Source of the DNA: Oscillospiraceae bacterium
Lineage (GTDB): Bacteria; Bacillota; Clostridia; Oscillospirales; CAG-272
Assembly (NCBI GenBank): GCA_015064415.1
Contig: SVSG01000019.1
Location: 1-45,395 of the forward strand
Reading direction: 5' to 3'
DNA length: 45,395 nt
Shown here: positions 1 to 45,395 of the stretch, piece after piece
How the letters are laid out: the number at the start of each line of letters is the position of its first letter
How positions within the stretch are numbered: position 1 is the first letter of the stretch
The notes under the pieces: generated by a model
Seen by the model: only the letters and a program-made list of their open reading frames with translations
Databases searched by the model: none
What the model was told of the DNA's origin: nothing
Program-made: the position numbers and the translations under genes

Positions 1-289
1 CATAATGCTTTCCCATAAAGCGAATGCCGACATCCTCATCCACCGCTATCGCGGTCCCCCTTCCCCCGCTTGGGGAAGGCCTTTTTCAAGGTATAACCTC
101 TGTTGCCCACCCGCATAGCGGGTGGTTGTCTGTTTCGCGCTTCGCGCTCAACTGTCTAAAGGCACTAATGCAAACCCCGACAGACTTTGAAAACCTGTCG
201 GGGTTATTCTTTGTTTCCTGCGGAGCAGGTTTTGATGCCTACAAGCAAACTTCCTTATGAGAACACTCGTAACGCTCCTCTTTTTCCTT
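1..289. other. Intergenic tail rich in hairpins, no gene supported
   Basis: No reading frame here has a ribosome site or a recognisable product. The stretch contains several inverted repeats: a short CCACCCGC/GCGGGTGG hairpin near 107-124 and an 11-bp perfect stem with arms at 173-183 and 195-205 (AACCCCGACAG/CTGTCGGGGTT). The second may serve as a weak terminator for the glycosidase gene that ends at 290 on the minus strand, although it has no clean T-run in that direction. The CCTTCCCCC/GGGGAAGG arms near 58-80 look like other low-complexity hairpins found in the window's intergenic repeats. Confidence 0.5.
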
Positions 290-1978
290 TTAATCCTCAA
301 TGGCGGCCTTGCCCGCGAAGATCGCGTGCAGTGTTTTGGCGGGGAACTTTTCGCGGCGATCGTAGGTGTAAATGCCGTTTTGCTCCTGCTCGACGTCGGT
401 GAGCTGTGTGTAGCAATAGCCGAAAATGCAGGGGTTTTGCAAAAGCGCCTCGGTAAGCCCCGCGAGGCGCGAAAGGAACTCCTCACGCGACAGCGGTGCC
501 ACGCCGTAGCCCCAGCCGCCCAGATCCTCGGTCCAGCGGATGCCGCCGTACTCGCTCACGAAAAAGGGCATGCCGACGGTGTAGGGCTGATGGCGGGTGT
601 GTCTGTCGTGATATTCCCCACGGTTCAACAGCTGATCGTACCGTTGCTTGAAGCTTTCGGGGTTCTGATCGTAATCGTGCACGTCGTAAATATCGGTCTC
701 CACGTGGAAATATCCGCTGGTATCAATGCAGGGGCGGGTGGGGTCAAGCGCCTTGGTCACGCGGTACACCGTGCGCAGTGCGGGCTGATAGCGCTCGCGC
801 GTGGTCTCGTTATACGGGCACCAGCCGATGATGGCGGGGTGGTTGAAGTCACGCTTTACCTCCTCGATCCATTCCTCAAGAAGCGGATAGCCGCTTTCCA
901 TCAGGGCATCGTTCAAGCCCCAGTTGGGGTACTCGCCCCACACGAGGTAGCCGAGCTTGTCGCAATGATAAAGGAAGCGCTCCTCAAACACCTTTTCGTG
1001 CAATCTGGCACCGTTGAAGCCCACGGCAAGCGAGCGCTCCACGTCCGCCTTCAGCTCCTCGTCCGAGGGGGCTGTGTAGATGCCGTCGGGATAAAAGCCC
1101 TGATCCAGCACCAATCTCTGAAACACGGACTTGCCATTGAGCAAGAATTTGTACCCCTCCATACGCACGTCGCGCAATCCGAAATAGCTTTTTACCGCAT
1201 CCTCGCCAAAGCAAAGCTCCAGATCGTACAGCCGACCCGCGCCCACCTCCCACAGGTGCTTTTGTGCAAGGGGGAGCGTCAGCGTGACGGTACCGTTGGC
1301 GGCGGGGGACTCGGCATATCCCACCTCGCGCCCCTCATAAAACGCCTTGACGGTCAGCGTGCCCGCGCCCACCACGGTGGCGTGGATGCCAAGCGAAACA
1401 CTTTCGGGCGAGGGGTAATACTGCACGCTTTCAATATGTGTTTTAGGCAAAAACTCCAGCCAAACGGTCTGCCAGATGCCCGTGGTGCGGGTGTAGAAGC
1501 AGCCGTGCGACTCGTAGCGCATCGATTGCTTGCCCGAAGGGATCAGCGGGTCGCGGGTATCGTCCTCGGCGCAGACGGTGAGGACATTCTCCCCTTCTTG
1601 CAAAAAGGGCGTGATATCGAAAAAGAAGGACACGTAGCCCCCGCGGTGCGTGCCGCACTGCTGTCCGTTGATATACACGGTGGCTTTGTAGTCCACCGCG
1701 CCGAAGTGCAAGCGCACGATGCCGTCAAGCTGTGCCTTCGTCACGGTCACGCTGCGCCGATACCACACGGCGCGCATAAAATCGGTGTGACCGATGCCCG
1801 AGAGCTTGCTTTCGGGGCAAAAGGGTACCTCGATACGCTGAGAAAACACATTATCCGGCGCTTGCCAGCCCTTCGCCGCGCCGCTTGCGGCGTGGTCGAT
1901 CTCAAACTGCCACGTGCCGTTGAGGTTTTGCCAATTTGCGCGCTCAAACTGCGGCTTGGGATGCTCTTGTCTGTACAT
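290..1978 (-). CDS. Glycoside hydrolase family 2 beta-glycosidase
   Basis: A 562-residue GH2 enzyme (beta-galactosidase/beta-glucuronidase/beta-mannosidase clan) that hydrolyses terminal beta-linked sugars. The order is a sugar-binding jelly roll (about residues 1-170), an immunoglobulin-like domain (170-280) and a TIM barrel (280-562). The acid/base glutamate lies in the PYNETT motif near residue 391 and the nucleophile glutamate in FFVSEYGG near 476; both are intact. I chose the ATG at 1978 because GGGGGAGG lies 8 bases upstream; an in-frame start at 1996 has no such site. There is no signal peptide, so it should be cytoplasmic and act on imported oligosaccharides. It is divergent from an AraC-type regulator that probably controls it (inference). 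The exact sugar specificity cannot be told from the sequence; its length is nearer to beta-glucuronidase than to LacZ. Confidence 0.93.
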   Translation of the reverse strand: MYRQEHPKPQFERANWQNLNGTWQFEIDHAASGAAKGWQAPDNVFSQRIEVPFCPESKLSGIGHTDFMRAVWYRRSVTVTKAQLDGIVRLHFGAVDYKATVYINGQQCGTHRGGYVSFFFDITPFLQEGENVLTVCAEDDTRDPLIPSGKQSMRYESHGCFYTRTTGIWQTVWLEFLPKTHIESVQYYPSPESVSLGIHATVVGAGTLTVKAFYEGREVGYAESPAANGTVTLTLPLAQKHLWEVGAGRLYDLELCFGEDAVKSYFGLRDVRMEGYKFLLNGKSVFQRLVLDQGFYPDGIYTAPSDEELKADVERSLAVGFNGARLHEKVFEERFLYHCDKLGYLVWGEYPNWGLNDALMESGYPLLEEWIEEVKRDFNHPAIIGWCPYNETTRERYQPALRTVYRVTKALDPTRPCIDTSGYFHVETDIYDVHDYDQNPESFKQRYDQLLNRGEYHDRHTRHQPYTVGMPFFVSEYGGIRWTEDLGGWGYGVAPLSREEFLSRLAGLTEALLQNPCIFGYCYTQLTDVEQEQNGIYTYDRREKFPAKTLHAIFAGKAAIED

Positions 1979-2014
1979 AGCTTGATCCTCCCCCAAAAGG
2001 TTGTTGTTATCTTC

Positions 2015-2043
2015 ATTTTAACAAAAAATCCCCTGCTTTTCAA
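2015..2043 (-). promoter_or_regulatory. Promoter of the GH2 gene
   Basis: On the minus strand TTGAAA (2038-2043), a 17-bp spacer and TAAAAT (2015-2020) precede the GH2 start by about 37 bases. It sits back to back with the AraC gene promoter, leaving about 20 bp between the two -35 hexamers. Confidence 0.65.
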
Positions 2044-2063
2044 TAGCCGATCCTATATTTTAC

Positions 2064-2092
2064 TTGACATATCCTACTGTTTTGGATATAAT
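2064..2092 (+). promoter_or_regulatory. Consensus promoter of the AraC-type gene
   Basis: TTGACA (2064-2069), exactly 17 bp, then TATAAT (2087-2092): a perfect match to the housekeeping sigma consensus. It lies 28 bp upstream of the regulator's ATG. Confidence 0.85.
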
Positions 2093-2120
2093 GGATTTAC
2101 ATCAGAAACGGAGGGATCGT

Positions 2121-2894
2121 ATGCAAAGCATTGAATCGTTGCGTCACGCCTGCCCGGAGCGAGCGGGCTTTCAGATCACGCGAAAAAACGGACATCCCCA
2201 GCACACCTTTTTGCATTTTTTCGGCAGTGTCGAGCTGCTGGTGGACGGCAAGGTGATCCGCACCGCACCGCATGCCTGCATCCTTTACCCCGCAGGAGAG
2301 CCGCAGTTTTTTCACTCGCCGGAGCCCCTGACGCACGACTGGATCCATTTTTCGGGCGACCTTTCGGATGCCACTTTTCTCGGCATTTTCCCAAATACGG
2401 TCTACTATCCCACGCAACCCAAGCGCATCACACAGCTGACCAAGGAGCTGGAAGCCGAATTTTACGGCGCACTCCCTTCGCGCGAGCATATGCTGGCGCT
2501 GAAGCTGGAGGAGCTGTGGATCACGTTGCGCCGCGCCATAGACGGTGCGCTGGCAGAGCCCGTGTCCGATTCTCTGGCAAGCAGATTACATCATCTTCGC
2601 ACGGAAATGCTTTTGCATCCCGACGAAAAGTGGACGATAGCCGGTCTTTCCAAAGCCGCTTGTCTTTCCGAATCCCGCTTTTACAGTGTTTACCGATCCT
2701 ATTTTGGAAATTCCCCTATCGGGGATCTGATCACGGCGCGCATGGATACGGCATGTAATATGCTGATCGGCACCGATGCCCCCGTGTCCCGGATCGCCAA
2801 GCAGCTGGGATACGCCAATATCACACATTTCACCCGCCAGTTTAAGGCGCACTTCGGCCTCTCGCCCACCGCCTTCCGCAACGGCAAGACATAA
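2121..2894 (+). CDS. AraC-family transcriptional regulator
   Basis: A 257-residue regulator. The first roughly 150 residues resemble the AraC cupin-like ligand pocket (the HTFLHFFGSVELLVDG and CILYPAGEPQFFHSPE stretches). The last 100 residues hold the double helix-turn-helix DNA-binding domain, with the family signature near SRIAKQLGYANITHFTRQFK and the ending FGLSPTAFR. The start at 2121 was chosen for the GGAGGG site 7 bases upstream; an in-frame codon at 2064 lies inside the promoter. Its position divergent from the GH2 gene suggests sugar-responsive control of that gene (inference). The ligand is unknown. Confidence 0.92.
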   Translation: MQSIESLRHACPERAGFQITRKNGHPQHTFLHFFGSVELLVDGKVIRTAPHACILYPAGEPQFFHSPEPLTHDWIHFSGDLSDATFLGIFPNTVYYPTQPKRITQLTKELEAEFYGALPSREHMLALKLEELWITLRRAIDGALAEPVSDSLASRLHHLRTEMLLHPDEKWTIAGLSKAACLSESRFYSVYRSYFGNSPIGDLITARMDTACNMLIGTDAPVSRIAKQLGYANITHFTRQFKAHFGLSPTAFRNGKT

Positions 2895-2934
2895 CCAAAG
2901 GAGCGAAGCGGCAAGCCGCTTCGCTCCTTTGGTT
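2893..2934. terminator. 20-bp perfect hairpin, bidirectional terminator
   Basis: Arms 2893-2912 and 2915-2934 are perfect reverse complements with a two-base loop and begin inside the AraC stop codon. It lies between convergent genes (AraC gene and dapB) and probably ends both transcripts. The T-run is short on each side. Confidence 0.7.
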
Positions 2935-2952
2935 TGGCGCAAACCTATGTGA

Positions 2953-3702
2953 TCAAAGTGCGCTGATCACGTCATCCATGCTGTAAAAGCCCCTTGCGCG
3001 GCCGCACATAAAGCGGGCGGCGCGCAGCGCGCCCGTGGCAAAGACCTCGCGCGAGGCGGCGCTGTGCGAAAGGGTCACGATCTCGTCCTTGCCGCAGAAC
3101 ATCACCTCGTGCTCGCCGACGATGGTACCGCCGCGCACGGCGTGCAAGCCGATCTCGCCGCGCGCTCTCTTGCGGCGCTCGGCGTGGCGGTCATAGACGT
3201 AAGAGTGCTCCTCTCGCTCGGAAAGGGCATCCGCGATCATGAGCGCCGTGCCGCTGGGAGCATCCAGCTTCTGATTGTGGTGCTTTTCGATGATCTCGAT
3301 GTCAAAATCCTCGCCAAGCGTGGCCGCGGCGCGGCGGCAAAGCGAGATCAGAAGATTGATGCCAAGCGACATGTTGCGCGAGAAAAAGATCGCCGTTTTT
3401 TGCGCGGCGTCGCGCATCATCTGCATCTCCTCCTCGGTGTGCCCCGTGGTGCAAACCACAAGGGGGGTTCCCGTGTGGGTGGCGTAGGCCAGCAGCCCCT
3501 CCAGGGCGCTGTGATGCGAAAAATCGATCATCACGTCGGCCTGCCCTCCAAATTCCTCCGGCGAGGTGAACACGGGGTAGGTGGTGGCGGCGGTGGGGCA
3601 AACGTCCACACCTGCCACGATCCGATCCCCTGCGGCCTCAGCCGCGGCGACCACGGCGGCGCCCATGCGCCCACCGCATCCGCAAAGCAAAATATTCAAC
3701 AT
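2953..3702 (-). CDS. dapB: 4-hydroxy-tetrahydrodipicolinate reductase
   Basis: DapB, 249 residues, reduces the DapA product with NAD(P)H to tetrahydrodipicolinate in the diaminopimelate/lysine pathway. The N-terminal Rossmann fold has GCGGRMG at residues 8-14. The catalytic and substrate-binding signature EKHHNQKLDAPSGTAL is intact. Length fits the family (about 240-270). The ATG at 3702 follows an AAGGAAG site. The gene lies 21 bases downstream of dapA in the same operon and is therefore under the same lysine riboswitch. Confidence 0.97.
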   Translation of the reverse strand: MLNILLCGCGGRMGAAVVAAAEAAGDRIVAGVDVCPTAATTYPVFTSPEEFGGQADVMIDFSHHSALEGLLAYATHTGTPLVVCTTGHTEEEMQMMRDAAQKTAIFFSRNMSLGINLLISLCRRAAATLGEDFDIEIIEKHHNQKLDAPSGTALMIADALSEREEHSYVYDRHAERRKRARGEIGLHAVRGGTIVGEHEVMFCGKDEIVTLSHSAASREVFATGALRAARFMCGRARGFYSMDDVISAL

Positions 3703-3723
3703 ATCAACTTCCTTTCGCGCGTC

Positions 3724-4617
3724 TTACAGCAGACCGTACGCTGCCATCACGCTCTTCAGCTTTTGCATATTGCTCTCTTCCATCTCGCAAAGGGGCAAAC
3801 GGATCTCGGGGCCGCAAAGCCCCAAAAGCGCGGAGGCCGCCTTGACGGGCACGGGGTTGACCTCGCAGAACAGAGTGTTCATCAGCTTGAGGTACTTGAG
3901 CTGCATCTCGGCGCCCTTCTTGAAATCGCCCGCAAGGCAGGCGGCGCAAAGCTCGTGCGTTTCGCGGGGCATCACACCCGAAAAGACGGAAATGACACCC
4001 TTGCCGCCAAGCGACATGATCGGCACGATCTGATCGTCGTTGCCGGAGTAGATATCCAGCGCGTCACCGCACTCCGCGATCAGCTCCGCAATGGCGGAAA
4101 GATTACCGGACGCCTCCTTCACGGCGACGATGCGCTCGTGCTTCGCCAGCTCGCGGTACACGGGCAGTGTGATATTCACGCCCGTACGGGAGGGCACGTT
4201 GTAAAGGATGATGGGCTTGTCGGTCGCCTCAGCGGTGGCAAGAAAGTTTTTGACAAGGCCCTTGGGCGTTGCCTTGTTATAGTAGGGGGTGACAAGCAAC
4301 AGCGCGTCACAGCCGACCTCGCAGGCGTACTTGGAAAGCTCGATACCGTAGGCGGTATCGTTCGAACCGGTACCCGCGATCACGGGCACGCGACCTGCCG
4401 TGTGCTCGACGGAAAAGCGCAGAAGATCGCAATGCTCCTCGTGCGAGAGCGTCGCCGCCTCGCCCGTGGTGCCCGCGACCACGATGGCATCAATTCCGCC
4501 CGCGATCTGCGCGTCGATCAGCTTACCGAACGCCTCATAGTCAATGCCTCCGTCCTTGAAGGGAGTGATCAGCGCGGTGGCCGCGCCCTCGAAAATCGTC
4601 TTTTTCAGCTTGCTCAT
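3724..4617 (-). CDS. dapA: 4-hydroxy-tetrahydrodipicolinate synthase
   Basis: DapA, 297 residues, condenses pyruvate with aspartate semialdehyde, the first committed step to diaminopimelate and lysine. It is a TIM barrel with the Schiff-base lysine at K167 (IVAVKEASGN), the catalytic tyrosine at Y139 (ILYNVPSRTG), and the substrate loop GTTGEAATLS near residues 49-58. I prefer the ATG at 4617 (MSKLKK), with GTGAGG 6 bases upstream, over a GTG four codons earlier. First gene of the dapA-dapB operon, preceded by a lysine riboswitch and terminator. Confidence 0.97.
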   Translation of the reverse strand: MSKLKKTIFEGAATALITPFKDGGIDYEAFGKLIDAQIAGGIDAIVVAGTTGEAATLSHEEHCDLLRFSVEHTAGRVPVIAGTGSNDTAYGIELSKYACEVGCDALLLVTPYYNKATPKGLVKNFLATAEATDKPIILYNVPSRTGVNITLPVYRELAKHERIVAVKEASGNLSAIAELIAECGDALDIYSGNDDQIVPIMSLGGKGVISVFSGVMPRETHELCAACLAGDFKKGAEMQLKYLKLMNTLFCEVNPVPVKAASALLGLCGPEIRLPLCEMEESNMQKLKSVMAAYGLL

Positions 4618-4671
4618 AGGAAACCTCACTTGTGAAAAATTTGCCGGGTTTGCGGAAAAAACACAGAAAAT

Positions 4672-4694
4672 AAAAAAAACCGGTTGAAAACCAG
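4672..4694 (-). terminator. Riboswitch-controlled intrinsic terminator of dapA
   Basis: Transcribed leftwards, CTGGTT (4694-4689) pairs with AACCGG (4685-4680) across a three-base loop and is followed by eight U (4679-4672). It lies between the lysine aptamer and the dapA start, where an L-box expression platform is expected. A 9-base complementarity between 4728-4736 and 4641-4649 spans this hairpin and could take part in an alternative fold. Confidence 0.75.
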
Positions 4695-4742
4695 CTGTTG
4701 TTGTACTATAATATAGGTAGTGCGCCTACCCGGCAACATACA

Positions 4743-4904
4743 GATAGCTCTCCATCAATACTGACGACAGTTCCACAGCTTTGAACCGTGCGAACCAGCA
4801 AGCCCCCGCCCGTCGGGCACTCACTTCGGCACTCTGCGCTCCCGCGGGGGCTGCAAGCGGTCACGGAACCTTGCCCCGACGAGGTCGTAGTGTGCACCTC
4901 TATC
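4743..4904 (-). promoter_or_regulatory. Lysine riboswitch (L-box) aptamer
   Basis: Read on the minus strand, the leader starts GATAGAGGTGC (from 4904) and ends GGAGAGCTATC (to 4743), so GATAG/CTATC close the P1 helix. Inside are the conserved GCCGAAGTGAG block and the ACTGTCGTCAGTATTG segment before the 3' end. Order, spacing and overall length (162 nt) match the lysine riboswitch family. It sits between a consensus promoter and dapA. Known L-box behaviour is that lysine binding favours termination, so excess lysine should lower dapA-dapB transcription. Confidence 0.9.
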
Positions 4905-4941
4905 ATTATATTATGTTTTTCCGACGAACTTCGTCCCCTTA

Positions 4942-4970
4942 ATCTTATCACATCAAAACGCGCTTGTCAA
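4942..4970 (-). promoter_or_regulatory. Promoter of the dapA-dapB leader
   Basis: TTGACA (4970-4965), 17 bp, TAAGAT (4947-4942) on the minus strand, about 37 bases before the start of the riboswitch aptamer. Confidence 0.8.
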
Positions 4971-5006
4971 TGGATTTTATAAAATTTGCGGCGCGGAAAG
5001 GAAATT

Positions 5007-6086
5007 ATGTCAACTCCCATTCTCAACAAGCTTGCCCCCACCGACCTCAAGACCTCGGATTTCTATTACGATCTGCCCGAGGAGCGCATCGCCCAGCACC
5101 CGATGGCAGAGCGCGACCACTCGCGCTTGATGGTACTGGACCGCCAAAAAAACACGCGTGAGCACAAGCATTTTTATGATATTTTGGATTACCTTCGCGA
5201 GGGCGACGTCCTTGTCATCAACGATTCCAAGGTCATCCCCGCCCGCCTTTACGGGCACGCCGAGGGGCGCCCCGAGGCGAAGATCGAGCTTTTACTTTTG
5301 CGCCAGCGCGACCTTGACACCTGGGAGTGTCTGGTCAAGCCAGGCAAGCGCGCGCGCCTTGGCGCGAAAATGGTGTTTGGAGAGGGGCTTTTGACGGGCA
5401 CCGTCACCGACATCGTCGAGGAGGGCAACCGCTACATTCATTTTGACTATGACCGCGAACAAAACGCCAACATTTACGATATTCTGCACAAGATCGGCCT
5501 GATGCCCCTGCCCCCCTACATCACCGAGCAATTGAAGGACAACAGCCGTTATCAGACAGTGTACGCGCGTGAGGAGGGCTCTGCCGCCGCGCCCACCGCA
5601 GGTTTGCATTTCACGCCGGAGCTCTTGCAAAAGGTGCGCGAAAAGGGCGTGGCGATCGCGCCCGTGATGCTGCACGTGGGGCTTGGCACCTTCCGCCCCG
5701 TGAAGGCGGAGCGCGTGGACGAGCATATCATGCATACCGAGTATATCTCGGTCACAAAGGAAAGCGCCGACCTGATCAATGCCCGCCGCGCCGCGGGCGG
5801 GCGCGTCATTGCCGTGGGCACCACGTCCTGCCGCACGCTGGAAAGCGTGACGGATGAGCACGGCATCGTACACCCCGTTTCGGGGGATACGGGTATCTTT
5901 ATTTACCCCGGCTACCGCTTCCGCGCGGTGGATGCCCTTATCACCAACTTCCACCTGCCCGAAAGCACGCTTTTGATGCTGGTCTCCGCTTTTTATGACC
6001 GCGACCACGTGTTGGAGGCCTACCGCGAGGCGGTGGAGATGGAATATCGCTTCTTCTCCTTCGGGGATGCAATGTTCCTGCAATAA
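5007..6086 (+). CDS. queA: S-adenosylmethionine:tRNA ribosyltransferase-isomerase
   Basis: QueA, 359 residues, transfers and isomerises the ribosyl part of S-adenosylmethionine onto preQ1 in tRNA, giving epoxyqueuosine. The whole protein matches the family, including the N-terminal YDLPEERIAQHP, the central GSAAAPTAGLHFTPELL and the C-terminal ITNFHLPESTLLMLVSAF stretches. The ATG at 5007 follows GGAAAGGAA; an in-frame TTG at 4986 is less likely. Divergent from the dapA operon and upstream of miaA by 64 bp, which suggests joint transcription of two tRNA modification genes. Confidence 0.97.
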   Translation: MSTPILNKLAPTDLKTSDFYYDLPEERIAQHPMAERDHSRLMVLDRQKNTREHKHFYDILDYLREGDVLVINDSKVIPARLYGHAEGRPEAKIELLLLRQRDLDTWECLVKPGKRARLGAKMVFGEGLLTGTVTDIVEEGNRYIHFDYDREQNANIYDILHKIGLMPLPPYITEQLKDNSRYQTVYAREEGSAAAPTAGLHFTPELLQKVREKGVAIAPVMLHVGLGTFRPVKAERVDEHIMHTEYISVTKESADLINARRAAGGRVIAVGTTSCRTLESVTDEHGIVHPVSGDTGIFIYPGYRFRAVDALITNFHLPESTLLMLVSAFYDRDHVLEAYREAVEMEYRFFSFGDAMFLQ

Positions 6087-6150
6087 CGCAAAAAACTGAC
6101 CCCGTTTGGGGGGATAATTTCAAAAACGCCAGAAAAAGGAGGAAAAGGCG

Positions 6151-7116
6151 ATGCCACAGATGCCCAAAATTCTTGCCATTGTAGGGCCGACGGCCAGCGG
6201 CAAGACCTCGCTTTCCGTTGAGCTTGCGCTTCGCCTTGGAGGCGAGGTCATCTGCTGTGATTCGATGCAAATCTACCGCGACATGAACATCGGCACCGCC
6301 AAGCCCACAAAAGAGGAGCAGCGCGGCGTACCGCATCACCTTTTTGACATAAAAGACCCCGACGAGCCCTTTTCCGCCATGGACTACGCGACCCTTGCCG
6401 AAGCGGCGGTAACGGATATTCTGTCACGCGGAAAATTGCCGATCTTTTGCGGCGGCACGGGGCTTTATCTGGACGCATTTTTGCGCGGCGGGATGCCCGA
6501 AACGCCGGGCGCTGACCCTGCGCTTCGTGCCGAGCTTGCCGAAATTGCGGCCATACGTGGTGCCGAATTTCTGCACGAGGAGTTAAAAAAGGTGGATCCC
6601 GTGTCCGCCGAAGCCACCCACGCGAACAACGTGCGCCGCGTCATCCGCGCGCTGGAGATCTACCGTCTTACGGGCACACCGAAATCCGAATGGGACCGTC
6701 GCTCGCGCGAGCTCCCCGCGCGCTACAATGCCGCCGTGCTGGGGCTTACCTTCACAGATCGCGCGCGGCTTTACGACCGCATCGACCGCCGTGTGGATCT
6801 GATGCTTGCCGACGGACTTCTGGAGGAAACGCGCGCGCTTTTGGAGGCGGGCGTTTTTGAGCGCTCCCCCACTGCGGCCGCCGCCATCGGCTACAAGGAG
6901 CTGTTGCCCTATTTGCGCGGGGAGTGTGACCTTGCCGCCGCCACGGAAGAGCTCAAGACCGCCACGCGCCGCTACGCCAAGCGTCAGCAGACCTGGTTTG
7001 GTGCGAAGGATTACGTCATGCCGCTTGCCGTGGATGACGGAAATGGGATGCTAAATAGTGAACAAATTGTAAACAATGCCATAGGACTTGCAGAAGCCGC
7101 GTGGAGTATGTTATAA
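6151..7116 (+). CDS. miaA: tRNA dimethylallyltransferase
   Basis: MiaA, 321 residues, adds a dimethylallyl group to N6 of A37 in tRNAs reading codons that begin with U. The P-loop GPTASGKTS is at about residues 10-18, followed by the substrate motif CCDSMQIYRDMNIGTAKP and HHLFD. The C-terminal KRQQTWF motif is present. A strong AAGGAGG site lies upstream of the ATG. It continues the plus-strand run of RNA modification and translation genes. Confidence 0.97.
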   Translation: MPQMPKILAIVGPTASGKTSLSVELALRLGGEVICCDSMQIYRDMNIGTAKPTKEEQRGVPHHLFDIKDPDEPFSAMDYATLAEAAVTDILSRGKLPIFCGGTGLYLDAFLRGGMPETPGADPALRAELAEIAAIRGAEFLHEELKKVDPVSAEATHANNVRRVIRALEIYRLTGTPKSEWDRRSRELPARYNAAVLGLTFTDRARLYDRIDRRVDLMLADGLLEETRALLEAGVFERSPTAAAAIGYKELLPYLRGECDLAAATEELKTATRRYAKRQQTWFGAKDYVMPLAVDDGNGMLNSEQIVNNAIGLAEAAWSML

Positions 7117-7179
7117 TTATAAATAATTGTCTACGCGCGCAAGCCACGCGCGCATGCAAGCTCGGAAGGAGGGAGAGAT

Positions 7180-8370
7180 ATGGTGCGGAGATCGCACGGC
7201 AAGCGCTTGCTTTGGGAAATTCTTTGCGTACTGCTTTTGCTCTCTCTTTTGCTTCTGACCATTCTGGAGGAGATCTCCCGCTCCTCCGACACGCTCTCCT
7301 TTGAGCGCGTCGATCTTGTCAGCTATACGCTGACGGACACGCTTTACGGCTACGTGTTCCGCGACGAGATCGCCGTGGGCACCGCCAACAACGGCCCCGT
7401 CGCCTATCAGCTATCCGACGGCGAGACCGCCCAAAAGGGGCAAGTGCTGGCGCAGGTCTACCGCGACGACACGGGCACCGACAAGCGCGAGCGCGCCAAA
7501 GAGCTGTATGCAAAGATCGCGGAATACGAGGCCGCCCTTGCCGCCGCTGACAGCTGGCGTGCGGATTTTCACGGCGCTTACACCGCGCTGATGCGCGACC
7601 TTGGCACCGAAAATCATGCCGATGCCGCCACACGCGCGGCGAAGCTTGCCGCCGTGATCGGCGGTCGGGATGCGCAAAAGGAGGCATGCGCCGACGCCAT
7701 GCGCGCCGAGATCGAATCTCTGCGGGCACAGTTGACCGCCCTGACCGTACACACCAACGATCCCTCCCCCGTCAAGGCGGAGTTCGACGGGATCTTTTAC
7801 CACAGGGCAGACGGCCTTGAGGCACTGTTCGGCACCGATACGGCCGACACGCTCTCCCCCGCCGCCCTTCGTGAGCTTTTGCTTGTTCCCCCCGCCGCCG
7901 CCAACACGGTGGGAAAGCTGGTGAACACCGGCGCATGGTACCTTGTCCTGCCAACGGACAGCGCCACAGCTGTCACCTATCAGACCGAACAGACCTATAC
8001 GTTGCATTTTGAAAACGGCACCCTTTCCATGCAGCTCACGCGCATCGCCACGGAGGATGCGTCCGACGCGGCGCTGCTGATCTTCCGCGCGGAGCAAATG
8101 CCCGCATGGCTTTCCACGGCGCGTGGGCAACGCGTCAGCGTGGAAAAGCAGACGGTCAGCGGCCTTTGCATTCCCGCGTGCGCCATGGCAGATAAGGACA
8201 CCGTTTATATCGCCCGCAACGGCAAGGCGCAGCTTTGCCCCGTCACCCCGTTGCTTTATCAGAACGGCTGCCTTTTGGTTCAGCAATCCGAGGATCCCAA
8301 CGCCCTTCGCGCAGGGGATACCGTGATCGTCAGCACAAGACAGCTTTTCCCCGGAAAGGTGCTGGAATGA
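7180..8370 (+). CDS. HlyD-like single-pass membrane protein
   Basis: A 396-residue protein with one transmembrane helix near residues 11-28 followed by an extracytoplasmic region. Residues about 75-100 resemble the biotinyl/lipoyl-like hairpin of HlyD adaptors (DGETAQKGQVLAQVY). Next comes an Ala/Glu/Arg-rich predicted coiled coil (about 100-190) and a beta-rich C-terminal part. Proteins of this kind are commonly found just upstream of ylmE-sepF in Clostridia; I infer an envelope role but no export partner is present here. AAGGAGGG precedes the ATG. Its stop overlaps the start of the next gene (ATGA), so the two are translationally coupled. Confidence 0.7.
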   Translation: MVRRSHGKRLLWEILCVLLLLSLLLLTILEEISRSSDTLSFERVDLVSYTLTDTLYGYVFRDEIAVGTANNGPVAYQLSDGETAQKGQVLAQVYRDDTGTDKRERAKELYAKIAEYEAALAAADSWRADFHGAYTALMRDLGTENHADAATRAAKLAAVIGGRDAQKEACADAMRAEIESLRAQLTALTVHTNDPSPVKAEFDGIFYHRADGLEALFGTDTADTLSPAALRELLLVPPAAANTVGKLVNTGAWYLVLPTDSATAVTYQTEQTYTLHFENGTLSMQLTRIATEDASDAALLIFRAEQMPAWLSTARGQRVSVEKQTVSGLCIPACAMADKDTVYIARNGKAQLCPVTPLLYQNGCLLVQQSEDPNALRAGDTVIVSTRQLFPGKVLE

Positions 8371-9059
8371 TGACTTACATACAAAAAAATCTGGCCGAGG
8401 TGCGCGCGCAGCTGGCACAAGCCGCAAGCGCGTGCGGGCGCGAGACCCCCTGCCACATGCTGGCGGCCGTGAAATACGCCGTGCCGGGCGAGCTTGCGGC
8501 ACTGCTTGACGCGGGCGTCACCGACGTGGGGGAAAACCGCGTGCAGCAGCTGTTGGAAAACGCACCGCTGTACGCCGCGCGCGACGTGCGCGTGCATTTT
8601 ATCGGTACGCTGCAGACCAACAAGGTCAAATATATCGCGGATAAGGTGGACATGATCCACTCGCTTGCAAGCGAACGCCTTGCCGCCGAGATCGAAAAGC
8701 GCGCCGCCGCCTGCGGCCGCGTGATCGACGTGCTGGTCGAGCTTAACATGGCGCGCGAGGAGGCCAAAACCGGACTTTTGCCCGAGGAGGCCGAGGCGCT
8801 TTGCCGCACCGTCCTCTCGCTTCCCCACCTGCGCCTTCGCGGTTTTATGACGATGGGCCCCGTGTTTGAGTGCGAGGAGGATTACCGCCGCTATTTTGCG
8901 GGAACCGTGGCCTTTGGGAACGCCCTGTGGCAGACCCTTTCGCTTGCGGGAAGACCGCTTTATTCCATGGGAATGTCTCAAAGCTTTGCCGCCGCCGTGA
9001 AGGAGGGGGCAGACTTTGTGCGTGTGGGACGCCGACTGTTCGTCGGCCGCCCCGAATGA
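8367..9059 (+). CDS. ylmE: YggS/YlmE-type pyridoxal phosphate homeostasis protein
   Basis: A 230-residue alanine-racemase-fold protein of the YggS/PLPBP family, which binds pyridoxal phosphate and keeps vitamin B6 and amino acid pools balanced. The cofactor lysine is K36 (MLAAVKYAV); the family motifs DVGENRVQ, HFIGTLQTNK, RGFMTMGP and SMGMSQSFAAAV are all present. The ATG at 8367 overlaps the upstream stop; the longer frame reaching back to 8235 is inside the preceding gene. It belongs to the conserved ylm cluster next to sepF. Confidence 0.93.
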   Translation: MMTYIQKNLAEVRAQLAQAASACGRETPCHMLAAVKYAVPGELAALLDAGVTDVGENRVQQLLENAPLYAARDVRVHFIGTLQTNKVKYIADKVDMIHSLASERLAAEIEKRAAACGRVIDVLVELNMAREEAKTGLLPEEAEALCRTVLSLPHLRLRGFMTMGPVFECEEDYRRYFAGTVAFGNALWQTLSLAGRPLYSMGMSQSFAAAVKEGADFVRVGRRLFVGRPE

Positions 9060-9092
9060 TAAATGAAATCACATACAGAAAGGAATTTTGAC

Positions 9093-9530
9093 ATGAGCAT
9101 TTTTGGTTTTAACAAGAAACCCGCCAACAACGAAGACAGCTACGACGAGGGCTTTTACCGCGATCCCGAGGATGAGGCAGAGGTGATCGATGAGGAAGAG
9201 GATGAGGAGCTGATCCCCCTTGCCCCCACCGCACCGAAGGTCCCCACCCCCGCCGTCACGAACTCCTGGAAGGTCGTGAAGCCCCACGATCCGCAGGACG
9301 GACTGATCATTGCCGACTATCTGATGCACGGCTACACCGTGGTCATGAACATCGAGGCACTGGAGCGCGACATGGTCGTGCGCCTGATTGACTTTTTGCA
9401 GGGTGCCGTTCACGTGCTGGACGGTGAGATCAACCGCGTTTCCAAGACCACCTTTGTGATCTCCCCCCGCAAGGGCGAGATCTCTGAGGACACCGAGATC
9501 GCCCGCAGAGCCGAAAGCAGTTATGACTGA
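9093..9530 (+). CDS. sepF: Cell division protein SepF
   Basis: SepF, 145 residues, anchors FtsZ filaments to the membrane and shapes the division septum. The N-terminal MSIFGFNKK can form the membrane-binding amphipathic helix; residues 12-55 are an acidic low-complexity linker (EDEAEVIDEEEDEE). The SepF core starts at about residue 60 (SWKVVKPHDPQDGLIIADYL) and contains the FLQGAVHVLDGEI and TFVISP segments. The ATG at 9093 has AAAGGA upstream. It sits in the usual place between ylmE and yggT. Confidence 0.95.
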   Translation: MSIFGFNKKPANNEDSYDEGFYRDPEDEAEVIDEEEDEELIPLAPTAPKVPTPAVTNSWKVVKPHDPQDGLIIADYLMHGYTVVMNIEALERDMVVRLIDFLQGAVHVLDGEINRVSKTTFVISPRKGEISEDTEIARRAESSYD

Positions 9531-9553
9531 TTTCCCGAAATAAGGAGTAAGGC

Positions 9554-9832
9554 GTGAATATTGCTCTTCAATTGATTGCCAACACCGCCGTGGCGCTGCT
9601 TTCCGTGCTGGAGATCTGCATGCTCGTGCGCGCGGTGCTTTCCTGGTTTCCCATTCAAGATGACAATCCCATCCTCTCCTTTGTTTGCATGGTCACCGAG
9701 CCCGTGGTGGCACCCATCCGGGCGCTGTTCGACCACTTCGGTTGGTTCCAGAATTTTCCGCTTGACGTTTCCTTTTTCGTCGCGTTTATGCTGATCTCGA
9801 TGCTTGGCGGCGTGCTTGGAGTCATGCTATGA
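9554..9832 (+). CDS. YggT-family membrane protein
   Basis: A 92-residue YggT (Ylm cluster) protein with two hydrophobic helices (about residues 5-30 and 68-90). It contains the conserved RAVLSWFPIQDDNP and EPVVAPIR motifs. GTG start with TAAGGAGTAA upstream. Its stop overlaps the ATG of ylmH (ATGA). The family is linked to cell division and osmotic tolerance by context, but its molecular role is not settled. Confidence 0.93.
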   Translation: MNIALQLIANTAVALLSVLEICMLVRAVLSWFPIQDDNPILSFVCMVTEPVVAPIRALFDHFGWFQNFPLDVSFFVAFMLISMLGGVLGVML

Positions 9833-10608
9833 ACGAGAATGAACAGCTGCTCTCCCGCGCCGAGGATCTGCACGCGCGCGCCGAGCGCGGGGAGATCACC
9901 TGCACGCCCTTTTTGACCCCGCGCGAGCAACGCGTGCTTGCCCGCGCGCTGCCGCTTTCTGCCGAGGAGGTGCGCTTTGACGGCGGCTATGCCGCGGCGG
10001 AGCGCGCAAGAGCCCTGTTTTTGCCCCCCTATCTTGCGGGAGCGGACGAGGCGCTTATTGCGGAATGCCTTGCCGACACGCGCGCGGAATGTCTGATCCC
10101 GCTTGAGATCAAGGGGAGCGGATTTCGCGAGCTTGCGCACAAGGATTTTCTCGGCGCGATCTTGAATCTGGGGATCGAGCGGGACGCCATCGGCGACCTT
10201 TGCGTCACAAACGGGCACACGGCGGTGCTTTTTTGCGACCGCGTGATCGCCACCTTCCTACAGGAAAACCTCACGCGCGTGGCCAATGACGCCGTGCACG
10301 TGCAAAGAACCGTACTACCGCCGGATTTTGACGGCGGACGGAAATTCCGCCCCATCAGCGACACCGTGGCCTCTCCCCGCGCCGACAGCGTGGTGGCCGC
10401 CCTTGCGGGTATCTCCCGCGAGCGCGCGCAAGCGCTTTTTCGCGAGGGGCTTGTCGAGATCGACTACGAGACCGCACAAAAAACGGACAAGCCGTTGTGT
10501 GACGGCACCGTCATCACCGTGCGCGGCAAGGGAAAATTCATCATCCGCTCACTTTCCGAGCAAACCAAAAAGGGCCGCATCCGCTTGCGTGCCGATCAGT
10601 ATTTGTAA
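9829..10608 (+). CDS. ylmH: YlmH-type S4-domain RNA-binding protein
   Basis: A 259-residue YlmH-family protein. The N-terminal half (about 20-160) is the YlmH-specific region with FLTPREQRVLARALP and HKDFLGAILNLGIERDAIGD; residues about 181-240 form an S4 RNA-binding domain. The family is known from the ylm division cluster and has been connected with ribosome-associated quality control. Four-base overlap with yggT indicates coupling. In many Firmicutes divIVA follows; here ileS follows after only 42 bp. Confidence 0.92.
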   Translation: MNENEQLLSRAEDLHARAERGEITCTPFLTPREQRVLARALPLSAEEVRFDGGYAAAERARALFLPPYLAGADEALIAECLADTRAECLIPLEIKGSGFRELAHKDFLGAILNLGIERDAIGDLCVTNGHTAVLFCDRVIATFLQENLTRVANDAVHVQRTVLPPDFDGGRKFRPISDTVASPRADSVVAALAGISRERAQALFREGLVEIDYETAQKTDKPLCDGTVITVRGKGKFIIRSLSEQTKKGRIRLRADQYL

Positions 10609-10613
10609 ATAAT

Positions 10614-10631
10614 TTGCCGAGCGATCGGCAA
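10614..10631 (+). other. Short hairpin upstream of ileS
   Basis: TTGCCGA (10614-10620) and TCGGCAA (10625-10631) form a perfect 7-bp stem with a GCGA loop just before the ileS ribosome site. There is no T-run and the 42-bp gap is too short for a T-box, so it may be an RNA processing or stability element. Confidence 0.4.
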
Positions 10632-10650
10632 CATACAGGAGTATAAAATA

Positions 10651-13443
10651 ATGGCTAAAGATTACAGCGCATCACTCAATCTTCCGAACACCACCTTCGC
10701 CATGCGTGCGGAGCTCCCCAAGCGCGAGCCCACCATGCTGCAATACTGGGAAGAGTTGGACCTTTACAACACCATGCTGAAGAACGCCGAGGGCAAGCCC
10801 CTTTTCGTGCTGCACGACGGCCCCCCCTTCTCCAACGGCAACATCCACATGGGTCACGCCCTTAACAAGATCCTCAAGGACTTCATCAACAAGTCCCAGA
10901 GCATGATGGGCCACCGCGTGCCCTTCATCCCCGGCTGGGATAACCACGGCATGCCCATCGAGTCCGCCATCATCAAGAAGAACAAGCTGGACCACAAGAA
11001 GATGTCTGTGTCCGACTTCCGCTCCGCCTGCGAGGGCTTTGCACAGAACTTCATCGACATTCAGCGCGAGCAGTTCAAGCGCCTTGGCATCACCGCCGAC
11101 TGGGAGCACCCCTACGCCACCATGACCCCCGACTTTGAGGCGCGCGAGGTCAAGGTGTTCGGCGAGATGTACCGTCGCGGCTACATCTACAAGGGCATGA
11201 AGCCCGTTTACTGGTGCCCCAAGGACGAGACCGCGCTTGCCGAGGCAGAGATCGAGTACAAGACCGACCCCTGCACCTCTATTTACGTGAAATTCCGCGT
11301 GAAGAACGATCAGGGCAAGCTGGCTTCCGTGTGCGACCCCTCCAACACCTATTTCATCATCTGGACGACCACGACCTGGACGTTGCCCGGCAACCAGCTG
11401 ATCACCCTTTCCCCCGTGGACGATTACGTGATCGTGCGCGCCGAGAACGGTGAGTGCTACATCGTGGCCGAGGCACTTTGCCAGAAGACGATGGCCGACG
11501 GCGGCGTGGAGAACTATGAGATCCTTGCCAGGATGCAGGGCAGCGAGTTCGAGTATATGACCGCACAGCATCCCTTCCTTGACCGCGAGTCCCTTATCGC
11601 CGTGGCGGATTACGTCACGATGGATGCCGGTACCGGCTGCGTGCATACCGCAGGCGGCTTCGGTGCGGACGACTACGTGACCAGCCGCCGCTATAACGTG
11701 GACGTGGTGGTGCCCGTGGACGATCGCGGCTTCCAGACCAAGGAGGCGGGCAAGTTTGCAGGCCTTCGCTATGACGAATCGAACAAGGCCATCTTTGATG
11801 ATCTTGTACAGACGGGTGCGCTCTTCGCCTCCAAGGATTTCGAGCACGAATATCCCCACTGCTGGCGTTGCAAATCCCCCATCATCTTCCGTGCCACCCC
11901 CCAGTGGTTCTGCTCTGTGGACGCCTTCAAGGACGAGGCCGTCAAGGCCTGCGAGGGCGTGAAGTGGCTCCCCGCATGGGGCGGCGAGCGCATGACGCAG
12001 ATGATCCGCGAGCGCGCCGACTGGTGTATCTCCCGTCAGCGTAAGTGGGGTCTGCCCATCCCCGTGTTCTACTGCGAGGATTGCGGCGAGGTCATCTGTG
12101 ACGAGCAGACCATCAACAGCGTTTCCGCTGTATTTGGCGAGAAGGGCTCGAACGCCTGGTTCGACCTGGACGCCGCTGAGCTTTTGCCTGCGGGCTACGT
12201 TTGCCCCAAGTGCGGCAAGGCACACTTCAGCAAGGAGCAGAACACGCTGGACGGCTGGTTCGACTCCGGCTCTACCCACTTCAGCGTCCTTTCCGACGAG
12301 GAGTGGCCCGCTGACGTTTATCTGGAGGGTGCCGACCAGTACCGCGGTTGGTTCCAGTCCTCTCTTCTTACCGCCGTCGGCTCCACCGGCAACGCGAAGG
12401 CCCCCTTCAAGGCTGTCCTCACTCACGGTTGGGTCGTGGACGGTGAGGGTCGCGCCATGCACAAGTCGCTTGGCAACGGTGTGGATCCGTTGGATATGAT
12501 CAAAAAGTACGGCGCCGATCTTGTCCGTCTGTGGGTCGCCTCTGCCGATTACCACGTGGACGTGCGCTGCTCGGATGCCATCTTCAAGCAGCTTTCCGAC
12601 GCGTACCGCAAGATCCGTAACACCGCCCGCTTCCTTCTGGCCGACCTTTACGATTTCAATCCCGACACCGATGCCGTTCCTATGAACGAGCTGTATGACA
12701 TCGACAAGTGGATCGTGGCAGGTATGAATGACCTTGTCAAGCGCTCGATCGCTTCCTACAACGAGTTCGAGTTCCACACCATCTACCACGATCTGAGCGA
12801 CTTCTGCACCGTTGAGCTCTCCAAGCTTTATATCGACATCACCAAGGATCGCGTGTACGGCGAGGCCGCCGCATCAAGCGCACGTCGCTCGGCACAGACC
12901 GCGATGTACTACATCATCAGCGCGATGACCCGCCTGATGGCGCCCCTGCTTGCCTTCACCTCTGAGGAGATCTGGCAGGCCATGCCCCACAAGGCAAGCG
13001 ACGTGAAGGAAAGCGTATTCCTCAACGAAATGCCCGCCTTTGACGAGTCTCTTACCTTCCCCGAGGTAACCGCGCGCTACAACGAGCTGTTCACCCTGCG
13101 CGAGAACGTGATGAAGGCACTGGAGCTGGCACGCGCCGAAAAGCGCATCGGCAAGTCGCTGGATGCCAAGGTCACGGTATACGCACCCGACGCCGCCGTG
13201 CTTGCCACGCTCAAGGCGTTTGAGAGCGAGCTGCCCACCCTGTTCATCGTTTCTCAGGTCGAGCTTACGGGTGAGAACGCCCCCGCCGAGGTCGTGACCG
13301 AGGAGGGCGCACAGATCGCCGTTGCCGTAGAGACGGCCGAGGGCGAGAAGTGCGACCGCTGCTGGAACTACACCAAGGATGCCTTCCATGACGGCGAGGA
13401 CGGATGCCTCTGCCCGCGCTGCAAGGCCGTTCTGGGACTTTAA
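10651..13443 (+). CDS. ileS: Isoleucyl-tRNA synthetase
   Basis: IleRS, 930 residues, charges tRNA-Ile. The class I HIGH-like motif is HDGPPFSNGNIHMGHA near residues 55-70, the editing domain follows, and the KMSKS-type loop is AMHKSLGNG near 603. The C-terminal zinc region has CDRCWNY near 900 and CPRCK near the end. Length matches the bacterial single-chain type. AGGAG precedes the ATG by 9 bases. The signature loop AMHKS differs from the textbook KMSKS. The codon choice looks more strongly biased than in neighbouring genes, as expected for a highly expressed gene. Confidence 0.98.
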   Translation: MAKDYSASLNLPNTTFAMRAELPKREPTMLQYWEELDLYNTMLKNAEGKPLFVLHDGPPFSNGNIHMGHALNKILKDFINKSQSMMGHRVPFIPGWDNHGMPIESAIIKKNKLDHKKMSVSDFRSACEGFAQNFIDIQREQFKRLGITADWEHPYATMTPDFEAREVKVFGEMYRRGYIYKGMKPVYWCPKDETALAEAEIEYKTDPCTSIYVKFRVKNDQGKLASVCDPSNTYFIIWTTTTWTLPGNQLITLSPVDDYVIVRAENGECYIVAEALCQKTMADGGVENYEILARMQGSEFEYMTAQHPFLDRESLIAVADYVTMDAGTGCVHTAGGFGADDYVTSRRYNVDVVVPVDDRGFQTKEAGKFAGLRYDESNKAIFDDLVQTGALFASKDFEHEYPHCWRCKSPIIFRATPQWFCSVDAFKDEAVKACEGVKWLPAWGGERMTQMIRERADWCISRQRKWGLPIPVFYCEDCGEVICDEQTINSVSAVFGEKGSNAWFDLDAAELLPAGYVCPKCGKAHFSKEQNTLDGWFDSGSTHFSVLSDEEWPADVYLEGADQYRGWFQSSLLTAVGSTGNAKAPFKAVLTHGWVVDGEGRAMHKSLGNGVDPLDMIKKYGADLVRLWVASADYHVDVRCSDAIFKQLSDAYRKIRNTARFLLADLYDFNPDTDAVPMNELYDIDKWIVAGMNDLVKRSIASYNEFEFHTIYHDLSDFCTVELSKLYIDITKDRVYGEAAASSARRSAQTAMYYIISAMTRLMAPLLAFTSEEIWQAMPHKASDVKESVFLNEMPAFDESLTFPEVTARYNELFTLRENVMKALELARAEKRIGKSLDAKVTVYAPDAAVLATLKAFESELPTLFIVSQVELTGENAPAEVVTEEGAQIAVAVETAEGEKCDRCWNYTKDAFHDGEDGCLCPRCKAVLGL

Positions 13444-13450
13444 TCAATGC

Positions 13451-13488
13451 ATGCCGCAAGTGCCCCCTGTGGCACTTGCGGCATTTTT
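13451..13488 (+). terminator. Intrinsic terminator after ileS
   Basis: Arms 13451-13464 and 13471-13484 form a perfect 14-bp stem (loop CCCTGT) followed by a T-run ending at 13488. The lspA ribosome site AAGGAG follows directly, so lspA must be read by readthrough or an internal promoter. Confidence 0.85.
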
Positions 13489-13499
13489 AAGGAGTTGCT

Positions 13500-14048
13500 A
13501 TGTGGATCCTTCCCTTTGCGCTGATCGCGATCACCGTGGTCGCGCTGGATCAGATCAGCAAGCTGCTGATCTTGGAATTTTTATATGAAGGTCAGCTTGT
13601 GCTGATCCCCGGCGTGCTGAACTTCACCTACGTGGAAAACCGCGGCATGGCCTTTGGCCTGCTTTCCGACCAACGCTGGGTCTTTATGATCCTTTCCACC
13701 GTGGGGATCATCGCCATGTGCGCTTACCTGTGGTTTTTCGTCAAATCCCGCCTTGCGCGTGTGGCGCTCTCACTTGTCATCGGCGGCGGCATCGGCAATA
13801 TGATCGACCGCGTGGCCTATGGCTTTGTGGTGGACTTCATCGACTTTTGCGCGTTTGATTTCTGGGTATGGGTCTTTAACGTGGCGGATGCCGCCGTGTG
13901 CGTGGGCGCAGGGCTGTTTATTCTGGACCTTGTGTTGGAAACTGTGCGCGAAATCAAAAAGAAAAAGCAAACGCCGGATGAAGCACCGCAGAACCCCGAT
14001 GCCAACGAGGAAACCACTCCCGCACAAAAGGAGAGCGACAATGGCTGA
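13500..14048 (+). CDS. lspA: Lipoprotein signal peptidase (signal peptidase II)
   Basis: LspA, 182 residues, an inner-membrane aspartic protease that cleaves prolipoprotein signal peptides after lipidation. Four transmembrane helices are visible. Family motifs include DQISKLL, NRGMAFGLL, GNMIDRVAYGFVVDFIDF (catalytic Asp near residue 101) and FNVADAAV (second catalytic Asp near 129). A charged tail of about 30 residues (KKKQTPDEAPQNP onward) extends beyond the usual end. Start at 13500 with AAGGAG. Its stop overlaps the pseudouridine synthase start. Confidence 0.96.
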   Translation: MWILPFALIAITVVALDQISKLLILEFLYEGQLVLIPGVLNFTYVENRGMAFGLLSDQRWVFMILSTVGIIAMCAYLWFFVKSRLARVALSLVIGGGIGNMIDRVAYGFVVDFIDFCAFDFWVWVFNVADAAVCVGAGLFILDLVLETVREIKKKKQTPDEAPQNPDANEETTPAQKESDNG

Positions 14049-14988
14049 GATACTGCAAGCCACCGTCAAGGAAGAGGAGCGCGGCACGCGCCTTGACGCG
14101 TATCTTGCCGCCCGCTTCGACATTTCCCGCTCCGCCGCCGAGCGATTGCTCGCCGAGGGGCGCGTGGAGATCACGGGGGGCGAGGCGAACAAAAAATATC
14201 GCGTGAGGGGCGGCGAGCAGGTCGCGTTGACTCTGCCCGATCCCACCCCCGCCGAGGCCTTGCCCGAGGATATCCCCTTGGACGTCATTTATGAGGACGA
14301 GGACATCATCGTCATCAACAAGCCGCAGGGGATGGTGGTGCATCCCGCCGCAGGAAATGAGAGCGGCACGCTGGTCAACGCCCTTTTGCACCATTGCAAG
14401 GGCTCACTTTCCGGTGTGGGGGGCGTGGAGCGCCCCGGCATCGTCCACCGCATCGACAAGGACACCTCGGGGCTTCTGGTCGTGGCAAAAAACGATCAGG
14501 CGCACAACCACTTATCCGAGCAATTAAAGACCCATGACGTCGCGCGCGTGTATTACGCCGTGGCGCTGGGGAATTTTAAGGAAGAGTGTGGCACGGTGCA
14601 CGCCGCCATCGACCGTCACCCCATCGACCGCAAGAAAATGGCGATCACCAAAAAGGCGGGCGCGGGACGGGATGCCATCACGCATTTTGAGGTACTGGAG
14701 CGCTTCGGCGCCTTCACTTTCCTTCGCTGCCGTCTGGAAACGGGGCGCACGCACCAGATCCGCGTGCATATGGCATCGCTGGGGCATCCGCTTTTGGGCG
14801 ACCCCGTGTACGGCGGCAACGGCACGCGCTTTGAGGCGGATCACCGCAAGTATTTCCACGGGCAGATGCTGCACGCGGGGGAGCTGACGCTCACCCACCC
14901 GCGCACCGAGGGAAAAATGCACTTCGAGGCACCGCTCCCCCCTGATTTTGCTACCATTTTAGACATCTTGCGCCGCGACTTTTGCTGA
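14041..14988 (+). CDS. rluD: RluA/RluD-family 23S rRNA pseudouridine synthase
   Basis: A 315-residue enzyme that isomerises uridine to pseudouridine in RNA, most likely 23S rRNA. It has an N-terminal S4 domain (about 14-75) and the catalytic domain with HRIDKDTSG (catalytic Asp139), followed by ARVYYAVALG and RLETGRTHQIRVHMASLGHPLLGD. The ATG at 14041 overlaps the end of lspA by 8 bases, the conserved lspA-rluD pairing. Exact target positions cannot be read from sequence, so the symbol is by family and context. Confidence 0.93.
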   Translation: MAEILQATVKEEERGTRLDAYLAARFDISRSAAERLLAEGRVEITGGEANKKYRVRGGEQVALTLPDPTPAEALPEDIPLDVIYEDEDIIVINKPQGMVVHPAAGNESGTLVNALLHHCKGSLSGVGGVERPGIVHRIDKDTSGLLVVAKNDQAHNHLSEQLKTHDVARVYYAVALGNFKEECGTVHAAIDRHPIDRKKMAITKKAGAGRDAITHFEVLERFGAFTFLRCRLETGRTHQIRVHMASLGHPLLGDPVYGGNGTRFEADHRKYFHGQMLHAGELTLTHPRTEGKMHFEAPLPPDFATILDILRRDFC

Positions 14989-15000
14989 AAGGGCACCGTT

Positions 15001-15837
15001 ATGTTTGATTTTTCGAAATTTATGATCGTCACCGATCTTGACAGCACCTTTCTCGCGGACGGCAAGCTTGTGCCAAGAAATCTGGAGGCGCTCCGGCGTT
15101 TTCGCGATGGGGGCGGCATTTTTACCATCGCCACGGGGCGCGCGCATCTGAACACGCGCTCTGCCATCGGTGATCCGTGTCAACTGCTGAACGCACCCGC
15201 CATTTGCGACAACGGTGCCTACTTATACGATTTTTTCAAAAAAGAAAGCTTATACCAAGATCTGATCCGCGCAAAGGACGCAAGGGACTTGATCGCCTTT
15301 GCCAAAACCAGCTTCCCCGACGTGCGCTTCAGCGTATCTGCTGTTTCCAGCATCCGTTCCGAGGAGAATGCGGGATGTGTGGCAAGGGATATGCCCACCT
15401 ACGAAAGGGAGGCGGTCTGCATTGCCCCCGCCGACACCTGGCCGTTGGACGACTGGTACAAATTCCTCTTTTTGGACGACACCCCGCGCCTGCAAGAGGT
15501 GCGCGAGGGATTGCTGTCGCACTTTGGAGATCGCTTTGTTCCCACCTGCTCCAGCACCTGGATCCTGGAGGTGCAATACCCCGGCATCCACAAGGCAAAG
15601 GGACTGCAAAAACTGAAAAAGCACCTGAACGGTGCGAAAAAACGCACAATTATTGCCTGCGGTGACTTTGAAAACGACGTGGAGATGTTAGAGGAGGCAG
15701 ACGTTGCTGTCTGCCCCGCCAACGCCCTGCCGCAGGTCAAAAAGGTTGCCGATCACGTGCTTTGCGACTGCCACGAGGGGCTGATCGCGGACGTGATCGA
15801 GGCGATCGAGCAAGGCCGCATACAACCGCGACACTGA
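15001..15837 (+). CDS. HAD-superfamily (Cof-type) hydrolase, paralogue 1 of 3
   Basis: A 278-residue haloacid-dehalogenase-like phosphatase of the Cof/type IIB group. Motif I is DLDST (Asp12, Asp14), with serine where the paralogues have glycine. Threonine motif II is in IATGRAH, and motifs III/IV are in KGLQKLKKHLN and CGDFENDVEM. The cap domain lies between. It is the first of three adjacent paralogues sharing the TDLDxTF start, the GRxH/GRVx segment, the DNGAYLYDF/CNGAYLYDF/CNGSLLYDF block and the GDFxND motif. Substrate unknown; the group acts on small phosphorylated metabolites. Confidence 0.88.
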   Translation: MFDFSKFMIVTDLDSTFLADGKLVPRNLEALRRFRDGGGIFTIATGRAHLNTRSAIGDPCQLLNAPAICDNGAYLYDFFKKESLYQDLIRAKDARDLIAFAKTSFPDVRFSVSAVSSIRSEENAGCVARDMPTYEREAVCIAPADTWPLDDWYKFLFLDDTPRLQEVREGLLSHFGDRFVPTCSSTWILEVQYPGIHKAKGLQKLKKHLNGAKKRTIIACGDFENDVEMLEEADVAVCPANALPQVKKVADHVLCDCHEGLIADVIEAIEQGRIQPRH

Positions 15838-15848
15838 TGGAGATAGCC

Positions 15849-16688
15849 ATGGATTTTTCAAAATTTCTGATTGCCACCGACCTTGACGGCACATTTTTTG
15901 CAGATCACTCTAAGCTGGTACAGCGCAACCTGGATGCCATTGCGCGCTTTCGCGCGGGCGGCGGTATGTTCACCTTTTCCACGGGACGGGTACAGCTTAA
16001 CGTGCACAAGCGCATCCCGCACCCCGAAGCGCTGTTGAGCGCCCCTGCCGTGATGTGCAACGGCGCATATCTTTACGATTTTTCGACGCACACCGCCCTT
16101 TTTGAGGAGTTTATGCCCGAAAAGCTGACACGTGAGGTCCTCACCTTTGCAAGGGAACGCTTCCCCGACGTGGCCTTCCGCGTGGCGGCACCCGACACCC
16201 TGCGCATCGAAGGAGTCACCGACCCCTATATTGCCAAGGACGTGCAGGGGTATCTGCCCGAATCGGTGCGTATCTCCCCCGCCGACACGTGGCAAATGAA
16301 TGATTGGTACAAGATCGTGTTCCGCGCGGATGCCGTGCGGAACGCCGAGGTAAGACGAATGCTGGAGATGCGCTTTGCAGGCGCGCTCACCGTCATCCCC
16401 TCCGCCCCCACCATCATGGAGGTGCAGTGCCCTGCCACCAACAAAGCGACGGGTATCGAAAAGCTCCGCCGTTATCTCGGCGAGAGAGCACGTACCGTCA
16501 TCACCTGCGGGGATTTTGAAAACGATATCCCGATGCACCGCGCCGCCGACGTATCAATAGCCCCCGCCAACGCGCTGCCCGAGGTCAAGGCGCTGTGCGA
16601 CCTTGTGCTTTGCTCCAACAACGAAGGGGTGATCGCAGACGTGATCGAGGCCATCGAAATTGGCAGAATTACCCCCAAAACGGTATGA
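15849..16688 (+). CDS. HAD-superfamily (Cof-type) hydrolase, paralogue 2 of 3
   Basis: A 279-residue paralogue of the preceding protein: DLDGTF motif I, FSTGRV motif II, KATGIEKLRRYLG with the motif III lysine, and CGDFENDIPM motif IV. The ATG at 15849 has GGAG 8 bases upstream; the in-frame ATG at 15837 overlaps the previous stop and is possible. Tightly packed with its neighbours and surely co-transcribed. Substrate unknown. Confidence 0.88.
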   Translation: MDFSKFLIATDLDGTFFADHSKLVQRNLDAIARFRAGGGMFTFSTGRVQLNVHKRIPHPEALLSAPAVMCNGAYLYDFSTHTALFEEFMPEKLTREVLTFARERFPDVAFRVAAPDTLRIEGVTDPYIAKDVQGYLPESVRISPADTWQMNDWYKIVFRADAVRNAEVRRMLEMRFAGALTVIPSAPTIMEVQCPATNKATGIEKLRRYLGERARTVITCGDFENDIPMHRAADVSIAPANALPEVKALCDLVLCSNNEGVIADVIEAIEIGRITPKTV

Positions 16689-16711
16689 GAAAAACCGAAA
16701 GGACACTCAAA

Positions 16712-17563
16712 ATGACAGACTTTTCCAAATACCTGATCGTCACAGATCTTGACGGCACCTTTCTGGATAGTACGGGGCATACCGCGCCGCGCAACGTCGA
16801 GGCCGTGAAGCGCTTTCAATCGGGCGGCGGGATGTTCACCATTGCCTCCGGGCGGGTGCATTTCATCATTCCCCCCGCAATCCCTAACGTAAGCACGCTT
16901 CTGAACGCGCCCGCGGCGTTGTGCAACGGCTCACTGCTTTACGATTTCAGAACGGACACCAGCTATATGGAGGATCTGATGCCGGAGAAGGACGTGAACG
17001 ATCTGCTGCATTATTTCGCCACGTACGAGCCGGACGCGTACCTGCGCGCCTCCACGCGCGAGGGGATGTATTATGACGAGCTGACCACGCCTTTCTCTGA
17101 GTCACCCTTGCGCTTCTACGATCCCGCGACCTACACGATCGAGCCGGATATTTCAAAATGGCCGCGCAAGGACTGGTACAAGCTGGTGGTCTGCTTCCCC
17201 ACAGCCGAGAAGGCACGCGACGTGCGGTTGGCGCTCGGCGAGTATTTCGGAGATCGCTTTTCCCTGACCACGGCAAACGCCAAAACGGCAGAGATATACG
17301 CCTCCGGAATTTCCAAGGCCACGGGCATTGAAAAGCTCCGTCACCTCACCCCCGAGATGGCAGAGCGCACCATCATCGCCTGTGGAGACTTTTTGAACGA
17401 CGTGGAGATGCTGCAAGCGGCTGACATTGCCGTATGCCCCGCCAATGCATCCAAGGAGGCAAAAAGTGTCGCAGACTTTGTGCTTTGCGACCATAACGAG
17501 GGGCTGATCGCCGCTGTGGTGGAAGCCCTTGAAAACGGACAATTAAACAAAAAAGGAGCATAA
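16712..17563 (+). CDS. HAD-superfamily (Cof-type) hydrolase, paralogue 3 of 3
   Basis: A 283-residue third paralogue. It has DLDGTF near residues 12-17, IASGRVH, KATGIEKLRHLT and CGDFLNDVEM (Leu where the others have Glu). The ATG at 16712 follows GAAAGGAC. The cap region (about 85-190) is the most diverged part among the three, which suggests different substrates after tandem duplication (inference). Confidence 0.88.
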   Translation: MTDFSKYLIVTDLDGTFLDSTGHTAPRNVEAVKRFQSGGGMFTIASGRVHFIIPPAIPNVSTLLNAPAALCNGSLLYDFRTDTSYMEDLMPEKDVNDLLHYFATYEPDAYLRASTREGMYYDELTTPFSESPLRFYDPATYTIEPDISKWPRKDWYKLVVCFPTAEKARDVRLALGEYFGDRFSLTTANAKTAEIYASGISKATGIEKLRHLTPEMAERTIIACGDFLNDVEMLQAADIAVCPANASKEAKSVADFVLCDHNEGLIAAVVEALENGQLNKKGA

Positions 17564-17567
17564 CGGT

Positions 17568-18221
17568 ATGAGTTTTCGTGTTGCATTATTTGATCTGGAC
17601 GGTACGGTTTTAAGCACGCTGGAGGATCTTGCGGATTCCGCCAACGCGGCACTTGCGATGCACAACATGCCCGCGCGCAGCATCGATGAGATCCGTTGCT
17701 TTCTCGGCAACGGAATGCTGTATCTGATCTCGCACGCCGTGCCCGAGGGCACCTCCCCCGAGAAGGCGGAAGAGGTGCTGGCAGATTTCAAGGCGTATTA
17801 CGGCGCGCACTGTGAGGTAAAGACCCGTCCCTATGACGGCATTCCCGAAATGCTTGCCGCACTCCGCGCCAAGGGGATCCTTACCGCGGTGGTCTCCAAC
17901 AAGGGGGACTTTGCCGTGCAAAAGCTGGCAGAGCGCTATTTCAAGGGATGCTTTGACTTTGCGATGGGCGAGGTTGCGGGCATTGCGCGCAAGCCCGCCC
18001 CTGATATGGTCGAGCACGTGCTGAAAAATCTGGGCGCCTCCAAAGAGGAGGCGGTCTACATCGGTGACTCCGAGGTGGACGTGCTGACCGCGCAAAATGC
18101 GGGGCTTCCCTGCATTACTGTGACGTGGGGCTTCCGTGACCGCGCCATGCTGGAAGAGGCGGGAGCCACGGTGCTTGCCGACACGGTAGCGGAGCTTCAA
18201 GATCTGCTTTTAGCCCCTTGA
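17568..18221 (+). CDS. HAD hydrolase, phosphoglycolate phosphatase-like
   Basis: A 217-residue HAD phosphatase of the Gph/PGP subgroup, not a paralogue of the three upstream genes. Motif I is LFDLDGTVLSTLEDL, motif II VVSNKGDFAV, the lysine is in GIARKPAPDM and motif IV is VYIGDSEVDVLTAQNAG. The cap is the small four-helix type. Four bases separate it from the preceding stop, so it closes the HAD operon and is followed by a terminator. Phosphoglycolate is the usual family substrate; pyrophosphatase or other activity is possible. Confidence 0.88.
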   Translation: MSFRVALFDLDGTVLSTLEDLADSANAALAMHNMPARSIDEIRCFLGNGMLYLISHAVPEGTSPEKAEEVLADFKAYYGAHCEVKTRPYDGIPEMLAALRAKGILTAVVSNKGDFAVQKLAERYFKGCFDFAMGEVAGIARKPAPDMVEHVLKNLGASKEEAVYIGDSEVDVLTAQNAGLPCITVTWGFRDRAMLEEAGATVLADTVAELQDLLLAP

Positions 18222-18236
18222 CGGTATGAGAAAACG

Positions 18237-18278
18237 CCAAAAGGACAGAGACACAAAATCTCTGTCCTTTTGGTTTTT
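18237..18278. terminator. Bidirectional terminator between convergent operons
   Basis: Arms 18237-18251 and 18259-18273 form a perfect 15-bp stem (loop CACAAAA) followed by a T-run on the plus strand. It terminates the HAD operon and probably also the leftward DUF1934 gene. Confidence 0.88.
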
Positions 18279-18768
18279 ATAGCCCCTTGGGCTTGTCATA
18301 GACGGGCAGGAGCGAGAGCGTCATGCGCGTGCGCTCGGCGTCCGCACCCTTGAGCTCCACCACGTAATCCAGATAGAGCGTGTCCTTCGTTTCCAGCTCG
18401 TTTTGCACCTTTTCGGTGTGTACGCATACCTCAAACGGCGCATAGGGCGTCTGATACACGCAATGGTGGCGCCGCCCCTGTTCAAACACCAGTGCGGTCT
18501 TAACGCTGCCCGTCCGCAGCATGGAGATCAGCCCCCGCTCGCTTTTGTGAAAGGAAATTGTCACACGCGAGCCCTCCATGCCCGAAAGCTCGCTTTCCTC
18601 ATAGGAGACCGACACCCGCGTGCCGTCATCGTGATATCTGCCCTCCAGCGTCATCTCATGCCGTTGCCATTCGGCGCCGCTGCGGGGCAAGAGCGGCTTG
18701 CCCGCAAACAGATCGCCCGTCATTTCAAGACGATCGCTGACAAGGCGGATCCTGACCCTTTTCAGCAC
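18277..18768 (-). CDS. DUF1934 domain protein (YwiB-like, calycin fold)
   Basis: A 163-residue protein matching DUF1934, a small beta-barrel family. The characteristic blocks are SVSYEESELSGMEGSRVTI, MLRTGSVKTALVFEQGRRH and YQTPYAPFEVCVHTEKVQNEL. GTG start at 18768, one base after the stop of the phosphodiesterase gene, so the two are translationally coupled. No catalytic motif is evident. The family is a common small cytoplasmic Firmicutes protein of unknown function. Confidence 0.88.
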   Translation of the reverse strand: MLKRVRIRLVSDRLEMTGDLFAGKPLLPRSGAEWQRHEMTLEGRYHDDGTRVSVSYEESELSGMEGSRVTISFHKSERGLISMLRTGSVKTALVFEQGRRHHCVYQTPYAPFEVCVHTEKVQNELETKDTLYLDYVVELKGADAERTRMTLSLLPVYDKPKGL

Positions 18769-18769
18769 G

Positions 18770-19612
18770 TCAGCCCCGCTTTCTGCGGCCCGTCTTTTCC
18801 AAGAAAAGCGCCGCCTCCAGCATATGGTCGGTCTGCATCAGGTCAAAGCCGCGATCCGCGATCCAGCCCCAGCTCCCCTCGGGGTCGCCAAGGAAGGCGC
18901 GGTCATCCGAGTGGCCGCCCGCCAGCACGTCGCGATAGTTATACACGATGGAATTGCACCAGACAAGCAGCCCGTCCTTGTGGTGCTGCTCGATAAACTC
19001 GGGAGAGCAAAGGGGGGACGTGTCCTCGCGGAACAGCACCTCGGTGCCCACGTAATTGATCTTGCGCGCACGCGCCACGGCGATCTCCTCCTCGCTTTTC
19101 ACCACCGCCATATAGGGAATGTCGGGGCAATACGCCTCCACGATATCCAGATATTGCGGCTTGACCGAGGTCTTGCCGAGGATCTGATCGGTCATGCCGT
19201 GACGGCGCACAATCTGTGCGATCTCGCGCGGCTTCACCCAGAATTTGTCAATGTTGATATAGCATCTGCCCTTGAACTGCTCCAGCACCTCGTCCAGCGT
19301 ATTGAGCCCGAACTGCGTCACGCCGCGGTCCACGTTGATATAGCGCAGCTGCTTCACGAAATCCCAATCGTATTCGTTGATATTGCCGCTGAAGCCCAGA
19401 TGAGCGCGCTCCATTTTGGGGTGGAACACCACAAGCTTGCCGTCGGCGGTATAGTTCAGATCGATCTCGATCATATCGGCGCCCTGACGCAGCGCCGCCT
19501 CGTATGCGGCGATGGTGTTGCAGGGGATGTTGCCGGCAAAGGCCCCACGGTGCGCGACAAGCAACAGCTTTTCGCGGGCGGCGGCACGAAGATCAAATTT
19601 CAAAAGCTCCAC
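18770..19612 (-). CDS. Glycerophosphodiester phosphodiesterase
   Basis: A 280-residue GDPD/UgpQ-like TIM barrel that splits glycerophosphodiesters into glycerol phosphate and an alcohol. The N-terminal HRG (VAHRGAF), NTIAAYEAAL and MIEIDLNYTADGKLVVFH motifs supply metal ligands and the general acid/base histidines. The usual HD pair reads HP here (FHPKM), a mild departure. No signal peptide, so it acts inside the cell. The start is uncertain: GTG at 19612 or TTG at 19603. It shares a promoter region with the divergent AraM-type gene, suggesting linked glycerol phosphate metabolism. Confidence 0.88.
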   Translation of the reverse strand: MELLKFDLRAAAREKLLLVAHRGAFAGNIPCNTIAAYEAALRQGADMIEIDLNYTADGKLVVFHPKMERAHLGFSGNINEYDWDFVKQLRYINVDRGVTQFGLNTLDEVLEQFKGRCYINIDKFWVKPREIAQIVRRHGMTDQILGKTSVKPQYLDIVEAYCPDIPYMAVVKSEEEIAVARARKINYVGTEVLFREDTSPLCSPEFIEQHHKDGLLVWCNSIVYNYRDVLAGGHSDDRAFLGDPEGSWGWIADRGFDLMQTDHMLEAALFLEKTGRRKRG

Positions 19613-19635
19613 TTCCCTTCTTTTTGGTTGCGTTC

Positions 19636-19664
19636 ATTATACCACGGCAAGGGGAAAATTGCAA
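19636..19664 (-). promoter_or_regulatory. Promoter of the GDPD-DUF1934 operon
   Basis: TTGCAA (19664-19659), 17 bp, TATAAT (19641-19636), 23 bp upstream of the gene start on the minus strand. Confidence 0.75.
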
Positions 19665-19703
19665 GAGAATGTGAAATATATATTTATAAATATAGTTTAC
19701 TTC

Positions 19704-19732
19704 TTGACAAGCGCGCGCGAGTGGGGTATAAT
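19704..19732 (+). promoter_or_regulatory. Promoter of the AraM-type gene
   Basis: TTGACA (19704-19709), 17 bp, TATAAT (19727-19732): perfect consensus, 37 bp before the ATG and about 39 bp from the opposing -35 element. Confidence 0.85.
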
Positions 19733-19769
19733 GATAGGAGTAAATTTATGAAATGAGAGGATATTACTC

Positions 19770-21050
19770 ATGGATTTGAAGAAAATTTTGCATTCGCTTG
19801 AAAACTGCCCCTGCGGCAGAAAGCACACCTTCGTGACCGAGATCGTCGAGATCGAAAGCGGTCTCACCGCGCGTATGGGCAAGATCCTTGCCGACGCGAA
19901 CTTCCCCAAGAAGGTACTGCTTGTTTCCGATGAGAACGCCATGAAGGCCGCCAAAGGCACCGTCGAGGCGATCGAGGCCGCCGGCTTTGAGATCAAAAAG
20001 CTGATCTACCAGAACATGATGTACGCCAAGATCGAGCAGGTACGCGAGGTCGAGGCACTTTGCGCTGACGTGGACGGCGTGATCGCACTTGGCACGGGCT
20101 CGATCAACGATATCTGCCGCGTGGCATCCTTCCGTCAGAAGAAGGAATTCTCCATCGTGGCCACTGCCCCCTCGATGGACGGCTTTGCCTCCGACACCGC
20201 GCCCATCATCGAAAACAACTTCAAAAACTCCTTCTTCGTCGAGCAGCCCCGCATCATCCTTGCCGACACCAAGGTGCTGGCAAAGGCACCCCTTGAGCTC
20301 AAGGCAGCGGGCTTTGGCGACATGGTGGCCAAGTACATCGGTATTGCAGACTGGCAGATCGCCAATCTTTTGATCGACGAGTACTACTGCCCCGCCGTTG
20401 CCGACATCACCATGCAGGGCGTGAAGAAGGTCGTGGACCTTGCCGAGCAGGTGAACGGCGAGGACGAGGTTGCCGCAGGCAATATCATGGAGGGTCTGAT
20501 CCTTTCCGGTCTTGGCATGAAGCTGGCCAAGTCCTCCCGCCCCGCCTCCGGTGCCGAGCACGTGGTCTCTCACTATCTGGAGTGCTACAAGCTGGCCCGC
20601 GGCATCTGGCCCGAGTTCCACGGCAAGAAGGTTGGCGTGGCCTCCGTGCTGATCAACCGCATCTACCACAACATTGCCGACCGCGTGGAGGAGGTCAACC
20701 CCACCGCCGACAATCCCGATTGGGATCTGATCCGCGCACAGTTTGACACGACCCAGCACGCCGAGCTGATGAAGGTCAACGAGCCCAGCATCATGGACAA
20801 GGTCGATCCCGCCCGTCTGAAGGCGATCTGGCCCGACATCCGTCGCATCATCAAGACCGTGCTGCCCACCGACGAGGAAATGATGAAGATGATGCGCGCC
20901 GCAGGTGCCGCTACCGAGCCCGCTGACGTGCACGTGGACGACGAGCTCCTGGAAAAGGGCCTGCGCTACCACGCCTACATGCGTTACCGCATCCTGCTCA
21001 CGCGTCTGATGCCGATGCTGGGGCTGGATATCATGGATTTTGTGAAATGA
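19770..21050 (+). CDS. AraM-type sn-glycerol-1-phosphate dehydrogenase
   Basis: A 426-residue member of the AraM/EgsA glycerol-1-phosphate dehydrogenase family, which reduces dihydroxyacetone phosphate with NAD(P)H to the archaeal-type stereoisomer glycerol-1-phosphate. The nucleotide-binding region has GTGSINDICRVAS and ATAPSMDGFASDTAP. Metal ligands are the Asp in AAGFGDMVAKYI, the His in SGAEHVVSHYLE and the His in WPEFHGKKVGVAS. In Bacillus the product feeds heptaprenylglyceryl phosphate synthesis; no PcrB homologue lies in this window. A GAGAGG site precedes the ATG. It is divergent from the glycerophosphodiesterase operon. Confidence 0.9.
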   Translation: MDLKKILHSLENCPCGRKHTFVTEIVEIESGLTARMGKILADANFPKKVLLVSDENAMKAAKGTVEAIEAAGFEIKKLIYQNMMYAKIEQVREVEALCADVDGVIALGTGSINDICRVASFRQKKEFSIVATAPSMDGFASDTAPIIENNFKNSFFVEQPRIILADTKVLAKAPLELKAAGFGDMVAKYIGIADWQIANLLIDEYYCPAVADITMQGVKKVVDLAEQVNGEDEVAAGNIMEGLILSGLGMKLAKSSRPASGAEHVVSHYLECYKLARGIWPEFHGKKVGVASVLINRIYHNIADRVEEVNPTADNPDWDLIRAQFDTTQHAELMKVNEPSIMDKVDPARLKAIWPDIRRIIKTVLPTDEEMMKMMRAAGAATEPADVHVDDELLEKGLRYHAYMRYRILLTRLMPMLGLDIMDFVK

Positions 21051-21064
21051 GTTACCGCTAATAT

Positions 21065-22192
21065 ATGAAATATCTGTTTTTTGACATAGAATGCGCCAAC
21101 TGCTATCAGAACTGCGCGAAGATCTTCAGTCTCGGCTACGTCGTGACCGATGAGAATTTCAACATTCTCCACGATAAAGAGGACGTGTTGATCAATCCGC
21201 GCGACCGTTTTGACTGGTACGTGGCCAAGAAGATGATGGCATATCCGCGAGAGATCTTCAAGGATATGCCTCCCTTCCCCGATTTTTACGATCGCTTCCG
21301 CGAAATGTTTGAGGACGAGGATACGATGGTGATCGGCTATGCCGTGACCAATGACGTGCATTTTTTGCACGATGACTGCCGCCGCTACGGCCTCGCGCCC
21401 TACACCTACAAATTCTATGACGTGCAGCAGCTTTACGCCCGCCAGCCCGTCAACAACACCGCCAAAAACTTAGAGGACTCGCTTCTTTCCTGGTGCCAGG
21501 TGGAGCCGGAAAACCTCCATCGCTCGGATGAGGATGCCTATAACACGATGCTGATCATGAAGGCGATCGCCGCATACCACGGCACCAACATCCCCGGCCT
21601 TATGGAAATGTTCCCCGATTGCGGCGGCTCCACCAAGGACGGCGTGATCGACTTCGCCTGGCGCAAGCCCGAGGGGGAAAAGAAAAAGAAGCGTCACCGC
21701 TCCAAAAAGAAAAAGACCGAGGCAGCCGAGGTGGAAAGCACCGAGCCGGACACCTCCAATTACATGGAGCGCGGCTCGCACAACGCGGAGCTGTTTGTCA
21801 AGTTCCTCAGCACCGTAGCACCCAAAAAGACGCGCAAGCCGCCACTGCTCTCAGGCCACACCGTGACGGTGGGCGTCAACTATCAGCGCACGCATTTCAA
21901 CGAAATGCTCTATCTCGTGCAAATGATCACCAACGCGGGCGGGCGCTACACCCTCTCCACGCGCGAGGCGGACACCCTGTACGTGTGGGAGGAGGCACAG
22001 ACCGATCCCCGCTATCTTATCGCCAAGGATATGATCGAGGCGGGTGAGGAGATCGAGATCCTGCCCATCAAGATGCTGTTCGACATTCTGGAAACCAGCG
22101 AGCTGCGCCTGTCGCGCAAACCGAAAATGGACCTTTCCTCCTTCGAGGAAAACGCCGACGATGAGGCCGAGGAGCCCGTCGCCGCACAATAA
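21065..22192 (+). CDS. DnaQ-like 3'-5' exonuclease with BRCT-like tail
   Basis: A 375-residue protein. Residues 1-175 form a DEDDh exonuclease: FFDIECAN (Asp7, Glu9), an aspartate in VTNDVHFLHDD, and the His-Asp pair in NLHRSDEDAYNTML. A lysine-rich linker follows (about 200-225, KKKKRHRSKKKK). The C-terminal part (about 255-360) looks like a BRCT module (LLSGHTVTVGVNY, LVQMITNAGGRYT, ADTLYVWEE). It could trim DNA or RNA ends; the substrate is unknown. Start at 21065 follows the AraM stop by 14 bp with no good terminator between, so co-transcription is likely. Confidence 0.8.
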   Translation: MKYLFFDIECANCYQNCAKIFSLGYVVTDENFNILHDKEDVLINPRDRFDWYVAKKMMAYPREIFKDMPPFPDFYDRFREMFEDEDTMVIGYAVTNDVHFLHDDCRRYGLAPYTYKFYDVQQLYARQPVNNTAKNLEDSLLSWCQVEPENLHRSDEDAYNTMLIMKAIAAYHGTNIPGLMEMFPDCGGSTKDGVIDFAWRKPEGEKKKKRHRSKKKKTEAAEVESTEPDTSNYMERGSHNAELFVKFLSTVAPKKTRKPPLLSGHTVTVGVNYQRTHFNEMLYLVQMITNAGGRYTLSTREADTLYVWEEAQTDPRYLIAKDMIEAGEEIEILPIKMLFDILETSELRLSRKPKMDLSSFEENADDEAEEPVAAQ

Positions 22193-22196
22193 CCGA

Positions 22197-22241
22197 AAAG
22201 GGCTGTCGCCACTCGCCACGCGAGAAGAGCGACAGCCCTTT
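22197..22241 (+). terminator. Intrinsic terminator after the exonuclease gene
   Basis: Arms 22197-22209 and 22229-22241 form a 13-bp perfect stem (AAAGGGCTGTCGC) with a small CTCG/CGAG hairpin in the loop; TTTGGTTTT follows. The same arm sequence recurs after the metalloregulator gene at about 26444-26473. Confidence 0.75.
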
Positions 22242-22270
22242 GGTTTTGGGGGAAGGATGGATACGTGTGT

Positions 22271-22418
22271 TTGCGGGGGAGCCCTTTTGACAAAAGGGCT
22301 CCCCCGCACCCCCTCACAAAACCTTTTACAAGGGAAAAGGCATACGCAGCCGAAAATGTCGGCAAAACGCCATACCGTTTGCCAAAATTTCGCACAAATT
22401 GCATATGACGTCATCACG
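22271..22418. repeat. Dispersed intergenic repeat, copy A
   Basis: A 148-bp block that matches copy B at 26500-26647 with one visible difference (C versus T in the AAAAGG[C/T]ATACGC segment). It opens with a perfect 17-bp hairpin (TGCGGGGGAGCCCTTTT, loop GAC, then the reverse complement) and contains the smaller hairpins GCCGA/TCGGC and GGCAAA/TTTGCC. It has no convincing gene of its own. Both copies directly follow a terminator with the arm GGCTGTCGC. Confidence 0.93.
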
Positions 22419-22426
22419 GACAAACC

Positions 22427-22475
22427 TGTAGGGGCGACCTATCTCGCAAAGCGAGGTGGATGGTCGCCCGCCACC
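22427..22475. repeat. GGCGACC hairpin module
   Basis: GGGGCGACC and GGTCGCCCG flank an inner CTCGC/GCGAG stem, forming a two-tier hairpin just downstream of repeat copy A and immediately before the end of the HMA gene. It may act as the terminator of the leftward HMA gene or be another mobile hairpin module; it has no T-run. Confidence 0.5.
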
Positions 22476-22823
22476 TCATAACCGCTCAAACGTATACCCT
22501 GCTTTTTCGATCTTTTCCCTAATCCTTTCGTCCGCGACGTCCTCGGCATAAGAGACGGTCAGCACGCCTTTTTTGAGATCGACCTTGCCCGCGACGCCCT
22601 TGACGTCGTTCACGGTCTCCTCCACGCGGCGCTTACAATGCGCACAATGCATTCCGCCGATCCGGAACCTTTTTTGAAATCTGACGCCCTTCAGCTTCTT
22701 TTTCTTTGGGCGGTAACGCCCGCCGCCGCAGCAGCCGCCCTCGCCCTTAAAATGCTTGATAGAGGCAAGGAGCGCGATCACCATCACAGCGGCGATCACA
22801 CCGATGATCACAAAATTTTCCAT
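22476..22823 (-). CDS. Membrane-anchored heavy-metal-associated (HMA) protein
   Basis: A 115-residue protein with an N-terminal transmembrane helix (about 4-22), a CCGGG cysteine patch near 31-35, a lysine-rich linker and a C-terminal HMA ferredoxin-like domain. The metal site is GMHCAHC near residues 58-64. HMA domains bind Cu(I), Zn(II) or similar soft metals; a membrane-tethered chaperone role is inferred. It starts 3 bp after the stop of the regulator gene, so they are co-translated, and it is the last gene of the Feo-linked minus-strand run. Confidence 0.9.
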   Translation of the reverse strand: MENFVIIGVIAAVMVIALLASIKHFKGEGGCCGGGRYRPKKKKLKGVRFQKRFRIGGMHCAHCKRRVEETVNDVKGVAGKVDLKKGVLTVSYAEDVADERIREKIEKAGYTFERL

Positions 22824-22826
22824 CCG

Positions 22827-23204
22827 TTATCCCTCTCCCCGCTCATACAGCTCGTCTATTTTTTCGCTTGGCATATCTGCGAGCAGCCCGCAGATCGCGT
22901 TCTCGCTGGCCGCGCCCTCGCCGCAGATCTCTATGATCTTCTTTTCCAAAACAGCGTAGCAAAAGGCGTATTTTCGCGCCATGGCGCGCCCCTTTTCCGT
23001 GAAGAACGCCAACCCGAACACCTCTTGTCTGACAATGCCAAGCTCGGAAAGTGAGCGCAGCATATTGTGCACGCTCGGCTTGCTGAATCCAAGCGCGTTG
23101 GCAAGCTCCACGTTTTTGACGCCGAGCCCTTCCCCCGACAGACGGTGAAAGCGGATGATATATTTCACCTGCGAAAACGTAAATTTGATATTGTTATCCA
23201 ACAC
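22827..23204 (-). CDS. Metalloregulator-like winged-helix protein
   Basis: A 125-residue DNA-binding protein resembling DtxR/MntR-type regulators: FTFSQVKYIIRFHRLSG, then a helix-turn-helix with NVELANALGFSKPSVHNMLRSLSELGIVRQE and the wing. The C-terminal helical part (about 75-120) is shortened and lacks the C-x2-E-H metal motif seen in the second regulator at 26066. GTG start with GAGGAG upstream. A degenerate version of the local palindrome (GTTATC-CAAC-ACTAAC, 23193-23208) overlaps the start codon. It likely controls metal genes here. Confidence 0.82.
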   Translation of the reverse strand: MLDNNIKFTFSQVKYIIRFHRLSGEGLGVKNVELANALGFSKPSVHNMLRSLSELGIVRQEVFGLAFFTEKGRAMARKYAFCYAVLEKKIIEICGEGAASENAICGLLADMPSEKIDELYERGEG

Positions 23205-23218
23205 TAACTCCTCTTTTC

Positions 23219-23257
23219 AAAGAAGGGATGCGCGCGTTACGCACGCATCCCCTCTTT
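23219..23257 (-). terminator. Hairpin between the Cys-rich gene and the regulator gene
   Basis: A 12-bp stem with one wobble (GGGATGCGTGCG/CGCGCGCATCCC, loop TAA), flanked by AAAGAG/CTTCTTT extensions, lies just after the Cys-rich stop on the minus strand. It probably attenuates readthrough from feoB into the regulator gene. Confidence 0.65.
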
Positions 23258-23261
23258 GATA

Positions 23262-23432
23262 TTATTTCTCTTTTTTGCTATGATGGCAACTGCCGCACTT
23301 TCCGCCACACTCCTTGGCGTAAGGACAGCCCACGCATTTTTCACCGCGCGCTTTGGCACGGATGATGTAAAACGCGGCCGCACCGACGATCAGAAGGATC
23401 ACGCCAATGGCGATGTAATCAACAGCACTCAT
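23262..23432 (-). CDS. FeoB-associated Cys-rich small membrane protein
   Basis: A 56-residue protein with one transmembrane helix (about residues 5-22) and a cysteine-rich cytoplasmic tail: C-x2-C-x6-C-x3-C-x2-C spacing (CVGCPYAKECGGKCGSC), then HH and a lysine end. This is the pattern of the small FeoB-associated Cys-rich family, thought to play a FeoC-like or iron-handling role. The ATG at 23432 lies one base after the feoB stop, so translation is coupled. Confidence 0.92.
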   Translation of the reverse strand: MSAVDYIAIGVILLIVGAAAFYIIRAKARGEKCVGCPYAKECGGKCGSCHHSKKEK

Positions 23433-23433
23433 A

Positions 23434-25449
23434 TCAGGCATTCAGCGCGTACTCGGCCTTCAGCTCTCTGTTCTTTTTAAGGATCATCAGCGTGAAGACA
23501 GCCGCGATGGAAAGCACGATGACCCAACCGACGATGGGCATCCAAGCGGCGCCAAAGCTGCCGCCCGTGAAGAGCGTGCCGAAGAAGAACACAAGGAAGC
23601 CAACGGTATAACCGACGGCAAACTGCAAGCCGATGCCTGCCCAGAGCCATTTCTTGCTCTTGATCTCGGAGTTCATGGCACCCAGTGCCGCGAAGCAAGG
23701 AGGCGTGAAGAGGTTGAACATCAGGAACGCGAGACCTGCCACAACGGAAATGCCGCCCATATTGGAGGCGCCGATGGCACCCACGGCCTCAAGATCCTCG
23801 TTGATTAGATGCTCAAACATGAACACGGTTGCCAGCGTGGAAACAACGCACTCCTTGGCGATGAAGCCGGTCACAGCCGCAGCTGCAAGCTGCCAGAGCG
23901 CCACGCCGACGATGGGGGCGATCACGTACGCGATCGGGGTCGCAATGGTGGCAAGGATCGAGTTCGAGGGATCCTCGACAACCTGGAAATTCCAGCCGTA
24001 GGTCTGCATCATATACACCACGAAGTTACAAACAAGGATCACAGTACCGGCCTTGACGATATAGGACCAACCTCTCTGGCACATCGACTTGAGTGCCTGC
24101 GGGAAGGAGGGGGCCTTATACTCGGGAAGCTCGATGATGAAGAAGGACTTTCTGGCCTTGTAGCCGTTCAGCGCGTTGATGAGAAGCGCGCAAAGCAGGA
24201 TGATGACGATGCCCACAAAGTACATCGTCACGCCGACCCACTCGGATTCCCCGAAGAAGGCACCTGCGAACAGTGCGATCACGGGCAGCTTCGCGCCGCA
24301 GGGCATGAAGGGAGCCAGCATAGCGGTCGCTCTTCTTTCACGCTCGTTACGGATGGTACGGCAAGCCATCACACCGGGGATGGCACAGCCCGTACCGATG
24401 ATAAAGGGAATGACGGATTTGCCGGAAAGACCGACCTTTTTGAAGATGGGATCCAGCACAACGGTGGCGCGTGCCATATAACCGCAATCCTCCAGAAGCG
24501 CGATCAGGAAGTACATCACCATCACAAGCGGCAGAAAACCGACCACGGCGGCAACGCCCTCGATGATACCCTCCAGAATGATTGCTTGGATCAGCTCGTG
24601 TGCGCCGCTAAGCCAGCCGGCAACCACGTCCTTGAACCAGGCAATGCAGTCCACAAGGCCCCAAAGGTGAGTCTCGCCCACGTCAAGACCCTCGGCAAGC
24701 CACACGCCGGGACCCGCCTGCGAGATCCAGAAAACTGCCCACATGATCAGCGCGAAGATCGGAATGCCAAGCCACTTGTTGGTCAACACCGCGTCGATCT
24801 TGTCGCCCACGTTCTTATCTTTGGTAAGGACCTTGCGGCTTTCCACCGCTTTGACGATCTCGTTCACGAAAGCGAAACGCTTGCGGTCTGCCGCCTCCAC
24901 CACCGCCTTGTCGCCAAGGTCAATATCGCCCTGCACGTAAGGCGCGATCTGCGTCTTGCCCACCGCCGCGACCGCCGCATCCACCACGCTCTTCAAGCCG
25001 TCTGCCGAGGTGGAAACGGTGTGGATAACGGGGCAGCCGAGCTTTTTGGAGAGTGCCTCGGCATCGATCTTGGTTGCCTTTTTCTCATTGACGTCATGCT
25101 TATTCAGCGCCACGACCACGGGAATGCCAAGCTCCAAGAGCTGCGTGGTGAAGAAAAGACTGCGGCTGAGGTTGGTGGCGTCCACGATGTTGATGATCAC
25201 GTCGGGATTTTCCTTCTTCACGTAGGAGCTGGTGATGCTCTCCTCGCTGGTGAAGGGAGACATGGAGTATGCACCGGGAAGATCCACAGCGATCAGCTGC
25301 TCGCCCTTGGCATACGCCTTTTTGATGGGGCACTCTTTTTTGTCAACGGTAACACCCGCCCAGTTGCCGACCTTCTCGCTGGAGCCGGTCAGGGCATTAT
25401 ACATAGTGGTCTTACCCGAGTTGGGATTACCCGTTAAGGCAATTCTCAT
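23434..25449 (-). CDS. feoB: Ferrous iron transport protein B
   Basis: FeoB, 671 residues, the membrane GTPase permease for Fe(II). The G domain has G1 GNPNSGKTT (residues 8-16), G3 DLPGAYSMS and G4 NKHD; then a helical GDI-like region (about 170-265), followed by the membrane core with two Gate repeats (GFLPLVMVMYFLIALLEDCGYMARA; MPCGAKLPVIALFAGAFF). Start at 25449 chosen for AGGAGG upstream; the longer frame to 25512 would cross an operator palindrome. Located downstream of feoA but separated by a hairpin and a palindrome (25505-25520). Confidence 0.98.
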   Translation of the reverse strand: MRIALTGNPNSGKTTMYNALTGSSEKVGNWAGVTVDKKECPIKKAYAKGEQLIAVDLPGAYSMSPFTSEESITSSYVKKENPDVIINIVDATNLSRSLFFTTQLLELGIPVVVALNKHDVNEKKATKIDAEALSKKLGCPVIHTVSTSADGLKSVVDAAVAAVGKTQIAPYVQGDIDLGDKAVVEAADRKRFAFVNEIVKAVESRKVLTKDKNVGDKIDAVLTNKWLGIPIFALIMWAVFWISQAGPGVWLAEGLDVGETHLWGLVDCIAWFKDVVAGWLSGAHELIQAIILEGIIEGVAAVVGFLPLVMVMYFLIALLEDCGYMARATVVLDPIFKKVGLSGKSVIPFIIGTGCAIPGVMACRTIRNERERRATAMLAPFMPCGAKLPVIALFAGAFFGESEWVGVTMYFVGIVIILLCALLINALNGYKARKSFFIIELPEYKAPSFPQALKSMCQRGWSYIVKAGTVILVCNFVVYMMQTYGWNFQVVEDPSNSILATIATPIAYVIAPIVGVALWQLAAAAVTGFIAKECVVSTLATVFMFEHLINEDLEAVGAIGASNMGGISVVAGLAFLMFNLFTPPCFAALGAMNSEIKSKKWLWAGIGLQFAVGYTVGFLVFFFGTLFTGGSFGAAWMPIVGWVIVLSIAAVFTLMILKKNRELKAEYALNA

Positions 25450-25504
25450 GAAGTATCCTCCTATTTTTAATCCTTTCGGATATAGATTACGCTCAAGATC
25501 ATCA

Positions 25505-25520
25505 GTTAGCAATTGCTAAC
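25505..25520. promoter_or_regulatory. Metalloregulator-type operator 1 (feoB leader)
   Basis: GTTAGCAATTGCTAAC, a perfect 16-bp palindrome, 56 bp upstream of the feoB start. One of four copies of GTTAGC-N4-GCTAAC in this island; likely target of one of the two local DtxR-type regulators (inference). Confidence 0.8.
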
Positions 25521-25530
25521 CGAATGGGCA

Positions 25531-25564
25531 AAAAATAATCAGCCGCAGAGCGCGCCTTGCGGCT
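25531..25564 (-). terminator. Attenuator-like hairpin between feoA and feoB
   Basis: On the minus strand AGCCGCA (25564-25558) pairs with TGCGGCT (25547-25541) and is followed by GATTATTTTTT. It would lower readthrough from feoA into feoB. Confidence 0.6.
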
Positions 25565-25576
25565 TGCCATCCAAAA

Positions 25577-25789
25577 TCAGATGATGATGGCCTCTGCAAG
25601 CTGATTATCAATATTATATCTGCCGTCCTTGATCGCGACAATGCAACCGCCCTTCAGGTGGCGCACAACGGTGATCGCCTCCCCGCTGTAACAGCCAAGC
25701 GAGAACAAAAAGGCGTTCAGCTCCTCGTCATCGGTTTCAATTCTGCTTATGATATATTCCACGCCGTCCTGTGCTTCTCTCAAATTCAT
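25577..25789 (-). CDS. feoA: FeoA-domain protein
   Basis: A 70-residue FeoA-type SH3-like domain protein that partners FeoB in Fe(II) uptake. Visible family features are LGCYSGEAITVVRHLKGGCIVAIKDGRYNIDNQLAEAI. The ATG at 25789 follows AAAGGAG; the longer frame crosses the promoter. A consensus promoter with an operator palindrome over the start site lies upstream. Confidence 0.93.
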   Translation of the reverse strand: MNLREAQDGVEYIISRIETDDEELNAFLFSLGCYSGEAITVVRHLKGGCIVAIKDGRYNIDNQLAEAIII

Positions 25790-25831
25790 CGTAAGCTCCT
25801 TTCCCCGATTTCGGTGATACGATCCAAAGTT

Positions 25832-25847
25832 GTTAGCGGTTGCTAAC
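25832..25847. promoter_or_regulatory. Metalloregulator-type operator 2 (feoA promoter)
   Basis: GTTAGC-GGTT-GCTAAC, 8 bp downstream of the feoA -10 box, so it covers the expected transcription start, a classic repressor position. Confidence 0.85.
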
Positions 25848-25855
25848 CGATACAT

Positions 25856-25884
25856 ATTATACTGTGTTTTTTCCCCATTGTCAA
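25856..25884 (-). promoter_or_regulatory. Promoter of feoA
   Basis: TTGACA (25884-25879), 17 bp, TATAAT (25861-25856) on the minus strand: perfect consensus. The operator at 25832-25847 lies just downstream. Confidence 0.88.
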
Positions 25885-25931
25885 CTATTTTTCGCGGATT
25901 TTGGCAACTTCGTACGCTTTCACAAAAATCA

Positions 25932-25947
25932 GTTCGCATATGCTAAC
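25932..25947. promoter_or_regulatory. Metalloregulator-type operator 3
   Basis: GTTCGC-ATAT-GCTAAC, one mismatch to the GTTAGC-N4-GCTAAC consensus, in the shared feoA/regulator intergenic region. Confidence 0.65.
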
Positions 25948-25973
25948 CACAAAAAGAGATTTTGCACAATTTT

Positions 25974-25989
25974 GTTAGCCCGCGCTAAT
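25974..25989. promoter_or_regulatory. Metalloregulator-type operator 4
   Basis: GTTAGC-CCGC-GCTAAT, one mismatch to consensus, ending 15 bp upstream of the -35 box of the rightward DtxR-type gene. Confidence 0.65.
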
Positions 25990-26004
25990 TTTCCGCGCTT
26001 TTGC

Positions 26005-26033
26005 TTGAAAAAGCACCCGCAATATGGTATAAT
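26005..26033 (+). promoter_or_regulatory. Promoter of the DtxR-type gene
   Basis: TTGAAA (26005-26010), 17 bp, TATAAT (26028-26033), 32 bp before the ATG. Confidence 0.75.
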
Positions 26034-26065
26034 AGATTGAATATAAATTGGAAGGAAGAATTTTT

Positions 26066-26440
26066 ATGGCACTGCACGAATCGGGACAGATGTATCTCGA
26101 GGCAATCTACGTTTTATCGCAAAAAAGTGAGCACATCCGTGCCATAGACGTCGGTGCCTATCTGGGCTACAGCAAGCCCTCCGTCAGCCGCGCGATCGGG
26201 CTTTTGAAAAAGGACGGCTACGCGCTGGTGGACGACGAAGGGTACCTGAAGCTGACCGCCAAGGGCCTGGAATTATCCGAGCAGCTTTACGAGCGCCACA
26301 CCGTGCTTTCCCGTATGCTGATGGCACTTGGCGTGGACGAGGAGACCGCCACCGAGGATGCCTGCCGCATCGAGCACGTCATCAGCGACAGATCCTTCGC
26401 CGCCGTCAAAAAGCATTATCTGGATTATCAAGAAAACTAA
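26066..26440 (+). CDS. DtxR/MntR-family metal-dependent repressor
   Basis: A 124-residue iron- or manganese-responsive regulator. An N-terminal winged helix (IRAIDVGAYLGYSKPSVSRAIGLLKKDGYALVD) is followed by the helical dimerisation domain with family metal ligands: YERHTVLSRML (His) and DACRIEHVIS (Cys, Glu, His). It has no C-terminal SH3 domain, as in MntR-like members. Start at 26066 after GGAAGGA. It is divergent from feoA with three operator palindromes in between, so autoregulation and control of feoA/feoB by metal are likely (inference). It is a different, more complete protein than the regulator at 22827. Confidence 0.93.
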   Translation: MALHESGQMYLEAIYVLSQKSEHIRAIDVGAYLGYSKPSVSRAIGLLKKDGYALVDDEGYLKLTAKGLELSEQLYERHTVLSRMLMALGVDEETATEDACRIEHVISDRSFAAVKKHYLDYQEN

Positions 26441-26837
26441 GCAAAGGGGCTGTCGCCAAAGCGACAGCCCTTTGGTTTTGGGGGAAGGCGTGGTGACTTT
26501 TGCGGGGGAGCCCTTTTGACAAAAGGGCTCCCCCGCACCCCCTCACAAAACCTTTTACAAGGGAAAAGGTATACGCAGCCGAAAATGTCGGCAAAACGCC
26601 ATACCGTTTGCCAAAATTTCGCACAAATTGCATATGACGTCATCACGCACAAAGCCGTAGGGACAGGCGTCTCGACTGTCCGCATCCGCGATGCACGCCC
26701 GTCCGCGCACCATATTCCTATCCGTGCGAAATGTTTTGAAGGGGTGCAGGGGGGACTTTCCAAAAAGTCCCCCCTGCCGCCTCTCCCCCTAAAAAAGGCG
26801 GCCGCGATGCGGCCGCCCCCGAGGCAAACTTCTTTTG
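26441..26837. other. Gene-free stretch built of hairpin modules
   Basis: A 397-bp region with no supported gene. In order it holds a GGCTGTCGC/GCGACAGCC terminator stem (about 26444-26473), repeat copy B (26500-26647), a GGGACAGGCG-type segment, a hairpin GCAGGGGGGACTTT/AAGTCCCCCCTGC (about 26747-26779) and a GGCGGCCGC/GCGGCCGCC palindromic pair (about 26798-26817). Open frames on both strands exist only because the DNA is GC-rich and repeated. Confidence 0.7.
26500..26647. repeat. Dispersed intergenic repeat, copy B
   Basis: A 148-bp block in the same orientation as copy A at 22271-22418, with one visible base difference. The leading 17-bp hairpin TGCGGGGGAGCCCTTTT is perfect in both copies. 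The sequences flanking the block diverge sharply on both sides, which defines the element's edges. Confidence 0.93.
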
Positions 26838-27005
26838 TCATTTCATATTTTGCACCATACGGCGCATCTTCTTCCCGGTCTTTTCCACGGCCTCGGCCGT
26901 GTTTTTGGCGACGCGCTTGGCGCTGTTGCTCATCACCACGCCCACAGCACCCGCCACGGATGCGGCGGTCAGAATTCCCGTGACCACCATCGTTGCTTTA
27001 TTCAT
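26838..27005 (-). CDS. Small single-pass membrane protein, hypothetical
   Basis: A 55-residue protein: a hydrophobic helix at about residues 6-25 (MVVTGILTAASVAGAVGVVM), then a basic amphipathic tail (SAKRVAKNTAEAVEKTGKKM). It resembles small YtxH-like stress or envelope proteins in layout only. The ATG at 27005 follows AAGGGGGG; the longer 73-residue frame has no ribosome site. Function unknown. Confidence 0.65.
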   Translation of the reverse strand: MNKATMVVTGILTAASVAGAVGVVMSNSAKRVAKNTAEAVEKTGKKMRRMVQNMK

Positions 27006-27117
27006 TTTTATCCCCCCTTGCTCTCGTCTTGCTATTATTTTTACCGCGCGTTTGCGCATCTATGCAACGGCAAAAACGGAAATTATACGATAATTTGAAG
27101 CTTTTTTGTTTTTCAAC

Positions 27118-27146
27118 TTGCATTTGTCAATAAAACATTGTATAAT
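27118..27146 (+). promoter_or_regulatory. Promoter of the DUF6062-type gene
   Basis: TTGCAT (27118-27123), 17 bp, TATAAT (27141-27146), about 33 bp before the ATG. Confidence 0.75.
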
Positions 27147-27178
27147 TATTTTAATTATGATATAAGGGAGGTTGTGCG

Positions 27179-27889
27179 ATGCAACAGATCTATACCATCC
27201 CCGTACACGAGGCGTTTGAGGCGGGTGCCGCCGATCACAAATGCGGGTGCCCGCTCTGCGCCCTTTACCGCAAGCTGGAGGAAAACGAGCTGGATCTCAT
27301 CCTTGGCGCGTCGATGATGGAGCCCGACGTACGCATCAAGACCAACGAAAAAGGCTTTTGCCGCACGCACTATGACATGATGTTCGTGCGCAAGAACCGT
27401 CTTGGCATGGCGCTGACACTGGAAAGTCACCTGAACGAATTGCGAAACGATCTTTCCACGGGTCTTATTGCGGGGCTTGTCACAAAGCCCGGCTCCACGC
27501 CCTTGCGGCGCATTGAAAAGCTGGAAAAAAGCTGCTACGTCTGCGAGCGCATTGATTTCCACTTCCAGCACATGGCCGAGACCGTGGTACTGCTTTTTGA
27601 AGCGGAGGAAGCATTTGCCGACAAGATCAAATCTCAGCCCTACTTCTGCCTGCCGCACTATCGCCTGCTTTTGGAAAAGGCGCAGGCGCGGCTGCAAAAA
27701 AAGAAGCTTGCCGACTTTTTCAACATCGTGGAGGGCGTGCAAAAGCACTATCTGGACACGCTTTGCGAGGACGTGAGCTGGTTCTGCAAGAAATTCGATT
27801 ACCGCTATGAGGACGAGCCCTGGAAAAATTCGAAGGACAGCGTGGAGCGCGCGATGGCGTTTCTGCGCTCTGACATTCATAAAAAATAA
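27179..27889 (+). CDS. Cys-rich DUF6062-type protein
   Basis: A 236-residue soluble protein with four Cys/His pairs in order: CGCPLC (about 22-27), GFCRTHYD (about 59-66), CYVCERID (about 119-126) and YFCLPHYR (about 155-162). The rest is helical. This arrangement fits the DUF6062 family; paired CxxC and CxxH motifs suggest two zinc or metal clusters of the same design, possibly from internal duplication. No catalytic signature is seen. GGGAGGTTGTGCG precedes the ATG. It is first in a run leading into two esterase genes 11 bp downstream. Confidence 0.7.
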   Translation: MQQIYTIPVHEAFEAGAADHKCGCPLCALYRKLEENELDLILGASMMEPDVRIKTNEKGFCRTHYDMMFVRKNRLGMALTLESHLNELRNDLSTGLIAGLVTKPGSTPLRRIEKLEKSCYVCERIDFHFQHMAETVVLLFEAEEAFADKIKSQPYFCLPHYRLLLEKAQARLQKKKLADFFNIVEGVQKHYLDTLCEDVSWFCKKFDYRYEDEPWKNSKDSVERAMAFLRSDIHKK

Positions 27890-27900
27890 AGGAGAACATC

Positions 27901-28890
27901 ATGCAACTTTGTGAAAAGGACATTCGCGCGATGCTGCACGGCGCGGTGGAGATGAAAGAAATTGACGGCGAGTGGCAGTTCAGCCGCTTCACGCAAAAGC
28001 AGCACGAGCTTTACGACGTGGTGAACAAGGATTTTGCCAGAAAATCCTATGCCACCTCGGGCATCCGTCTGGAGTTTGAGACGGACGCTGACAGCTTTTC
28101 CTTCAAATACCGCGCGATGCAAGCGTCCAGCCGCAAGTTTTATTACTTTGACGTGTTTGTGGACGGCGTGATGGTACAGCACACAGGGCACGAGGACCTT
28201 TTGGAGGCAAAAAACGTTCTTTCCGTCACCCTTCCCGCAGGAACGCACCGTGTGGCGGTGTATTTCCCCAACCTGTTCAACGCGCGCATCTGGCAAGTGG
28301 AGCTGAGCGACGGCGCCACCTTCACCCCCGTCAAGAAATCCCGCAAGCTGCTTTGCTTCGGTGACTCGATCACGCAAGGGTACGACGCCAAGTTCTCCTC
28401 GCAAAGCTACGCCAATCTGCTGGCGGACAAGCTGGACGCCGAGCTTGTGGATCAGGCCATCGGCGGCGAGGTCTTCCGCCCCGAGCTTGTTGACACCGAT
28501 ATGGACTATCAGCCCGACATCGTGACAGTCGCCTACGGCACCAACGACTGGTCTGGACAGACCCGTGAGCGCACGGTGGAGTGCGCCAACGCCTTCTATG
28601 CCAACGTGCGCCGCGCCTACCCCAACGCGAAGATCTTTGCCATCACGCCCATCTGGCGCGCGGACAATGACCGCATGACCAAGGTCGGCACGTTTACACA
28701 GGGTGTGGAGATCGTCCGCGCCGCGGCCGCCGCGCAAGAGGGTGTCACCATTGTGGACGGCAACCGTATGATCCCGCATCTGCGCGAGGTCTGCTCCGAT
28801 CGCTATCTGCACCCCAACGATTACGGCTTCAAATTCTACGCGAACGCGCTGTACGATGCCATCGCACCGCATCTTGCAAAGGAGGACTGA
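27901..28890 (+). CDS. SGNH/GDSL-type esterase, paralogue 1
   Basis: A 329-residue protein. Residues 1-145 form a beta-rich domain like those preceding CE2/SGNH esterases; residues 150-329 are the SGNH hydrolase: block I FGDSITQG (near 154-161), block II GGEVF, block III GTNDW (near 213) and block V YLHPNDYG (near 302) with the catalytic Asp/His. It probably removes acetyl or other acyl groups from carbohydrates in the cytoplasm, since no signal peptide is present. AAAGGAG precedes the ATG. Paralogous to the next gene. Confidence 0.87.
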   Translation: MQLCEKDIRAMLHGAVEMKEIDGEWQFSRFTQKQHELYDVVNKDFARKSYATSGIRLEFETDADSFSFKYRAMQASSRKFYYFDVFVDGVMVQHTGHEDLLEAKNVLSVTLPAGTHRVAVYFPNLFNARIWQVELSDGATFTPVKKSRKLLCFGDSITQGYDAKFSSQSYANLLADKLDAELVDQAIGGEVFRPELVDTDMDYQPDIVTVAYGTNDWSGQTRERTVECANAFYANVRRAYPNAKIFAITPIWRADNDRMTKVGTFTQGVEIVRAAAAAQEGVTIVDGNRMIPHLREVCSDRYLHPNDYGFKFYANALYDAIAPHLAKED

Positions 28891-28893
28891 GTG

Positions 28894-29865
28894 ATGATAC
28901 TGACCAATGAACAACTGCGCGGCACGATCTCGGGTGCTGTTGAGCTTGCCGAGCAAAACGGCGTACTGATCCCCTACCGCTTCGGGCGCTATCTGCGCGA
29001 GCACGTGTACCCCGCCACCAACCGCTTCCACCCCAAAATGACGCAGTCCGCAGGCGTGGTCTGTCGCTTTACCACCAATTCTCATACGCTTGCCTTTGAC
29101 TACACGGTGGAAACGCTTGGCGCCGAGCAAAGCTTTGACGTGTGGGTGAACGGCATTTTCCTGTCGCACACCACCTGCACCGCCCTTGCGGGCCGCATTG
29201 AGGTGGCACTCCCCGACGAGCGCTCCGAGGTCGAGATCTACTTCCCCTCTCACCGCGAGGGGCGTATCATGAACGTCACGCTGGATGACGGTGCCGATTT
29301 TGAGCTCCCCGCCGCCCCCAAATACCGTATTCTTTTCAAGGGTGACTCGATCACCAACGGCTCCACCACCCGCTTCACCTCGATGGGCTACACCCACCAG
29401 GTCGCACGCGCGCTGAACGCCCACATCATCAATCAGGGCATCGGCGGTGAGGAGTTCAATCCCGCCGCAATGGATATTGATCTGAAGGAAGAGCTTGACC
29501 TCATCGTCTTTGCCTTCGGCACGAACGACTGGTCGCACGCTCCCTCTCACCCCCGTATGGTCGCCAACGTCAACGGCTTCCTTGCCGGTATGCGCGATCT
29601 GTACCCCGACACCAGGATGGTGATGATCCTGCCCCTTTGGCGTGCGGATTCCCACATGCAAAAGCCCACGGGCACCTTTGAGCATGCCTGTGCGCTCTTC
29701 CGCGAGACCGCCACGCGCTTCGGCGTTCACGTGATCGACGGTCAGACCCTTGTGCCCCACGTCACTGAGGTCTTTGCCGACAAGAGATTGCACCCCGATG
29801 AATTCGGCTTCCAGTTCTACGCCGAAAACCTGTTGCCGCACCTCAAGGCACTGCTTGAAAAATGA
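28894..29865 (+). CDS. SGNH/GDSL-type esterase, paralogue 2
   Basis: A 323-residue paralogue of the preceding protein with the same two-domain plan: FKGDSITNG (near 149), GGEEFNP, FGTNDWSH (near 208) and LHPDEFG (near 299). The start ATG at 28894 has GGAGG 8 bases upstream inside the end of the previous gene; a GTG at 28891 is possible. Both are likely intracellular deacylases with different acyl-sugar preferences (inference). Its stop overlaps the next gene's ATG. Confidence 0.87.
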   Translation: MILTNEQLRGTISGAVELAEQNGVLIPYRFGRYLREHVYPATNRFHPKMTQSAGVVCRFTTNSHTLAFDYTVETLGAEQSFDVWVNGIFLSHTTCTALAGRIEVALPDERSEVEIYFPSHREGRIMNVTLDDGADFELPAAPKYRILFKGDSITNGSTTRFTSMGYTHQVARALNAHIINQGIGGEEFNPAAMDIDLKEELDLIVFAFGTNDWSHAPSHPRMVANVNGFLAGMRDLYPDTRMVMILPLWRADSHMQKPTGTFEHACALFRETATRFGVHVIDGQTLVPHVTEVFADKRLHPDEFGFQFYAENLLPHLKALLEK

Positions 29866-30443
29866 TGGAAAATAAAAGCAAATACGGCAATATGATTGAC
29901 CTTTTGCAGCTGCAAAAGCAGTTCATATTGAACCATCTGGGCGCGGGCGACGTCGCCGTGGATTTCACGATGGGCAACGGTCACGATACCGAATTTTTGT
30001 CCAAAACGGTGGGAGAAACGGGACACGTATACGCGTTTGACGTACAAAAGCAAGCGCTGGAGTCCACCGCCGCCAACCTCAAGCAGGCGGGCTGTCCCGA
30101 AAATTACACGCTGATCCTTGACTCGCACCACAAGGTGAAGGAGTACGTGCAAGGTCCCATCCGCGCGGGGATGTTCAACCTTGGCTACCTGCCCGGCTCT
30201 GACAAGAGCATCACCACGATGCGCGTAACCACGATGCCCGCCATTGAGGCCGCCATTGACCTGTTGGACCACGGTGGCGTGCTGCTGGTAGCGGTCTACC
30301 CGGGTCACGCGGAGGGAGATGCCGAGGGCAAGATGGTATTGGACTATTTTGCAACGCTTGACCGCCACGTGATCTGCTGTACCCTCATCCGCATCCTCAA
30401 CTCCCCCACCTCGCCCTTCTTTATTGTGATCGAAAAGAAATAA
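29862..30443 (+). CDS. MnmM/YtqB-type tRNA methyltransferase
   Basis: A 193-residue SAM-dependent methyltransferase of the YtqB family, whose Bacillus member (MnmM) methylates nm5s2U34 in tRNA. SAM-binding motif I is VDFTMGNGHDTEFL, followed by VYAFDVQKQAL, MFNLGYLPGSDK (the motif IV region typical of the family) and VAVYPGHAEGDAE. ATG at 29862 overlaps the esterase stop (ATGA), so it is translationally coupled though functionally unrelated. Confidence is high for the family and moderate for the tRNA target. Confidence 0.88.
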   Translation: MMENKSKYGNMIDLLQLQKQFILNHLGAGDVAVDFTMGNGHDTEFLSKTVGETGHVYAFDVQKQALESTAANLKQAGCPENYTLILDSHHKVKEYVQGPIRAGMFNLGYLPGSDKSITTMRVTTMPAIEAAIDLLDHGGVLLVAVYPGHAEGDAEGKMVLDYFATLDRHVICCTLIRILNSPTSPFFIVIEKK

Positions 30444-30477
30444 GTGCCGTAACGGTACGAAAAAAGGAGATATTATC

Positions 30478-31443
30478 ATGCCACTGATCGATATGCCGGT
30501 TGAAAAGCTGAAAACTTATGAGGGTCGCAACCCCCGCCCCGCCGACTTTGACGAATTCTGGGATCGCTCGCTTGCCGAAATGCGCGCCATCGACCCCGAT
30601 GCCACCTTCACCCCCGTGCCCTTCCCTTCCGAGGTGGCGGAGTGCTTCGACCTGCGCTTCACCTCCACCAAGGGGGCGCGTATCCACGCAAAATTCGTTC
30701 GTCCCAAGCATTTTGAGGGCAAGATCCCTGCCCTTTTGAAATTCCACGGCCTTTCCGGCAACAACGGCTGCTGGTCGGAGCTGTTCAACTTCGCAGCGGA
30801 GGGCTATGCCGTGGCATCGCTTGACAGCCGCGGTCAGGGCGGCCTTTCCGAGGACGTGGGCGGCGTTGCGGGCACGACCTACACGCATCCCTTCATCCGC
30901 GGTCTGGAGGGCCCGCCCGAGGGGCTGCTTGTCCGCGACCTCTTCCTTGATACGGCCATGCTTGCCCGCATCGTGATGGGGCTTGACTTTGTGGACGAGA
31001 CGCGCGTTGGTGTGTTTGGCGGCTCGCAGGGCGGTGCGCTTTCCATCGCCTGCGCCGCGCTGGTGCCCGAGATCAAGCTCTGCGCACCCAACTTCCCTTA
31101 CTACGCCGACTACAAGCGCGTGTGGGAGATGGATCTTGCCAAGGGCGCATACGAGGGCATGCGCTACTATTTCCGTTGGTTCGATCCCGCGCACGAGCGC
31201 GAGGACGAGATCTTTGAAAAGCTCGGCTACATCGACATCCAGTTCCTTGCGCCCCGCATCCGCGCCAAGGTAATGATGGCCACGTGCCTGATGGACACGA
31301 CCTGCCCGCCCTCTACGCAGTTTGCCGCCTACAACAAGATGACCTGCGAAAAATCCGTCATCTTTTACCCCGATTACGCACACGAGGAGCCGCGCCCACA
31401 CAAGGATCGCGTTTTCGCCTTCCTTTCCGAGCTGAAGGCCTGA
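30478..31443 (+). CDS. Acetyl xylan esterase, CE7 family
   Basis: A 321-residue alpha/beta hydrolase of the CE7 acetyl xylan esterase/cephalosporin C deacetylase family. The nucleophile serine is in FGGSQGGALS near residue 182, with the RGQGG motif upstream (SLDSRGQGGLSEDVGG), the aspartate in LMDTTCPPSTQ near 272 and the histidine in YAHEEPR near 301. Typical length and no signal peptide, as in other CE7 enzymes that deacetylate imported xylo-oligosaccharides. AAGGAG lies upstream. Confidence 0.95.
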   Translation: MPLIDMPVEKLKTYEGRNPRPADFDEFWDRSLAEMRAIDPDATFTPVPFPSEVAECFDLRFTSTKGARIHAKFVRPKHFEGKIPALLKFHGLSGNNGCWSELFNFAAEGYAVASLDSRGQGGLSEDVGGVAGTTYTHPFIRGLEGPPEGLLVRDLFLDTAMLARIVMGLDFVDETRVGVFGGSQGGALSIACAALVPEIKLCAPNFPYYADYKRVWEMDLAKGAYEGMRYYFRWFDPAHEREDEIFEKLGYIDIQFLAPRIRAKVMMATCLMDTTCPPSTQFAAYNKMTCEKSVIFYPDYAHEEPRPHKDRVFAFLSELKA

Positions 31444-31491
31444 AACTCATACCGTTTTGGGGGATATTCCCCAAAAAGCGAAAACTCTACG

Positions 31492-31529
31492 GCGCGTGGG
31501 TTGCGTTTTGCACCCACGCGCGTTATACT
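31492..31529 (+). promoter_or_regulatory. Promoter of the XRE gene with overlapping palindrome
   Basis: TTGCGT (31501-31506), 17 bp, TATACT (31524-31529). A perfect inverted repeat, GCGCGTGGGT (31492-31501) and ACCCACGCGC (31512-31521), brackets the -35 box and spacer. It could be the autoregulatory operator of the XRE protein or the end of the CE7 transcript (no T-run). Confidence 0.6.
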
Positions 31530-31552
31530 TTTGGTGAAAGGTGGTGTGCTTT

Positions 31553-32173
31553 TTGGATCAGGAAAAAATAGGACAGTTTATAGCGTCCCTGCGCCGCGAG
31601 ATGGCGCTTACGCAACGCGAGCTTGCCGAAAAGCTTTGCGTGAGCGACAAGGCGATCTCCAAATGGGAATGCGGCAAGGGGCTACCCGAGGTGTCGCTGA
31701 TGCTCCCACTTTGCGAGGTGCTTGGCATCACCGTCAACGAGCTGTTATCGGGCGAGCGACTGGAAAACGAAAGCTATCAGGCGCGCGCCGAGGAAAATAT
31801 GACGGCGCTTTTGCGCGAGCGCACGGAAAACAAGCGCAAGCTGCTGTTGGAATTTGTTGTGATCCTGATCACGATGCTTTCCTCCGTCACCATCATCCTG
31901 CTGTCGGGGCTTCTCGCGCTCGGCACACCGCTTCGCATCCTTTTGATCGTCATCGCGCTTGTGGTGATGGTTGGCGGCATTGCGGTCGCCGCCGTGCTGG
32001 AAATGACCTCGGGATATTTTGAATGCCCAAGGTGCGGCGCCTACTTTTTGCCCACCAAAACGGCTTACATCATGGGAATGCACACCGTGACACGCCGCCA
32101 TTTGCGCTGTCCGCACTGCGGCAAAAAAAGCTGGTGCCGCCGACGCCTTTCGCAAAAAAAGACACAGGAATGA
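31553..32173 (+). CDS. XRE-family regulator with membrane helices and zinc ribbon
   Basis: A 206-residue protein. Residues 1-70 are a lambda-repressor-like helix-turn-helix (DQEKIGQFIASLRREMALTQRELAEKLCVSDKAISKWECGKGLP). Two transmembrane helices follow (about 95-115 and 122-145), then a C-terminal zinc ribbon (CPRCGAYF and CPHCGKKSWC near 155-195). The start is TTG at 31553, giving the family's usual (M)DQEKIG beginning with AAGGTGG upstream; GTG at 31541 or 31544 are alternatives. Membrane location of a DNA-binding protein suggests envelope sensing (inference). Confidence 0.85.
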   Translation: MDQEKIGQFIASLRREMALTQRELAEKLCVSDKAISKWECGKGLPEVSLMLPLCEVLGITVNELLSGERLENESYQARAEENMTALLRERTENKRKLLLEFVVILITMLSSVTIILLSGLLALGTPLRILLIVIALVVMVGGIAVAAVLEMTSGYFECPRCGAYFLPTKTAYIMGMHTVTRRHLRCPHCGKKSWCRRRLSQKKTQE

Positions 32174-32182
32174 GCCCGTTTC

Positions 32183-32211
32183 TTGACAAAACGCACGCAT
32201 CCTGCTACAAT
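32183..32211 (+). promoter_or_regulatory. Promoter of the small membrane protein gene
   Basis: TTGACA (32183-32188), 17 bp, TACAAT (32206-32211), 22 bp before the GTG start. Confidence 0.78.
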
Positions 32212-32233
32212 AAAAGAGAAAGGTGGTGGCGCT

Positions 32234-32779
32234 GTGAAAAACAAAAGATCGCTTGTTTTATGGATCGCGCTTTACGTGTTGGAGTTCGTGGGCGCGCTCG
32301 CCATCATTCTTTTCAACCGCGAGGATTGGATCTTCAACGCCTGGTCGGCGTTCCCGCTTTTCTATTTGCTTGCGTTTGCCTTTCTGATCTGGTATTTGCC
32401 AAGCATCTGGAATTATCGACGCTCGGAGGATGCGAGGATCTTCGACTATCTTTGGCACTGTAGAAATTTTGACGAGCGCGCGGCATATATGCGCAGCATC
32501 GCAAGGGAACGAGACGGCACGTGGCAAGACCCGATGTGGTCGTTTATGAGCCGTGTTTGCGCCGCCCTGCTGCCGATGTATCTGTTGTTCATCTTCTTTG
32601 GCATACGGCCCTTAAAGATCGCCTCCTTTGTGTTCGGAGTACTGATTTATATCTCGCTTATGCTGTTCTGGTGTGTTGTTTTAAGTGGAGAATTGAAAGA
32701 AGCCAAAGAGCACCGCCGAAAGCGCCAAAAAGAATTGGAAGAGCAACAAAAACGCGAGGAGCTTGGAAAGTGGAAATAA
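32234..32779 (+). CDS. Hypothetical membrane protein
   Basis: A 181-residue protein with four hydrophobic segments: about 7-27, 36-56, 108-126 and 130-150. A loop of about 45 charged residues separates the pairs, and the last 30 residues are a highly charged helix (KEAKEHRRKRQKELEEQQKREE), probably a coiled coil in the cytoplasm. GTG start with AGGTGGTGG upstream. Not recognised; its closeness to the XRE regulator may reflect a regulator/target pair. Confidence 0.75.
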   Translation: MKNKRSLVLWIALYVLEFVGALAIILFNREDWIFNAWSAFPLFYLLAFAFLIWYLPSIWNYRRSEDARIFDYLWHCRNFDERAAYMRSIARERDGTWQDPMWSFMSRVCAALLPMYLLFIFFGIRPLKIASFVFGVLIYISLMLFWCVVLSGELKEAKEHRRKRQKELEEQQKREELGKWK

Positions 32780-32814
32780 CAAAAAATCCGCCACGTGTGC
32801 GGATTTTTTGTTAT
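32776..32814. terminator. Bidirectional terminator
   Basis: ATAACAAAAAATCCG and CGGATTTTTTGTTAT are perfect 15-base arms around CCACGTGTG. It lies between convergent genes and has T-runs in both directions. Confidence 0.9.
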
Positions 32815-33534
32815 TTAAAGCGTGAGAACGGCTTGTGTGAGGCGCCGACCAAGCTCCCACTCGCACGCGGGAGTGTAGTGCCAGCCGTCGAACATTTCCT
32901 CAATATCCGTGGTGGGCACGAACACGGCGCGCGGCGTGGTGGCGGCAACTTTTTGTTGCGCCGCGATCACCGTCGCGCGGTGCGGCATCCTCTCGCTGAA
33001 CTCGTGCACCGAGCCAATCGCCACGGGCAGATCCGCCACTGTTTCGGCGCGGATATTTTCCAAAAACGCGCGCAGATTTTGCTCGTATTCCGCGGCGGAA
33101 TACTCCTTGATGGCATCACTGCACCCCTGCTGCCACAAAAGCCCGCGGAACACGGGCGTTTTGCCCGCAGCTTGCAGATCGCGCACCGCCGTGTGGAGCG
33201 TGTCCATAAGCGCCTTGTAATCCTCTGCCGAGCGTTCTTTATTCCATCTGTTATACAGCGCCGTGCCGTCCGAGGCATATTTGATGATGGCCCATTCCTC
33301 CCCGCGTGCGGCAAGCAGATGCGCCGCAGGCAGCTCCAAGCCAAAGCGATCCTCGCGGTGTCCAAGCCCCGGGCGCACCCGCTGCCATTTGCCGTTGTTC
33401 GGGTTTTCGGTGTTGGTGTGAAAGTAAATGTCCACGTCATAGCTGCGCTGATATTCCTCGGGCAATTCCGCAAAATGCGAAATGCCCAGCGCATTCGACT
33501 GTCCCGCGATCAAAAGAACGTTGACCTTGCTCAT
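32815..33534 (-). CDS. SASA-type (sialate O-acetylesterase-like) esterase
   Basis: A 239-residue SGNH-fold carbohydrate esterase of the SASA/CE6-like group. Block I is LLIAGQSNALG with Ser13, the WQQGCSDA motif supplies the oxyanion and Gln region, and DGWHYT near the C-terminus holds the catalytic Asp-x-x-His. The start at 33534 (MSKVNV) has GGAGG 6 bases upstream; the ATG just before it is too close to that site. No signal peptide. It likely deacetylates imported sugars. Divergent from the GH28-like gene. Confidence 0.88.
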   Translation of the reverse strand: MSKVNVLLIAGQSNALGISHFAELPEEYQRSYDVDIYFHTNTENPNNGKWQRVRPGLGHREDRFGLELPAAHLLAARGEEWAIIKYASDGTALYNRWNKERSAEDYKALMDTLHTAVRDLQAAGKTPVFRGLLWQQGCSDAIKEYSAAEYEQNLRAFLENIRAETVADLPVAIGSVHEFSERMPHRATVIAAQQKVAATTPRAVFVPTTDIEEMFDGWHYTPACEWELGRRLTQAVLTL

Positions 33535-33597
33535 CATATGCCTCCTACTTGGATTTACGTGCATTGTAGCACAAAGCGCACACAAAGTCAAGTACCC

Positions 33598-33626
33598 TTG
33601 CTTTTTGCCGCGAAATGTGCTATACT
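33598..33626 (+). promoter_or_regulatory. Promoter of the GH28-like gene
   Basis: TTGCTT (33598-33603), 17 bp, TATACT (33621-33626), 33 bp before the ATG. Confidence 0.65.
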
Positions 33627-33659
33627 TTTTTTGAAAAACACTTTGCTTGGAGGTAGCTT

Positions 33660-34808
33660 ATGCTATACGGAGACGGCAAACACGACGATACGCGCGCCCT
33701 GCAGGAAATGCTGGACGCGTGCGGCATCGTCACCATAGAAAAGCCCGGCACCTATCTTGTGTGTCGCACGCTTCTTATCCACTCGCACACGCGCCTTGTG
33801 CTTGCCCCCGGCGTCACGCTGCTGGCGGCACCGCGCTCCTGCTGCGCGCTCATACAAAACGAGCATTTTGAGGACCCCGGCAAAAAGGACGTGCAGATCG
33901 AGATCGTCGGCGGCATTTTTGACGGCAACTGTGACGAAATGGGGCTGGATCCGATGGCGCTGGCGCTCACGCGCGAGGATGCGCCCTATTCCCCCGCGCG
34001 CTTTTCCGGCAAGCTGTTGCGCTTTGCGCACGTGCAAAACATCCTGCTGGAAAAGCTGACCGTGCGCGATCCCGTGGGCTACGGCATCCAGATCGCGGAC
34101 GCCGAGGGTTTTATCACGCGCGATATTTATTTTGATTACAATTCCCACTTCGGGTGCACCGACGGGGTGCACGTCAACGGCCCCGCCCGCAACGGGGTGA
34201 TCGAAAACGTCTACGGCGTCACCAACGATGACGTGGTCTCGCTTACCACCGTGGATGAAATGCACGCCGAGGTCACAAAGGGCGAGATCGAGGACGTGGA
34301 GATCCGCAACGTCAGCTCCACCAACGGCTATTCCGCCGTGCGGTTGCTTTCCTCGGGTGGATTTGCGATGCGCCACATCCGCATCTGCGGCATTTACGGC
34401 ACCTATCGCCATTACGGCATTCTCATCTCGCACCACGATATCCGCCCCGGCACCGCCAATTTCTTTGATGGCATTACGGTGGAGCACGTGCATGCCTCAA
34501 AGGCCGACCGCCCCCTTCCCCCCGAGTGCTTTTGCTATTGGGAGGGAGACGGTATCGAAAAACGCGCCATCATCCGCCTGCGCGCGGGCAAGGAGGCGTT
34601 GCACGTGGGACGTCTTGTGCTGCGCGACGTCGTCCGCCACCAGAAAACGCCCACAAGCGCGCCGTTGGTGCAGCTGGATTCCGGCGTGAGCATTGACCGA
34701 CTTGTGCTGGACAATCTGCACCAGACCGCCGCCCCCGGCATCACGCTTCCCCTTGTTATCAACGATGCCGAGATCGGCGAGCTGATCGCCCGCGACGTGC
34801 AAGGATAA
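33660..34808 (+). CDS. GH28-like right-handed beta-helix protein
   Basis: A 382-residue protein starting with the pectate-lyase-superfamily entry motif GDGKHDDTRALQEML, then a parallel beta helix. Candidate catalytic aspartates match polygalacturonase positions: CTDGVHVNG near residue 167 (family NTDG) and TNDDVVSL near 189 (family DD). The usual GHG histidine motif is not obvious; YGTYRHYGILIS may occupy the place. GGAGG lies upstream of the ATG. With no signal peptide, it would act on imported oligogalacturonides or another glycan, in line with the nearby deacetylases. Confidence 0.8.
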   Translation: MLYGDGKHDDTRALQEMLDACGIVTIEKPGTYLVCRTLLIHSHTRLVLAPGVTLLAAPRSCCALIQNEHFEDPGKKDVQIEIVGGIFDGNCDEMGLDPMALALTREDAPYSPARFSGKLLRFAHVQNILLEKLTVRDPVGYGIQIADAEGFITRDIYFDYNSHFGCTDGVHVNGPARNGVIENVYGVTNDDVVSLTTVDEMHAEVTKGEIEDVEIRNVSSTNGYSAVRLLSSGGFAMRHIRICGIYGTYRHYGILISHHDIRPGTANFFDGITVEHVHASKADRPLPPECFCYWEGDGIEKRAIIRLRAGKEALHVGRLVLRDVVRHQKTPTSAPLVQLDSGVSIDRLVLDNLHQTAAPGITLPLVINDAEIGELIARDVQG

Positions 34809-34811
34809 CGC

Positions 34812-35288
34812 TCACGCGCGCGCCGCTTGCCGCGCCTTCCATTTGTTTTTGCCGAAATAATCGCAAAGCGCCGCCACCTTATCGTAGTAGCAGACCATCC
34901 ACCCCGCACGCGTAAGCGGCGGGTGCCACGTGATGGGAAACATATGATGGCGGATGATATCGCGCTGTGTCGCGCTCAGATCCGGATAATCCCGCTTGGC
35001 GTGCGCCAGCGCCGCGCGCGGATGCGTGAAAAGGTGTAGCCGTGTGCCCTTTTTGCGGTCATGCCAATCGTATAAGTAATAATCGTGCAAAAGCGCACCG
35101 CGCACGAACTCCGCAAGCCCCACCACGCGCAAGGGGTGCTTTTTATAGTACCGATAGCAAAAATACGCCACGCGAAGCGAGTGATCGTACACGCTCCCCT
35201 TGACGTGATGTTTGTATTTCTTCATGCCGCGAAAGGCATCCGTGTGCAGGATGTCACGGATGATATGTAAAAATTCTCTCTCAACCAT
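34812..35288 (-). CDS. HD-domain phosphohydrolase
   Basis: A 158-residue HD-superfamily protein. Metal-binding residues are in VYDHSLRVAYFCYRYYKKH (His), RGALLHDYYLYDWHD (His-Asp pair) and IIRHHMFPITWHPP. Short single-domain HD proteins like this act on nucleotides or phosphoesters; the substrate is unknown. The ATG at 35288 follows GGCGGTGG; a longer frame to 35504 would run through non-coding AT-rich sequence and a terminator. Confidence 0.85.
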   Translation of the reverse strand: MVEREFLHIIRDILHTDAFRGMKKYKHHVKGSVYDHSLRVAYFCYRYYKKHPLRVVGLAEFVRGALLHDYYLYDWHDRKKGTRLHLFTHPRAALAHAKRDYPDLSATQRDIIRHHMFPITWHPPLTRAGWMVCYYDKVAALCDYFGKNKWKARQAARA

Positions 35289-35409
35289 ATTCCACCGCCG
35301 TTTTTGTAATAAAAACAGTATAACGTATCCGTGTTTTCGCCACATTTGCAAATTGTTTGCGTTTTGTAAATTCGCCGCGAAAACACGCGGTAATTTGTGG
35401 AAAAGAAAA

Positions 35410-35441
35410 GGCAAACGGGGCGATTTCTCGCCCCGTTTGCC
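35410..35441. terminator. Terminator of the flavoprotein gene
   Basis: GGCAAACGGGGCGA (35410-35423) and TCGCCCCGTTTGCC (35428-35441) form a perfect 14-bp stem with a TTTC loop. T-rich tracts lie on both sides, so it can work for the leftward flavoprotein gene. Confidence 0.85.
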
Positions 35442-35517
35442 TACTTTTTTGTTTTGGAGTGCATATTCACATACGCCGAGCGACGGAAAGAGCGTTAGGC
35501 GCAAAATATGGAAGCCG

Positions 35518-36054
35518 TCAGCAGTTGCGCCCCATTTCGTATGCTTCCTCCATCAGATCCTCGCGACATTTGATCTCGCCGCGCTTGCCTACGCCGCCCG
35601 CAATGAGACACCCCTTCTCCTCGCAATCCTCAAAGCAATCGCGCGTACAGCCGCGGATCGACTCTGCAGTCTGCTCCAAAAGGGGCAGATCGTCGTCCGC
35701 CGCCGTGATGATCATATAGATGTCGGCGTGCACGTCACGGTACACGTAAAACAGACGGTCGATGAAGGTTTTCAGCTGCGCTGTCATCGAATAGAAGTAT
35801 ACGGGTGTCGCCAAAACCAACACGTCCGCCTTTTTGATCTTCTCTAAAAGCGGCAGCATATCGTCATCCTGCACGCACTTGCCGCGCTTGCGGCAGACGT
35901 AACAACCCTTGCAATAGTTGATATTTTTGTCGCGCAAAGAGACGATCTCGGCATTGTGCCCCGCCTCGGTCGCGCCCGCGTAAAACTCCTCGCACAGCGT
36001 TTCGGAATTGCCGCCCTTGCGGGGGCTGGAGGAAATGATCAATACGTTTTTCAT
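35518..36054 (-). CDS. NADPH-dependent FMN reductase-like flavoprotein
   Basis: A 178-residue flavodoxin-fold oxidoreductase. The FMN phosphate loop is SSSPRKGGNSET near residues 8-19 and the flavin-stacking segment is TPVYFYSMTAQLKTFIDRL. Two cysteine clusters are present: CKGCYVCRKRGKC near 50-62 and CTRDCFEDCEEKGC near 138-151. The first is typical of the iron-sulfur flavoprotein/NAD(P)H oxidoreductase family in Clostridia and may bind a cluster. ATG at 36054 with AAGGAAGGAAA upstream. Physiological substrate unknown. Confidence 0.88.
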   Translation of the reverse strand: MKNVLIISSSPRKGGNSETLCEEFYAGATEAGHNAEIVSLRDKNINYCKGCYVCRKRGKCVQDDDMLPLLEKIKKADVLVLATPVYFYSMTAQLKTFIDRLFYVYRDVHADIYMIITAADDDLPLLEQTAESIRGCTRDCFEDCEEKGCLIAGGVGKRGEIKCREDLMEEAYEMGRNC

Positions 36055-36140
36055 CCTGTTTCCTTCCTTTCTTTTATTGGCTTTATTGTAGCACAAAACA
36101 ACCTCTTTTGCAAGTCCCAAAGGATATTTTCCTCCCCCTC

Positions 36141-36169
36141 TTGCATTTTGGCGCAAAATTTGGTAAAAT
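36141..36169 (+). promoter_or_regulatory. Promoter of prfC
   Basis: TTGCAT (36141-36146), 17 bp, TAAAAT (36164-36169), 35 bp before the ATG. Confidence 0.65.
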
Positions 36170-36204
36170 ATAAAGGATTGTTGATTTTATAAAGGATGAT
36201 TACT

Positions 36205-37803
36205 ATGGACGAAAGAACGATAAAGGAAATCGAGCGTCGGCGCACGTTTGCGATCATCTCGCACCCCGACGCAGGTAAGACCACCCTCACCGAAAAGCTG
36301 CTGCTTTACGGCGGTGCCATCCAGTCCGCGGGCTCCGTCAAGGGCAAGCAGAGCGACAAGCACGCCGTTTCCGACTGGATGGAGCTGGAAAAGCAGCGCG
36401 GTATTTCGGTCACCTCTTCGGTGATGCAGTTCCGCTACAACGGCTATTGCATCAATATTCTGGACACCCCCGGACACCAGGACTTCTCTGAGGACACCTA
36501 CCGCACGCTGATGGCCGCCGACAGCGCGGTGATGGTCATTGACGCGGCCAAGGGCATCGAGCCGCAGACGCGCAAGCTCTTTCACGTGTGCGCCAAGCGC
36601 GGCATCCCGATCTTCACCTTCATCAATAAAATGGACCGCGAGGCACGCGACCCCTTTGACCTGCTTGACGAGCTGGAGCGCGAGTTCGGTATCGGCACGT
36701 ACCCGATGAACTGGCCGATCAGCTGTGGCGTGACCTTCAAGGGCGTGTTTGACCGCCGCGCGCGTTGCATCCACACCTTTGACAACTTCCACGGCGGACG
36801 CGGCAAGCTGAACACCATTGCCTGCGATATCACCGAAACGGAAAAGCTGGACGCGCTGATCGGCGAAAATCTGCGCGAGGAGCTGTGTGAGCAGGTGGAG
36901 CTTTTGGACGGCGCCAGCTTTGATTTTGACGAGGAGAAGATCGCAAAGGGCAAGCTCTCGCCCGTGTTCTTCGGCTCTGCGCTCAACAACTTCGGCGTCG
37001 AGGACTTCCTTGCCGCCTTCCTTGAAATGACCTCCTCTCCCCTTTCCCGCAAAACGATAGACGACACCGAGGTCACCCCCTTTGACGAGGGTTTCTCTGC
37101 TTTTGTATTCAAAATTCAGGCAAACATGAACAAGGCACACCGCGACCGTATCGCGTTCCTGCGCATCTGCTCGGGCAAGTTCGAGCGCGGCGAGGAATAC
37201 TTCCACATTCAGGGCAAGCGCCCGATCAAGCTCTCTCAGCCCCAGCAAATGATGGCACAGGAGCGCGAGGGCGTGGAGGAGGCGTTTGCGGGCGACATCA
37301 TCGGTGTGTTTGACCCCGGCATCTTCTCGATCGGTGACACGGTGTGTGCGAAGAACCGCAAGGTGACCTACTCCGGCATCCCGACCTTCGCCCCCGAGCA
37401 TTTTGCAATGGTAGAGCAGATCGACTCGATGAAGCGCAAGCAGTTCGCCAAGGGTATGGATCAGATCGCCAAGGAGGGCGCGATCCGTATGTTCTTCGAG
37501 CCCGGCGCAGGTATGGAGCGCGTGGTGGTCGGCGTGATCGGCATGCTGCAGTACGACGTGCTGAAGTTCCGCATGGAAAGCGAGTACGGCGTGAAGTATA
37601 TCCAGCGCGAGCTCCCCTTCCAGTATATCCAGCGCATCGATAACGAGGACGTGGACGTCGCCAAGCTGAACCTGACCTCCGACACCCGCGTGGTGGTGGA
37701 CGTGCAGGGCAAGTACTATCTGCTTTTCACCGGACAGTGGAGCATCAAGTGGGCAACGGACAACAATCCGGGGCTCGTATTGGTCGATTTTGACCATATG
37801 TAA
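36205..37803 (+). CDS. prfC: Peptide chain release factor 3
   Basis: RF3, 532 residues, the translational GTPase that removes RF1/RF2 from the ribosome after peptide release. G1 is ISHPDAGKTTLTEKLL, the switch region RGISVTSSVMQF, G3 DTPGHQDF, G4 INKMDRE. The C-terminal RF3-specific domain includes PTFAPEHFAMVEQIDSMKRKQF and VGVIGMLQYDVLKFRMESEYGV. Start ATG at 36205 with AAAGG nine bases upstream; an ATG at 36196 is less favourable. Monocistronic between its own promoter and a terminator. Confidence 0.97.
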   Translation: MDERTIKEIERRRTFAIISHPDAGKTTLTEKLLLYGGAIQSAGSVKGKQSDKHAVSDWMELEKQRGISVTSSVMQFRYNGYCINILDTPGHQDFSEDTYRTLMAADSAVMVIDAAKGIEPQTRKLFHVCAKRGIPIFTFINKMDREARDPFDLLDELEREFGIGTYPMNWPISCGVTFKGVFDRRARCIHTFDNFHGGRGKLNTIACDITETEKLDALIGENLREELCEQVELLDGASFDFDEEKIAKGKLSPVFFGSALNNFGVEDFLAAFLEMTSSPLSRKTIDDTEVTPFDEGFSAFVFKIQANMNKAHRDRIAFLRICSGKFERGEEYFHIQGKRPIKLSQPQQMMAQEREGVEEAFAGDIIGVFDPGIFSIGDTVCAKNRKVTYSGIPTFAPEHFAMVEQIDSMKRKQFAKGMDQIAKEGAIRMFFEPGAGMERVVVGVIGMLQYDVLKFRMESEYGVKYIQRELPFQYIQRIDNEDVDVAKLNLTSDTRVVVDVQGKYYLLFTGQWSIKWATDNNPGLVLVDFDHM

Positions 37804-37885
37804 CGATTTCCAAATATATTCATATATTTTCCAGTTTTGATAATTGATTTTCCAATTATATTTTTAAGAAATTATATATTTTTTC

Positions 37886-37922
37886 AAAAAGCGCGACCGC
37901 CTTGTGCAAGTCGCGCTTTTTT
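37886..37922 (+). terminator. Intrinsic terminator after prfC
   Basis: AAAAAGCGCGAC (37886-37897) pairs with GTCGCGCTTTTT (37910-37921) and continues into a T-run. Confidence 0.85.
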
Positions 37923-37932
37923 CTTCTCAAAA

Positions 37933-37961
37933 TTGACTTTTCGCATCAATTGTGGTATACT
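37933..37961 (+). promoter_or_regulatory. Promoter of the WG-repeat gene
   Basis: TTGACT (37933-37938), 17 bp, TATACT (37956-37961), about 53 bp before the ATG. Confidence 0.7.
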
Positions 37962-38013
37962 TTAATAGGATATGTAACAAATGCGGTCAACCGCTTGAAA
38001 GGATGTGTGCCAT

Positions 38014-39330
38014 ATGTCTTCCAACGATGCCGAGGTGCTCGGCACTCCCTCCCCGCCTGCGCGGGAGAAAAAGCAAAAGCGAACGCCCCTTTGGGGATTG
38101 CTGGCGCTGGGGCTGATCGCCCTGATGAGCTTACTGATCTTGATCCTTGCCAATTTGAAAATACGAAACGAGCAGCAATATCTGCTTTTCCGCAACGATC
38201 TTTTCCCCGTCAAGTACACCGTGGATGATGCCGAGCTCTGGGGATATATGAACGAGGACGGCGAGATCGTTTTTGCGGCGCAATATGAGGACGCCGCGGA
38301 ATTTTCCGACAACGGGCTTGCCGCCGTCAAGCGTGACGGGCTCTGGGGCTTCATCAACCAAAAGGGCGAGGCGGTGATCCCCTGCCGCTTTGAGGAGACG
38401 CTCGGCTTTGGCAAGGGAACGCTTGCCGCTGTCAAGCGCGATGGTCTGTGGGGCTTTGTGGACGAGGATGGCACCGAGGTCATCCCCTGCAAATACGATA
38501 AGGTGCTTGCCTTCAGCGCCTGCGGCCTTGCCGCTGTGGGCGTGGATCAGAAGATCGGCTATATCAACGAGGAGGGAGAGATGGTGATCCCCCCGCAGTT
38601 TGAGCAGGCGCAGACCTTCGATCACCAAAAGCGCGCACTGGTCAAAATTTACGGCGACTGGGGCATCATCGACAAGGATGGCAGCTTTGTGGTCAATCCG
38701 CAGTTTGACGAGATCGGTAAATTTGCCGACAACGGCCTTGCACGCGTCAAAAAGGACGGTCGCTATGGCTATATCGACGAGGACGGCAACTACGCCGTGC
38801 TCCCCACCCTGATCGACGCGGGTGACTTTGCCGAAAACGGCCTTGCCGCGGTCAAGTGGGAGACGGACGGCCGTTGGGGCTATATCGATGAGAAGGGCGA
38901 GCAGGTCATCCCCGCCCGCTACGATAAGGCGCTGATCTTTGGCGACAACGGCCTTGCCGCCGTGGCCATCTCGACCCCCGTAACCGAAACGCTGGCGGAG
39001 GATCGCTGGGGCTATATCGACGAGGACGGCAATTTCGTCATCTCCCCCACCTTCCATTACGCCACCACCTTTGTGTCGGGGCTTGCCGCCGTCGGCACTG
39101 AGAGCGGATATTTCTATATTGATGATGCAGGCAACAAAAAGATCAATTTGCCCGCTGAGTGCAAGCTGCCCGGGCGCTTCACCAAGGACGGCTACGCACT
39201 GGTGCTTTGCGAGGATCCCGCTACAAAATCCACCTTTGCACTGATCCTTTCCGAGACGGGAGAGGCCATCCACGAGCGGCGCATCGGTTCCGTTTCCATC
39301 GAGGCACTTTTGTACGCCGCCACGCCGTGA
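38014..39330 (+). CDS. WG-repeat membrane-anchored protein
   Basis: A 438-residue protein with a short basic N-terminus, one transmembrane helix (about 28-48) and an extracytoplasmic beta-rich region of about ten WG-type repeats of roughly 35 residues. Each has the pattern xGxW/YGYID-x-GE-x-VI-P-x-Y/F-x2-A-x2-F-x2-GLAAV. Clear units start near KRDGLWGFINQKG, KRDGLWGFVDEDG, GDWGIIDKDG, DGRYGYIDEDG, DGRWGYIDEKG and EDRWGYIDEDG. WG repeats form propeller or solenoid binding surfaces; the ligand is unknown. GAAAGGA precedes the ATG at 38014 by 10 bases. Confidence 0.88.
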   Translation: MSSNDAEVLGTPSPPAREKKQKRTPLWGLLALGLIALMSLLILILANLKIRNEQQYLLFRNDLFPVKYTVDDAELWGYMNEDGEIVFAAQYEDAAEFSDNGLAAVKRDGLWGFINQKGEAVIPCRFEETLGFGKGTLAAVKRDGLWGFVDEDGTEVIPCKYDKVLAFSACGLAAVGVDQKIGYINEEGEMVIPPQFEQAQTFDHQKRALVKIYGDWGIIDKDGSFVVNPQFDEIGKFADNGLARVKKDGRYGYIDEDGNYAVLPTLIDAGDFAENGLAAVKWETDGRWGYIDEKGEQVIPARYDKALIFGDNGLAAVAISTPVTETLAEDRWGYIDEDGNFVISPTFHYATTFVSGLAAVGTESGYFYIDDAGNKKINLPAECKLPGRFTKDGYALVLCEDPATKSTFALILSETGEAIHERRIGSVSIEALLYAATP

Positions 39331-39352
39331 CGGCAAATACAAAAATCCCCTC

Positions 39353-39381
39353 TTGACAATTATACAAAAATCGGGTAAAAT
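39353..39381 (+). promoter_or_regulatory. Promoter of the DUF1292 gene
   Basis: TTGACA (39353-39358), 17 bp, TAAAAT (39376-39381), 26 bp before the ATG. It may also drive the RNA downstream. Confidence 0.78.
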
Positions 39382-39407
39382 AAAATCAACGAAAGAGGTG
39401 AATAAAA

Positions 39408-39728
39408 ATGGCTGACAACAAGAAGAATGATATGCAAGAAGAGGAAACCACCATCTGCATGCTGCAGGACGAGAACGGAGACGAGCACGAGTTTGAGGTG
39501 ATCGCCCAGTGCGAATACCAGGGTGCCACCTACTACGCCATGATCCCCGCGCTGAACAGCGACATGGATGATGAGTTTTGTGAGTACGTAATCCTCAAGG
39601 AGCTGGTGGACGAGAACGGCGAGGAGTCGCTTGTTTCCATCGACGATAACGAGGACGAATTCAACGCCGTAGCAGATATTTTCGACAATCTGTTTGACGA
39701 AGAGGTCGACTACGACACCCAAAAGTAA
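39408..39728 (+). CDS. DUF1292 (YrzB-like) acidic protein
   Basis: A 106-residue very acidic protein. The DUF1292 core (about 17-95) has TICMLQDENGDEHEFEVI, the AQCEYQGATYYAMIP strand pair and YVILKELVDENGEESLVSI. AGAGGTG precedes the ATG. The family is widespread in Firmicutes, often near alaS-yrzL-yrrK, which are absent here. Function unknown. Confidence 0.93.
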   Translation: MADNKKNDMQEEETTICMLQDENGDEHEFEVIAQCEYQGATYYAMIPALNSDMDDEFCEYVILKELVDENGEESLVSIDDNEDEFNAVADIFDNLFDEEVDYDTQK

Positions 39729-39739
39729 GTAAATATCCT

Positions 39740-39984
39740 GCCGTTCGCGTGATAATCGGTTTTTGGGGCCGACACGACGATGAAAGGGATCCGGATAAAG
39801 TCCATACCGTGGTTTGCAGGCCTCCCTTCCCCCGTTTCGATCGACTTGTCTCGACGGGATGTAAGGACGTTGGAAGCAGTAAAGCGGTAGACAGGATCCC
39901 GCCCTATAAAATAAGGGTTCTATTTTATCGGTTACACGGCTCGGTGGGTCGCAAAAAGCCGCATCCTTTGGATGCGGCTTTTTG
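39740..39984 (+). ncRNA. Structured RNA with terminator, possible 6S RNA
   Basis: A gene-free stretch that folds into one long irregular rod. GCCGT (39740-39744)/ACGGC (39936-39940) closes it; the inner rod is GGGATCC (39786-39792)/GGATCCC (39894-39900), TACCG (39805-39809)/CGGTA (39885-39889), CTTCC (39826-39830)/GGAAG (39872-39876) and CCCGT (39831-39835)/ACGGG (39854-39858). A side hairpin CCCT/AGGG (39902-39917) and GGTTACACGGC follow. Closing stem, open middle, side hairpin and terminal stem resemble 6S RNA, the mimic that binds sigma-RNA polymerase. It lacks the hallmarks of SRP RNA, RNase P RNA and tmRNA. The 6S name is tentative; that it is a structured RNA is much firmer. Confidence 0.55.
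39952..39984 (+). terminator. Terminator of the structured RNA
   Basis: Perfect 15-bp stem (arms 39952-39966 and 39970-39984, loop TTT) ending in a T-rich arm. It is symmetric enough to serve the convergent minus-strand gene too. Confidence 0.88.
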
Positions 39985-39999
39985 CATACCGTTATGGGG

Positions 40000-40986
40000 T
40001 CAATCGAAGGAAAGCTCGGGAAATTCAGGCGGGACGGCGTGCGACCTTGGCAAAAGCGCAAGGGGCGAGCCACCTGTGAGAAAGCGCTGTCGCTCGCGCA
40101 CACCCTGCACGGAAAGCGGGGCTACGGTAAGCACGGCGCGCACCTGAATGAGATCGGGAGTATTCTGCGGACGCACCACGTCAAACGTACGGCCGCGCGC
40201 CTCGGCGCGCAAGAGCAACGGGAAAAGCTCGTGCGGCACCCCGTCGCCGCCACAAAACTGCAAAAAGAGCACAGGGGCACCCTCGTATGCGCCGTACACG
40301 TGCACCTCGCGTCGCGCGTCAAGGCGGCGCGCCGCCATCATCACGCCAAGCAAAAGGCCTGTGCAAAACTCCAAGTCAAGCACCTCGCCTGCCGCCATGC
40401 GAAGGCCGGAGAAATCATACGTCATCCGTACCCCGCAAAGCTGTGCCAGATGCACCGCGCGATAGAACAGCGCGGGAAGCGACGGCTCCTCCTTGTTTTG
40501 ATCGTGATAAAGGAAGGACGCGCTCACCTCGGTATAAAAGCGACACGCGGCGGCAAAGTCCGCTTCGGCGTGCGCCTTGTAATACATTTGCCCCGTTTTG
40601 CTGACAAAAAGCGTGGCGGGTACGTGGTGAAAGGCGGCTGGGAACGCGAAGATCTGCTTGAACGTATCGCGTGGAATGATCGCAAAAACAAGACCCGTAT
40701 GCGCGAAAAACGTACCGACGAAGAAAATCGGCACACGTCCGCACCGCAACAAAAGCACCTCGTGCGGGAAGGATGCAAGATATTCCCGCAGCTCCTCCCC
40801 GGCTGAGCGATTGGCGGGGAAATGGTCGAAAAAGTGACTGCCAAGAGGTGCGCTCTCGCCGCACGTGTACGCGCCCAGCACCGTGTATGCGCCGTCCAGA
40901 AGATAGAGATCCGCCGCCGGCGTTTGCTCGTTTTCCTCGGTCTTGCCGATGAGGCCGTGATCGGCGTAATATGCGGTAAGATCCAT
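40000..40986 (-). CDS. Unrecognised 328-residue protein
   Basis: I do not recognise this family. The protein is Ala/Arg-rich with no clear signal peptide. The first half has aromatic-rich beta-like stretches (LYLLDGAYTVLGAYTCGE, VPIFFVGTFFAHTGLVFAIIP); the second half has AGEVLDLEFCTGLLLGVMMAARRLDARREVHVY, loosely like an output or ATP-binding segment of a sensor, but no catalytic motif can be confirmed. The ATG at 40986 follows GGGGGGA, and a promoter (TTGCAA, 17 bp, TACAAT) lies just upstream. Convergent with the structured RNA. Confidence 0.7.
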   Translation of the reverse strand: MDLTAYYADHGLIGKTEENEQTPAADLYLLDGAYTVLGAYTCGESAPLGSHFFDHFPANRSAGEELREYLASFPHEVLLLRCGRVPIFFVGTFFAHTGLVFAIIPRDTFKQIFAFPAAFHHVPATLFVSKTGQMYYKAHAEADFAAACRFYTEVSASFLYHDQNKEEPSLPALFYRAVHLAQLCGVRMTYDFSGLRMAAGEVLDLEFCTGLLLGVMMAARRLDARREVHVYGAYEGAPVLFLQFCGGDGVPHELFPLLLRAEARGRTFDVVRPQNTPDLIQVRAVLTVAPLSVQGVRERQRFLTGGSPLALLPRSHAVPPEFPELSFD

Positions 40987-41010
40987 ACCGTCCCCCCCTT
41001 TTTTTGTTAT

Positions 41011-41039
41011 ATTGTAACATATTACGTAACAAATTGCAA
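41011..41039 (-). promoter_or_regulatory. Promoter of the 328-residue protein gene
   Basis: TTGCAA (41039-41034), 17 bp, TACAAT (41016-41011) on the minus strand, 24 bp before the start codon. Confidence 0.7.
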
Positions 41040-41051
41040 GCGGATATCGAG

Positions 41052-41187
41052 GAACAATCCCTCAGTCACCTGCGGTGACAGCTCCCTTTACACAAGAGAG
41101 CCCTTTTGTGGGCGTTTTCAGTTCTGCCGCCGCAAAACACTTTGAAATGACGAAATCCCCCGCGGAAGCGTTGCTTCCACGGGGGAT
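41052..41187. repeat. Hairpin-rich intergenic segment
   Basis: Contains GTCACC (41065-41070)/GGTGAC (41074-41079) and a long stem ATCCCCCGCGGAAGC/GCTTCCACGGGGGAT (about 41155-41187, one G-T wobble). The CCCTCAGTCACC-hairpin-GCTCCCTTTACACAAG arrangement has the look of a dispersed element. The longer stem may end the small peptide gene at 41229. Confidence 0.5.
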
Positions 41188-41228
41188 CGTTGCGCATAAG
41201 CAGTCCGCCTTCGCGCTCGCGAGGGCGG

Positions 41229-41327
41229 TTAGTTGCAGCAGCAGCAAAGCACGATCAGTGCAATGATGATGATCCAGCAACAGTTGTTATCGCCACCGAA
41301 AAGTCCGCCGATACAGTTGTTATTCAT
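41229..41327 (-). CDS. 32-residue Cys/Ile-rich peptide
   Basis: A tiny gene reading MNNNCIGGLFGGDNNCCW followed by a run of Ile/Ala/Leu/Val and CCCCN. AGGAGG lies 8 bases before the ATG at 41327, which is the main support. The Asn/Gly/Cys head plus hydrophobic helix plus Cys-rich end resembles small Clostridia/Bacillus membrane peptides, some of them spore-associated (YjcZ-like in style). No homology can be claimed at this length. Confidence 0.65.
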   Translation of the reverse strand: MNNNCIGGLFGGDNNCCWIIIIALIVLCCCCN

Positions 41328-41435
41328 AACCGTTCCTCCTTGTCGTCACGTGAGAGATTTTCTCTCTCTGCTATCATTCTATGGGGGCGCTTGTAAAAGG
41401 TGATAGAATTTTGCAAAAAAAGGGCGAGAAAGAGA

Positions 41436-41464
41436 TTGACAAAACGCGCGCGGCGTGTTACAAT
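41436..41464 (+). promoter_or_regulatory. Promoter of the cobalamin riboswitch operon
   Basis: TTGACA (41436-41441), 17 bp, TACAAT (41459-41464), directly upstream of the riboswitch. Confidence 0.82.
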
Positions 41465-41469
41465 AAGGT

Positions 41470-41635
41470 AACCGCGAAAGCGGTCTGTGCAAAATCAATG
41501 AACGCGGTTCCCCACGGGCTTGCATCGTGGGCGCGCCCCCGTGGCGCGGATGAGGAAAGTGCGGTGCAACTCCGTCACAACAGCCATTACCGTCAAAGTC
41601 GGAATGCTCATCGTCCCGTGCCGTAAAACGCCCCC
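41470..41635 (+). promoter_or_regulatory. Cobalamin (B12) riboswitch
   Basis: The leader holds the ordered blocks of a cobalamin-type aptamer: a 5' hairpin with GGTTCCCC, then GAGGAAAGTGCGGTGCAACTCC (written GGAAAG, GGTGCAA, CTCC within 41552-41572), ACAACAGCCATTACCGT (about 41577-41593), and GTCGGAATGCTCATC closing the core. GGTGCAA with the following CAGCC...CCGT is the B12-box region. A terminator follows at 41698-41730, then the lipoprotein gene. Edges are approximate. Known behaviour of this class is that bound cobalamin reduces expression of uptake or synthesis genes. Confidence 0.85.
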
Positions 41636-41697
41636 GGGCAAGGGGGAGGCGTGGCGCTTTTTACCGGAGTTCCGACGGTATTTTTTGGCGTTTCGCT

Positions 41698-41730
41698 CCC
41701 CTACGGCCCGTGGCCGTCGGGGGGCTTTTT
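41698..41730 (+). terminator. Riboswitch expression-platform terminator
   Basis: CCCCTACGGCC (41698-41708) pairs with GGCCGTCGGGG (41712-41722) with one mismatch, followed by GGC and five T. It lies between aptamer and the first gene's ribosome site, the expected position for cobalamin-controlled termination. Confidence 0.8.
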
Positions 41731-41776
41731 ACATTCATTCTTTTTGTAAAAAAACTTACGAAAAGAGGAAAAAAAC

Positions 41777-42199
41777 ATGAAAACAGCAACACGTATCACA
41801 CTTTTGCTTCTCGCGCTTCTTATGACCTTCTCGTTTGTCGCTTGTGCCGACGTGGACAAAACGGGCGCGTGGGAGACCGCGACCTACGACCGCAACACCG
41901 AGCTTGGCGAGGGTGCAAAGACTATCACCGTCAAGGTAGTCGCCGAGGAGCAGGAGCTGACCTTCACCATCCACACCGATAAGACCACCTTGGGCGAAGC
42001 GCTCAAGGAGCACGAGCTGATTGCAGGTGAGGAAAGCGAATTTGGTATGTACGTCAAGAAGGTCAACGGCATCGTCGCGGATTATGACGTGGACCAGACC
42101 TACTGGTCGCTGAGCAAAGGCGGCGTGGATATGATGGTCGGTGTGGACGGCGCCGAGATCGCTGACGGCGAGCAATATGAGCTTACCCGAAAGAAATAA
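41777..42199 (+). CDS. DUF4430 lipoprotein, likely corrinoid-related
   Basis: A 140-residue lipoprotein. Residues 1-24 are a signal peptide with the cleavage region FVAC (lipid Cys near residue 23). The mature part is a single DUF4430 domain: KTITVKVVAEEQELTFTIHTDKTTLGEALKEH, then FGMYVKKVNGI, TYWSLSKGG and IADGEQYEL. DUF4430 resembles the small domain of mammalian B12 carriers (intrinsic factor, transcobalamin). Sitting first behind a cobalamin riboswitch and overlapping an ECF S-component, it is a good candidate extracellular corrinoid-binding partner (inference). GAGGAAA precedes the ATG. Confidence 0.88.
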   Translation: MKTATRITLLLLALLMTFSFVACADVDKTGAWETATYDRNTELGEGAKTITVKVVAEEQELTFTIHTDKTTLGEALKEHELIAGEESEFGMYVKKVNGIVADYDVDQTYWSLSKGGVDMMVGVDGAEIADGEQYELTRKK

Positions 42200-42767
42200 C
42201 CGAGTCGAGGAGCAGACGACGGAACCGTCTGCTCCCCGCGCGAGAAAAAAGCCGTGGCTCACGGTGCGAGAGCTGTGCGTGTTCTCGATGCTTGGGGCCC
42301 TGCTTTTTTGCTCCAAGCTGTTGATGGAATGGGCGCCGAACATCCACTTTATCGCGCTTTTCATCATCACCTTCACGCTGGTGTACCGCGCGAAGGCGCT
42401 GGTGCCGATCTACGTGTTCGTGCTGCTCACGGGCGTGTACGGTGGTTTCAACGTGTGGTGGGTGCCGTACGTGTATATCTGGTTGCCGATCTGGGGGCTT
42501 GCGATGCTGCTCCCCCGCCGCGCACCCGCGTGGCTGCTGACGCTTTTGTGTATGCTTTTGGGCGGCTTACACGGCATACTTTACGGCGCGCTGTATGCCC
42601 CCGCGCAGGCATTTTTCTTCAAGTACGATCTGCAAATGACGATCACGTGGATCCTTTCGGGCCTCCCCTTCGATTTTTTACACGCCCTTGGCAATCTTGC
42701 CGCGTGTACGCTCACCTATCCGCTTTACAAGCTGCTTTGCCGTCTGGAACGCAAGAAAATGAAATAA
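42177..42767 (+). CDS. ECF transporter S-component (putative corrinoid/precursor)
   Basis: A 196-residue integral membrane protein with a charged N-terminal tail (about 1-30) and five or six transmembrane helices, the size and layout of ECF S-components. It has the beginning LTVRELCVFSMLGALLFCSKLLMEW, with the Ala/Gly-rich first helix that contacts the T-component, and a GGLHGILYGALYAPAQ helix. The ATG at 42177 overlaps the lipoprotein stop by 23 bases. No A/A'/T genes are in the window, so a shared energising module elsewhere is expected. Riboswitch control suggests cobalamin, cobinamide, alpha-ribazole or dimethylbenzimidazole as substrate. Confidence 0.85.
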   Translation: MSLPERNNRVEEQTTEPSAPRARKKPWLTVRELCVFSMLGALLFCSKLLMEWAPNIHFIALFIITFTLVYRAKALVPIYVFVLLTGVYGGFNVWWVPYVYIWLPIWGLAMLLPRRAPAWLLTLLCMLLGGLHGILYGALYAPAQAFFFKYDLQMTITWILSGLPFDFLHALGNLAACTLTYPLYKLLCRLERKKMK

Positions 42768-42810
42768 GTCCCCAAACGGTGCGAGTTTTCGCACCGTTTG
42801 GGGGCTTTTT
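42767..42810 (+). terminator. Terminator of the ECF operon
   Basis: AGTCCCCAAACGGTGCGA (42767-42784), loop GTTT, and its reverse complement form an 18-bp nearly perfect stem, followed by five T (42806-42810). Confidence 0.9.
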
Positions 42811-42882
42811 CTTTATACGATCGGCAAAGCAACTTTGCCATCCGTTGCGCCGATCATCCACGTCTTTTTCATCATAGCTATT

Positions 42883-43953
42883 TTAATCTTTATAAACGAT
42901 CTGCCCGTCGGATACCGTCAGCACACAGCGGTATCCGTCTTTGCTTTCTATATGATTACCTGCCGCATCGGCGAGCGAAAAGCCGTCCTTGGCAAGGGCA
43001 ATCACCGCAATATCTGCCACGCCGCCCTTGCGAAGGGTGCCCCATTTCTCGGCTTTGCCAAGTGCCTTGGCCGGGGTCGAGGTCACGGCACGCAGGATCT
43101 CCTCCTCGCACATTCCAAGATGCCTTGCCATGCTCATACACATCGTCATTCCATATCTTCCGCCGCGCATATAGGCACTGTAGCGGGTGATATCTGTGCT
43201 GATGCAATCCGGGGCATACCCCGCCGCCACGGCATCTGCAAAAATTTTGAAATCGGTGTGCACGTGCCCCGCAAACCCCGCATCGATCCATACGCCCCTC
43301 TCCCGCGCAAGGCGCAGGGAGGCAAAGTCATCCTCCGCACACGTATGGCCGCCGCCGTGATAGCTGTGCGTGAGAATATCTCCGCGCCCAAGCGTGCTCA
43401 CCACCTCGGTCATCGGCACGGGGGAGTTTGCCGTGTGCACCATCACCGCAAGTCCGCTTGCACGGGCGTAGTCGCACGCCTCCCGCAAGGGGGTGATATC
43501 CCGCACCTCACAGACCTTTGGGTCAAAATAGATCTTGATGCCGATCGCCTTATCGCCGTAGCGCTCCAGCAGATCCTCCGTCACCGCGGGCAGAAAGTGG
43601 TTGTCGCAGATCTCTGTGCCGACAAAAGCGGTACTTTTCACAGCAAAGCCCTCCAAGCGCTCTTTGCTCCCCTTACTGCCGCTGCCCGCATCGTTCACCG
43701 CGGTCACACCAAAAGGGAAGCTGCTCATCTCCGCCTGAATGCCGAAGCGGTCCGATGCGACGCCCTTCAGATGCACGTGCGTGTCGACAAATCCCGCAGA
43801 TACGATCTTTCCTTTCGCATCGTAAACAAAGTCAACAGGTTCCGAAATATCTGCTTTAACTCTTGCCACGATCTCACCGTCGGTCAGAACGTCGGCATGG
43901 AAAAACTTCTCGCCATTCCAAACGCGACCGTTTTTAATCAATATTTTTGCCAT
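42883..43953 (-). CDS. Amidohydrolase-superfamily enzyme
   Basis: A 356-residue metal-dependent hydrolase of the dihydroorotase/deacetylase-like amidohydrolase group. Metal ligands are visible in SAGFVDTHVHLKG (HxH), the lysine in AIGIKIYFDPK, histidines in VMVHTANSP and ILTHSYHGGG, and an aspartate in DCISTDITRYS. The C-terminal TPAKALGKAEKWGTLRKGGVADIAVI is the typical composite barrel return. ATG at 43953 with GGGAGG about 11 bases upstream, overlapping the preceding oxidoreductase gene by 20 bases. Substrate is unclear; the context of sugar-type dehydrogenases suggests a cyclic amide, ester or sugar-derived metabolite. Confidence 0.88.
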   Translation of the reverse strand: MAKILIKNGRVWNGEKFFHADVLTDGEIVARVKADISEPVDFVYDAKGKIVSAGFVDTHVHLKGVASDRFGIQAEMSSFPFGVTAVNDAGSGSKGSKERLEGFAVKSTAFVGTEICDNHFLPAVTEDLLERYGDKAIGIKIYFDPKVCEVRDITPLREACDYARASGLAVMVHTANSPVPMTEVVSTLGRGDILTHSYHGGGHTCAEDDFASLRLARERGVWIDAGFAGHVHTDFKIFADAVAAGYAPDCISTDITRYSAYMRGGRYGMTMCMSMARHLGMCEEEILRAVTSTPAKALGKAEKWGTLRKGGVADIAVIALAKDGFSLADAAGNHIESKDGYRCVLTVSDGQIVYKD

Positions 43954-44944
43954 GAAACCGTATGCCTCCCACGATGTCCGAAAGTACCTTTTGCACCAGA
44001 TAATCATGTTCGTAGGTGAAAGGGTTTTCCTTTGTACCCATAATATAAGCGTAAAGGTCGTTTACCATATCGTCATAGCGTCCTTTTTGCTCGTATCCGT
44101 CGAAAGAAACGTCTACTTTGACGTTCTTGTATGGCTGGTTGGTTATATTCGTATCCGAATAAGTCATGGTAGGCGGCTCAATAGGAACTATATTGACCGT
44201 ACCCTTGCTTCCCGATACCACAAACTGACGCCTGCCGTGTCCGTTGACCTCAACAGATGAAACGAAAATACGCGCAAGCGCTTTATCGTATTCGAGAACC
44301 GAGAGGTTGTTGTCCTCAAAGTCCACTCCGTCAAGTCCCGTGTGCTTTAAAAACGAGGTTATATTTTTGGGTTCTCCCATGATATATACGATCAGATCGA
44401 CGAGATGGCTTCCGAGGATATACATTATTCCGCCGTTAAAATTTGTAAGCCACTTTTTATATTTCTGACCGTGAAAAGTGCTCATTTCGGCGTTGATCGA
44501 ATAGATCTCGCCAAGGTCGCCGTTTTTTATATGCGCAAGGCATTTGAGCACCGCGGGATTGTAGCGGTACATATATCCGAGCTGAACGACCAAGTTCTTT
44601 TCCTTTGCCGTATCAAGCACGTATTTGTATTCCTCAAGCGTTCCGCTCGCGGGCTTATCCATATGTATATGCTTTCCCGCGTCAACGCACATCTTTGCGT
44701 ATTTTGTCAGATCCCAGACATCGCTCTCGATAAGCACCAGATCCGACTTTTCTATGATCTCCTCAACACTCATGCGCGTTAAATCTTTATATGCCCCAAG
44801 CTCTCCGCGCTTTTCTATCCATCTATCGTTTTCCTCAGCGTAACCGATCACTTCAAATAATTCGGGAAATTTTTTCACGGCGAGCATCTTTTTTTCGCCG
44901 TGATTGTGACCGATGCCGATCTGACCTACTTTTAGCTTTTTCAT
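43934..44944 (-). CDS. Gfo/Idh/MocA-family oxidoreductase
   Basis: A 336-residue NAD(P)-dependent dehydrogenase. The Rossmann start is KVGQIGIGHNHG, the signature EKP-like motif is HIHMDKPASGT near residues 92-102 and the C-terminal catalytic sheet begins near YMYRYNPAVLKCL. The family oxidises polyols, inositols or sugar derivatives. ATG at 44944 overlaps the stop of the upstream dehydrogenase (ATGA). The sequence is visibly more AT-rich than the rest of the window, with many ATA and AAA codons, suggesting later acquisition. Confidence 0.92.
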   Translation of the reverse strand: MKKLKVGQIGIGHNHGEKKMLAVKKFPELFEVIGYAEENDRWIEKRGELGAYKDLTRMSVEEIIEKSDLVLIESDVWDLTKYAKMCVDAGKHIHMDKPASGTLEEYKYVLDTAKEKNLVVQLGYMYRYNPAVLKCLAHIKNGDLGEIYSINAEMSTFHGQKYKKWLTNFNGGIMYILGSHLVDLIVYIMGEPKNITSFLKHTGLDGVDFEDNNLSVLEYDKALARIFVSSVEVNGHGRRQFVVSGSKGTVNIVPIEPPTMTYSDTNITNQPYKNVKVDVSFDGYEQKGRYDDMVNDLYAYIMGTKENPFTYEHDYLVQKVLSDIVGGIRFHGKNID

Positions 44945-45395
44945 TTTATCTCTCTCCAGTCAAATACTGTTCCCATGGGGAAATGCGGATCGTCGCAGAG
45001 CTGATTAAATATTTCTGCGCAATCCTTGGGAGATACTACGCGAGACACAATAGGAGCAACCTGTACGCGTCCTGCGGCGATCATATCAAGGATAGCCTTG
45101 CAATCGTCTTGATGAGTCCAGTGATGCGGATAGGATTCTACCTTTGGACGAACAAGATTGTGCGCTCCGATAAGCTTTACACCGGGTTTATGCACTTGTT
45201 GATAGTAGTCAACGGCACAATCCGAAACGCGGGTACATCCAAGAAGTGATATTCTTCCCATCCGCGAGGCACATTCAAGCGCCTGCTTCATAGCGGCAGA
45301 CACACCTGTGACCTCAACAGTCGCGCGAACGCCCTTACCCTTTGTCGCCGCCTTTACTTGCTCAACGAAATCGGGAGCTGACGGGTCGAAAGCAT
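44941..45395 (-). CDS. Zinc-type medium-chain dehydrogenase, C-terminal part (cut by window)
   Basis: The frame enters from the right edge without a start; about 150 codons are visible. It begins (in-window) AFDPSAPDFVEQVKAATKG, then KGVRATVEVTG and MGRISLLGCTR, which match the Rossmann and post-Rossmann part of alcohol/polyol dehydrogenases. The ending VSPKDCAEIFNQLCDD is also family-like. The GTG at 45303 is internal, not the true start. It is the upstream partner of the Gfo/Idh/MocA gene in the same operon; the pairing suggests stepwise oxidation of a polyol or sugar. AT-rich like its neighbour. Confidence 0.85.
   Translation of the reverse strand, partial: AFDPSAPDFVEQVKAATKGKGVRATVEVTGVSAAMKQALECASRMGRISLLGCTRVSDCAVDYYQQVHKPGVKLIGAHNLVRPKVESYPHHWTHQDDCKAILDMIAAGRVQVAPIVSRVVSPKDCAEIFNQLCDDPHFPMGTVFDWREIK

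What the first reader, a model, noticed from the sequence alone, without database searches (positions are those of the whole stretch)
41436..42767. Cobalamin riboswitch driving a DUF4430 lipoprotein fused in operon with an ECF S-component
Seen: a promoter, B12-type aptamer blocks, a terminator, a 140-aa lipoprotein with a single DUF4430 domain, and an overlapping S-component gene, ended by a strong terminator. Known: DUF4430 resembles the small domain of animal B12 carriers; ECF S-components usually bind substrate alone. Inferred: here a surface lipoprotein may capture the corrinoid and hand it to the S-component, a two-part receptor that Gram-positive ECF systems normally lack.
Basis: partly seen in the sequence, partly recalled or inferred. 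Interest (0 to 1): 0.78.

Follow-up and report, generated by a model that had tools for sequence, protein, structure and literature searches.

The report
Riboswitch-controlled B12 uptake lipoprotein pair
A gut-type bacterium carries a B12-sensing RNA switch in front of two overlapping genes that probably take up vitamin B12: a small surface lipoprotein built like the small domain of animal B12 carriers, and the membrane receptor of a vitamin importer; the gene pair is widespread and already predicted in public annotation, but I found no test of what the lipoprotein does.

Summary
Promoter (41436-41464), AdoCbl-II cobalamin riboswitch (41541-41617), terminator hairpin (41695-41725), 140-aa DUF4430 lipoprotein (41777-42199), overlapping S-component gene (42177-42767) and final terminator are all present. 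By sequence the S-component's only PDB match is CbrT, the characterised B12 S-component of Lactobacillus delbrueckii (profile E 2e-10). At E <= 0.001 the lipoprotein's predicted fold matches a bacterial structure (3u7z) and otherwise only animal B12 carriers. The pair is not an oddity: of 146 distinct S-component sequences 129 have the lipoprotein directly upstream, and for 98 of these a cobalamin riboswitch was detected; six close S-components lack the lipoprotein, and no switch was detected there. A corrinoid-uptake operon is well supported. The two-part receptor (lipoprotein captures, S-component translocates) is the best explanation of the pairing but unproven. New member of a known, largely untested kind.

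The parts
41436..41464 (+). sigma-70-type promoter, TTGACA-17-TACAAT with TG before the second hexamer
   Evidence: consensus scan, 11 of 12
41541..41617 (+). cobalamin riboswitch aptamer, Rfam AdoCbl-II (class-II type)
   Evidence: 39.5 bits, gathering 36.5, E 4.7e-6; conserved in relatives, four predicted pairs with changes on both sides
41695..41730 (+). intrinsic terminator of the leader (hairpin followed by TTTTT), probable expression platform
   Evidence: -26.3 kcal/mol, z -4.9; that it is the regulated terminator is inference
41777..42199 (+). 140-aa lipoprotein with one DUF4430 / transcobalamin-beta-like domain; lipobox FVAC, 118 aa mature
   Evidence: PF14478 24.9 bits; PDB 3u7z 7e-14; model pLDDT 96, fold matches 3u7z and animal B12 carriers
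42177..42767 (+). CbrT-type ECF S-component, 196 aa from ATG 42177, overlapping the lipoprotein gene by 23 nt (analysed from the in-frame TTG at 42183, or from 42234 in alignment A2)
   Evidence: only PDB sequence match 6fnp_A, 1.2e-5 single sequence and 2.3e-10 profile; model pLDDT 91, six best fold matches are S-components
42766..42807 (+). operon terminator, 19-pair stem with T-rich tail

Best explanation
This is a corrinoid-repressed B12 uptake operon. When cellular cobalamin is low, the class-II cobalamin riboswitch lets transcription pass the leader terminator; the S-component, a CbrT relative, is made together with a lipoprotein anchored on the outer face of the membrane. The lipoprotein's transcobalamin-beta-like domain binds a corrinoid and passes it to, or holds it over, the S-component, which carries it across the membrane with the genome's EcfA1-EcfA2-EcfT module. 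Shown: the aptamer, the promoter, the two overlapping genes, the CbrT kinship, the predicted fold of the lipoprotein, the conserved pairing, the ECF module in the genome. Inferred from established families: off-switch logic and Cbl/cobinamide as substrate (about 0.85 for corrinoid uptake). Inferred only: that the lipoprotein binds corrinoid (about 0.65) and delivers it to the S-component as a two-part receptor (about 0.5).
For: Riboswitch. CbrT is the only PDB sequence reached by the S-component at E <= 10; PMC5997447 (passages) reports ATP-dependent uptake of cobalamin and cobinamide by ECF-CbrT. The 19 Foldseek matches of the lipoprotein at E <= 0.001 are two chains of 3u7z and 17 chains from entries of haptocorrin, transcobalamin or intrinsic factor, among them an isolated transcobalamin beta domain with cyanocobalamin, 5np4. 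Direct pairing: 29 of 30 loci of the nearest relatives (own included), 36 of 49 class loci, 77 of 80 genome-contig loci; without duplicates 129 of 146, 98 of them with a detected cobalamin riboswitch. The six close S-components without the lipoprotein, each with 1.3 kb or more of upstream sequence, have none detected. DUF4430 proteins also neighbour S-components of this superfamily that come with their own ECF parts. EcfT with EcfA2 and EcfA1 in the own genome. Burroughs et al. 2007 (PMC1796856, passages) proposed B12 scavenging for bacterial transcobalamin-like proteins encoded near CbiO/CbiQ.
Against: Six loci have a close S-component and no lipoprotein upstream (L026, L034, L035, L102, L120, L130), and ECF-CbrT was expressed and transported without one in the passages read (PMC5997447), so the lipoprotein is not required in general. 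Twenty of 36 class-sample pairs have no detected cobalamin riboswitch. Foldseek E-values for the S-component are weak (0.6 and above) and 6fnp is not among the 50 rows shown. The PF14478 score is barely above its cut-off; below E 0.001 the lipoprotein's fold list also holds ubiquitin-like and ferredoxin proteins and toxin pore proteins, i.e. general beta-grasp likeness. No binding, complex or transport was computed or measured. The genome also has one Peripla_BP_2 protein with a FecCD permease, so a BtuFCD-type importer is not excluded.
Confidence: 0.68

Rival explanations
1. The S-component alone captures and moves cobalamin, and the lipoprotein is an accessory with another job: for example a store or scavenger of free corrinoid, or a partner for other surface proteins, not a direct donor to the S-component.
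For: ECF-CbrT transports without a lipoprotein in the passages read (PMC5997447); S-components are described as binding ligand themselves (PMC7299338 passages); six close S-components lack the lipoprotein.
Against: Overlap or direct adjacency of the two genes in 129 of 146 distinct loci and neighbourhood in further operon designs argue for a shared step.
Confidence: 0.3
2. The system imports a corrinoid precursor or lower-ligand compound (cobinamide, cobamides with other bases, alpha-ribazole) rather than cobalamin itself.
For: CbrT also carries cobinamide (PMC5997447); neither Pfam family of cobalamin adenosyltransferases and no class II RNR were found in the own genome, so the organism's use of B12 is unclear.
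Against: The single clear homologue is a cobalamin/cobinamide transporter; a B12-binding radical SAM protein and a QueG-like protein are present as possible users. Corrinoid synthesis and remodelling genes were not searched.
Confidence: 0.12
3. The S-component moves another vitamin or a metal, and the cobalamin riboswitch is incidental.
For: Twenty of 36 class-sample pairs lack a detected cobalamin riboswitch; the Foldseek top hits are thiamin, pantothenate and riboflavin S-components.
Against: By sequence only CbrT is reached among all PDB chains; two different cobalamin riboswitch classes precede the same pair in different relatives.
Confidence: 0.05

Closest known systems
CbrT of Lactobacillus delbrueckii (PDB 6fnp; nrdJ-cbrS-cbrT-pduO cluster, PMC5997447)
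   Same: sequence relative over nearly the full length (profile E 2.3e-10); S-component working with a shared ECF module; the cluster has a gene, cbrS, directly before cbrT (that cbrS is the DUF4430 lipoprotein is my inference)
   Different: distant sequence; our branch reaches no Pfam or NCBIfam cut-off (one of 30 members has a weak NCBIfam match); no class II RNR or PduO found in our genome; class-II riboswitch in front
'Additional lipoprotein component of putative cobalamin ECF transporter' (Lacticaseibacillus rhamnosus, PMC9963975)
   Same: a small lipoprotein assigned by annotation to a cobalamin ECF transporter; the text of the same paper names a DUF4430 protein gene near rtpR, which I take to be the same protein
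   Different: seen only as a table row and one sentence; no functional test in the passages read
RUMGNA_00854 of Ruminococcus gnavus (PDB 3u7z, 'putative metal binding protein')
   Same: same small protein family (7e-14 single sequence, 4.3e-25 profile; TM 0.91 normalised by the target)
   Different: no ligand named in the records seen; its gene neighbourhood was not examined here
Animal B12 carriers: transcobalamin, haptocorrin, intrinsic factor (beta domain)
   Same: fold of the small domain, TM 0.55-0.67 normalised by our model; shared G-Y-I ... YW ... GG ... G-E pattern with haptocorrin
BtuG surface lipoproteins of Bacteroides (title seen in the reference lists of PMC6593275 and PMC6977713; otherwise recalled)
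   Same: idea of a surface lipoprotein that captures B12 for a membrane transporter
   Different: as recalled, an unrelated protein with an outer-membrane partner (BtuB); here an ECF S-component

Membership tests
Cobalamin riboswitch, AdoCbl-II (RF01689) | score at or above Rfam's gathering threshold | tested here: met
   39.5 against 36.5 bits; the 12 relatives' copies that Rfam lists score 26.6-33.0, below it
Cobalamin riboswitch, AdoCbl-II (RF01689) | conserved paired core with compensatory changes | tested here: met
   11 aligned aptamers; 4 of 19 predicted pairs keep pairing with both sides changed; this RNAalifold structure is not identical to Rfam's
Cobalamin riboswitch, AdoCbl-II (RF01689) | ligand binding and which cobalamin form | not testable with these tools
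   no assay; literature passages only
CbrT-type ECF S-component | sequence kinship to CbrT rather than to other S-components | tested here: met
   only 6fnp_A among 177635 distinct PDB sequences at E <= 10
CbrT-type ECF S-component | S-component fold | tested here: met
   Foldseek ranks 1-6 are all S-components, TM up to 0.64, but E 0.6 or worse and 6fnp not among the 50 rows shown
CbrT-type ECF S-component | an ECF module to work with | tested here: met
   EcfT (CbiQ, the single match in the genome), EcfA2 and EcfA1 (cut at the locus end) side by side on contig C19
CbrT-type ECF S-component | binding of cobalamin/cobinamide | not testable with these tools
   needs purified protein
ECF_trnsprt and other Pfam S-component families | match above a Pfam cut-off | tested here: not met
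   no Pfam family at E <= 0.01 for any of 30 members of A2; distant, longer members do match
DUF4430 / transcobalamin-like SLBB clade | PF14478 gathering score | tested here: met
   24.9 against 23.8 bits
[quoted passage not shown]
   model strands 60-65 and 68-74 follow helix 50-56; fold matches; clade definition from PMC1796856
DUF4430 / transcobalamin-like SLBB clade | B12 binding | not testable with these tools
   no assay; no test of a bacterial single-domain protein in what was read
Lactobacillus nrdJ-cbrS-cbrT-pduO cluster | adenosylcobalamin RNR and adenosyltransferase alongside | tested here: not met
   neither gene in the operon and no TIGR02504, PF01923 or PF02572 match in the 81%-complete genome

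The most novel reading that the evidence does not exclude
A whole branch of Clostridia uses a two-part B12 receptor: a membrane-anchored single transcobalamin-beta domain that grips the corrinoid outside and docks on a CbrT-type S-component, a Gram-positive counterpart of BtuG-BtuB, with the same domain that animals later used in transcobalamin. In the window's organism the switch that controls it may sense non-adenosylated cobalamin, since no adenosyltransferase or class II RNR was found.
Probability: 0.42. Interest if true: 0.68.

Novelty: new member of a known kind. Interest (0 to 1): 0.42.

Why it matters
B12 is a contested nutrient in gut communities, and Bacteroides capture it with surface lipoproteins (title in reference lists). 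If the DUF4430 lipoprotein really feeds an S-component, ECF transporters, described as capturing ligand with the membrane S-component itself (PMC7299338 passages), would have an extracellular receptor after all, in a large group of rumen and gut Clostridia. It would also give a function to a bacterial protein with the fold of the animal carriers' small domain, which bears on the proposal that animals acquired it from Gram-positive bacteria (PMC1796856 passages). It makes an unproven annotation label directly testable.

Tried and rejected
Rfam at E <= 0.1 finds a cobalamin riboswitch for 15 of the 30 nearest loci, the window's included; with my own covariance model it is 27 of 30, so a missing Rfam hit was not taken as absence. 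A loose text pattern of the aptamer core was used only to look at pairs without a hit and was not counted. Foldseek could not place the S-component beyond 'S-component'; the second aligner was not available. The PF14478 search missed some lipoproteins of the family (G376 and G142 are not in the list but have them), so absence there is weak evidence. 'Invariant C1' in alignment A1 is partly by construction, since rows were started at a cysteine, and in row L019 my script chose a wrong, later cysteine. The L012 lipoprotein frame is split in two in that assembly; it was left out of A1, described only, and counted as a pair. A search of plasmids with the lipoprotein gave one distant match, in an unannotated record, not followed.

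How counts were made. 'Pair' means a frame (stop to stop, at least 45 aa) matching a lipoprotein profile on the same strand, within -300 to +400 nt upstream of the S-component frame; the profiles were built from A1 and A2 and iterated once on L002-L081 themselves. Nearest relatives: the 30 best of 40 matches in 59 genomes, own included; the ten weaker matches were not examined in that set (one, G053, came in again as L048). Class sample: 52 genomes with a match of 393; 49 loci other than the own one were examined, G387 and G185 were not fetched. Genome contigs: the best 80 of 552 or more. R1 was run on 155 of the 159 S-component loci (L062-L065 left out; scanned with Rfam); its weakest counted hits are 19.4 bits (L151) and 38.8 bits (L105). 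Of the 80 genome-contig loci 30 were scanned with Rfam; of the 11 pairs there without a hit, 7 were never given to Rfam. Thirteen duplicates were removed for the 146. No switch was detected for any of the 17 distinct loci without a direct pair, but that number overstates the contrast: L047 is cut by a contig end, and for operon-type loci (L062-L065, L076-L078, L080, L081) the start of the operon lies mostly outside the fetched stretch; only the six short S-components are a fair comparison.

Full report
What is there. The window is contig C14 of an unnamed, 81%-complete genome of 2.25 Mb; the titled records with the nearest S-components are nearly all uncultured Clostridia, many from ruminant guts. 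From 41436 to 42807 one transcription unit can be read: promoter, class-II cobalamin aptamer, terminator hairpin with a T run, DUF4430 lipoprotein, overlapping S-component gene, strong terminator. The S-component gene most likely starts at ATG 42177, where several relatives also have an ATG.

The aptamer. RF01689 is matched over its full length above the gathering score. In relatives the same element scores just below the Rfam threshold; they carry a variable insert between two conserved blocks that the window's copy lacks. A model of 11 aptamers from this neighbourhood, the window's included, finds 25 of 75 and 48 of 80 loci, each once and on the coding strand of the S-component gene, upstream of it. 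Other relatives have the class-I cobalamin riboswitch RF00174 at the same place. Two different cobalamin riboswitch classes in front of the same gene pair are good evidence that the pair handles corrinoid.

The S-component. The window's protein reaches no Pfam or NCBIfam cut-off; none of 30 members of the branch matches a Pfam family at E 0.01 and one has a weak NCBIfam match, so automatic annotation by these models would miss it. The only PDB sequence reached is 6fnp chain A, CbrT, at 1.2e-5 from one sequence and 2.3e-10 from the profile; shared stretches are PN, GFxxWxxP and SGLxFDxxHAxGNLA. The AlphaFold model is confident (pLDDT 91) and the six best fold matches are S-components, though with weak E-values. 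The genome has one EcfT with EcfA2 and EcfA1 next to it, apart from this locus, which fits a module shared by several S-components.

The lipoprotein. One DUF4430 domain after a lipobox. Sequence reaches 3u7z (7e-14) and, weakly, haptocorrin (0.02; profile 7e-4; further profile hits at 0.003 and above are unrelated receptors and others). The model (pLDDT 96) matches 3u7z at 1.1 A over 94 columns; the other 17 matches at E <= 0.001 come from haptocorrin, transcobalamin or intrinsic factor entries, among them an isolated transcobalamin beta domain with cyanocobalamin; below that follow general beta-grasp proteins. The hairpin after the helix that marks the transcobalamin-like clade is present. 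A single beta-type domain is therefore a plausible corrinoid binder, but nothing here tests binding.

How regular the pair is. Directly upstream lipoprotein: 29 of 30 nearest loci (own included), 36 of 49 loci of a class-wide sample, 77 of 80 loci from genome contigs. Without duplicate S-component sequences: 129 of 146, of which 98 have a detected cobalamin riboswitch, 62 found with the model of the window's type and 36 by RF00174 only. By set, switches were found for 27 of 29, 16 of 36 and 66 of 77 pairs; the class sample is the weak point, with 20 pairs that have no detected switch. Of the 17 loci without a direct pair, one is cut by a contig end (L047), one has a longer DUF4430 protein upstream (L074), four are EcfA-EcfA-S fusions with a DUF4430 protein a short way upstream (L062-L065; CbiQ and DUF4430 shown by Pfam in L063, CbiQ in L065), five are longer S-components (L076-L078, L080, L081), of which L076 lies between a tandem ATPase and a DUF4430 protein, and six are short S-components without the lipoprotein (L026, L034, L035, L102, L120, L130). 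So S-component and DUF4430 protein are neighbours in at least three operon designs. The lipoprotein is missing now and then, and in those six cases no riboswitch was detected either.

What the cell does with B12. In the own genome I found one B12-binding domain, in a DUF4080 radical SAM protein, and a QueG-like protein, but no class II ribonucleotide reductase and neither Pfam family of cobalamin adenosyltransferases. No RF00174 riboswitch was found in the genome; RF01689 was not searched genome-wide. Class-II riboswitches include types that prefer methyl- or hydroxocobalamin and types that prefer adenosylcobalamin (PMC11477304 passages; env8 with hydroxocobalamin, PMC10907184 passages). A switch that senses non-adenosylated cobalamin would fit, but the genome is 81% complete and this stays a guess. 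A Peripla_BP_2 protein with a FecCD permease is present; it may be for B12 or for iron.

What is known. Rodionov et al. 2009 predicted CbrT (as cited in PMC5997447; the paper itself is not held). PMC5997447 (passages) shows cobalamin and cobinamide uptake by ECF-CbrT and names the cluster nrdJ-cbrS-cbrT-pduO. PMC9963975 (passages) has a table row 'Additional lipoprotein component of putative cobalamin ECF transporter' and, in its text, a DUF4430 protein gene near rtpR. PMC1796856 (passages) proposed in 2007 that bacterial transcobalamin-like proteins scavenge B12 and lie near CbiO/CbiQ genes. My searches for DUF4430 (6 papers), DUF4430 with cobalamin (2), lipoprotein component with cobalamin ECF transporter (1), CbrS with cobalamin (2) and five wider ones listed no paper that, by title, start of abstract or the passages I opened, tests the lipoprotein's function; most subscription journals and bioRxiv are not held, so this is no proof of absence.

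Verdict. The corrinoid-uptake operon is well supported and is one of many like it. The two-part receptor is the most economical reading of the gene pairing and the fold, at about even odds. Novelty lies in the detail (an unmodelled CbrT branch, a class-II switch, the size of the association), not in the kind.

Noticed in passing
window 4737-4910 (-): Lysine riboswitch (59 bits, gathering 30) directly upstream of genes that read as dapA and dapB (4629-3724 and 3702-2953, minus strand; names from reading the translations).
   Followed up: partly
L062-L065 (e.g. L065:253-3646 +): CbrT-like S-components at the C-terminus of tandem EcfA ATPases (open frames of 858-1021 aa), behind a CbiQ-type gene (shown for L063 and L065) and a DUF4430 protein: a dedicated ECF transporter with S fused to its ATPases.
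   Followed up: partly
L026, L034, L035, L102, L120, L130: Close S-components without the lipoprotein and without a detected cobalamin riboswitch; in L102, L120 and L130 the gene upstream reads as a peptidylprolyl isomerase (by eye).
   Followed up: partly
L037, L040, L042-L045, L049-L054, L056-L058, L061, L069, L071, L075, L079: The 20 lipoprotein/S-component pairs of the class sample with no Rfam or R1 cobalamin riboswitch (L045 has a core-like text match); possibly a further aptamer variant or another regulator.
   Followed up: no
L082:1465-2898 +: B12-binding radical SAM protein with DUF4080, the only PF02310 match found in the genome and a candidate user of the imported corrinoid.
   Followed up: partly
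L019, L024: Gut-1 RNA (RF01706) close to the 3' end of the operon in two relatives.
   Followed up: no
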